Origin: a virus
Reading direction: 5' to 3' (one strand)
Length of the DNA: 28,985 nucleotides
IMG/VR virus record: IMGVR_UViG_3300035183_000203
Location: 1 to 28,985 of that record
Under the pieces are notes generated by a model. It was given only the letters and a program-made list of their open reading frames with translations. It was not told the origin of the DNA and did no database searches. Of this stretch, positions 1-28,985 are shown piece after piece. Both the position numbers and the translations under genes were made by a program. Positions within the stretch are counted from its first letter, which is position 1. Every line of letters begins with the position of its first letter.

Positions 1-207
1 CTTCCGTTCGAGCCGGCGGGCTTCGTCTGCGTAGACTCCACCGCCGCGCTTGACGTTCTCGAGTGTTCCGAGATACCGGACATAGCATTTGCCTTTCCCC
101 GGCTCCCACCGCATCAGACGCAGCGAGAACCAGCGTTGTTTAACTGCTACCAGTTCAACCCACGTTCCAGATTTATTATTAGTTGCGCCCGCTGGACGAC
201 TATCCAA
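1..207 (-). CDS. Hypothetical protein, C-terminal part cut by window edge
   Basis: An open minus-strand frame runs off the left edge. It reads as ordinary protein (...GTWVELVAVKQRWFSL..., then YVRYLGTLENVKRGG). No family is recognised. The frame is open back to about position 336 but has no ATG or GTG in the overlap with the preceding membrane-protein gene; the first plausible initiation codon is a TTG at 205-207, without a good ribosome binding site. It lies in the -1 frame relative to the upstream gene, whose end carries a slippery-type heptamer at 264-270, so a fusion product by frameshifting is an alternative to independent initiation. That the frame is coding is likely from its composition and lack of stops; the start is uncertain. 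Confidence 0.45.
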   Translation of the reverse strand, partial: MDSRPAGATNNKSGTWVELVAVKQRWFSLRLMRWEPGKGKCYVRYLGTLENVKRGGGVYADEARRLERK

Positions 208-248
208 TCCATTCAGCCACGCAACTAATTCACCATCGCCGCCCGCCG

Positions 249-983
249 CTACTGCGGCCTGGTAGGGTTTGCCTTGTTGCCGTTGCCGTTCGCGCTCGCC
301 ACAATGTCGCCGAGATAGTCCTCTCCAGTGATACTCTCAATCTGCGCGCGGAGTACCTCTCCCTGACCGGAATCAATCATCTGCTGCAAATCTTTTGCCA
401 GCTTAATCACGGCGGCTGTGCCTTCTTTTGCCATCTCAATGGTTCTCAATCTCTCCGCATGATTGGCTTTGTTAGCCGTGTTGCGCTGATAGCGTTTCGC
501 CACCTCGTCATTAAACACATACGCTACGAACGCAACCGCGTGCAGGACGCCAATTCCAACCAGGCTGACCAGCAGAACCACCTCAAATACACCGCGCAGA
601 TTGCTGCTCAATGCATTGAAATAGATGGAGGCGTTTACAATGGCGGCCAGAATGCCGATAAGCAGAGTGGAGGATATGCTGATAATCATATCCAGCGTCG
701 AGATAATTTTCTGCCAGCGGCCGGCATACGGGTAGAAATGCCCAACCCATGCCACCGATAGAGAACCAACGCCAACGGCAAAAGTTACCAGCCCATATAG
801 CCCGTTTGTAAGCGAGCCTACCAGAATGGCCGCAATTAAATCGAGTATGCTGAGCATTGCGAATGCCGCAACGCCAACAACCGTAAGCGCAATTTTAGAC
901 GGCTCTTTTTCTTCCTTCGGCTTCTGCCTAACAAGATTGACGGCAATAGCGACTTCCTTTTCGAGTGTGTCTTTAATATCCAT
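249..983 (-). CDS. Multi-pass membrane protein of unknown function
   Basis: The product is about 244 aa. After a short charged N-terminus there are four hydrophobic segments in roughly the first 160 residues (around VVGVAAFAMLSILDLIAAIL, LYGLVTFAVGVGSLSVAWVG, IISISSTLLIGILAAIV and VFEVVLLVSLVGIGVLHAVA). A charged, helical, presumably cytoplasmic tail of about 80 residues follows, ending in an Asn/Gly-rich stretch. Two in-frame ATGs exist at 992 and 983. The second is chosen because an AAAGG motif lies about 9 nt upstream of it but directly abuts the first. The start overlaps the small gene at 973-1149, so expression is probably coupled. It is the next-to-last visible gene of the leftward replication operon. 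A holin or superinfection-exclusion role is conceivable, but nothing in the sequence shows it. Confidence 0.85.
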   Translation of the reverse strand: MDIKDTLEKEVAIAVNLVRQKPKEEKEPSKIALTVVGVAAFAMLSILDLIAAILVGSLTNGLYGLVTFAVGVGSLSVAWVGHFYPYAGRWQKIISTLDMIISISSTLLIGILAAIVNASIYFNALSSNLRGVFEVVLLVSLVGIGVLHAVAFVAYVFNDEVAKRYQRNTANKANHAERLRTIEMAKEGTAAVIKLAKDLQQMIDSGQGEVLRAQIESITGEDYLGDIVASANGNGNKANPTRPQ

Positions 984-1149
984 TTTTTTCATCCTTTCTT
1001 TTTAATATCACCGCGTCCGCGACACGGCGTTTCACCAATCCGCTGACATCCTGCCCGTCCCATGTCCTGGCTGTTACGCGGCCGAACATCTCATCTATAA
1101 TTTCCGCCCATATCCAGTGGGCGGGGGATGGGCAGTACCAGACGTACAT
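973..1149 (-). CDS. Small hypothetical protein (58 aa)
   Basis: This gene fills the space between RusA and the membrane protein. ATG at 1149 follows the RusA stop by one base, with a GGAG motif inside the last RusA codons. The frame is open for 58 codons and stops (TAA) 11 bp inside the start region of the next gene, the tight overlapping style used throughout this operon. The product begins MYVWYCPSPAHWIWAEIIDE and ends in a Lys/Arg-rich tail. It is rich in Trp near the N-terminus and has no recognised domain. Evidence for reality is positional: exact packing, ribosome binding site and lack of another gene there. Confidence 0.6.
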   Translation of the reverse strand: MYVWYCPSPAHWIWAEIIDEMFGRVTARTWDGQDVSGLVKRRVADAVILKRKDEKNGY

Positions 1150-1150
1150 C

Positions 1151-1498
1151 TCACTCCACTTCGTAAACTAGAAATTCAACTCTTGGATTTTTCTTATCGT
1201 CTGCCCTGAATGAATGTATCTCGACTACCTGCATATCATCCAGCCACACCAATCCGTTCAAAGCGTCAAACATAATCTTGGTGTAATTATCTAAATCACC
1301 ACGCCTCGCAGGACGAAATACCGTGAAATTCACCGCCACATCGCCACGTAGCGGCTCATAATCCCGCAGTTGATAATACACATCCTGCTTGTACCGCCTG
1401 GCCTCATCCGTAACAACAATGCGATTATGGTAAACCTGCCAATAACGATTAGCAGATGGCGGAATGGGCAATGAGAATGAGTATTCTTTCGCCATCAT
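1151..1498 (-). CDS. rusA: RusA-family Holliday junction resolvase
   Basis: The 115-aa product matches the length and layout of RusA endonucleases, which cleave four-way DNA junctions during phage recombination and replication. The N-terminal strand with PPSANRYW and the central block RRGDLDNYTKIMFDALNG followed by WLDD are typical. Asp68 and Asp70 of GDLDN and Asp87/88 correspond to the metal-binding aspartates of the family (D70, D72, D91 in the E. coli protein). The ATG at 1498 overlaps the TGA of the upstream gene (ATGA), which decides the start. It belongs to the leftward operon downstream of DnaB, a usual place for a resolvase that debranches DNA before packaging. Confidence 0.9.
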   Translation of the reverse strand: MMAKEYSFSLPIPPSANRYWQVYHNRIVVTDEARRYKQDVYYQLRDYEPLRGDVAVNFTVFRPARRGDLDNYTKIMFDALNGLVWLDDMQVVEIHSFRADDKKNPRVEFLVYEVE

Positions 1499-1740
1499 TC
1501 AATCACATCCAATTGAAACATCTCAACTGGCGGCATTCTGCCCTCCAGCACGTATTGATAGCATTTTGACGGCGCATCCTTTGTCGCCCTCCGCCACAAC
1601 CTGTATTGCTCGACGCGCCGCATCTGTTCATCTTCAGGAAGACCAGCCAACTTCAGCCCATTGGCGATGTGCGCGGCAGCGAAATTGTTAGCGGCCAGTT
1701 TTCTGTCTACAATCCACTGGATGATATTCATTTCTGCCAT
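1495..1740 (-). CDS. Hypothetical protein (81 aa)
   Basis: A small soluble, mostly helical protein beginning MAEMNIIQWIVDRKLAANNF, with an Arg-rich centre (MRRVEQYRLWRRATKD) and an acidic C-terminus. No family is recognised. It overlaps both neighbours: its start lies within the last codons of the 175-aa gene, and its stop forms an ATGA with the RusA start. This indicates translational coupling in the replication/recombination operon. The basic helix could contact nucleic acid, but this is only a guess. Confidence 0.75.
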   Translation of the reverse strand: MAEMNIIQWIVDRKLAANNFAAAHIANGLKLAGLPEDEQMRRVEQYRLWRRATKDAPSKCYQYVLEGRMPPVEMFQLDVIE

Positions 1741-2255
1741 TCAATCACCTCCAGCACTTCACGCAATAATGCAATCGCCCGCTCCCGTTTTTCGGCCGGC
1801 AGTCCGACCATCGCGCGCCACACGCCGACAAACATGCGCGGCAGGCCAGTCTGTGCAAATTGTTCGCGCTCCTCGTCCGGCTCCGAAATGCGAAACACCG
1901 TCTCGATTTCATCCACGCTGCAACGATTATCGAGATAGTATTGAATCACCTCATCCGGATTGTGCCACTGCCGCGCGTGATTGTACACGCTGTACGGCAC
2001 GCGCTCATCCGTTTCATCACGCCCAAACGAAATAAACGTATAATAACACTGCGCGATGGTGGACGCGGCGCGGCCAACGCGCTTACCGATAGCGGCATAT
2101 ACCAGCATTTTCGGCATTCCTCGGCTAATCCAATCCGCCGCAACGCTCCCCCAGTACCAGTGGATGTTATCCGCCGCCGTGCCGGAAGCGTCCAGTTTGG
2201 CGAGTTCCTCCGCCGGCACAGATTCGTAGATTCTATGAATCGTCCACTCTGCCAT
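1728..2255 (-). CDS. Hypothetical protein (175 aa), possible HTH-containing regulator
   Basis: The frame could begin further upstream, but ATG 2255 (MAEWTIHRIYESV...) is preceded by AGGAGAG at good spacing and is taken as the start. The protein is soluble and mixed helical. Around residues 55-80 the segment MLVYAAIGKRVGRAASTIAQCYYTF resembles a helix-turn-helix (alternating small and hydrophobic positions, GRAASTI as a possible recognition helix), and DEVIQYYLDNRCSVDEIETVF later has a similar character. No exact family can be named. It overlaps the gene before it by 23 bp and the one after by 13 bp, in line with the compact operon. Confidence 0.75.
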   Translation of the reverse strand: MAEWTIHRIYESVPAEELAKLDASGTAADNIHWYWGSVAADWISRGMPKMLVYAAIGKRVGRAASTIAQCYYTFISFGRDETDERVPYSVYNHARQWHNPDEVIQYYLDNRCSVDEIETVFRISEPDEEREQFAQTGLPRMFVGVWRAMVGLPAEKRERAIALLREVLEVIEWQK

Positions 2256-2454
2256 TATCTCTCCTGACAAATATCCGCCGCCGGCCGCCGGGAACCTCAT
2301 ATCCCAAATCTCTCAAAATAGCCGCGACAGTGTTGGTTGAATGCCGGCCGCCGCCCTCGCGCTGCAATATATCTACAATCTCCCGCAGCGACAAAACAAC
2401 GGCCGGACGCGTTTCGCGCTCTACAATCTCTCTAATATGCCGCTTCAAATTCAT
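2233..2454 (-). CDS. Small winged-helix-like protein (73 aa)
   Basis: ATG 2454 (MNLKRHIREIVERETRPAVV) is chosen over a TTG at 2478 because the TTG lacks any ribosome binding site. The middle (LSLREIVDILQREGGGRHSTNTVAAILRDLGYE) has the length and hydrophobic pattern of a winged helix-turn-helix: a first helix, then S-T-N-T-V as recognition helix, then a basic wing PGGRRRIFVRR. This suggests a small DNA-binding protein, perhaps a regulator or a replication accessory. The assignment rests on pattern only. Confidence 0.7.
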   Translation of the reverse strand: MNLKRHIREIVERETRPAVVLSLREIVDILQREGGGRHSTNTVAAILRDLGYEVPGGRRRIFVRRDNGRVDDS

Positions 2455-2470
2455 TTGAATTATTCTACCA

Positions 2471-2683
2471 CTACACAAGATTTTTTGTCAATCTGCCAAC
2501 GGGTTTTTTGCTTCCGCAATTATGGCAAACTACATCGTAGGCGTGCAGATTATGCCGATAGCCGCATTCAATACAACGCCATTCCACAACGCGCGGCAGA
2601 TTCGCCGTCCCACGGCATTTATAACAGTACAAACTGGTGGCCGGCTGGCCGCACATGATACATGGCCTAGTTTTTACACTCAT
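2471..2683 (-). CDS. Zinc-ribbon protein (70 aa)
   Basis: Two pairs of two-cysteine knuckles are visible: CIMCG with CYKC in the first 25 residues, and CIECG with CHNCG between residues about 37 and 57. This predicts two structural zinc sites. A GAGGCGGG motif precedes the ATG at 2683, and the gene starts 12 bp after the DnaB stop. Small double zinc-ribbon proteins are common in phage replication operons and may mediate nucleic-acid or protein contacts. No specific function can be assigned. Confidence 0.8.
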   Translation of the reverse strand: MSVKTRPCIMCGQPATSLYCYKCRGTANLPRVVEWRCIECGYRHNLHAYDVVCHNCGSKKPVGRLTKNLV

Positions 2684-2694
2684 ACCCGCCTCGT

Positions 2695-4014
2695 CTAACT
2701 GATTTTTTTGATTGCCGCGTTCTCAAACCTGGCTATCGGCGCGGCGAAATGCAAGACACATCCGCCGACCGGGCCGTTGCGGTGTTTGGCCACGTCAACC
2801 GAAACGGTAGACACGGCAGCATCGTCCTCACGATAAAGGAATATAACGCAATAAGCGTCCTGTTCAAGACTGCCGCTCTCTCGCAAATCCGATAATACCG
2901 GTCGGCGGCTGGCGCGCTGCTCCACAGCACGCGATAATTGCGCCATTGCCATTATCGGAATGTTCAGTTCGCGCGCCAAATATTTGAGGCCGCGCGAGAC
3001 TGCGCTCACCTCCTGCTCCCGCCGCTCGAATGTATCTCCAACTGCATTTGCCAGTTGCACATAATCCACAATCAGCAAATCAAGCCCCTGCTCCGCCTGT
3101 ATCTTTCGCGCAATTTGTCGTATTTGTGCGATGTTGATATTCGATAAATCATTGATGGCAATTTTCAGGCCGGCGATATATTCGACGGACGCAGTATGGC
3201 GCGCCCATTCGTCCTCCGTCATTTTGCCCTGAATGATGTTTTGCAAATCCACCCCGCTATCCTGTGCGATTAATCTCATCGCCACCTGTTCGCTGGACAT
3301 TTCCAGCGAAAAAATACCAATGCGTTTTCCGCGCTTTGCCTGATTGAGCGCAACGGTTACGGCAAACGCCGTTTTGCCGGAGCCGGGACGCCCGGCCACG
3401 ATGTAAACGTTTCCGTTAATCATCGTGCCGATAATTTTATCAATGTCCACCAACCCAGTTGGCACACCGACAATCTCGCCGCGCGCAGCGCGTTCCGTCC
3501 AGTCCCATGCGCGGCTCACCGCATCAGAAACAGATACAGTGTATTCGTCTGTTGCATTACATAAAAATATTTTTGACAATTCGTCATTAATATCTGCGAT
3601 AATATCCTTTGCGCGGCGGCCATTCGCCGACCAGTAGGCAATTTTGCCGGCAAAATTATGCAGGTGTCTCTTGATATAATAATCTTGCACCTGCTCCGCG
3701 TACGTCTCAATATTCCTGTGGTCGCCATCGGCGCGTAATTCCGCCAGATATGCACGCCCGCTGACGCCAGATTCAGACACATTGCTCATCTCATTCATCC
3801 GCTCGATTTCATCCCCCACTACAATAACGTCTATCTGCATTCCGTTTTTGTAAACGCGCTCAATCGCACGCCAGATTGTTTGATGAGATGTGTAAAAAAA
3901 AGTCTCTGAATTTATAAAATTTATTTTTTCATACGCTGCGCGCCCGCCGCGCAGCACCGCGCCAATCAACGCCTGCTCCGACTTAATGCTTTTCGGTCTG
4001 ACATCGTTTGTCAT
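2695..4014 (-). CDS. dnaB: Replicative DNA helicase, DnaB family
   Basis: A 439-aa DnaB-type hexameric helicase that unwinds DNA 5' to 3' at the phage replication fork. An N-terminal helical domain (residues about 9-105, starting SEQALIGAVLRGG) is followed by a linker and the RecA-like ATPase domain from about 180. Walker A GRPGSGKT is at about 208-215 and Walker B LLIVDYVQL at about 313-321. The glutamine-containing AMAQLSR and the SDLRESG motif follow, and near the end KHRNGP carries the basic residues of the arginine-finger region. The ATG at 4014 overlaps the preceding stop as ATGA and has GGAGGTG upstream. Its partners are the initiator at 4249-5307 and the 82-aa protein in between, a likely loader or adaptor by position. 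Confidence 0.96.
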   Translation of the reverse strand: MTNDVRPKSIKSEQALIGAVLRGGRAAYEKINFINSETFFYTSHQTIWRAIERVYKNGMQIDVIVVGDEIERMNEMSNVSESGVSGRAYLAELRADGDHRNIETYAEQVQDYYIKRHLHNFAGKIAYWSANGRRAKDIIADINDELSKIFLCNATDEYTVSVSDAVSRAWDWTERAARGEIVGVPTGLVDIDKIIGTMINGNVYIVAGRPGSGKTAFAVTVALNQAKRGKRIGIFSLEMSSEQVAMRLIAQDSGVDLQNIIQGKMTEDEWARHTASVEYIAGLKIAINDLSNINIAQIRQIARKIQAEQGLDLLIVDYVQLANAVGDTFERREQEVSAVSRGLKYLARELNIPIMAMAQLSRAVEQRASRRPVLSDLRESGSLEQDAYCVIFLYREDDAAVSTVSVDVAKHRNGPVGGCVLHFAAPIARFENAAIKKIS

Positions 4015-4259
4015 TGCATCACCTCCGCAATCCACGCCGCCATTGAATCGGCGTTTTGAAATTTGATTTTTTTGCCGTCAACGGCAACGGTAATGCCGTC
4101 ATTCCTCACACGGATATTATCCTGCAGATAATCCAGATAATCTGCATAGATTTGATTGCACTCAACCGCTATCGCAAGTACGCGCTTGGATAATTCACCA
4201 TCTTCATACATCTTTCGCGCAATGTTGTTCACCTCACGAATGATTTCGTCAATTGTCAT
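4011..4259 (-). CDS. Hypothetical protein between initiator and helicase (82 aa)
   Basis: A small acidic protein, helical in the first 50 residues (MTIDEIIREVNNIARKMYED), with a short beta-rich segment containing the basic VDGKKIKF and a C-terminal helix. It overlaps the initiator gene upstream (11 bp) and the helicase start downstream (ATGA). Position between an initiator and a DnaB helicase is typical for helicase loaders or modulators, but at 82 aa it lacks any Walker motif, so it is not a DnaC-type ATPase. Unrecognised family. Confidence 0.75.
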   Translation of the reverse strand: MTIDEIIREVNNIARKMYEDGELSKRVLAIAVECNQIYADYLDYLQDNIRVRNDGITVAVDGKKIKFQNADSMAAWIAEVMQ

Positions 4260-5307
4260 TGCTTGTTCTCCTTTTTATATTCGGGACAAGATTGGCCGGA
4301 CGCGGAACGCCTTTCCGCTCCGGCACTGGTTCGTACTGCGGCTGCTGCGGCTGCGCCACAAACGCCCTCGGCCAGTGTTCCGTCATGCGCTGGGGCGACC
4401 AGAAGTTCATGTCAAAACCGGGCTGGCTTTTCAGCCAGCGCACAAACGTCTCCACCGACTCGCCGTGAATTTGCTGCCGCTCATCGGCAAACCTGGCAAA
4501 TTCCTGCCAGCGTTTCGTTTCGGTGTTGACGCGAAACTGAACCGCCAGATACGACAAAATGGCATCCACCCGCGCCATCCGTTTCAGTCCTGGAGTATTC
4601 ATGAGTTGGAGATAGCCATCCACTAAATCACCGAGTTTTTGTGGTTTTTCGAGAGACAAGCCGGCCGGCGATTGTGTAGTGATTGTGTAGTGATTGTTAA
4701 TGAAATCACCGTTTGGTGACACGGTGTCACCATTTGGTGATTCGGTGTCACCGTTTGGTAATTTACCATTTGGTAATTTACCATTTGGTGATTCCGCTTC
4801 TTTCATCCAGTCCATCATTTCGTATAATTCACTAATATCGTGGATGATAGAATCTGTCTCCGACTCGTTCGAAGACATTTTTTCGAGTTGCGCGGCATAG
4901 TTTTTGAAAAATTCAGGAATGTTCAATCGGATGTGAATGGTGGGCTGCCCATTGAACCTGTGAACGGATTTTGTAATTAGATTTAATTCGATGAGTTTTT
5001 CAATGGCTCTATCCGCCTGTCTTTCCGTCAATCGTTTTCGTTCCCACCATTCCGAACGTCTGACGGCCATCCAGAGGTAGCCGTCTTTCCAGATTCGCAG
5101 TCCGCTTTTGTGTCCGTCTCGCGGCAATGTGTAGTAAATAATTTCATCCAATACAAATGCCGCCTCGATGTCGCCCGTCATGTCAATATATATTTTCTGG
5201 CATCCAATTCTGTCTTCGGACGCCTTTTGCATGGCGGCATATTTTTGGAGCATGGCGTTTTCAGCCTTCGCTCTCTCTGTGATGTAATTTTCCCGTTCTT
5301 CGCTCAT
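4249..5307 (-). CDS. Phage replication initiator / replisome organiser, winged-helix
   Basis: A 352-aa protein whose N-terminal third contains a helix-turn-helix or winged-helix domain (about residues 50-130). Its characteristic stretch is LTERQADRAIEKLIELNLIT followed by a beta wing, as in phage replication proteins that bind the origin. Residues about 173-201 form a low-complexity linker of repeated PNGK/PNGD units. The C-terminal domain (about 220-320) is helical and may contact the helicase, comparable in layout to lambda O-type and DnaD-like organisers (family knowledge, not proven). AAGGAG lies upstream of ATG 5307. The DNA coding the linker forms the iteron-like repeats at 4706-4791, so the gene may contain the origin, as in lambda O. 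Confidence 0.8.
   Translation of the reverse strand: MSEERENYITERAKAENAMLQKYAAMQKASEDRIGCQKIYIDMTGDIEAAFVLDEIIYYTLPRDGHKSGLRIWKDGYLWMAVRRSEWWERKRLTERQADRAIEKLIELNLITKSVHRFNGQPTIHIRLNIPEFFKNYAAQLEKMSSNESETDSIIHDISELYEMMDWMKEAESPNGKLPNGKLPNGDTESPNGDTVSPNGDFINNHYTITTQSPAGLSLEKPQKLGDLVDGYLQLMNTPGLKRMARVDAILSYLAVQFRVNTETKRWQEFARFADERQQIHGESVETFVRWLKSQPGFDMNFWSPQRMTEHWPRAFVAQPQQPQYEPVPERKGVPRPANLVPNIKRRTSNDN
4670..4791. repeat. Iteron-like repeat cluster inside initiator gene, candidate origin
   Basis: Five imperfect 14-bp units of the form TYACCRTTTGGTRA start at 4706, 4727, 4748, 4763 and 4778 (spacing 21, 21, 15, 15). Each unit is itself a near palindrome (ACC...GGT). Immediately left, GATTGTGTAGT occurs twice in tandem (4670-4691), followed by the partial copy GATTGTTAAT. 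All spacings are multiples of three because the repeats also encode the PNGD/PNGK linker. Initiator-gene iterons are known origins in lambdoid phages; origin function here is inferred. Confidence 0.6.
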
Positions 5308-5311
5308 GACT

Positions 5312-5674
5312 TTATCTCCTTATCCATTCAAACCGCAACAATTTCAACAGTAACTCTCTTGTCGCTGGTTTGTTATTTATCAATATTTTTCCGTCATCTG
5401 GATTCGTATTTTCAAACTGGATAAAATAAAATCCGCGATATTTTGAGTCGTGTTTTGCGGCGTTATGCAGCATGATGAAAATTTCTCTTTGCCATTGCGG
5501 ACAATCTTTTCCGTGACGTTTTTCCTCGATAATCATCCATTCGCCTGTCTTGTAATTTCGCCAAATGTAATCAATATTCGACGCCACAAATCCAAGACTG
5601 CTGTCAATTTCTTTTTGCTCACGAAGCCATAATCCAAACTCTGTCGAGTGGCTATCGCGCCTTTTCGATGTCAT
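5312..5674 (-). CDS. Putative PD-(D/E)XK-type nuclease (120 aa)
   Basis: The frame extends further upstream, but that part lies inside the methyltransferase gene. ATG 5674 (MTSKRRDSHSTEFGLWLREQ) gives a 23-bp overlap with it, as elsewhere in the operon. The protein has a candidate PD-(D/E)XK core: Asp35 in SNIDYIW, then after a beta hairpin the segment WMIIEEKRHG with Glu50-Glu51-Lys52 (ExK). A helix with QREIFIMLHN follows. The size and pattern suit a small phage endonuclease. Its position directly after a DNA methyltransferase may mean a linked function (modification/cleavage or branch processing). The nuclease call is moderate; the catalytic residues are visible but the fold is not proven. 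Confidence 0.65.
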   Translation of the reverse strand: MTSKRRDSHSTEFGLWLREQKEIDSSLGFVASNIDYIWRNYKTGEWMIIEEKRHGKDCPQWQREIFIMLHNAAKHDSKYRGFYFIQFENTNPDDGKILINNKPATRELLLKLLRFEWIRR

Positions 5675-6833
5675 GCAGCCTCGCTCTTCCAATTTCGACA
5701 TTTTCGGCTTCCAGTTCCAGGCCATGAAACAGGCAGCCATGACGAAGCGCGGCAACGCCGGTTGTCGCCGCGCCGCAAAACGGGTCGAGAATCCATTGCC
5801 CCGGCAGACAGATTTTTGAGACAATGTCAAACATGCCGCTTTCCGATTGCCCCCACTTGTGCAGGTTCTTATCCGTATTCTGGTCATAGACGCCACTTTT
5901 GAAAACGTCACCAAAAATTTTACCCGTGTATCTTCCGCCGCGCTTTGTAAAAATCAATAGTGGCTTCCAGGTTGTGTTGACATTGACCTGGCGAATCGGC
6001 GTCGGTTGTCCGGGCGTCAGGTAGCAGCCAGTCCAGTAATAATCCAGGTGGCGGCTCATCATCTCCATGATTTCGTCCAGGTAACTTTGGCCGCTCATGG
6101 CGATTAGCAGCCCGCCGTCCGTCAGCCATTCGTTCGCCCGCTCCGCCAGCACTTCCCACAGCGGCAGGTACTCTTTTGGATACGGCGGGTCGGTGATGAT
6201 GAAGTCGTACCGGCGCGGCGCGTTCCACGTTCTGATGTCTCCCTGCCAAATACGCCAGCGTTCTGACGGCGGCACATTTTTTGCGGCGGCCGCCATCTCC
6301 TCTCTCTTTTGTTCGCGTTGCCGTTGTTTAATTTTCTTTTCCGCCTCATGCGCCGTCATCTCCCCGCGCTCGATTTTTTCTACCAGTTCCGGCGCGGCGC
6401 GCTCAACGGCTTTGACGGCGGCAACAAGACGCGGCGAAACGTTCAGCAGTTCGGCGGCGGTGGATTGGTTGATTTTGCCATTCTGCAAATTTGCAGATTG
6501 CCATTCACTGTATTGATTTTTTCCAGTATCGCCGCCTCTCGTCATATTCGCCAACTTTGCGGCAATCACGGCGCGCTGGCTTTCGTTCAGGTGACGGCGT
6601 TTTAGATTGAGAGAGATGACGAAATTTAGCGGATTATCCCCCGTGTATTCGCGGTATTTCGGGTTGACGCCGACTTGCACGCAGGCGCGGTATCTGTTGC
6701 GCCCATCAAGAATTTTCCCCTGATATGTCCAGATTGGCTCTAGCAATCCATTAGCAGAGATGTCCCTGCATAATTCGTCAAATTCAGAGCCGTCAATCAG
6801 TGGGAACGCGTTTGCGATTTCGTGAAACTCCAT
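5652..6833 (-). CDS. ParB-like domain fused to DNA N6-adenine/N4-cytosine methyltransferase
   Basis: A 393-aa fusion. Residues about 1-100 form a ParB/Srx-like N-terminal domain (DGRNRYRAC at 43-51, then NLKRRHLNESQRAVIAAKL), followed by a partition-type helical region. Residues about 195-390 carry an amino-methyltransferase with motif IV DPPY (215-218) before motif I DPFCGAATTG (from 350), the beta-class order. It would transfer methyl from S-adenosylmethionine to adenine N6 or cytosine N4. Such fusions are frequent in phages and protect viral DNA or set methylation marks. ATG 6833 is preceded by TTGGAGA at correct spacing; a TTG at 6851 without such a site is rejected. It heads a transcription unit with its own promoter (6985-7012) and a structured leader. 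Confidence 0.9.
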   Translation of the reverse strand: MEFHEIANAFPLIDGSEFDELCRDISANGLLEPIWTYQGKILDGRNRYRACVQVGVNPKYREYTGDNPLNFVISLNLKRRHLNESQRAVIAAKLANMTRGGDTGKNQYSEWQSANLQNGKINQSTAAELLNVSPRLVAAVKAVERAAPELVEKIERGEMTAHEAEKKIKQRQREQKREEMAAAAKNVPPSERWRIWQGDIRTWNAPRRYDFIITDPPYPKEYLPLWEVLAERANEWLTDGGLLIAMSGQSYLDEIMEMMSRHLDYYWTGCYLTPGQPTPIRQVNVNTTWKPLLIFTKRGGRYTGKIFGDVFKSGVYDQNTDKNLHKWGQSESGMFDIVSKICLPGQWILDPFCGAATTGVAALRHGCLFHGLELEAENVEIGRARLHDIEKAR

Positions 6834-6849
6834 ATTGATTCTCCAATGC

Positions 6850-6946
6850 AAAAAGCAGATTGTCTCTGTCCTACCAGTTGCCAGTGGCAGACGTATGGAG
6901 CAACGTCAGCAACTGGCAGGACACAAACAATCTGCCATTGCTCCAT
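6850..6946 (-). promoter_or_regulatory. Structured leader, terminator/antiterminator-like attenuator before methyltransferase
   Basis: Read on the minus strand, the leader contains a long hairpin. The arm 6909-6923 pairs with 6867-6881 over 15 bp with one G-U, and 6927-6935 pairs with 6855-6863 over 9 bp. The hairpin ends in CTGC followed by five T (6854-6850), right before the ribosome binding site of the methyltransferase gene. This is the form of an intrinsic terminator. A second pair, ATGGAGCAA (6938-6946) with TTGCTCCAT (6895-6903), would enclose the 5' arm of the first hairpin and so compete with it. The pairings are seen; regulatory switching is inferred. Confidence 0.6.
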
Positions 6947-6984
6947 TTTTTATGCGCTGCCACACGCTTGAATTGTCAATCATC

Positions 6985-7012
6985 ATTATACCGATTTTCG
7001 TTTGATTGTCAA
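6985..7012 (-). promoter_or_regulatory. Sigma70-type promoter for ParB-methyltransferase/replication operon
   Basis: On the minus strand TTGACA (7012-7007) and TATAAT (6990-6985), both perfect consensus, are separated by 16 bp. Transcription would start near 6978, about 145 nt upstream of the methyltransferase ATG, giving the structured leader described at 6850-6946. Confidence 0.8.
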
Positions 7013-7014
7013 GA

Positions 7015-7030
7015 TTTCAGATTCTATAAA
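7015..7030. repeat. 16-bp repeat copy 1 (second copy at 21559-21574)
   Basis: TTTCAGATTCTATAAA occurs here and identically at 21559-21574. On the minus strand both copies follow a stem-loop whose 3' arm contains TCCCG, and both precede the 5' region of a leftward unit. See the matching finding. Confidence 0.6.
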
Positions 7031-7031
7031 T

Positions 7032-7070
7032 GTTCGGGATAGTATGCTCAATTTGCATACTATCCCGAAC
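7032..7070 (-). terminator. Perfect 16-bp stem-loop, probable terminator
   Basis: GTTCGGGATAGTATGC (7032-7047) and its exact reverse complement (7055-7070) flank a 7-nt loop. It lies 5 bp beyond the stop codon of the gene at 7076-7306 and just upstream of the next promoter. The minus-strand continuation is A/T-rich but without a clean T run, so termination efficiency is uncertain; an operator role is the alternative. Confidence 0.6.
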
Positions 7071-7075
7071 GAATC

Positions 7076-7306
7076 TTATTTTTCTTCCTCCACTCGGACG
7101 CTCTTCAATTGTCCGAGCGGCTCTTGCGGGTCGGCTCTTAATATTTCGATTGCCCGCTCCAGCGTGTCCGCCTTCACGCGGCGGTTAACTAGCGCGTCGC
7201 CGCATGTATAGTACGTGATGAGGTATGTCGCAGGATACTTGATTTCATGGCCGTCCAATGTGGTAACCCAGGCCTCGCGCTCGCTGTCGTAGTAATATTG
7301 AAACAT
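7076..7306 (-). CDS. Hypothetical protein (76 aa)
   Basis: ATG 7306 (MFQYYYDSEREAWVTTLDGHEI) is preceded by TTGGAGATTACA, giving a proper ribosome binding site, so a TTG at 7318 is rejected. The product starts with a beta-rich half (AWVTTLDGHEIKYPATYLITYYTCGD), continues with a helix (KADTLERAIEILRADP) and ends acidic. No known family is recognised. It is the last gene of the short early unit starting at 8133 and is followed by the hairpin at 7032-7070. Confidence 0.75.
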   Translation of the reverse strand: MFQYYYDSEREAWVTTLDGHEIKYPATYLITYYTCGDALVNRRVKADTLERAIEILRADPQEPLGQLKSVRVEEEK

Positions 7307-7354
7307 TGTAATCTCCAATGTCCGTTTTTATCAGGAACGGACAAACCTGCGGTC

Positions 7355-7963
7355 TTATCGCGGCCTGACATGCTCCACGTCTTTGTAGTGGCGGGTTTCC
7401 CCGTCGGTGGTCGTGTAAGCCGAGCCGTCGGTGTAGTACACGCGGCACTTGATGGTGTAGCGTCCCGCTTTGCCCATGTCCTCAGATGTGACGTATTTCA
7501 TGAGGCCATTCGCAGATTCGATTTTCCATTTATTGACGGCAATTCGCGGATATTTGTCATTTGCGCCGAAAAACTTGATTGTGGTTTTGCCGTCCGGCTG
7601 TGGCAACACCTCCACAATATCGGCGTCAATCGTCTGATATTTAACATCCGGGCCTTTTCGAGATGGAGGCAATTCCACCGCAGATTCGGCCAGTTGTTTT
7701 GCGAGCTCTTTATTCCCCTCTTCCAGCACAATGGCAACGTCTTTTGTGGGCAGTGGGGCGGCGGCGGCGGGCGGAAGCGGTTTCTCGACGGTCATGTCGT
7801 ATTCCCCCATAGCCCAGACGATGCTATCCATGAGGCTTTTGATAGCATCTTTTGGCGTAATCGCGCGGGCAGTCACATTGATGGGTACGCCAGTCTTAGA
7901 ATAGATGGTGGCAAATGCTATTCCGCCCGCCTCTGGTAATTGGTAGTTTTCGTTTGTATTCAT
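7355..7963 (-). CDS. Hypothetical early protein (202 aa), possible ssDNA-binding role
   Basis: ATG 7963 (MNTNENYQLPEAGGIAFATI) has AAGGAGCC upstream and is taken over an upstream TTG at 7990. The N-terminal 60 residues include a short alpha/beta stretch (GVPINVTARAITPKDAIKSLMDSIVWAM), followed by a Pro/Ala linker. Residues about 105-202 are beta-rich with KYQTIDADIVEVLPQPDGKT, KFFGANDKYPRIAVNKWKIE and a terminal YKDVEHVRP. This resembles small beta-barrel nucleic-acid binders, but no OB-fold signature is certain. The gene directly downstream of a peptide with an SSB-like tail (8023-8133) makes a single-strand-binding function worth testing. Unproven. Confidence 0.75.
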   Translation of the reverse strand: MNTNENYQLPEAGGIAFATIYSKTGVPINVTARAITPKDAIKSLMDSIVWAMGEYDMTVEKPLPPAAAAPLPTKDVAIVLEEGNKELAKQLAESAVELPPSRKGPDVKYQTIDADIVEVLPQPDGKTTIKFFGANDKYPRIAVNKWKIESANGLMKYVTSEDMGKAGRYTIKCRVYYTDGSAYTTTDGETRHYKDVEHVRPR

Positions 7964-7974
7964 TTTGGCTCCTT

Positions 7975-7994
7975 GCCGATGTGAATGCATCGGC
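7975..7994 (-). promoter_or_regulatory. Small stem-loop in leader of the 202-aa gene
   Basis: GCCGATG (7975-7981) pairs with CATCGGC (7988-7994) over a 6-nt loop, just upstream of the ribosome binding site of the gene starting at 7963. It may affect translation or mRNA stability; the role is unknown. Confidence 0.35.
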
Positions 7995-8022
7995 TTATGT
8001 GAATTTGTGAATTGCGGATTGA

Positions 8023-8133
8023 TTAGAACGGAATTTTATTATTATCGTCCTCGTCGCCTCCTTTCCGCGGCGCGTCAATCTCCAGAACCTCGCCGCCGCT
8101 GATAATACATCGTGTGCCAAGTTCATTGTCCAT
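8023..8133 (-). CDS. 36-aa peptide with SSB-like acidic C-terminal tip
   Basis: First gene of the leftward early operon. A strong AAAGGAG lies seven bases before ATG 8133, and a consensus promoter lies about 20 bp further upstream. The peptide begins MDNELGTRCIISGGEVLEID and ends GGDEDDNNKIPF. The final acidic run plus Ile-Pro-Phe resembles the C-terminal tip of bacterial single-stranded DNA-binding proteins (DDDIPF type), which recruits many repair and replication enzymes. There is no room for an OB fold. It may be a stand-alone tip peptide or the remainder of an SSB gene. Reality as a gene is well supported by promoter and ribosome binding site; function is inferred. Confidence 0.7.
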   Translation of the reverse strand: MDNELGTRCIISGGEVLEIDAPRKGGDEDDNNKIPF

Positions 8134-8154
8134 TTCAATCTCCTTTCATTTACA

Positions 8155-8182
8155 ATTATACACAAATGTCAACGAATGTCAA
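8155..8182 (-). promoter_or_regulatory. Leftward early promoter, consensus sigma70
   Basis: On the minus strand TTGACA (8182-8177) and TATAAT (8160-8155) are separated by 16 bp. The sequence AATGTCAA occurs at 8165-8172 and 8175-8182, a direct repeat with a 10-bp period overlapping the -35 element, as expected for an operator. The promoter is back to back with the rightward one at 8196-8223. Confidence 0.85.
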
Positions 8183-8195
8183 GAGAAAATTACCC

Positions 8196-8223
8196 TTGAC
8201 AAAAATAAAAAAATCCATATAAT
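8196..8223 (+). promoter_or_regulatory. Rightward promoter of HTH gene and cassette array, leaderless
   Basis: TTGACA (8196-8201) and TATAAT (8218-8223), both perfect, have a 16-bp spacer. The expected transcription start is about 8230, one base before or at the ATG at 8231, so the mRNA would be leaderless or nearly so. No Shine-Dalgarno sequence is present before that ATG. Confidence 0.8.
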
Positions 8224-8230
8224 TCACAAT

Positions 8231-8419
8231 ATGGAAACAATAAAACTCACTAAACCAATTTATGAATACTCGGCCAATGAATGGCTTCGTATCTGGAGCG
8301 AAGCCCGCCGCGCTGAAATGCGCCGGCTTTATGCCAGCGGCAATCTCTCGCTGGCAAAAGTAGGCGAGAGGTTCGGAGTATCCCGCCAGAATGTGGCGCG
8401 AGTTTTGAAGGATAATTAA
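8231..8419 (+). CDS. Small HTH DNA-binding protein (62 aa), putative switch regulator
   Basis: Longer in-frame starts exist from 8114, but these would cover both promoters. ATG 8231 (METIKLTKPIYEYSANEWLR) coincides with the predicted transcription start and is chosen. The C-terminal half, EMRRLYASGNLSLAKVGERFGVSRQNVARVLKDN, is a clear helix-turn-helix like those of resolvase/Hin-type or sigma-like proteins (AKVGERFGVSRQNVARV). The gene faces away from the early operon across two back-to-back promoters, the arrangement of a phage genetic switch. Downstream on the same strand begins the cassette array, so it probably shares this transcript. At 62 aa it lacks a separate dimerisation domain. A repressor or activator role is inferred. 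Confidence 0.8.
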   Translation: METIKLTKPIYEYSANEWLRIWSEARRAEMRRLYASGNLSLAKVGERFGVSRQNVARVLKDN

Positions 8420-8449
8420 TTTTCTATTAATCAGTTCCGTATAAACATA

Positions 8450-8456
8450 GTTAGCC
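8450..8456 (+). other. Left recombination core of cassette array (attI-equivalent)
   Basis: GTTAGCC marks the 5' boundary of the first cassette, with the expected crossover between G8450 and T8451. It is matched by the R'' box GGCTAAC at 8737-8743 in the cassette's own attC. GTTAGCC differs from GTTRRRY at one position. No R'' box or hairpin lies upstream, so this is an attI-like single site or a secondary integration site, not an attC. Confidence 0.6.
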
Positions 8457-8487
8457 CGCACTTGGCAAATGTGCAGAAGAGGAAAAA

Positions 8488-8733
8488 ATGAAAGCAAAGA
8501 CAATATTTTTTTACATTTTTGAAAACGGAGAAACTTGTGCAATGGTTTCTTCGGCGGGGGACCCAGAAACCATGCACAGAGCTGCAATGCAACAGGCAAA
8601 AGTTCGCGGTACAAAAATTTCATGCGCTCATGTAATCGACGATGGAGTTACGATCGATTACAAAACGCAAAAATTACTTGCCAGGTTTGTTGATTTTGAT
8701 TTTTCTCATGGTGTCCCATTTCCGATTCGATGA
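8488..8733 (+). CDS. Cassette 1 protein, hypothetical (81 aa)
   Basis: ATG 8488 follows GAGG with six bases between. The product starts MKAKTIFFYIFENGETCAMV and continues with a helical middle (ETMHRAAMQQAKVRGTK) and a beta-rich end; it is soluble and of unknown family. The TGA at 8731-8733 lies immediately before the R'' box of attC1, the normal gene/attC arrangement of a cassette. It is about 70 nt downstream of the HTH gene and probably read from the same promoter. Confidence 0.75.
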   Translation: MKAKTIFFYIFENGETCAMVSSAGDPETMHRAAMQQAKVRGTKISCAHVIDDGVTIDYKTQKLLARFVDFDFSHGVPFPIR

Positions 8734-8736
8734 GCG

Positions 8737-8866
8737 GGCTAACATCGCGTGCAGCCGACTGGTGGGACTCGTCCCGACTTACAAGCATTTTTCTGGCTTC
8801 GGGCTTTTTCCTGCTCCCAAGCCGAATCCACGCCCGCTCACCAGCGGCTAACGCAAACCGTTGGGC
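8737..8866 (+). other. attC1 recombination site
   Basis: R'' GGCTAAC (8737-8743), L'' AGCCGACTGGTG (8752-8763), L' CACCAGCGGCT (8839-8849), R' GTTGGGC (8860-8866). L'' and L' pair with one unpaired A. Unpaired spacers ATCGCGTG and AACGCAAACC separate the arms, as in canonical attC. An outer GAGCGGGC/GCCCGCTC pair is also present (8732-8739, 8832-8839). Confidence 0.9.
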
Positions 8867-8892
8867 GGCAAGTCCAGAAAGGAATAAAAAAA

Positions 8893-9039
8893 ATGGAAAT
8901 ATTGGTGGTGGTTGCGTGTGCGTTAATTATTGGTAATATTCTATGGGAATCCAAAGACGACATTCCGCTTGGTTGTGGCGCGCTCATGGTTATTGGAGTA
9001 ATCGTTGGATGGGTGGTGCTATGGCGAATTTTTCCATAG
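8893..9039 (+). CDS. Cassette 2 small membrane protein (48 aa)
   Basis: MEILVVVACALIIGNILWES forms a first transmembrane helix. A short charged and Gly/Cys loop (KDDIPLGCG) follows, then a second helix (ALMVIGVIVGWVVLWRIFP) to the C-terminus. An AAAGGA motif precedes the ATG at 8893. The stop lies two bases before the R'' region of attC2. Two-helix hairpin proteins of this size are common in cassettes and in phages (exclusion, holin-like, toxins); which applies here is unknown. Confidence 0.7.
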   Translation: MEILVVVACALIIGNILWESKDDIPLGCGALMVIGVIVGWVVLWRIFP

Positions 9040-9041
9040 CC

Positions 9042-9150
9042 GCCCAACATCGTTTGCAGGCGGACGGCGGCAACGCTGTTCCAGTCTAGCAATCATCCCA
9101 ACAGCAGGCGAGCGCGTACGAGCCGCCGCCGCTGAAACCAACCGTTGGGC
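9042..9150 (+). other. attC2 recombination site
   Basis: R'' GCCCAAC (9042-9048) and R' GTTGGGC (9144-9150). L'' AGGCGGACGGCGGC pairs with L' GCCGCCGCCGCT with an unpaired A. The 5' end of cassette 2 (GTTGGGCGGC) is the exact complement of GCCGCCCAAC here. Confidence 0.9.
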
Positions 9151-9164
9151 GGCTTGGAGGAAAA

Positions 9165-9383
9165 ATGTGTAATCGTTTATATAGATATAAATGCGTAGTA
9201 TGTGGGCTTTCCTGCGAAGGTTGCGTCCACGATGGTTTTTATTATTCAAAAAAGGTTTGCGGTAAGTTACGCTGTTCAATAGAAGCACGCTGCCGAACAT
9301 CGCGTGCACTGGACGGGGCGAAGCGCACGGCTCAAAAAGGTTCTATTAGTGGCAAGCGTTCTGGTAGGTCGCCCCGCCAGTAA
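9165..9383 (+). CDS. Cassette 3 cysteine-rich peptide (72 aa)
   Basis: GGAGG lies five bases before ATG 9165. The N-terminal half is Cys-rich (MCNRLYRYKCVVCGLSCEGC, then KKVCGKLRC), suggesting one or two zinc sites of CxxC type. The reading frame continues through the whole attC3 and terminates at the TAA of its L'/spacer region, so the last 30 residues are encoded by the recombination site and are basic and low in hydrophobics. A shorter functional core is likely. Unknown function. Confidence 0.65.
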   Translation: MCNRLYRYKCVVCGLSCEGCVHDGFYYSKKVCGKLRCSIEARCRTSRALDGAKRTAQKGSISGKRSGRSPRQ

Positions 9384-9398
9384 CGCAAACCGTTGGGC
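9292..9398 (+). other. attC3 recombination site
   Basis: R'' GCCGAAC (9292-9298, one mismatch to consensus) and R' GTTGGGC (9392-9398). L'' ACTGGACGGGGCGA pairs with L' TCGCCCCGCCAGT over 13 bp with exactly one extrahelical A. This is the cleanest stem in the array. Confidence 0.92.
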
Positions 9399-9422
9399 GG
9401 AAGCCCTGCATAAGGAGTGATA

Positions 9423-9692
9423 ATGAAAAAAGAAAATGGTTCGTCAAGTGTTCATGTTTTATATCATAGCCCTCGCTGGCATATCTGCTGGAATTTGTTC
9501 GCTCACGGCTATCGTAAGTATGCCGTCAATTTCAAGCGTTACACCAGCCTCGGTATTGAGTATTGCTTTTGGGTGTCGTTTGGTAAGGGTAATCTGTCAT
9601 TCACATTCCGCCCAACACCGCTTGCACACCGACCAGAAACGGGCGCGGCGAAATCTGACAGCGAATCCAAGTCCGCCGTTTCTGGCGGGTGA
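9423..9692 (+). CDS. Cassette 4 hypothetical protein (89 aa)
   Basis: ATG 9423 follows AAGGAG at ideal spacing, which decides between this frame and an overlapping longer frame (9436-9912). The product reads MKKENGSSSVHVLYHSPRWH, with aromatic-rich segments IEYCFWVSFGKGNLSFTF, and the last quarter is encoded by attC4 with its TGA inside L'. Composition suggests a beta-rich soluble or peripheral membrane protein. No family is recognised. Confidence 0.6.
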   Translation: MKKENGSSSVHVLYHSPRWHICWNLFAHGYRKYAVNFKRYTSLGIEYCFWVSFGKGNLSFTFRPTPLAHRPETGAAKSDSESKSAVSGG

Positions 9693-9707
9693 AGCAAATC
9701 GTTGGGC
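9610..9707 (+). other. attC4 recombination site
   Basis: R'' GCCCAAC (9610-9616) and R' GTTGGGC (9701-9707). L'' CCGACCAGAAACGG pairs with L' CCGTTTCTGGCGG with one unpaired A. TTCCGCCCAAC is the exact 11-bp complement of the 5' end of cassette 4 (GTTGGGCGGAA, 9392-9402). Confidence 0.92.
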
Positions 9708-9729
9708 GGCAAGCCCGGAAAGGAACAAA

Positions 9730-9912
9730 ATGGATTGCAAAAAATGTGGAAGTCCCGTGTATCACCCATCATCTAGCAAACTATGTCCGCAGTGTGAAGG
9801 TGAGATGTTGGATAAATGGGTTGCAGAACAAGAAGCCGCCCAACAACACATGCAACCGACCGCCGCTGGCGGAGAGACGGACGGCGAAAATTCTGAAAGC
9901 GGCGGCGGCTAA
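9730..9912 (+). CDS. Cassette 5 zinc-ribbon peptide (60 aa)
   Basis: AAAGGAACAAA precedes ATG 9730. The protein opens with MDCKKCGSPVYHPSSSKLCP and QCEG, a classic four-cysteine zinc ribbon (CxxC...CxxC), then an acidic helix (EMLDKWVAEQEAAQQHM). The remaining part is low-complexity Gly/Glu sequence coded by attC5, ending at the TAA of GGCTAACGC. It is probably a small zinc-binding adaptor; the cellular role is unknown. Confidence 0.75.
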   Translation: MDCKKCGSPVYHPSSSKLCPQCEGEMLDKWVAEQEAAQQHMQPTAAGGETDGENSESGGG

Positions 9913-9927
9913 CGCAAGCCGTTAGAA
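9838..9927 (+). other. attC5 recombination site
   Basis: R'' GCCCAAC (9838-9844) and R' GTTAGAA (9921-9927, last base off consensus). L'' AACCGACCGCCGCT pairs with L' AGCGGCGGCGGCT with one extrahelical A. GCCGCCCAAC complements the 5' end of cassette 5. Confidence 0.9.
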
Positions 9928-9940
9928 AGGCTCTTGCAAA

Positions 9941-10144
9941 ATGAAAGATATTTTAGGTCTTGTTATTGTGACAATGGGAGCGTCTATCTTCGGGCGCGGC
10001 TTTGAAATGTTATCACCTGATTTACAAACAGAATTCGCCAAAGAAATGTACGAGAAAATGATTGCCTTTCTAACACAGCGTACAGCGGACGGGGCTAACG
10101 TGTCCGCCGAATCAGACAGTGTTGGCGGCACACCCCGCCGCTGA
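9941..10144 (+). CDS. Cassette 6 small membrane-anchored protein (67 aa)
   Basis: MKDILGLVIVTMGASIFGRG is a single N-terminal hydrophobic helix. A charged amphipathic helix (LQTEFAKEMYEKMIAFLTQR) follows, and then a tail coded by attC6 that ends with TGA in L'. GAAAGG is the ribosome binding site. The organisation (anchor plus helix) resembles many cassette and phage accessory peptides, and no specific function follows. Confidence 0.65.
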   Translation: MKDILGLVIVTMGASIFGRGFEMLSPDLQTEFAKEMYEKMIAFLTQRTADGANVSAESDSVGGTPRR

Positions 10145-10159
10145 CGCAAACCGTTAGAC
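10093..10159 (+). other. attC6 recombination site
   Basis: R'' GGCTAAC (10093-10099) and R' GTTAGAC (10153-10159, consensus). Shorter than its neighbours (67 bp). R'' does not fully complement the 5' end of cassette 6 (GTTAGAA), indicating drift. L' GCTGACGCAAACC matches the array consensus. Confidence 0.75.
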
Positions 10160-10209
10160 CTCTGTTTTGCAAACAGGCGTACCTTGTCAAATGAATATCG
10201 GGCGGCGGT

Positions 10210-10398
10210 GTGGTAGTACACACACAGGATACTGGAAAGACGACCCTAAGCAAGTCAGCCGGGATGAATAGTCCCCGCCAGTATGCCGCAGAACACATGC
10301 TAAGTAATGCGATGTTACTCCGCCCGAAAGACCCCTTACACACCGTTGCCAAGAGACGCAAGCCCACATGCTCCATGCTCGAAACAATAGTGCGGTGA
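10210..10398 (+). CDS. Doubtful cassette 7 ORF (62 aa, GTG start)
   Basis: Cassette 7 (10154-10496) has no ORF with a convincing ribosome binding site. The only reasonable frame begins at GTG 10210 or at the internal ATG 10264 (MNSPRQYAAEHMLSNAMLLR) and stops 10 bp before R'' of attC7. Its C-terminus is basic with Cys and His. A 26-codon frame starting at 10191 also exists. The cassette may carry no protein gene, or a non-coding RNA or promoter. Low confidence. Confidence 0.3.
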   Translation: MVVHTQDTGKTTLSKSAGMNSPRQYAAEHMLSNAMLLRPKDPLHTVAKRRKPTCSMLETIVR

Positions 10399-10410
10399 AA
10401 AGTGGGTGGG

Positions 10411-10502
10411 GTCTAACATAGCGTGCAGCGGTTGGTGGGCTGCGCCACTTCGCTTTCAAGTCGCGCCGTACCCGCCAATCCGCTGCACGCAAGCCGTTGG
10501 GC
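10411..10502 (+). other. attC7 recombination site
   Basis: R'' GTCTAAC (10411-10417) and R' GTTGGGC (10496-10502), both consensus. GGTCTAAC is the exact complement of the cassette 7 start GTTAGACC. L'' AGCGGTTGGTGGG pairs with L' CCCGCCAATCCGCT with one bulged base. Confidence 0.9.
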
Positions 10503-10516
10503 GGATAGGAGTAAAA

Positions 10517-10681
10517 ATGAATCTTTTATGTTCGGTGTTTGGGCATCTATGGGTGTCTCGATATTGGTGGATTGATAGCGCAACATGCGTTTTGAAAAAA
10601 GAATGTTTGCGTTGCAGTGAAGAACGTTTGTCTGAATATCCACCCAACATTGTTTTGCAGCAGACGGGCTTATATGAATAA
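10517..10681 (+). CDS. Cassette 8a small Cys/Trp-rich protein (54 aa)
   Basis: ATAGGAG precedes ATG 10517. The peptide MNLLCSVFGHLWVSRYWWID continues with CVLKKECLRCSEE, so a Cys-x2-Cys zinc site or disulphides are possible. The TAA overlaps the ATG of the following ORF, suggesting coupling. An R'' box (ACCCAAC, 10642-10648) that complements the start of this cassette lies inside the end of the gene, but its attC is not completed. See the fused-cassette finding. Confidence 0.65.
   Translation: MNLLCSVFGHLWVSRYWWIDSATCVLKKECLRCSEERLSEYPPNIVLQQTGLYE
10642..10665 (+). other. Truncated attC (R''/L'' half only)
   Basis: TATCCACCCAAC (ending at 10648) complements the start of cassette 8, GTTGGGCGGATA (10496-10507), at 11 of 12 positions with a G-T wobble. 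It is followed by a spacer and an L''-like GCAGACGGG. No matching L'/R' follows before the next gene, so the 3' half seems deleted. Confidence 0.6.
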
Positions 10682-10883
10682 ACTTGTAAAACCAAAAGCA
10701 ATCGGTCTGCAATGGGTGTGGGTTTGCGAAGAATGCGAAACACCCATCGTTGTTGCAAATAAGCGGTATTTCTGGGCTTGCAATTGTCACTTACGCCCAA
10801 CAAAGCGCGCACTGGACAAAAGCCAGCGGGCAAATCGCCACGCCACTAATACCCACCGTTGGACGACAAGCGCGAAGGAGTAA
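10674..10883 (+). CDS. Cassette 8b zinc-binding peptide (69 aa)
   Basis: ATG 10674 overlaps the stop of the previous ORF. The sequence MNKLVKPKAIGLQWVWVCEE has a CEEC pair, and later CNCH, consistent with a four-ligand zinc site. The frame goes on through attC8 and past its R' into the leader of the next cassette, stopping at TAA 10881-10883 after the AAGGAG of the following gene. The C-terminal third is basic and attC-derived. No good independent ribosome binding site; coupling is likely. Confidence 0.6.
   Translation: MNKLVKPKAIGLQWVWVCEECETPIVVANKRYFWACNCHLRPTKRALDKSQRANRHATNTHRWTTSAKE
10795..10864 (+). other. attC8 recombination site
   Basis: R'' GCCCAAC (10795-10801) and R' GTTGGAC (10858-10864), both consensus. 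The interior GCCAGCGGG...CGCCACTAAT resembles that of attC10, suggesting the two belong to a different attC lineage from sites 1-5. Confidence 0.85.
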
Positions 10884-10887
10884 TAAA

Positions 10888-11229
10888 ATGATTGATGAAG
10901 TTTTACGCAAATTGATTGATTTTCTGCAGGAGGCCAGTCCGTTTGTTTGGAGTACGTTGCTTAGGCAGGTTTATGTTGACGCTGCCGGAAATATCGCCTG
11001 GTCAGTTGGGCTTCTTGTTCTTGCCTTTGTTTTATATAAGGCCGGTAAGTACGGCAAGGAGCATGCCACTGATTACAACATGCTGGGAGAAATGGGTTTG
11101 ATTGCCTGGTTTTTCTGCGCGCTATTTGGAGTGGCTTCTTTTAGTTTGCTGGTTGATGCGATAAAATATTTCTCAAATCCAGAGTTTTATGCAATCCAAT
11201 ATATCCTGCGCCAAATAGGTGGCGGCTAA
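10888..11229 (+). CDS. Cassette 9 membrane protein (113 aa)
   Basis: AAGGAG lies seven bases before ATG 10888. An amphipathic N-terminus (MIDEVLRKLIDFLQEASPFV) precedes a transmembrane helix (IAWSVGLLVLAFVLYKAG), a charged loop (KYGKEHATDYNMLGEM) and a second helix (IAWFFCALFGVASFSLLVDA). The gene ends in Gly-Gly-Gly with the TAA of GGCTAACGCC, i.e. within its attC. It is the largest cassette membrane protein. Candidate functions such as superinfection exclusion or abortive infection are by analogy only. Confidence 0.75.
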   Translation: MIDEVLRKLIDFLQEASPFVWSTLLRQVYVDAAGNIAWSVGLLVLAFVLYKAGKYGKEHATDYNMLGEMGLIAWFFCALFGVASFSLLVDAIKYFSNPEFYAIQYILRQIGGG

Positions 11230-11245
11230 CGCCAGTTCGTTGGGA
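11194..11245 (+). other. attC9, degenerate
   Basis: R' region TTCGTTGGGAGG with core GTTGGGA (11239-11245) and the typical L' GGCTAACGCC are clear. R'' is weak (ATCCAAT at 11194-11200 is the best match). The GGGAGG of R' also serves as the ribosome binding site of the next gene. Confidence 0.55.
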
Positions 11246-11253
11246 GGCTTTTT

Positions 11254-11745
11254 ATGACATATAATGTTTCACAAATTAGAGAGGCCGTAAAAGTTTCTTT
11301 ATCATTCGCCCAGGTCATGCGCGAAATAGGCAAACGCGGAGGCGGCACACAACAGAGAATAAAACTATTTTGCCAACGTAATAATATTGATTACAGCCAC
11401 TTCACCGGCCAGGCACATTGTACTCCGCAACGCAAAGTTTCTTTTGAGGAAGGAAGCAAAAAAGTATCAACCAGCGTTTTGAAGAAACGTCTTTTTGCTT
11501 CTGGCGTTGAAAAAGTTTGTCAACAGTGCGGTTTGTCAGAGTGGCGTGGTTTGCCTGCTCCATTGGAGCTTCATCATAAAGACGGAAATAGAAACAACAA
11601 CCATCCATCCAATTTGGAAATATTATGTCCGAATTGTCACGCGCAAACTGAGTCGTATTGCAGACGCAAACGCTACCGCCGTCCAACACCGCCTGCGTTC
11701 AACGAAGCCAGCGGGGACACGCCACTAATGACGGCAAGCCATTAA
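11254..11745 (+). CDS. Cassette 10 HNH endonuclease (163 aa)
   Basis: The C-terminal half carries an HNH nuclease: a CQQC zinc knuckle near residue 90, LELHHKDGNRNNNHPSN (His107-His108, Asp110, Asn residues) and LEILCPNCHAQT with the second CxxC and a histidine. The N-terminal half contains a possible HTH (SLSFAQVMREIGKRGGG) found with many phage-associated HNH proteins. It would cut DNA; whether it acts as a mobile nuclease, packaging helper or defence enzyme is open. ATG 11254 uses GGGAGG from the attC core. The last residues are coded by attC10, and its TAA overlaps the stop of the opposing gene. Confidence 0.9.
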   Translation: MTYNVSQIREAVKVSLSFAQVMREIGKRGGGTQQRIKLFCQRNNIDYSHFTGQAHCTPQRKVSFEEGSKKVSTSVLKKRLFASGVEKVCQQCGLSEWRGLPAPLELHHKDGNRNNNHPSNLEILCPNCHAQTESYCRRKRYRRPTPPAFNEASGDTPLMTASH

Positions 11746-11747
11746 AT
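11681..11747 (+). other. attC10, right end of array
   Basis: R'' GTCCAAC (11681-11687) is consensus. The terminal core is ATTAAAT (11741-11747), departing from GTTRRRY only at the first base. Interior GCCAGCGGGGACACGCCACT is shared in style with attC8. The core coincides with the last codons of the phage gene on the other strand. Confidence 0.7.
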
Positions 11748-12272
11748 CTTTTCCAACCACGCGGCAGGCAAGTATGCCCACGGCCGCCAATACAAAGTCG
11801 GAAACGTGACACCCCCGCGCGGGATGTACGATTTTCCGTCCAGTGTCAACGCCCGCCAGACATAAAGCAGGTGGGGAGGCGGGTTGAACGGTAAATCAAA
11901 TGCCGCGTCCCAGCATTCGATTTTGGCAAAATTCCCCACAAATTCCAACACGTTTACCAGCGCGCCGCCGGATACCTCCGGCGTATGTTGTCGGTATATT
12001 CCTGTCGTCTCGTCATACGCCAGTACCATGTCGGTTTTATTGTCGTGAGATACCAGCCAGTTGAATTGTTCCTGATTATTCCACGACATGATGCGTTCTA
12101 TTTGCTGGGCAGATAATTCTATTCCATTCCCTTTCTCGAATTTCGGGTTTTCGAGAAGGGGTATGTTGTCGAATGTCCCATACGGCCTGCCAAGCCAGCC
12201 GATGTCCGGCCGTTTATCACCAGTCATGGCACGGTATAGATTCACGCGGCGGACGTTGGCAATCAGTTTCAC
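11742..12272 (-). CDS. Hypothetical protein (176 aa), last gene of late unit
   Basis: GTG 12272 overlaps the endolysin stop (GTGA). The protein is soluble and Trp-rich, starting MKLIANVRRVNLYRAMTGDK; later segments include AQQIERIMSWNNQEQFNWLV and ECWDAAFDLPFNPPPHLLYV. It has no signal peptide and no known domain. Position after the endolysin suggests a lysis or virion accessory role, without direct evidence. Its TAA (11744-11742) shares bases with the TAA of the HNH cassette on the plus strand, so the two transcription units converge exactly here. Confidence 0.8.
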   Translation of the reverse strand: MKLIANVRRVNLYRAMTGDKRPDIGWLGRPYGTFDNIPLLENPKFEKGNGIELSAQQIERIMSWNNQEQFNWLVSHDNKTDMVLAYDETTGIYRQHTPEVSGGALVNVLEFVGNFAKIECWDAAFDLPFNPPPHLLYVWRALTLDGKSYIPRGGVTFPTLYWRPWAYLPAAWLEKI

Positions 12273-12589
12273 AATTCCACCGCCGGACGCCCATTCGCAG
12301 AGGCAAAAACTTTGCCGTTGCTGATGTCAAACTCAATATGCACCGTATCGTCTGCGGCTGGTTGTGTTCCGCTTATCTGCGTAATGTAGTCGCCGCTTGC
12401 CCAGTTTTCCGCTCCCGGCAGTGTAATAGCCACGCCGCCGCGCGTGACTTTTGTCAGCCGCCACCATTGAGCAGATTTTATATCGGCCTCAACGATGTCG
12501 CCGGCCATCAGCGAGCCGAGTATCTCAAATTGAGTTCCCGCACCGGCGCGGATTCGTAGTCCATTTATGTTTACTTTTCCTGTGTACAT
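12269..12589 (-). CDS. Alternative internal-start product: endolysin binding-domain protein (106 aa)
   Basis: Within the endolysin gene a perfect AAGGAG (12600-12595) lies five bases before an in-frame ATG at 12589, exactly at the linker between catalytic and SH3 domains. Initiation there would yield a free SH3 wall-binding subunit. In several endolysins of Gram-positive phages such internally initiated binding-domain subunits are known to assemble with the full-length enzyme. Site and spacing are seen directly; use of the site is inferred. Confidence 0.6.
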   Translation of the reverse strand: MYTGKVNINGLRIRAGAGTQFEILGSLMAGDIVEADIKSAQWWRLTKVTRGGVAITLPGAENWASGDYITQISGTQPAADDTVHIEFDISNGKVFASANGRPAVEL

Positions 12590-13243
12590 TTTTGCTCCTT
12601 CCTGTTGTGTGATAAGGGGTTGGGGTTGTTCGCTTTCAATAAAGCGTAATAGTTCATCGTCTGTTCCATTATAAATTGAATAATCCGGCGATTCCTGATA
12701 CTGCCAGAACGTCCACCGCTCCCATGCTCCATATAAATCCGGCTTGCTGGTTTTGTATTGCGCCGTCCAGAGCAGCATGGTTGCGAACCATTTTTGAATA
12801 TCCACCGGCGCGCCGCCAAATATCAGCCTCCAGGCTCCGGGAGATGTATAAATCCCAGGCAGTTTTCCATATTCTCTTTCAACGCCGCGCGCAATAGATT
12901 CAATAGGCGAATGAAATGCATACGGCAGTTTGCGGTAATCCGCTTCCGTCATGGACAACACTGGTTTCTCGCAATCCAGCCACAACCCAAGTTTTCCGAA
13001 TCCGTTCGGGAACATTCTATATATGGCCGCTTTGTGCCGCTCCGGGCTGTATCGCCCGTCCACGAGCCAGTAAACGCCCCAGGCTAGCCCAGCCGCTTCA
13101 CACTGCGCGAACCATTCTGGATGCACACGCGGTACATCCGGCCATTCGCCCTGGCCGCCTTTGAAAATAATGCCGACTACGCCGTTTTGTTTTTCGGTTA
13201 AAAAATCGAAACGGTTTTGGGAGTAAACATCGAGTACCTTCAT
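12269..13243 (-). CDS. Endolysin: GH25 muramidase with SH3 domain
   Basis: A 324-aa cell-wall lytic enzyme. Residues 1-205 are a glycoside hydrolase family 25 domain: N-terminal MKVLDVYSQN (Asp5), GIIFKGGQG, and GLWLDCEKP with the Asp90/Glu92 pair typical of catalysis; WTAQYK and FWQYQES occur near its end. It hydrolyses the MurNAc-GlcNAc bond of peptidoglycan. Residues about 219-291 are an SH3-like wall-binding domain (MYTGKVNINGLRIRAGAGTQ, WWRLTKV, WASGDYI), followed by a short C-terminal strand domain. There is no signal peptide, so holin-dependent release is likely. ATG 13243 overlaps the previous stop as ATGA. An internal start at 12589 is annotated separately. Confidence 0.93.
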   Translation of the reverse strand: MKVLDVYSQNRFDFLTEKQNGVVGIIFKGGQGEWPDVPRVHPEWFAQCEAAGLAWGVYWLVDGRYSPERHKAAIYRMFPNGFGKLGLWLDCEKPVLSMTEADYRKLPYAFHSPIESIARGVEREYGKLPGIYTSPGAWRLIFGGAPVDIQKWFATMLLWTAQYKTSKPDLYGAWERWTFWQYQESPDYSIYNGTDDELLRFIESEQPQPLITQQEGAKMYTGKVNINGLRIRAGAGTQFEILGSLMAGDIVEADIKSAQWWRLTKVTRGGVAITLPGAENWASGDYITQISGTQPAADDTVHIEFDISNGKVFASANGRPAVEL

Positions 13244-13905
13244 CTCAGTATCCTGAAGTTTTGTCCAACCAGTCCTTTTATCGCAATTCCCAAAACAGTC
13301 CAATATACAGATTGACTAAGTGAATATGACGATGTTTCCGGAGATGTTGCGGCCGTCTCCCAACTGGCGCATGAGCCAAAAAATGAATCAGAGTACGAAC
13401 CATGCTGCGTTTGCCCGCTTCCTAGAGACATGCTGGTATCTCCTTCGCAGAATCCAAACGAATACACCACATCGCCAACATTTGAGGCAGGTGATACGCT
13501 CGCGGTAGTTCCTGTTCCCTGATTTACCGCTGCCGTTCCCAGCGGGTTTGACGGATGGCAATTATATAATTCCAGTCCGCCGCCGGCAATTTTGTATCCG
13601 GTTCCGCCGCCGCCAACACCATTCAATACCAGGTTATACGTCCCGGCAGGCGGCAGAGACGAAAGATAAAAAATCCCACCGTAAGCCGTTGAATTACCAA
13701 GACCGCTTCCGGTGATTTTGTTCATTGACACGCCATTAAATGTTGCAGTTACATCTGTCGTGGCGGCAGTTCCGCTTCTTTTGGCAACCACACAGGCTAT
13801 CAGTATTCTGTTGGAATTGCCGGAAATTGTATGTGAAATTGTCAACGGCCAGGCAGAATTGGATGAATATGTTTTATTTGCAGTATTAACACTGGGTGTT
13901 GCCAT
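13240..13905 (-). CDS. Beta-rich tail/fibre-type protein (221 aa)
   Basis: The sequence is rich in Ser, Thr and Gly with alternating hydrophobics (MATPSVNTANKTYSSNSAWP, VTATFNGVSMNKITGSG, GTYNLVLNGVGGGGTGY). It has the look of a jelly-roll or immunoglobulin-like virion domain, as found in receptor-binding or decoration proteins of phages. No signal peptide. The start at 13905 has AAGG about 12 bases upstream. It sits between the fibre-like 325-aa protein and the endolysin. Host-surface binding is a plausible role by composition and position. Confidence 0.7.
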   Translation of the reverse strand: MATPSVNTANKTYSSNSAWPLTISHTISGNSNRILIACVVAKRSGTAATTDVTATFNGVSMNKITGSGLGNSTAYGGIFYLSSLPPAGTYNLVLNGVGGGGTGYKIAGGGLELYNCHPSNPLGTAAVNQGTGTTASVSPASNVGDVVYSFGFCEGDTSMSLGSGQTQHGSYSDSFFGSCASWETAATSPETSSYSLSQSVYWTVLGIAIKGLVGQNFRILR

Positions 13906-13906
13906 T

Positions 13907-14884
13907 TTATACCAGCCTTGTTTTGAGTGAGAGGGTAACCTGCTTTACGGTTGCCGCGCTGTCAACGTTGAACGCCAGAATATCGCCCTTTGCCAGAGAG
14001 GTTGTCCAGCCCGTCAGGGTGGTATTCTGTGATTTTTGCGCGCTCGATAATGTTGGTTTGGCAGAGGCGCAAATGCTGTTGGCTGAGGTCGGAGGAAAGT
14101 TGGCATAGGTATTTTTCCATATATCTACGACAATGCTCCCCGAAGCGTCCGCCAGCAATGTCGCGCTTTCAATAATCTGCGCCGCGCCCACTTCATAAAA
14201 CCCTTTGAGTCCGGTGGCGATAACAGAGTCGCCGCTTCCTAAAACCACCTCGATGGAATTATAAATTGTCGGCTTAGCCGCTTTCACTATCACCAACGCC
14301 GTCACACTGCCGGCCGCGCCGCCGGTGTATTGTGTGAGCGCAACGCCGAACGCGTTGGCCGGGTCTGTTGTCCCTTTGGCGCGGCCTGCTGTCGTGGAGG
14401 CAATCAGATAATCGCCACGCGAAACATTTCCCTGTACATTGACTGTCATCACGCCGAACTGTTTCACCTTGCCGACTGCGTTATTGGCAGTGGATTCATT
14501 TACCACCCCGATTACCGTTGCCCCTTCCGTTGTCGTGGTAGTGTATGCGGAGTCGCTCGATGTATCCTGTACCACCACATCGCCAATGGAGCGGGTCGCT
14601 CCGCTTTTGTTCGTCAGAGAAGAGTCCGCCACCGCGCCAAGCGGCCCGAATTTCATTTTGACTGCCTGACTGCTGTCTTTTTGCAATACATCCCCATCGT
14701 TCGCGCTGGCCGTGTCCAGCACGGCGGGCGTAGCCGGGCCGCTGGACACAATCAACTGTCCGGCTGCCGTAATTATATCGGTGGTGATTCCGTCCGGCAG
14801 GTTTGTCGGGAATACCTCCAATGTCGTGGTTCGCTCTTCCACCGACTCGGCAATAACAGTTTGTTCGAGAATTTCTATTTTCAT
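13907..14884 (-). CDS. Tail/capsid fibre-like structural protein (325 aa)
   Basis: The N-terminus has a short acidic segment; the middle is a beta-repeat region of the type seen in capsid decoration/fibre proteins (DGDVLQKDSSQAVKMKFGPL, VIGVVNESTANNAVGKVKQF, GNVSRGDYLIASTTAGRAKG). The C-terminal third (GSGDSVIATGLKGFYEVGAA to VTLSLKTRLV) has the pattern of a recurrent phage fibre tip or tail-appendage domain. ATG 14884 overlaps the previous stop (ATGA). It is predicted to be an exposed virion protein; the exact place in the particle is not determinable. Confidence 0.75.
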   Translation of the reverse strand: MKIEILEQTVIAESVEERTTTLEVFPTNLPDGITTDIITAAGQLIVSSGPATPAVLDTASANDGDVLQKDSSQAVKMKFGPLGAVADSSLTNKSGATRSIGDVVVQDTSSDSAYTTTTTEGATVIGVVNESTANNAVGKVKQFGVMTVNVQGNVSRGDYLIASTTAGRAKGTTDPANAFGVALTQYTGGAAGSVTALVIVKAAKPTIYNSIEVVLGSGDSVIATGLKGFYEVGAAQIIESATLLADASGSIVVDIWKNTYANFPPTSANSICASAKPTLSSAQKSQNTTLTGWTTSLAKGDILAFNVDSAATVKQVTLSLKTRLV

Positions 14885-15219
14885 GATGTCACCGTCGCTA
14901 TCGGTATAATCGTAGCCTCGCCGCGCATTCTGAGTGTTTTGTCTGTTGAGTCGCTATTGTTGATTTGTATCAAATCGAAATATGCCTGCGGCGCGGAAAG
15001 TTTCGCCGATTCTGTGGGCGTCAAAACAAGCGTCAAATAAGTTCCGTTGTTTGAGATTGTCGGCGAAGCGTATTTTCTGCCGCCCGGTTTGCTCACAAAA
15101 TCCATGTAGAATGTGTATCCTGAAACGTCCACCAAATCTCCATTTGAATCTCTGAATCGAACGGTGGCAGTCCATTTGGCGCCGGCGTAGATAATCGGAT
15201 TCCAAACTGGTTCGTTCAT
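14881..15219 (-). CDS. Small tail/baseplate-type protein, BppU-like (112 aa)
   Basis: The pattern GAKWTATVRFRDSNGDLVDV, SGYTFYMDFV and LTLVLTPTESAKLSAPQAYF is the compact beta-sandwich seen in N-terminal domains of BppU/baseplate and neck accessory proteins of phages. AGAGGATGAC lies before ATG 15219. It overlaps the fibre-like gene by ATGA, fitting a linker between tail and fibre. The family call is by sequence pattern and is moderate. Confidence 0.65.
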   Translation of the reverse strand: MNEPVWNPIIYAGAKWTATVRFRDSNGDLVDVSGYTFYMDFVSKPGGRKYASPTISNNGTYLTLVLTPTESAKLSAPQAYFDLIQINNSDSTDKTLRMRGEATIIPIATVTS

Positions 15220-15220
15220 G

Positions 15221-15676
15221 TCATCCTCTTCCTATTTTCTGAAAAATAAAAGCACGTGCGGTTTCGTAGGATTCCGCTTCCTCCCACAAAATCACCGGAT
15301 CGCCGCGCACCAGATACCCCTCCTCACGCAGCGCGTCAATCAGGCTTCTCATCAGATATTCGTCCTTTTTTTCCGTGTGCCAGTGCGGGCCGTTTACCGG
15401 CATGGCAGTCCAGGCTGGATTGGTTTTTACCAGAAAATCCAGCACCAATCCGCCCAGCAGTTGACGACCGCCGCGCAATGGTACCTGATACATAAAATCC
15501 CAATTCAACGACCACAATGCCCGCGCTGTATTCCATTCCCATGAACTGCCTGGAACGCGGCCATTGATTAGTCCCATCGTTTCGGGAGGCGATTTCAATT
15601 TCTGCGCCTGTTTGCTAAACACCCCGCGCTTGATTCCCGGCCTCCGGCTTCCGCCGCTAAATACAATCTTCGACAT
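15221..15676 (-). CDS. Hypothetical virion-region protein (151 aa)
   Basis: ATG 15676 shares one base with the stop of the preceding large gene (TGATG) and has CAGGAGG upstream; a longer frame inside that gene is not used. The N-terminus is basic (MSKIVFSGGSRRPGIKRGVF). The core NTARALWSLNWDFMYQVPLR and GGLVLDFLVKTNPAWTAMPV resembles nuclease-like DUF559/PD-(D/E)XK layouts (LDFLV strand), but complete catalytic residues are not evident. It is located between nozzle-like and fibre-type genes, so it may rather be structural. Confidence 0.65.
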   Translation of the reverse strand: MSKIVFSGGSRRPGIKRGVFSKQAQKLKSPPETMGLINGRVPGSSWEWNTARALWSLNWDFMYQVPLRGGRQLLGGLVLDFLVKTNPAWTAMPVNGPHWHTEKKDEYLMRSLIDALREEGYLVRGDPVILWEEAESYETARAFIFQKIGRG

Positions 15677-18279
15677 CAAGCCTCCTGTACCACGATGGTT
15701 GTCACATAAGTGTATTCGTTTACCAGTTCCGCCATGTCTTTGGGGCGGTTGGGAAGCGGCATAAGGAAAACCTTTTTGTTGTCGTATAGAGGGTTTTGAT
15801 GATACATCTTCAACGGCCTGGCTGTGCCTGTCCACTCATCCAGTTTTTGAATTTTCTGCTTTGGCGTCAGGCCGTCATCCTCCGGCATGTTATTCAAATC
15901 CCTGTCGGTTATATATACCTGCGCCGTATAATAGAATTTCGGCTCAACGACTGTTACGCCTCCGACAATCACAGCCAGAAGTTTGGCGGAAACGGAAATA
16001 TCTGTTGAATACATTCTTACCCGTATCTGCAACTTTTTCCCGCTGACACCGAACTCCTCTTCAAACTCGCTTTCAGACATCGGCATTTCTGTAAAATTGT
16101 TCGGTAGTTTGGTGTATTCTTCTTCATCGTCTAAGCGGTAATCCGCTTCAATCCAACATATCCCATCCTGCAGATACGCGGCCTCCATTTTCAGGTTCTT
16201 CCAGAATTTATAAGCGTCTTTCAAGCCTGCGTACATTGGCGCAATTTCAACAACCGCTTCGTGAGTATACAGATAATTGGCGTCATGCTCCGGGTCGAAA
16301 TCGTCCGACGGATAGGGAATCCAAACAATTTCACCGCCCTGTAAAATCCACAAGCGGTCTGGCTTCGAGCCGGGGATTACCTGAAAAGCGCAGCCGTGTA
16401 TCCGCTGTCCCTTCGGCGCGCGGTATATCTCGTGCCATGAACTGCCGCCATTGTTTGCCAGGACGTGCGAATATTTGCCGTCTCCGGCGTCGTAGGCGGC
16501 AAACACCCGGCCGGGATATGGTATCAGTTTTACGCATCTTCCCTGCCGTTCGGCCGGTAGTCCCTCTCCCAGCGTTGGCCCCACATCGTCCATTGTCGGA
16601 TGAAAAAACTTATGCACGGAGTTTTGAATGGAGAGAAACATGTAAGAACCAAGCACACAGGAGGCATATCCGTTCTTGAAACTGCGTATCGTTTCCAGTT
16701 CGGGGAGTTTGGCGCGGTCTAAAGTCGTATTCTTCAACAGCCAGGGAACGCTTTCCTTGAATATCCACACAACCTCATCCTGCGAAGAGTCCACATATCT
16801 TTGCGTTCCGGTAATCCTGTCCCAACTATCGCCCACTGCCTTTCCGGTAACAACCGTCCAGGAGGCATTTGTCCAGGTTGTTGGCGTAACCGCCGCGCTG
16901 ACTGTTGTATTGCCATTTGTCTTTACCAGGTTCATCGCCCCTGTAACCGGGTTGTTGTATTCGTCTAGAAAAATTGCTGTCGTGCCATCGTCAGCAAAGG
17001 TGGTTGTCCACACACCTGCGCTGGCTTCTTCTTTCATGCGGATGATATTCGCCGCTTCCCCCTGCGCGAAATACACAAATCCGGCGGAACTTACCAGCAC
17101 ATCGGTAACCGGAGCGGTGAGTCCGTGTCCGGTAATTTCCACCCATTTCTCAACACCCACCACGACAAACTCCGTTGTAGTGTCGTGAGCGATTTTCCAA
17201 TCCGAATCTACCAGAATATAATCTGAACCGTTGCCTGTAATTATGCGCCAGTTCTGCTCTTCGGTGGAGCCTGTCCCGGCGTACACCCATACCACACCGC
17301 CCGCCAGTTCGTTGGCCGCCCAGCCCGGCGCGCCCTGCGCTTTCAGTTTCGATAACTCTCCGGCGTTACTGATTGCCATGCCGCGCACCCCATTCCGGTA
17401 TAATTTCGGCGCGCCGCTCACCGGACGCGTCACATAATAGGCAGAGTTCTTATACATGAACAGGTGTCCATCCGTGTCCGTCAGGGTTGTCAATGCGCGG
17501 AAGTAGATACTTACATTCGATACAGTCCATTCTGTTCCTGTGCTGGATTCGTAGGTTGTTTCTGTGAGTTGTTTGCAGCCAACCTCCCAATGATTCTGCT
17601 GGTTGTCGTTGGCACCGCCATAGAATTGCAGCCAGTAGTATCCGCCAACCGTAACAGTTTGGAACGTAATCGGGATAACGCAAAGTTCAGAAACAAGTTT
17701 CGTCATGTTTGCCGCTGTTACGGTTGCGGTTTGCAGGACGCTTCCCAGTGCGCCGGAGTTATCGCTGCATAATTTAACCGTCAAATTTCCCGGCGCGCCA
17801 ACCGTCCGAAGCCACGCCCAGATTTGCGTAATCGGTGTGGCGTTAGCCTGAAAACGAATTGCCAGATATTTTTTGGTGTTCACCAACGCGACTAGTTTCA
17901 TTCCGCTTGTCACCGGGAGCGATTGTGTTCCCTGTGCAAACGTACCCAGCCCGGAATAAACATCCCTGCCGCCCATGATGATTTTGCCGGAACGCTCAGT
18001 ATTGGCGCGCAGCGAATCAAAAAATCTTGTTACGTCCAGTTCAAATTCAATCGAGCCGCGCCCGCCGCTCCAATCCGATTGCGCCAGTTTCATGTAGGGC
18101 GGTTTCAGGTCGTCATACTTCTGGTTGCCGCTGGACGTTTTCAGCGAACTCTGCTCAACCGGATTACGTCCCATGTTCTTGGGGTCGTGCGTCATTCTCT
18201 CGTCAACACAAATCAAGCCGATGGTGTCTTTGCCATCGGTTAACGCCATGTGATGAGTCTTTCCAATAATAATCGTCAT
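15676..18279 (-). CDS. Large virion protein, nozzle/propeller-like (867 aa)
   Basis: A long beta-rich protein with repeated Trp/Gly strand motifs (GRVFAAYDAGDGKYSHVLAN, IHGCAFQVIPGSKPDRLWIL, GEIVWIPYPSDD), as in beta-propeller proteins such as short-tail nozzle (gp12-like) or tail stabilisation proteins. An early segment (VTRPVSGAPKLYRNGVRGMA) also recalls nozzle proteins. The C-terminal 150 residues contain an acidic region (ESEFEEEFGVSGKK) and a beta domain. It follows the adaptor gene by one base. Being next to the adaptor and before fibre genes supports a tail-tube position. The specific homology cannot be checked here. Confidence 0.7.
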   Translation of the reverse strand: MTIIIGKTHHMALTDGKDTIGLICVDERMTHDPKNMGRNPVEQSSLKTSSGNQKYDDLKPPYMKLAQSDWSGGRGSIEFELDVTRFFDSLRANTERSGKIIMGGRDVYSGLGTFAQGTQSLPVTSGMKLVALVNTKKYLAIRFQANATPITQIWAWLRTVGAPGNLTVKLCSDNSGALGSVLQTATVTAANMTKLVSELCVIPITFQTVTVGGYYWLQFYGGANDNQQNHWEVGCKQLTETTYESSTGTEWTVSNVSIYFRALTTLTDTDGHLFMYKNSAYYVTRPVSGAPKLYRNGVRGMAISNAGELSKLKAQGAPGWAANELAGGVVWVYAGTGSTEEQNWRIITGNGSDYILVDSDWKIAHDTTTEFVVVGVEKWVEITGHGLTAPVTDVLVSSAGFVYFAQGEAANIIRMKEEASAGVWTTTFADDGTTAIFLDEYNNPVTGAMNLVKTNGNTTVSAAVTPTTWTNASWTVVTGKAVGDSWDRITGTQRYVDSSQDEVVWIFKESVPWLLKNTTLDRAKLPELETIRSFKNGYASCVLGSYMFLSIQNSVHKFFHPTMDDVGPTLGEGLPAERQGRCVKLIPYPGRVFAAYDAGDGKYSHVLANNGGSSWHEIYRAPKGQRIHGCAFQVIPGSKPDRLWILQGGEIVWIPYPSDDFDPEHDANYLYTHEAVVEIAPMYAGLKDAYKFWKNLKMEAAYLQDGICWIEADYRLDDEEEYTKLPNNFTEMPMSESEFEEEFGVSGKKLQIRVRMYSTDISVSAKLLAVIVGGVTVVEPKFYYTAQVYITDRDLNNMPEDDGLTPKQKIQKLDEWTGTARPLKMYHQNPLYDNKKVFLMPLPNRPKDMAELVNEYTYVTTIVVQEA

Positions 18280-18280
18280 A

Positions 18281-19408
18281 TCACCAATCCGAATGTCTTG
18301 GGTCGCGCTGGATGGTCTGCTGTCTCGGACGTGTGCGCCTCAACATTTCCAACGCTTCATTCTTGTAATCCGCCCAGTTGTGTTTCTCGTCTTTGTGATG
18401 TGTTCTCAGCCCAACATCAGCAACATGGTTTACCGCCATCCAGAATAACGCCTCCTCATCAATACCAAACGGCAGGGTATCCGTATCATTACTTAAATCG
18501 GTGTGCGCTCCGCGATAAACCAGGCGGATTCGATAGCCGTCCCAGGCAGGAGCATGAGTCGGCGCGAAGCGGATTTCCCCCGGTATCAAATCCCAATGAG
18601 TATGACGGTATTCATTGTAGGGCGCGGTTGTTTCGGTGGCAATCCACACCTGTAACACATCATTCACCCCGGTCGGGAGTGCGTACTCCAATTGATTTGC
18701 GACAGTTGTCAAAGTAGTGTCTTCGCTGTAATACGAAGCAAGTTTTCTCAGTGATTCGTTGACGGCTTGAAAAAGGATATCGCGCGGCGTGTCGTTTTCC
18801 GCCACAGCATATCTCGGCCCGGCTACGCCTGCGGTTGTGTTCGTGCTGGTGGGAGCCGCCGTCAATCCTGTACAGGTTCCGTTTGCAATGCTGATATTCA
18901 TGGTTGTGTCGTTGTCTGCCGCTTTGCGAGCCGATAAAACAACATTCGCGCCAGTGCCGGAAACGATAAAAAACTCGTTTACATCTTCGTCTGCCGCCAA
19001 TGCCGTGCGGATTTTGCCGCCTACCGTTGAGGCGGAGTCCGAAAGATTTACTGCTACATTGATTGTCTTTGGGTTGTTGTTCATGCCGGCAGCGGTTACA
19101 GTCACAACCGCATTCCCGCTGCCGGTTACGGAACCGATAACCGTCGCCGTCTCAACCTGCGGAACACAAATCGGAGAGGCAAACGGGTCGAAAGTAAACG
19201 TGTCGCCATTGTGTCTACGAATGACGCGCGTTGTTCCACTATATGCCCCGCTTAGAATCCACAATGTTCCACCTTCGTATTGTCCGCTGCCAAATTCCAG
19301 TTCGGAATCAACCAGAGTCTTCATGCTTCCGCCGGTCGCAATTCCTTCGCGCACCGGCGCGCATACTTTCCTGGCAAGGGACAAAATAAAATTGGCTGCT
19401 GTTGTCAT
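18281..19408 (-). CDS. Head-tail adaptor-like protein with inserted Ig-like domain (375 aa)
   Basis: The C-terminal half (residues about 205-360) has ILFQAVNESLRKLASYYSED, a beta sandwich with VLQVWIATET, and a helical end (EALFWMAVNHVADVGLR, YKNEALEMLRRTRPR), matching the layout of connector/adaptor proteins beneath the portal. The N-terminal helix MTTAANFILSLARKVCAPVR belongs to the same unit. Between them, residues about 85-200 form a beta domain (SGNAVVTVTAAGMNNNPKTI, FFIVSGTGANVVLSARKAAD, NGTCTGLTAAPTSTNTTAG) like the insertion modules found in phage tail and virion proteins. It opens the tail module after the hairpin at 19423-19456. Confidence 0.7.
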   Translation of the reverse strand: MTTAANFILSLARKVCAPVREGIATGGSMKTLVDSELEFGSGQYEGGTLWILSGAYSGTTRVIRRHNGDTFTFDPFASPICVPQVETATVIGSVTGSGNAVVTVTAAGMNNNPKTINVAVNLSDSASTVGGKIRTALAADEDVNEFFIVSGTGANVVLSARKAADNDTTMNISIANGTCTGLTAAPTSTNTTAGVAGPRYAVAENDTPRDILFQAVNESLRKLASYYSEDTTLTTVANQLEYALPTGVNDVLQVWIATETTAPYNEYRHTHWDLIPGEIRFAPTHAPAWDGYRIRLVYRGAHTDLSNDTDTLPFGIDEEALFWMAVNHVADVGLRTHHKDEKHNWADYKNEALEMLRRTRPRQQTIQRDPRHSDW

Positions 19409-19422
19409 TGTTTATCTAATCA

Positions 19423-19456
19423 ATAGACAGCCCGCCCATTGAGGCGGGCTGTCTAT
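19423..19456 (-). terminator. Strong stem-loop between capsid and tail modules
   Basis: ATAGACAGCCCGCC (19423-19436) and its exact complement (19443-19456) enclose a 6-nt loop. It starts 3 bp after the stop of the small virion gene and lies 15 bp before the adaptor gene. The minus-strand downstream sequence TGATTAGATAAAC is AT-rich but lacks a T run, so it probably acts as a partial terminator or mRNA-end stabiliser. Confidence 0.65.
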
Positions 19457-19458
19457 GC

Positions 19459-19803
19459 TTATCCACCACGAGCGGGGGAGAGGTACTGCACTACTGCGCC
19501 GAAGTTTCCGCTCGACGCCACATCGTTGGTTACGCTGAGTTTCGTCAGGCTGGGAGCGTCGCAGAAAATCTCAAGCACATAGTGACCGGCGGATGAATAA
19601 GCCGCGCTTACATCGCGTTTCAGTTCCGTTGAACCGGCCTTGAAAATGGCGTTGACTTTCAGCGAGTTGCTGGATGGTACCTGCGGTACGATGGTATGCA
19701 GGTACAACGGTTTGGTCATTGCCGTCAACGCGAAATCGCTCAGGGTTTCATCTGCGGTCAGGTTCCCGGCAGAAGCGGCTCGGAGTTCTGTATATTTATC
19801 CAT
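19459..19803 (-). CDS. Small virion/decoration-type protein (114 aa)
   Basis: ATG 19803 is preceded by AAGGAGG and is clearly better than upstream starts. The protein MDKYTELRAASAGNLTADET continues with FALTAMTKPLYLHTIVPQVP and beta-rich KAGSTELKRDVSAAYSSAGH. It immediately follows the capsid gene (11 bp), and its size and beta content resemble capsid decoration or small head proteins. It shares the capsid's strong ribosome binding sites, so it is probably abundant. The family is not recognised with certainty. Confidence 0.75.
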   Translation of the reverse strand: MDKYTELRAASAGNLTADETLSDFALTAMTKPLYLHTIVPQVPSSNSLKVNAIFKAGSTELKRDVSAAYSSAGHYVLEIFCDAPSLTKLSVTNDVASSGNFGAVVQYLSPARGG

Positions 19804-19813
19804 CTCGTCCTCC

Positions 19814-20791
19814 TTATGCAGCCACGATGTTGTAAACACGCGCAAACGAGCGCGGGCTTGAGAAGTACAAACCGGGGCTGAAACGCACAACTGTGCGGTA
19901 ATGCGTGCGGGCTTCGATCAAGCCAACATCCTCAGCGGTCGGCATTTCCTGGCACCAGCCGGCCAGATACGGTTCGCCGAAGCGGACACAGTACAGACTG
20001 GACGTTGCGCCTCCGGTGAGGGCCGCGCCATCGGCAGTCTCCGTATCACCAAGAATGGTAGTGCTTTGGTCGGCCTTGTAACCAACGTCAACAATCTTGG
20101 GGCCGCCTTTGCCGAAAGTCGTGAAAATGCGGCCTAACTGGTCGGTCGTGGTGTCGAGTAGATTAGACTGGCGACAGGCTGACTGGAAGCGGCGGTAGAG
20201 CGTGCGCCCCATGAAAAGCACTTTGTCGCTGGGATTGCCGTCTACCTGATCCATTACATTGTCAATCAGGTCAAAGAGCCTGTTCGTCCACACGGAGGTT
20301 GATAAAGCGGTATCGGGCGAAATATCCAGCCCGCCACCATCAATAGATTGAGCCGCGCCTAAATCGTTTCGCAGTCTGTACCACAAGCCAACAATCGCGT
20401 CTTCGTCCGTAGTGGGGGTGTTGTTGAAGAAGGCGTCGTTGAACGCGAAGGCTGCGCCTTTCATAATCGCCTCAGACTGTATGGCGCGGTTGTCAACCAT
20501 TGAGTCCGCTTTGACATACTCGTACGGAACGTCAATCATGCCGCCCATGAAGTACAGGCGTTCCTTGATTGGTTCGGGATTGACTTTCAATTGCGTGAAA
20601 GTCTCGCTAACTTTGCGCCAGGGAACAGTCGGGAGACTGTTGAAGCGCAACATTTCCTGCGTCAGTTGCGAAGATGTCTTGAATTTCAACATGTCAAGGA
20701 TTGGGCTGGCTTCACGCCAGGTACGCACCAACGCGCGGGTTATAGGGGTTGCGGTTAATTCATAATCCGCAAGGGTAAATTCGTTTGCCAT
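19814..20791 (-). CDS. Major capsid protein, HK97-fold type
   Basis: The 325-aa length, a position directly after a scaffold-like gene and the composition fit a major head protein. Features include an N-terminal helical segment (MANEFTLADYELTATPITRA, REASPILDMLKF), an extended loop with FTQLKVNPEPIKERLYFMGG, a spine-helix region (RAIQSEAIMKGAAFAFNDAF), the P-domain segment VWTNRLFDLIDNVMDQVDGN, and a terminal beta stretch (CVRFGEPYLAGWCQEMP...FSPGLYFSSPRSFARVYNI). Such proteins build the icosahedral shell. TGGAGG precedes ATG 20791, and the leader ATGGAGGCCCATA is nearly repeated before the scaffold gene. No protease gene or pro-domain is apparent. Confidence 0.85.
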   Translation of the reverse strand: MANEFTLADYELTATPITRALVRTWREASPILDMLKFKTSSQLTQEMLRFNSLPTVPWRKVSETFTQLKVNPEPIKERLYFMGGMIDVPYEYVKADSMVDNRAIQSEAIMKGAAFAFNDAFFNNTPTTDEDAIVGLWYRLRNDLGAAQSIDGGGLDISPDTALSTSVWTNRLFDLIDNVMDQVDGNPSDKVLFMGRTLYRRFQSACRQSNLLDTTTDQLGRIFTTFGKGGPKIVDVGYKADQSTTILGDTETADGAALTGGATSSLYCVRFGEPYLAGWCQEMPTAEDVGLIEARTHYRTVVRFSPGLYFSSPRSFARVYNIVAA

Positions 20792-20824
20792 TATGGGCCT
20801 CCATTACTGGCAGGCCGCCCGTTG

Positions 20825-21541
20825 CTACCTTTTCTGGTACGCCTGTTTCCAAAGTTCAACGGAACTTCCGGCTACGGGTACGCCGGGGCTTCCGTTTCCG
20901 CTCGGAATACGCGCTGTCGGGTCGGACGACTCTGCACTGGTATTGTTTGGTTGTTTGTTCGTCCCGGAGGCTTTTGCTTTCTCTGACGCCAGTCGAAGAA
21001 TGGTTTCCAGATAAATCTTGGGGTCTGTAATGCTTGCCAGTTTGTCGGCTCCGGGGTCATCCGGTTCGATAAAGACTCCAAGCGCTTTCTGAATCCCATA
21101 CGCTTGCGCGTTGACTGGATCGCGCAATGCGGCCTCTTCCCAACTGGCGGGTAGGGGTTCCGCACCAGCGGGAGGTTCCGACGAAGTTGGCGATTGTATC
21201 GCTTCTTGATAGGCTTTTGCGCGCATGGCATCCGCTTCCTCGGCGGACAATTCCTTGCCATACCGTTTGGCCGTTTCAATGACTTTTTCGACTTCCGCCA
21301 ACTTCTTCTGAACGTTGTTTCGCAGTGCGTCCGAGTAACTCTGCGCTTTGCGGTAGGCGGTTTCCGCCGCTTCCTGTGCAATGCGAAGAGCTTCCTCGCG
21401 AGTGATTGGTTCTGATTTTACTTCTTGCTGGCCGGGAGACTGCGTTTCTTCGCCTGCCGGAATTGCCGACTGCTCGATTACAGGCTCACCTCCGGGCTTC
21501 CCTGCGCCCTGCCCCGAAGTAATATCGTTCGTATCGCTCAT
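20825..21541 (-). CDS. Scaffolding-like protein (238 aa)
   Basis: An acidic protein low in hydrophobic core residues. Pro/Gly/Gln-rich termini flank a coiled-coil helix (EALRIAQEAAETAYRKAQSY, LAEVEKVIETAKRYGKELSA), the classic makeup of phage scaffolding proteins that guide procapsid assembly and leave afterwards. A second helical block (YLETILRLASEKAKASG) and a C-terminal basic helix (VELWKQAYQKR) follow; the latter could bind the capsid subunit. It lies directly upstream of the capsid gene. ATGGAGGCACATA before the ATG is a strong site. The protein was assigned by composition and position. Confidence 0.8.
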   Translation of the reverse strand: MSDTNDITSGQGAGKPGGEPVIEQSAIPAGEETQSPGQQEVKSEPITREEALRIAQEAAETAYRKAQSYSDALRNNVQKKLAEVEKVIETAKRYGKELSAEEADAMRAKAYQEAIQSPTSSEPPAGAEPLPASWEEAALRDPVNAQAYGIQKALGVFIEPDDPGADKLASITDPKIYLETILRLASEKAKASGTNKQPNNTSAESSDPTARIPSGNGSPGVPVAGSSVELWKQAYQKR

Positions 21542-21558
21542 TATGTGCCTCCATTTTT

Positions 21559-21574
21559 TTTCAGATTCTATAAA
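21559..21574. repeat. 16-bp repeat copy 2 (first copy at 7015-7030)
   Basis: Identical TTTCAGATTCTATAAA. On the minus strand it directly precedes the A-rich tract and ribosome binding site of the scaffold gene and follows a small GGGACG/CGTCCC stem (21581-21586, 21598-21603). Confidence 0.6.
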
Positions 21575-21628
21575 CAGAACGGGACGCGCTCAAGGCACGT
21601 CCCGCCGGTTTTCCGAATCTGTCGGACG

Positions 21629-21648
21629 TTGGCCGCACGCGCGGCCAA
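21629..21648 (-). promoter_or_regulatory. 5' stem-loop of late transcript
   Basis: TTGGCCGC (21629-21636) pairs exactly with GCGGCCAA (21641-21648) over a 4-nt loop. It lies just after the predicted start of the capsid transcript (about 21650). A hairpin at the 5' end may protect the mRNA; a palindromic operator or a terminator of the preceding gene are alternatives. Confidence 0.55.
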
Positions 21649-21656
21649 TCATGCGT

Positions 21657-21665
21657 ATTATATCA
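21657..21665 (-). promoter_or_regulatory. Extended -10 promoter for scaffold/capsid genes
   Basis: On the minus strand TGATATAAT is an extended -10 element (TGnTATAAT) with perfect TATAAT at 21662-21657. A -35 at 17 bp is poor (ATGTAT). It lies in front of the scaffold gene and overlaps no strong ORF on this strand except the end of the upstream small gene's intergenic region. Confidence 0.6.
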
Positions 21666-21676
21666 CACAAAAACGC

Positions 21677-21865
21677 TCAATACATTCGTCTGCGCTCGAT
21701 AACCTTGCGTTTCATCTTTTTCAACATTCTGCGCCGGCGCGCCTCTCTCTGCGCGCATATTTCACAGGCCTCAAGATGTTCCTGTATCTGTGTGCGCCAG
21801 TATTCCCTGAGACTGCGCGCCGCGCGCCACCTCTGCGCCAGCCATTCCAGTTCTTTACATCTCAT
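21677..21865 (-). CDS. Small Arg-rich protein (62 aa)
   Basis: ATG 21865 overlaps the stop of the phosphoesterase (ATGA). The product MRCKELEWLAQRWRAARSLR, then WRTQIQEHLEACEICAQREA and a terminal basic run, is helical and very basic, with a CEIC motif. It may bind nucleic acid or a virion component; the family is unknown. The ORF has the operon's codon use and close packing, so it is probably real. Confidence 0.7.
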   Translation of the reverse strand: MRCKELEWLAQRWRAARSLREYWRTQIQEHLEACEICAQREARRRRMLKKMKRKVIERRRMY

Positions 21866-22746
21866 TTTACGTCCGGTACAAAATCCATCTTTATATCTTT
21901 TTTCTCATAATAAAACCGCAGCCACACGGCCCCAAGCGGTTTTGGCGGTTTCCACGTTTCCACGTGCCAGCCCAGCGCGCCGTCCCTATATTCGTTTTTA
22001 TAGGTGGTTGTGCGAATATGATATTGTATATCCTGCTTCACTTCACCCAACTCAGTCAATCTCTCTCTGGCAATTGGAACGATAAAAGAATCGTGAGTGT
22101 GGCCGTTCATTACTATGTCGGCGTCGGGTAAATAAACTGCCTGGCGGTTGGTTTGGATTACGCCGCGCGTTACCGGCCCGCCGCCGCCCGCTCCGTGATG
22201 GTACTTCAATTTTTTACTCAGGCATTGCGTTTGAATGTTGAACATAAACCGCACCCATCCGCCATACCCGCCAACCTGAATCTTTCCGCCATAATCCCTG
22301 TTCAGACTGTATACCAGGTTGGATACCATATCTGTACCGCTGTTCTGCAACACTTTCTGGTCGTGATTGCCGCGTCCTATTACGATAAACTGGCTGGCAT
22401 ACGGCCCCAAAAACTTGGCCGTATCGTCCACAATCAAATCGAGCATGTTGCCGGCCTTGTACTCCGGTCTCAGTTCATCGTAGTTTCTGCGCGGGTCGAA
22501 TTTTCCCTGCATGACATCGAAGACATCTCCGGCGTCAATAATCAACGCCTTCCGTTGTTTAGCCTTTTCCAAATGCTCCAGTTCGAGTTCGCGGTCACAA
22601 TACACGCTGTCGTGATGTCTGTCGGATGTAAGTAGTATCCATTGTTCAAAACCAGGATGCGCCGAAAAATACACCGAGCAAACATTGCGTGAGTTATGGA
22701 CAACGCTCACCTTATCGTTGATTTGAATTTTATTCAGTTTTTTCAT
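21862..22746 (-). CDS. Calcineurin-like metallophosphoesterase (294 aa)
   Basis: All family metal-binding motifs are visible in order: SDRHHDS (Asp42, His44), DAGDVFD (Asp74), GRGNHDQ (Asn127, His128), KYHHG (His183) and NGHTHDS (His216, His218). Such enzymes use two metal ions to split phosphodiesters or phosphomonoesters. Phage versions are often encoded in virion modules, where the substrate is mostly unknown. Length and motif spacing are normal. GGATGGAAG precedes the ATG at 22746. It lies between the giant virion protein and the capsid unit, overlapping a small membrane peptide gene. Confidence 0.92.
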   Translation of the reverse strand: MKKLNKIQINDKVSVVHNSRNVCSVYFSAHPGFEQWILLTSDRHHDSVYCDRELELEHLEKAKQRKALIIDAGDVFDVMQGKFDPRRNYDELRPEYKAGNMLDLIVDDTAKFLGPYASQFIVIGRGNHDQKVLQNSGTDMVSNLVYSLNRDYGGKIQVGGYGGWVRFMFNIQTQCLSKKLKYHHGAGGGGPVTRGVIQTNRQAVYLPDADIVMNGHTHDSFIVPIARERLTELGEVKQDIQYHIRTTTYKNEYRDGALGWHVETWKPPKPLGAVWLRFYYEKKDIKMDFVPDVK

Positions 22747-22846
22747 CTTCCATCCTGCTTATTCGCCCGCTTACGACACAGGCAGAATATACGACAACCA
22801 GAGCGGACAAAAACACACCGCATAGAACACAGGATACAAATGACAT
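22730..22846 (-). CDS. Small single-pass membrane peptide (38 aa)
   Basis: The peptide starts MSFVSCVLCGVFLSALVVVY, with the hydrophobic helix continuing to SACVVSG, then a charged end (RISRMEDEKTE). An AAGGAAGG motif lies six bases before ATG 22846, directly after the stop of the giant gene. The stop overlaps the phosphoesterase start by 17 bp. Holin-, spanin- or exclusion-like roles are possible; none is proven. Confidence 0.65.
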   Translation of the reverse strand: MSFVSCVLCGVFLSALVVVYSACVVSGRISRMEDEKTE

Positions 22847-22860
22847 GGTTGCCTTCCTTT

Positions 22861-25800
22861 TTATGGCAAAGTCGGTACAATCACCTGATCCACAAATTCC
22901 TGAAGGGTATTGGTTGGTTTTCCGTTAGCCTCCCAGATCGCTGCCAACTCATGCAGTGCGCCCGCGCCTAGCGGCTGGCCTGTCATTCTGTATAAATCCA
23001 ACTGCATTCGAAGCGTTGGCGTTGCGTCTTTCAAATAAAACTCAGCCGTATAAGTTGGCTGGCTGCCTTCATCGCCGCCGCGATAGTATGTCAAAAGACG
23101 CTTGTATTGTTCTGCATTCATGTCTGGCGGAACATCCATCTTACCCTGTAAGATATTCTCAGCAATTTTACCGTCAATGAACGGAGCCGCTTCGGGATGG
23201 CTTTGTATGTAACTGCGCCGCCACGCCCAGTAATCGGATAGTTCTGGATACATCTGTTTGAATTGATACTGCTTCTCTTTTGGCATAGCGTAGTACATGT
23301 TTTGAATTTCCATGATGTTCGGATACCTGCGGTCGCGCTCCTGATAATATGTATTCAACTGTTGCGATATTTTCGGCGGCATTCCTTCCAGGCGCGGCAT
23401 CATTGCTTGAGGTATTTCGGTTACGCCGCGCGTTGCCTCCGTTTGCGGAACCATCCCGCCCAGCATACGACTCCAAACCGCCAGCGTGTTCACGTCAATA
23501 CTTTCTGCGCTGCGGGTATTTTTATCCAAAAACGCTCGCTGGAATAAGTCGCCCATCTGCGCCCTGATAATTTTCTGGTTGCCTTTATCAAGTCCCATGT
23601 AACGATTCCAAATCTGTCCAACCAGGAAGGCGCGCAACATTTCTTCTGGAGACTTGCCTTTCATCAAATAACTTTCGTATTCCGGGTGGTCGTCAAAGAA
23701 TCGCTGCACTGCTTTTTTGTCGCCGTTATCGTATGCTTTCCAGGCTGCGTTCCACTTCTCTTTCAAGCCCCGATAGCGCAACTCTCCTTCCGGCAGTAAT
23801 TGCGCGCCAAACAAAGATTCCGGCACGGCCAACAACATTTCTTCAAGGCTTGCGCCATGTGTACCGGCGTACAATGCGGACATGCCGGGAACGCGCAGCA
23901 TTAATTCCTGCTTCACCCGCTCACGCGCCAATTCATATAACGGCCCCTGTTTTTCAATCATCGCCTTGTTTGCCATCTCCGGCGATACGGGCTTTCCGTC
24001 AATCTCTGTCCCATCAGCCACCATGTTAGCGAGTTGACGGTTGATGTAATAATCTCCGTATTCGCCAAATTCCGGCAGTCCCGCTTTGCTTCTTAGCCAC
24101 TCCTCCGGTTTTCCCAACAACCCGATCACATTGCCCAACGCCTCAAATGGCGAACCTTTGAGCGCGGCCTCGAATGCACGCGTGCTTTTCAGCATGGGCG
24201 TCTCTGATATTTTCTCTCCCTGTCCGGTTGCCAGATAATACGGCGTTGTCAGATAAAAGCCTATCCCAAACATCATATTCATAAATTCAGCAGGGCCAGT
24301 GATTTGTTCTGTGCGCCTCAGTTTCGCTTCAGCCAAAGCCTTCTCGTAAACCGGCCCCTGCCCGCTAAGAGCCTGTTGAATTTCATCCTGCGTATATGTG
24401 CCATCCTTCGCCCATTCCTGCAAAATACGCTCGGCTTCAATTAGTTGATTTCGTTTATCACTTGCCATCGTCTCGAATGGAGACAGAAAATTCGAGAATT
24501 GGAAAATCTGACGGACGGGGTCAACATAAACGTTATCTCCCATCCAGTCGGGCAGGAACGGCGCGGGCAGTTTGATTCTGCCGCGTAATCGTTCCGGCCA
24601 ATCGCGCTGATATTTATTCATCATCTGCTGGATTCTGGCGTAATGCGCGAACCATCCAATACGATCGGGCGCGTTCAGAAACCAGTTTTTCATCGTCTCA
24701 GTTCCCCAGAAACGATAGGGAAATACCGTATCCACCCATTCGCCAAATGGAGTCCGGTTGTTATAGTTCAGCATGGCCAGGTCGCGCTGCATTTCGGCAA
24801 AACGCGTGGTTATCAGTTTGCTGGTTGCCAGGTCGCCGCGCACTTGATTGAGATACCGCCGCAGCATGGCCTGCGTCTCAGCGTCCAGTCCGCTGATATT
24901 GAGCGTGCGCGTTACCCCCTCACCGGCCACCTTCTTCATCTCGTTGAGAAGCGGCCAAACGTAATTCGTCCAGCCTTCGTCCAGTACACGGCTTTCCGGC
25001 AGGAAGCCGCCGCTCAATTCATCGTATCCGTTTGGAGGCACACGCGTATCAGCGTTCTGGAAGAGTCGGTCAAATGAGTTTAGTTTCTCTTCCACCTGCC
25101 GCCTGAAATTTGCCTCTGCCTGTTTTGTCGCTTCTATTTCCGCATCTGCGCTTTCTGTACCAGTCGACTCGCGCGTTATCACTCTTTCTGCTTTAGCCTG
25201 CGCCTGTGCTTGCGCTGCCGATTGTTCCGCCAATCCATTCGCAATCTTCCCGCTTTTGGCGTTCTTCTCAGCCTCAGCAGCCACTTCGCCTATTGTGCGG
25301 TTGATGTACGAGCCGTATGTTTCATTGCCGACAACAGCATTGGCCACACTGTCCGGAATCTTATCAGCCAGCGCATATAGCGCGTCAGGATTTTTTTCTT
25401 TGACAGCTTTCTTAAACTTTTTTTCCCAGGCAGCCAAATCAAACCCGGCTTCCTCTGCAAGCGTTTTGATATTCATACGATTTTCCAGAACACTCCGGAC
25501 GAACTCCGGCGTTATGCGCGGGTCGCCCAATCCCTTCAAATCAGGTATTCCGCCGTATTCTTTCATTTTCAGCGCGCCAAGCAGCGCGTAGGTGTCTGCC
25601 GGATTATACGGCGCGTTGTCACGGAGATAACGCCCAGCTACGTCCCACACTCTCTGAACATGTTCCTGTCTCGCGGCCGCTTCCATTGCATTCCGCTGCT
25701 GCGCCGCTGCCAGCATTCCGTTTATGTCTTCCGTGCTGCCGCCATTTACGGCATCCCATACCGTCCAGACTCCAAGTCTTTTCAACTCCCTGAATTGTTC

Positions 25801-28800
25801 TATCATCAGAGGATAATCCTGCTGATAGAATTTTTCATTGGCGAGTCTTCGCTGCGCTCCATCCATGCCTTTTATACTGGCACGATGTTCGTTGATTTTC
25901 TCTATCATCTTCTCGCGGAACTGACGCCACTGGCTGAAGACTTCATCCGTAACCAATCCGACGCGCTCGCCATAAATATCGCCCATCAGTTTGGCGATAG
26001 ATTTCTGCATAGTTTCCATGTGCGCTTGCGCCTGCCGATGCGCCTGCTCGAATACTTTTTGCACGCGGTCGTTGCTGGCCTGCACATCATCCCAGAAAGC
26101 AGGGTCGTTCATTTTCCCCGCCCATTTGTCGTGCAGTTGTAGGCGCTCATCGAAGCGCGCCCGATATGCGTCTCCGTATGCCCGTTGATACTCACTCAGC
26201 GCGGCCATAAAATCCTGCGCCATCGGATGATTGACGCCAAGCCCATCAAAGAGGGCTTTGTAGTTTGCCAGTTGATATGAGTTCGTCCGATTCCAACTTG
26301 CCCGATTCTGTCTCTCATAGTCCATTATCAGAGTGTCACGCAACTCAGGCGGAGCCTCATATACCGTATCCCATAAGTCGCCATAACCCAGATAATGATT
26401 CAGCCAGCGGTCAAAATACCCGCCCTCGATTTCCTCCAGAATATTTACAATGCCAAGCCCGCCTTCGATTGTCACCTTATTCTTGACGTGTTCAATGCGC
26501 TTGGCAATGTCAGTAGCATTGCGAACGTCCATCATATCCTGCGCCCGCTGCACTACATCATTGAAAACCCGCATACGCTGCTCGGCAGTTTTGGCCGTCT
26601 TCAGCCGCTTATCCAGTTCGTCCAGTATTCCCAACTCCGAAAACGTGCGGATTGCCTCATCCGCATTCGTTCCCAGCCGCCGCGCCGCTTCCTCTAATAC
26701 CGCCCGTCCATGCCCAATCTGTTCCTGACGGTATACGGCGTTTTCGATTTCATTCATATTCAAGCCGCTCTCGATGAAATGGTAAAGCGTCTTCTCGTCA
26801 AAACCTGCGGCCGTCAGCCGCTGCCGCAACTCCGGGTCCACCAAACGGAAACCCTTGCCCGGTTTCCAAATCTCATTCATCATCCTTTTCATCGAGATAA
26901 CATACGCGTTCTGACTTTCCACACTCTCAACAAACTCGTTCAGTTTGCCGAATATGCCGATTTTATTCACGCCGCTAATAACATCGCTGACGGCTTTCCA
27001 TATTCCGCGCTGCTCGGACGCTTTTGCGATTACGTCCATTCCAGGAATCTCACCTTTGCCAACTGCCTCACCGGTAAAACCTACGCCTTCCCCATAGCGC
27101 GCCGGTTTGAAGCCAAAACGATCAAGCCATTCTGCCGCCGCTGCTGGGCTGACGTATCCGTAATTTCCGGCCGCCACCCGCCCCATGATATTGCCGATTT
27201 CATTCTGAATAAAGTTCCCAGGATTCAACCCCAACAATGCCAGACTTTGCGCCTTCTTCAAAAGAGGCGCGACTTTTCCAACCCAAAAATTATTATTCGG
27301 CTTTACGTCATAAAACTTAACCGCCCAATCCGCGAAGTGCTTACCCATATTCGCTATCGTCTGCGCCTTCCACATATCAAATGTGTAGGGCGCACCGTTT
27401 TCATGGAATACTTTTACAATGCTGGATAAATCATCCGGCGTAAACCGCCCAGCTTTTGCCGCTTCCAACAAGTCGGTAGCCGCGTTGCCAGTCATCTGGC
27501 CAGCCTTCTCGATAATGCGCTGATAATTCCGCTTCACATCTGTGGCGTCAGATAAATCCTTGATTACTCTTTCGGGCTTCTCGCCCAGCACTTCGGCCAG
27601 TTTATTTAGAATATTGATGTTTGGCTGCACCGCCTCCCAGCGCGCCACATCAATCCCCAGGTCGTAGTTTTTCATGGCCGGGAAGATAGTGTACCATTCA
27701 GGCGAGTTCAACATCCGTGCGCCAAACTCAGCGGCAACTCTATTATCCGTTCCCTGCAACTGCTTGAAGTGCGCGCTCAGTTCGTCCACGTTATCAAACA
27801 TGTTTAGATACGCGCCCAGATTTTCCACCGCCATATTCAAAGCGGTAATTGCCCGTCTTTTAGGCGTCAGCATGGTGAAAAATTCTCGGACGCGTTCTAT
27901 ACCTGATGTAGCAGGCTTTTCCAGTTTGGCAATTTTCCCTTCCTCGGTAATCCCACCCAGGAACTTCTCATAATCCGATAACTCATTAACTGGCGTTGCC
28001 TGAATTATGGCTTTTAATTTATCCTTGCCCTCGCTTATTTGATGAGAACCCTCAAACGCCTGCGCCACCCTTTGCGCCTGCTTTGCCTTAAGAGCATAGG
28101 CGTCTGCGCGCTCAAGGTCTCCCTCCGCCTTGAATTTCTCTGCCAGTTTCACATAGTGGTTGGATTCCAACTCTCCGAATTTCGATATGATTTTACTTCC
28201 CACTGCGCCGGTATAATTCAGCGGGTCGGCAATTGATTGCCCGAACATATCGCTCATTTGCCCAATCACACCAGCCTGAAAGTCAAGCGCAACCTGCCTG
28301 TAATTCTCTCCGTTTTTAATTCTCTGCCGCGCTTCGTTAATCCTCTGCTGAAAATTCTGTGTCAATTCCTCTGGCATGGACTGGCCAATTATTAATTCAT
28401 CCCCTTTATATCTGTCCGGATTCAACATCAGGCTCGTAAGCCGTTCGGCCACCCAGATAGGCGGGGAAAGTTTCAGAATATCAGTTGCTTCAACATTGCC
28501 TTTCAACAGACGGGGCAAATCTTCAGTTGCGGCCGCGTTTATTGCAGGCCCCAGCGTTTCAAATGTCACCGCGCCCGCGTTCCAACCCTCGGCTGAAAAT
28601 ACATCCTTTAATGAAACATTTGGGTCTTGTATTGCTCCAATGGCCTGAACACCAAGTCCAATTGTTTTCTCAACTTGTTCGGTCAAAAAGTTCAATAGCC
28701 CAAACGTGCGCCGCGCTACCGCAGACAAATCGCCAGGACGGTCAACTTTTCCGTTCTGAATAACCATAGGCTGGCCATAAGTGCCGCGTAATACATTTGT

Positions 28801-28985
28801 CCCCTTATATTTTTCAGGATCATAATATTGCCCCTGCTGCCAAAACTCTTTGGTAGGGTCATATCCAGAAGCGTTAGCCGCCCATCCAATTCCTGCGCCG
28901 ATTGCCGCTCCAACCGAGCCGCTTATCAGCCCGCCACCCGCCCCCATTAATCCGCCTTGAACCGCCCCCATTGTTGCCGGTGAAC
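22861..28985 (-). CDS. Giant virion/ejection-type protein (more than 2036 aa, 5' end outside window)
   Basis: The frame is open to the window edge. An ATG at 28971 exists, but codons before it are also open, so the protein may be longer. Near the visible N-terminus a Gly/Ala stretch (VQGGLMGAGGGLISGSVGAA) could insert into membranes. Long helical and coiled-coil parts follow (around LEEAARRLGTNADEAIRTFS and a Gln/Ala-rich AEQSAAQAQAQAKAER). A later segment has FGEWVDTVFPYRFWGTETMK and PFLPDWMGDNVYVDPVRQIF. The final 400 residues are helical with many aromatic residues. Size and position in the head module suggest an internal virion protein ejected with DNA (comparable to T7 gp16 or large polyvalent proteins). 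No enzymatic motif is recognised. Confidence 0.75.
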   Translation of the reverse strand, partial: SPATMGAVQGGLMGAGGGLISGSVGAAIGAGIGWAANASGYDPTKEFWQQGQYYDPEKYKGTNVLRGTYGQPMVIQNGKVDRPGDLSAVARRTFGLLNFLTEQVEKTIGLGVQAIGAIQDPNVSLKDVFSAEGWNAGAVTFETLGPAINAAATEDLPRLLKGNVEATDILKLSPPIWVAERLTSLMLNPDRYKGDELIIGQSMPEELTQNFQQRINEARQRIKNGENYRQVALDFQAGVIGQMSDMFGQSIADPLNYTGAVGSKIISKFGELESNHYVKLAEKFKAEGDLERADAYALKAKQAQRVAQAFEGSHQISEGKDKLKAIIQATPVNELSDYEKFLGGITEEGKIAKLEKPATSGIERVREFFTMLTPKRRAITALNMAVENLGAYLNMFDNVDELSAHFKQLQGTDNRVAAEFGARMLNSPEWYTIFPAMKNYDLGIDVARWEAVQPNINILNKLAEVLGEKPERVIKDLSDATDVKRNYQRIIEKAGQMTGNAATDLLEAAKAGRFTPDDLSSIVKVFHENGAPYTFDMWKAQTIANMGKHFADWAVKFYDVKPNNNFWVGKVAPLLKKAQSLALLGLNPGNFIQNEIGNIMGRVAAGNYGYVSPAAAAEWLDRFGFKPARYGEGVGFTGEAVGKGEIPGMDVIAKASEQRGIWKAVSDVISGVNKIGIFGKLNEFVESVESQNAYVISMKRMMNEIWKPGKGFRLVDPELRQRLTAAGFDEKTLYHFIESGLNMNEIENAVYRQEQIGHGRAVLEEAARRLGTNADEAIRTFSELGILDELDKRLKTAKTAEQRMRVFNDVVQRAQDMMDVRNATDIAKRIEHVKNKVTIEGGLGIVNILEEIEGGYFDRWLNHYLGYGDLWDTVYEAPPELRDTLIMDYERQNRASWNRTNSYQLANYKALFDGLGVNHPMAQDFMAALSEYQRAYGDAYRARFDERLQLHDKWAGKMNDPAFWDDVQASNDRVQKVFEQAHRQAQAHMETMQKSIAKLMGDIYGERVGLVTDEVFSQWRQFREKMIEKINEHRASIKGMDGAQRRLANEKFYQQDYPLMIEQFRELKRLGVWTVWDAVNGGSTEDINGMLAAAQQRNAMEAAARQEHVQRVWDVAGRYLRDNAPYNPADTYALLGALKMKEYGGIPDLKGLGDPRITPEFVRSVLENRMNIKTLAEEAGFDLAAWEKKFKKAVKEKNPDALYALADKIPDSVANAVVGNETYGSYINRTIGEVAAEAEKNAKSGKIANGLAEQSAAQAQAQAKAERVITRESTGTESADAEIEATKQAEANFRRQVEEKLNSFDRLFQNADTRVPPNGYDELSGGFLPESRVLDEGWTNYVWPLLNEMKKVAGEGVTRTLNISGLDAETQAMLRRYLNQVRGDLATSKLITTRFAEMQRDLAMLNYNNRTPFGEWVDTVFPYRFWGTETMKNWFLNAPDRIGWFAHYARIQQMMNKYQRDWPERLRGRIKLPAPFLPDWMGDNVYVDPVRQIFQFSNFLSPFETMASDKRNQLIEAERILQEWAKDGTYTQDEIQQALSGQGPVYEKALAEAKLRRTEQITGPAEFMNMMFGIGFYLTTPYYLATGQGEKISETPMLKSTRAFEAALKGSPFEALGNVIGLLGKPEEWLRSKAGLPEFGEYGDYYINRQLANMVADGTEIDGKPVSPEMANKAMIEKQGPLYELARERVKQELMLRVPGMSALYAGTHGASLEEMLLAVPESLFGAQLLPEGELRYRGLKEKWNAAWKAYDNGDKKAVQRFFDDHPEYESYLMKGKSPEEMLRAFLVGQIWNRYMGLDKGNQKIIRAQMGDLFQRAFLDKNTRSAESIDVNTLAVWSRMLGGMVPQTEATRGVTEIPQAMMPRLEGMPPKISQQLNTYYQERDRRYPNIMEIQNMYYAMPKEKQYQFKQMYPELSDYWAWRRSYIQSHPEAAPFIDGKIAENILQGKMDVPPDMNAEQYKRLLTYYRGGDEGSQPTYTAEFYLKDATPTLRMQLDLYRMTGQPLGAGALHELAAIWEANGKPTNTLQEFVDQVIVPTLP

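Follow-up and report, generated by a model that had tools for sequence, protein, structure and literature searches.

A phage gene for a 36-residue peptide with a conserved core and an SSB-like C-terminal tip

Bacterial SSB proteins (PF00436) carry at their extreme C-terminus an acidic stretch followed by hydrophobic-Pro-Phe (tip DDDIPF), and a dozen or more enzymes of genome maintenance share this tip as a handle. Docking of the SSB C-terminus (SSB-Ct) involves a hydrophobic pocket for the terminal Phe, a basic lip for the carboxylate and a basic ridge for the Asp residues (PMC10164576). Free SSB-Ct peptides bind RecG at 3 µM and RadD at 5 µM, and with RecG the loss of the last Phe weakens peptide binding more than tenfold (PMC10164576, PMC10238739). 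Synthetic SSB-Ct peptides, used as probes or competitors, present the tip without a DNA-binding domain and dock SSB partners in vitro (PMC10238739, PMC10164576). Here we describe a phage peptide that ends as bacterial SSB does but differs from it in being 36 residues long, in having neither an OB fold nor a PF00436 match, and in the residues NNK that separate its acids from IPF. Like the synthetic peptides it bears a tip without a DNA-binding domain, but it is encoded by a natural gene and has a conserved core besides. A limited keyword search of the open-access literature found no report of a natural stand-alone SSB tip, which is weak evidence of absence.

The window analysed here is the entire virus record of 28,985 bases, which may itself be incomplete. 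On its minus strand a 36-codon ORF (8133 to 8023) translates to MDNELGTRCIISGGEVLEIDAPRKGGDEDDNNKIPF, followed by a stop codon. The first-pass annotation had described a 36-aa gene with a consensus promoter and a strong ribosome-binding site, and inspection bore this out at exactly 8023–8133 (minus): the promoter TTGACA-16-TATAAT (8182 to 8155, minus) matches the sigma-70 consensus at 12 of 12 positions, and AGGAG (8140–8144, minus) lies 6 nt 5′ of the ATG. A divergent 12/12 TTGACA-16-TATAAT promoter (8196–8223, plus) serves the neighbouring gene for a 62-aa helix-turn-helix (HTH) protein, a probable regulator (8231–8419, plus). Behind the peptide gene, its transcription unit continues with a 202-aa orphan (7355–7963, minus) and a 76-aa ORF without a significant family (7076–7306, minus). 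The unit possibly ends at a 17-bp inverted repeat (7031–7071, minus); we infer a terminator of the minus-strand unit here, the repeat having a terminator-like score on the plus strand only. A ParB-like/DNA methyltransferase gene (5652–6851, minus) has its own perfect promoter (7012 to 6985) and was the marker for finding related phages.

Through this marker we found one contig (handles L003 and L005) whose DNA is about 90% identical to the window over 806 bases of the ParB-methyltransferase region and mosaic elsewhere. Two perfect divergent promoters and an HTH protein, 59% identical and with weak PHROG matches to HTH/regulator families, are arranged there as in the window. The early transcription units of both phages have perfect promoters, 12/12 and with 16 nt between the boxes (window 8182–8155, 8196–8223 and 7012–6985; L003 3705–3732, 3691–3664 and 5767–5794). 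The first gene of L003, preceded by a similar ribosome-binding site (AAAGGAGAT), encodes a protein of 126 aa; its last 38 residues align with the peptide at 50% identity (E 7e-10). Since L003 shares the divergent perfect promoters, the HTH neighbour and the homologous segment, we take it that the 36-codon ORF is a real gene, and its placement as the first gene of its transcription unit, suggested at first reading, is backed by the perfect promoter conserved in L003. The stand-alone state of the peptide is not universal, since in the L003 protein an 88-residue, helical-looking part precedes the core and the tip.

The two known members of the family, the window peptide and the 126-aa protein, are most alike in a core of 16 residues (LGTRCIISGGEVLEID; 8074–8121, minus), with the consensus LGTRCI(I/V)SGG(E/D)VLE(I/V)D. 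Thirteen of the 16 positions are identical and the other three are conservative, while 10 of the 12 nucleotide differences fall at third positions. This corresponds to dN of about 0.11, dS of about 1.9 and dN/dS of about 0.06 over the 16 residues, a ratio that is only rough because dS is near saturation. By this pattern of substitutions the core is translated, and purifying selection acts strongly on its amino acids. Lack of translation, named beforehand as grounds for giving up the idea, is countered by this. The core probably forms a short beta hairpin. Past the core the sequences diverge (APRKGGDEDDNNK in the window against YYIDASYEDKNGDTDD in L003), and both still end in [IL]PF after an acidic stretch. 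The gene is thus conserved and stands first behind its promoter, and in its product the linker changes in sequence but stays acidic and still leads to [IL]PF at the C-terminus.

The tip of the window peptide (EDDNNKIPF; 8026–8052, minus) had been called close to the -DDDIPF of SSB. Its acids and its IPF end justify the comparison, but residues −6 to −4 are NNK and the acidic cluster lies three residues farther from the end. Docking should be weakened by this difference, because Lys at −4 sits where the basic ridge of the pockets expects Asp and the acids next to IPF are gone. The L003 tip, GDTDDLPF, is more SSB-like and close to canonical. Homologues lacking the IPF end had been named beforehand as grounds for giving up the idea of an SSB-like tip; the sole homologue found ends DTDDLPF and retains [IL]PF despite the drift of its linker, so that both members possess an acidic C-terminal tip closing on hydrophobic-Pro-Phe. 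We also scored ORFs with a filter for an [ILVMF]PF end and at least three acidic residues among the preceding six. Of the 391 window ORFs of at least 25 aa one passed; the 51,647 ORFs from 100 Markov-shuffled windows gave none, and the 5,376 ORFs of background loci gave 12. All 12 are true SSB genes, in loci fetched for their SSB, and no other background ORF passes. On these counts the tip is not due to chance.

Searches for further members returned the same contig. Translated searches of annotated phages with the peptide (tblastn) gave chance matches only; when viral contigs were scanned with two degenerate DNA motifs of the core, L003/L005 was the sole genuine match (L004, L006 and L029–L032 match in other frames or by chance), and the 126-aa protein and the HTH gene as queries led to that contig alone again. 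Nothing convincing was found in 400 Chloroflexota genomes with the 126-aa protein, or in 400 genomes of one Chloroflexota order with a two-row profile. A search of viral contigs for other short ORFs that end in a canonical tip gave at least 120 stretches. Among the 80 loci listed, most matches are the ends of longer ORFs and there is no clean second case. These matches include non-SSB phage proteins ending DD[IL]PF (for example L094, L108, L126 and L130), which have a terminal motif like that of the peptide, but mostly where a longer ORF ends. Among the matches listed, just one short family stands independently, a 29-aa ORF, M(Y/V)PDMFLLSACLVTSLGLVCIYFEDDLPF, in L099, L141, L147, L158 and L163, with a strong ribosome-binding site and a membrane-like stretch; it is a doubtful second tip-peptide family, as it overlaps another ORF antisense.

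Beyond the HTH gene the window contains at least eight integron attC-like sites (8733–11750, plus), and an array is also present in L003/L005. The sites, GCCCAAC...CGTTGGGC, are spaced 220–360 bases apart with small cassette ORFs between them, on the strand opposite to nearly all phage genes; no integrase was noticed. Their bottom strands fold as attC-like hairpins, one of them clearly better than shuffled sequences. By these features the array is an integron cassette cluster in a phage. Phage CALINs have been described in a paper from which Chloroflexi are absent (PMC9892861). One cassette is 97.7% identical between the phages (window 9141–9400, L005 8072–8329) and the others differ, as if cassettes were exchanged between phages or with host integrons.

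The array also points to the host. An 18-base attC end from the window, allowing at most one mismatch, occurs in 22 of 400 Chloroflexota genomes, with at least three copies in nine of them and 24 in one; a reversed control was never seen more than once in a genome. A Chloroflexota MAG with five such sites also carries a related contig, L008. Because the attC end recurs in these genomes and L008 sits in a Chloroflexota MAG, the phage host is probably a member of the Chloroflexota. SSBs of such genomes end EDEFPF, EDDIPF, EDEIPF or EDNIPF.

The 36-aa peptide has no OB-fold DNA-binding domain and matched neither a Pfam nor a PHROG family; by these tests it is no SSB, though it may act as the tip of one does. 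A PF00436 search of the whole window record and of the L003 record found no gene, and an SSB could lie outside if a record is incomplete. In L008, whose genes were named from their sequences and whose SSB was also aligned with hhalign, the ParB-methyltransferase gene is directly preceded by genes for an ERF-like annealing protein and for a canonical SSB with the end NEDWPF. This phage SSB resembles the peptide in operon position and in its tip, but is a full canonical SSB beside an ERF-like protein, where the window has a tip peptide and an orphan protein. Since the window and L003 are without PF00436 while L008 has ERF and SSB there, the slot before the ParB-methyltransferase gene appears to serve single-strand DNA handling.

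The reading we prefer, and to which we give an even chance, is that the peptide is an OB-less SSB-tip adaptor or mimic of a Chloroflexota phage, with a tip that docks host SSB partners and a core that binds something else. The C-terminal Phe, which is free, together with the Pro and the acids before it, would fit the pockets in which host SSB-interacting proteins take up an SSB tip; candidates are RecO, PriA, ExoI, RecG, DnaG or chi-type proteins. The other partner, bound by the core, would most likely be a protein of phage replication or recombination, and the adaptor would in this way supply an SSB-type tag in trans and redirect or occupy host enzymes early in infection. As free SSB-Ct peptides bind at low micromolar concentrations, a strongly expressed peptide could occupy host partners. 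The homologue with its tip in the corresponding place, the conserved promoters, the constrained core, the specificity of the tip filter, the SSB tips of the host lineage and the ERF and SSB genes of L008 speak for this reading; the NNK of the window tip, a family of two members, the longer form in L003 and a 202-aa neighbour that is not conserved there speak against it.

Four other explanations are unlikely to varying degrees. The tip could be incidental: the gene would then make a short conserved peptide with a regulatory or structural role, for example as a partner of the divergent HTH protein, and its PF ending behind an acidic linker would be a coincidence. The constant pairing with the HTH gene, the NNK adjoining IPF and a conservation dominated by the core are what such a peptide would show, but both members retain [IL]PF after acids despite their diverged linkers, and elsewhere the filter finds SSBs alone; we regard an incidental tip as unlikely. 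Much the same holds for a pure decoy, in which a free tip, abundant from the start of infection, draws partners away from host SSB (exonuclease I, RecO/RecBCD-linked or RecQ-type enzymes, for example) and shields the phage DNA, with the rest of the peptide as no more than a stabilising scaffold. A decoy for SSB partners had been the first proposal, and the tip kept in the homologue, the strong promoter and ribosome-binding site of a first gene, and the micromolar affinity of free tips, which allows competition at high copy (PMC10164576), all speak for it. Its pure form is partly countered, however: the core rather than the tip is the most conserved part, far beyond the needs of a scaffold, the window tip is degenerate at −4 to −6, and in L003 an 88-residue domain is fused in front. 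We favour the adaptor over a bare decoy because the core is the most conserved part and because core and tip follow the 88-aa domain in L003.

The third explanation, which we consider improbable, is a split SSB, in which the neighbouring 202-aa protein would be a divergent phage protein for binding single-stranded DNA and would receive its tip in trans from the peptide. The two genes share one transcription unit, and L008 has an SSB in this slot. Furthermore, the positional equivalent of the 202-aa protein in L003 (4251–5150) is a 299-aa orphan with a beta-rich-looking N-terminal half and its own tip-like acidic end, QDEDAFPY, which makes it a candidate divergent phage ssDNA-binding protein. 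Against this, no sequence or profile link from the 202-aa or the 299-aa protein to SSB was found, the two are non-homologous, so that the 202-aa protein is not conserved alongside the peptide, and the AF2 models of both are unusable. For the 202-aa protein the single-sequence model reached pLDDT 39, and its earlier description as beta-rich is compatible with prediction; for the 299-aa protein a helical bundle near residues 249–288 has pLDDT 70–77. Alignment of the 202-aa protein with Chloroflexota SSBs (hhalign) gave 0.1% probability, for a protein without homologues: it has no family, and neither the viral contigs nor the phages nor 18 related records gave a relative, an apparent one (L043) being a chance match to a RimM-like gene. 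Directly 3′ of the unrelated second genes, 40 bases are fully identical (window 7313–7352, L005 12698–12737) and hold a GTCCGTT...AACGGAC hairpin; this stretch could be the joint where the second gene was swapped. Finally, the ORF could be the 3′ end left over from the decay of a longer gene like that for the 126-aa protein of L003. The 88-aa N-terminal part is missing and has left no trace elsewhere in the window, but this reading is very improbable given a start codon directly behind an intact strong ribosome-binding site and a perfect promoter, and a core dN/dS of about 0.06.

Returning to the adaptor, we tentatively propose, at somewhat less than an even chance, a natural family of stand-alone SSB-tip adaptors, in which a docking tag without an OB fold is mounted on a conserved 16-residue core and, from the onset of infection, seizes or reroutes the interactome of host SSB. 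SSB-tip competitors are sought as antibacterial leads (PMC5872125), and the phage peptide, if the proposal is true, would be their natural counterpart. A phage gene for the handle alone would then be a minimal tool for taking over or blocking several host enzymes together.

Follow-up and report, generated by a model that had tools for sequence, protein, structure and literature searches.

The window analyzed in this work, 28,985 bases long, is the linear IMG/VR virus record IMGVR_UViG_3300035183_000203 and contains an array of about ten gene cassettes (8450-11741, + strand) directly behind a small, promoter-driven HTH gene. It probably represents an Anaerolineae phage integron without integrase, in other words a CALIN equipped with an attI-like docking site, where the integron integrase (IntI) is likely provided by the host and a viral promoter takes the role of Pc. 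We propose that a perfect rightward promoter would drive a leaderless mRNA for the small HTH protein, that an integron integrase, most likely that of the host, would insert cassettes at the attI-like site behind the HTH stop codon, that the co-directional cassettes would be expressed by read-through from the viral promoter in place of Pc and that the HTH protein probably controls its own unit by autoregulation. The features concerned are compiled in Table 1.

Table 1. Features of the promoter, HTH gene and cassette array region (positions in the window)
Feature	Position	Strand	Basis or remark
Leftward promoter TTGACA-16-TATAAT, early operon	8155..8182	-	12/12 match
Rightward promoter TTGACA-16-TATAAT, proposed Pc equivalent	8196..8223	+	12/12 match
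Inverted repeat TCCATAT-N8-ATATGGA	8214..8235	.	spans -10 box and start codon
HTH gene (62 aa), leaderless judging by position	8231..8419	+	Pfam HTH_7, AF2, Foldseek
attI-like site ATTAATCAGTTCCGTATAAACATA^GTTAGCC	8426..8456	+	attI model; cassette 1 joined at G8450
Cassette 1, 81-aa ORF 8488-8733	8450..8859	+	boundary from own-R'' matching
attC 1	8737..8866	+	covariation, covariance model
attC 2	9042..9150	+	covariation, covariance model
attC 3	9292..9398	+	covariation, covariance model
attC 4	9610..9707	+	covariation, covariance model
attC 5	9838..9927	+	covariation, covariance model
attC 6	10068..10159	+	covariation, covariance model
attC 7, of cassette 10153-10495	10411..10502	+	covariation, covariance model
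Orphan R'' box ACCCAAC, truncated attC, then fused cassette DNA	10642..10648	+	sequence
attC 8	10795..10864	+	covariation, covariance model
Last cassette gene, HNH endonuclease-like (phrog_10822)	11254..11745	+	profile match
Decayed last attC, end ATTAAAT	11681..11747	+	sequence
Convergent phage gene	11742..12272	-	stop codon abuts right end of array

The window encodes a GP7/HK97-like major capsid protein (phrog_212), a DnaB helicase, RusA and a ParB/methyltransferase protein. A terminase search (phrog_2) gave no match in the window, and neither a tyrosine nor a serine integrase was found within the 28,985 bp of this incomplete record. Close capsid relatives (60-69% identical) come from contigs that reach 39-44 kb in length, so that the window is probably a fragment of a ~40-kb genome of which roughly 10 kb is missing. 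The rightward unit of promoter, HTH gene and array is placed between leftward early genes and leftward late genes. Searches for relatives via the two genes that flank the array (7355-7990 and 11742-12272) returned none. Beside the capsid genes lies a 2036-aa ORF (22861-28971, - strand), which relatives match in two separate pieces. IMG/VR contigs may hold misassigned host DNA; a terminase match was obtained for 11 of the 31 contigs checked.

The array is real. Each of its eight full attC sites has the R''-L''-L'-R' fold of an imperfect palindrome; ten pairs are altered on both sides, and the covariation score of 0.230 compares with 0.130 in shuffles (reached by none of 500). A covariance model that was built from these same eight sites recovers all of them (E 2.8e-21 to 3.4e-9) and also detects sites in the relatives G001, G003 and G004. 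Cassette starts match their own R'' better than in permuted pairings (64 of 81 versus 44, p=0.0002), and this matching fixes the left boundary of the array at G8450: the R'' flank of cassette 1, GAGCGGGCTAAC at 8737, agrees with GTTAGCCCGCAC at 8450 in 8/9 positions, while the start of the next cassette matches it at just 4/9. The first cassette had been placed 31 bp behind the HTH stop codon in the original prediction; the close spacing is confirmed, with 30 bp between the stop (8419) and G8450. Holding at least two attC sites, cassette starts complementary to their own R'' and, in this record, no integron integrase, the array qualifies as a CALIN. The cassette ORFs are mostly tiny and without assigned function. 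In cassette 7 (10153-10410) no convincing ORF was found, nor did this cassette yield an Rfam match, as was the case for the window altogether, or fold better than shuffles (z -0.42). The array may in part be frozen, since the core of the last attC is mutated and the attC at 10642 is truncated. Joining the array flanks, G8450 and TTAAAT, gives GTTAAAT, a perfect GTTRRRY core and the presumed empty site, which abuts the stop codon of the convergent gene.

A common sequence, TGTACATTCYGSTYAAACMMTA^GTT, leads up to the first GTT of arrays in viral contigs at their left ends and opens the arrays of about 20 Anaerolineae-type phage records (counts here and below refer to records, some of which nearly duplicate each other). 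The full 25-nt form (TGTACATTC...) was detected in 12 stretches of IMG/VR, as against none of 298 Anaerolineae genomes, and therefore looks phage-specific. An attI model trained on 24 sites from other phages, with the window left out, ranks position 8450 first of ~58,000 window positions on both strands with one gap allowed (score 14.4; next 11.7). The window site needs a 1-nt gap to fit this model and is devoid of TGTACA; on similarity it would be a divergent version of the phage attI. With this putative attI at its start, the array has an element that characterizes complete integrons. The site had been overlooked in the original prediction, and the position of the array appears better explained by the presence of a docking site than by analogy with rexAB. 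A loose 15-nt attI matrix was dropped in favor of the longer model on account of ~295 chance matches per Mb. A fuzzy scan produced equally many matches in reversed controls (44 vs 41), and only few-change matches at an array start were kept from it. An empty attI was not found among the phage records examined; two seemingly identical modules (L262/L269) proved to overlap completely and thus furnished neither an empty nor a swapped site. No clear host attI was seen at host IntI loci. The contigs G076, G085 and L264/L269 have two attI sites in a single phage, with cassettes behind each.

It is conceivable that the array is a chance relict, a piece of a host array acquired by illegitimate or homologous recombination, with neither a dedicated docking site nor selected expression. 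The truncated attC at 10642, the mutated one at 11741 and the imperfect attI match of the window are in line with such an origin. We nevertheless regard it as unlikely, because the junction coincides exactly with a GTT core within an attI-like flank that is common to unrelated phages, the deduced empty site is a perfect GTTRRRY and arrays recur behind small genes.

Two sigma-70-type promoters, both matching the consensus in 12/12 positions, lie back to back at 8155-8223, just as originally predicted. Perfect promoters number three in the window as against a mean of 0.005 in mono-shuffled windows; the third is located at 7012 (- strand) beside a strong hairpin (7031-7071). The leftward gene is not leaderless, its leader containing AAAGGAG (AAAGGAGATTGAAATG). 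The ATG of the HTH gene (8231), on the other hand, is situated 7 nt past the -10 box without a ribosome-binding site, which makes a leaderless mRNA the natural reading. The spacing from a 12/12 promoter and the missing ribosome-binding site agree with the earlier claim of a leaderless gene, the transcription start being a predicted one. The original prediction had compared the gene to lambda cI for its leaderless mRNA and for the genes behind it. The protein itself is not CI-like: it matches Pfam HTH_7 with 24.9 bits (cut-off 23.8), its AF2 model is a tri-helical HTH (pLDDT 91) and Foldseek assigns it to DeoR-DNA with a probability of 0.99, yet with an E value of 0.43. It is a small HTH_7/DeoR-like protein without homology to CI. 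Its kin in IMG/VR are distant and occur in unrelated contexts. Autoregulation of the unit by this protein is probable, and the inverted repeat across the promoter and start codon is a possible operator. The cassettes are promoterless ORFs on the + strand that follow immediately upon the promoter-driven gene without a convincing terminator in between, and the viral promoter could therefore serve as Pc. The same build recurs in other phages (G084, G057, G035, G076). Gene arrangement thus favors the suggestion that this promoter would replace Pc; co-transcription of HTH gene and cassettes would be its expected consequence.

In most phages with such an attI, the gene in front of the site is a small ORF of 50-90 aa that ends at most ~40 bp from the GTT and is often DNA-binding-like. 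When the protein of one family, A4, was used alone as query, a test unbiased by attC, the gene was immediately followed by attI and cassettes at 10 of 11 loci, representing eight distinct phages. Family A proteins are putatively DNA-binding. An RHH fold was considered for them and not adopted, as Foldseek gave no significant match and Pfam PSK_trans_fac (E 0.0098) stayed below the cut-off. Further family A genes deserve mention. Those before attI in L222 (G022) and L239 (G028) contain one in-frame stop and are either pseudogenes or a case of stop-codon reassignment, and a homologue at L271:919-1104 (87% identical) has a different C-terminus and no attI behind it.

Leaderless spacing, with 6-8 nt from the end of the -10 box to the ATG, is also present in at least four other phages, G057, G035, G076 and G084. 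In the first three, a leaderless small gene is followed by attI and array. In G084, a perfect leftward and a 10/12 rightward promoter stand back to back, followed by a leaderless HTH gene, attI and array. Looking for related phages with empty or other cassettes behind the same HTH gene had been suggested as a check; G084 has the same anatomy, but its HTH protein is only 26% identical to that of the window over 34 aa, homologues are distant in general and an empty site did not emerge. Upstream of its attI at 58587 (- strand; L116), G084 also has a family A gene that is truncated and joined to the attI. Arrays at the end of ordinary phage operons for replication or recombination (G001, G072) indicate that the leaderless promoter is one version of the arrangement and not the rule.

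In five of about 17 modules (G076, G057, G048, G035 and L264), the TGTACA of attI recurs no more than 70 bp in front of the small gene, so that it occurs in both promoter region and attI; a rough binomial estimate (p 0.02) puts this co-occurrence at ~1.6e-5. As a more tentative extension, phage-specific attI and small DNA-binding gene may constitute a dedicated cassette-docking module without integrase, in which the small protein would bind attI as well as its own promoter and thereby control cassette expression. The protein would then perhaps also govern the access of the host integrase to attI, and the HTH gene of the window would be one version of such a module.

The 19-nt attC core was scanned over 84,980 species genomes and found mainly in Chloroflexota/Anaerolineae MAGs; the same core has 82 matching stretches in viral contigs. 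In the best matches, attC 1 of the window and host attC sites show 80-86% identity, and 26 of 298 Anaerolineae genomes match. Judged by attC type only, the host is probably an anaerolinean. Between window cassettes and host genomes, attC is the sole shared DNA among the matches listed. The otherwise unrelated phages G015 (L040) and G076 (L105) have one cassette of about 681 bp in common (95%). A GTT core borders this cassette at either end, and the two contigs, of 32 and 56 kb, share no other sequence.

The IntI profile TIGR02249 (cut-off 265 bits) exceeds its threshold in four of 81 viral records (G003, G020, G043, G063) versus 13 of 17 host genomes sharing the attC. It has no match in the window (G000), an incomplete record, and none over the cut-off in G001 and G004, which are 43.8 and 38.8 kb in size and carry arrays. 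From these proportions, a host-supplied IntI appears to be the simplest source and the best reading, with IntI-mediated capture as the presumed route of cassette entry. Still, intI could reside in the missing part of the window genome, which would then harbor an ordinary complete phage integron that borrows nothing from the host. The relative G003, whose major capsid protein is 66% identical to that of the window, provides a precedent, as it possesses a complete integron adjoining terminase genes (L028:11935-14751) with a full intI (394.6 bits) directly before the array, and G020, G043 and G063 are built likewise. This explanation appears improbable to us: in all four, the co-directional intI directly precedes the array, a place taken by the HTH gene in the window, and G001 and G004 carry arrays without intI.

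In phage lambda, the mRNA of the regulator cI is leaderless and the accessory genes rexAB lie behind it. A similar lysogenic conversion unit, with a CI-like repressor that is on in lysogens and cassettes acting as exclusion or host-altering genes, is the least probable of the alternatives: divergent promoters, a leaderless-type regulator followed by accessory genes, the HNH nuclease in the last cassette and a serine recombinase in the possibly temperate relatives G003 and G004 speak for it, but no integrase was found in the window, the HTH_7 fold is not CI-like, the cassette ORFs are mostly tiny and unassigned and the arrays of G001 and G072 close replication or recombination operons. The window has in common with cI-rexAB a regulator mRNA predicted to be leaderless and accessory genes behind it. 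Unlike in lambda, these accessory genes are recombinable cassettes, and their expression in lysogens and a rexAB-like exclusion role are hypothetical.

CALINs have been described in virulent and temperate phages by Qi et al. (2023; PMC9892861), who also report recombination by IntI1 at five of the six phage attC sites that they tested. The array of the window resembles these CALINs in having attC sites without an integrase and cassettes in one direction. In that study, however, a single attI was noted at a CALIN start, in an inactive Shewanella prophage that also holds a complete integron (Qi et al., 2023), whereas a phage-type attI recurs here in front of many arrays and behind small, often DNA-binding-like genes. 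In the literature searched, there is no report of a phage-type attI that follows small regulators and is common to numerous phages without integrase. CALINs and functional attC sites of phages are known, and the phage-specific attI docking module would be new. The chromosomal integrons of Anaerolineae (Chloroflexota) have the same attC type as the window; they differ in carrying intI, and the TGTACATTC-type attI was found in none of the 298 host genomes. Back-to-back Pc and Pint promoters are known from chromosomal integrons (reviewed in PMC8946536). In the class 1/Vibrio platform, promoterless cassettes likewise follow an attI and lie behind a promoter, but in the window intI is absent and a small HTH regulator gene is present at the platform.

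If our interpretation is right, phages keep a standard socket apart from the host integron, into which cassettes can be loaded for immediate expression from a viral promoter. Phages would then be active vehicles of the cassette pool and not accidental carriers, with single cassettes swapped between unrelated phages, and their use of the host integron integrase for diversifying accessory genes would become testable. As a minor observation, the relative G004 encodes an 832-aa terminase large subunit ORF (L030:2565-5063) with an apparent intein-like insertion and an overlapping HNH-like ORF.
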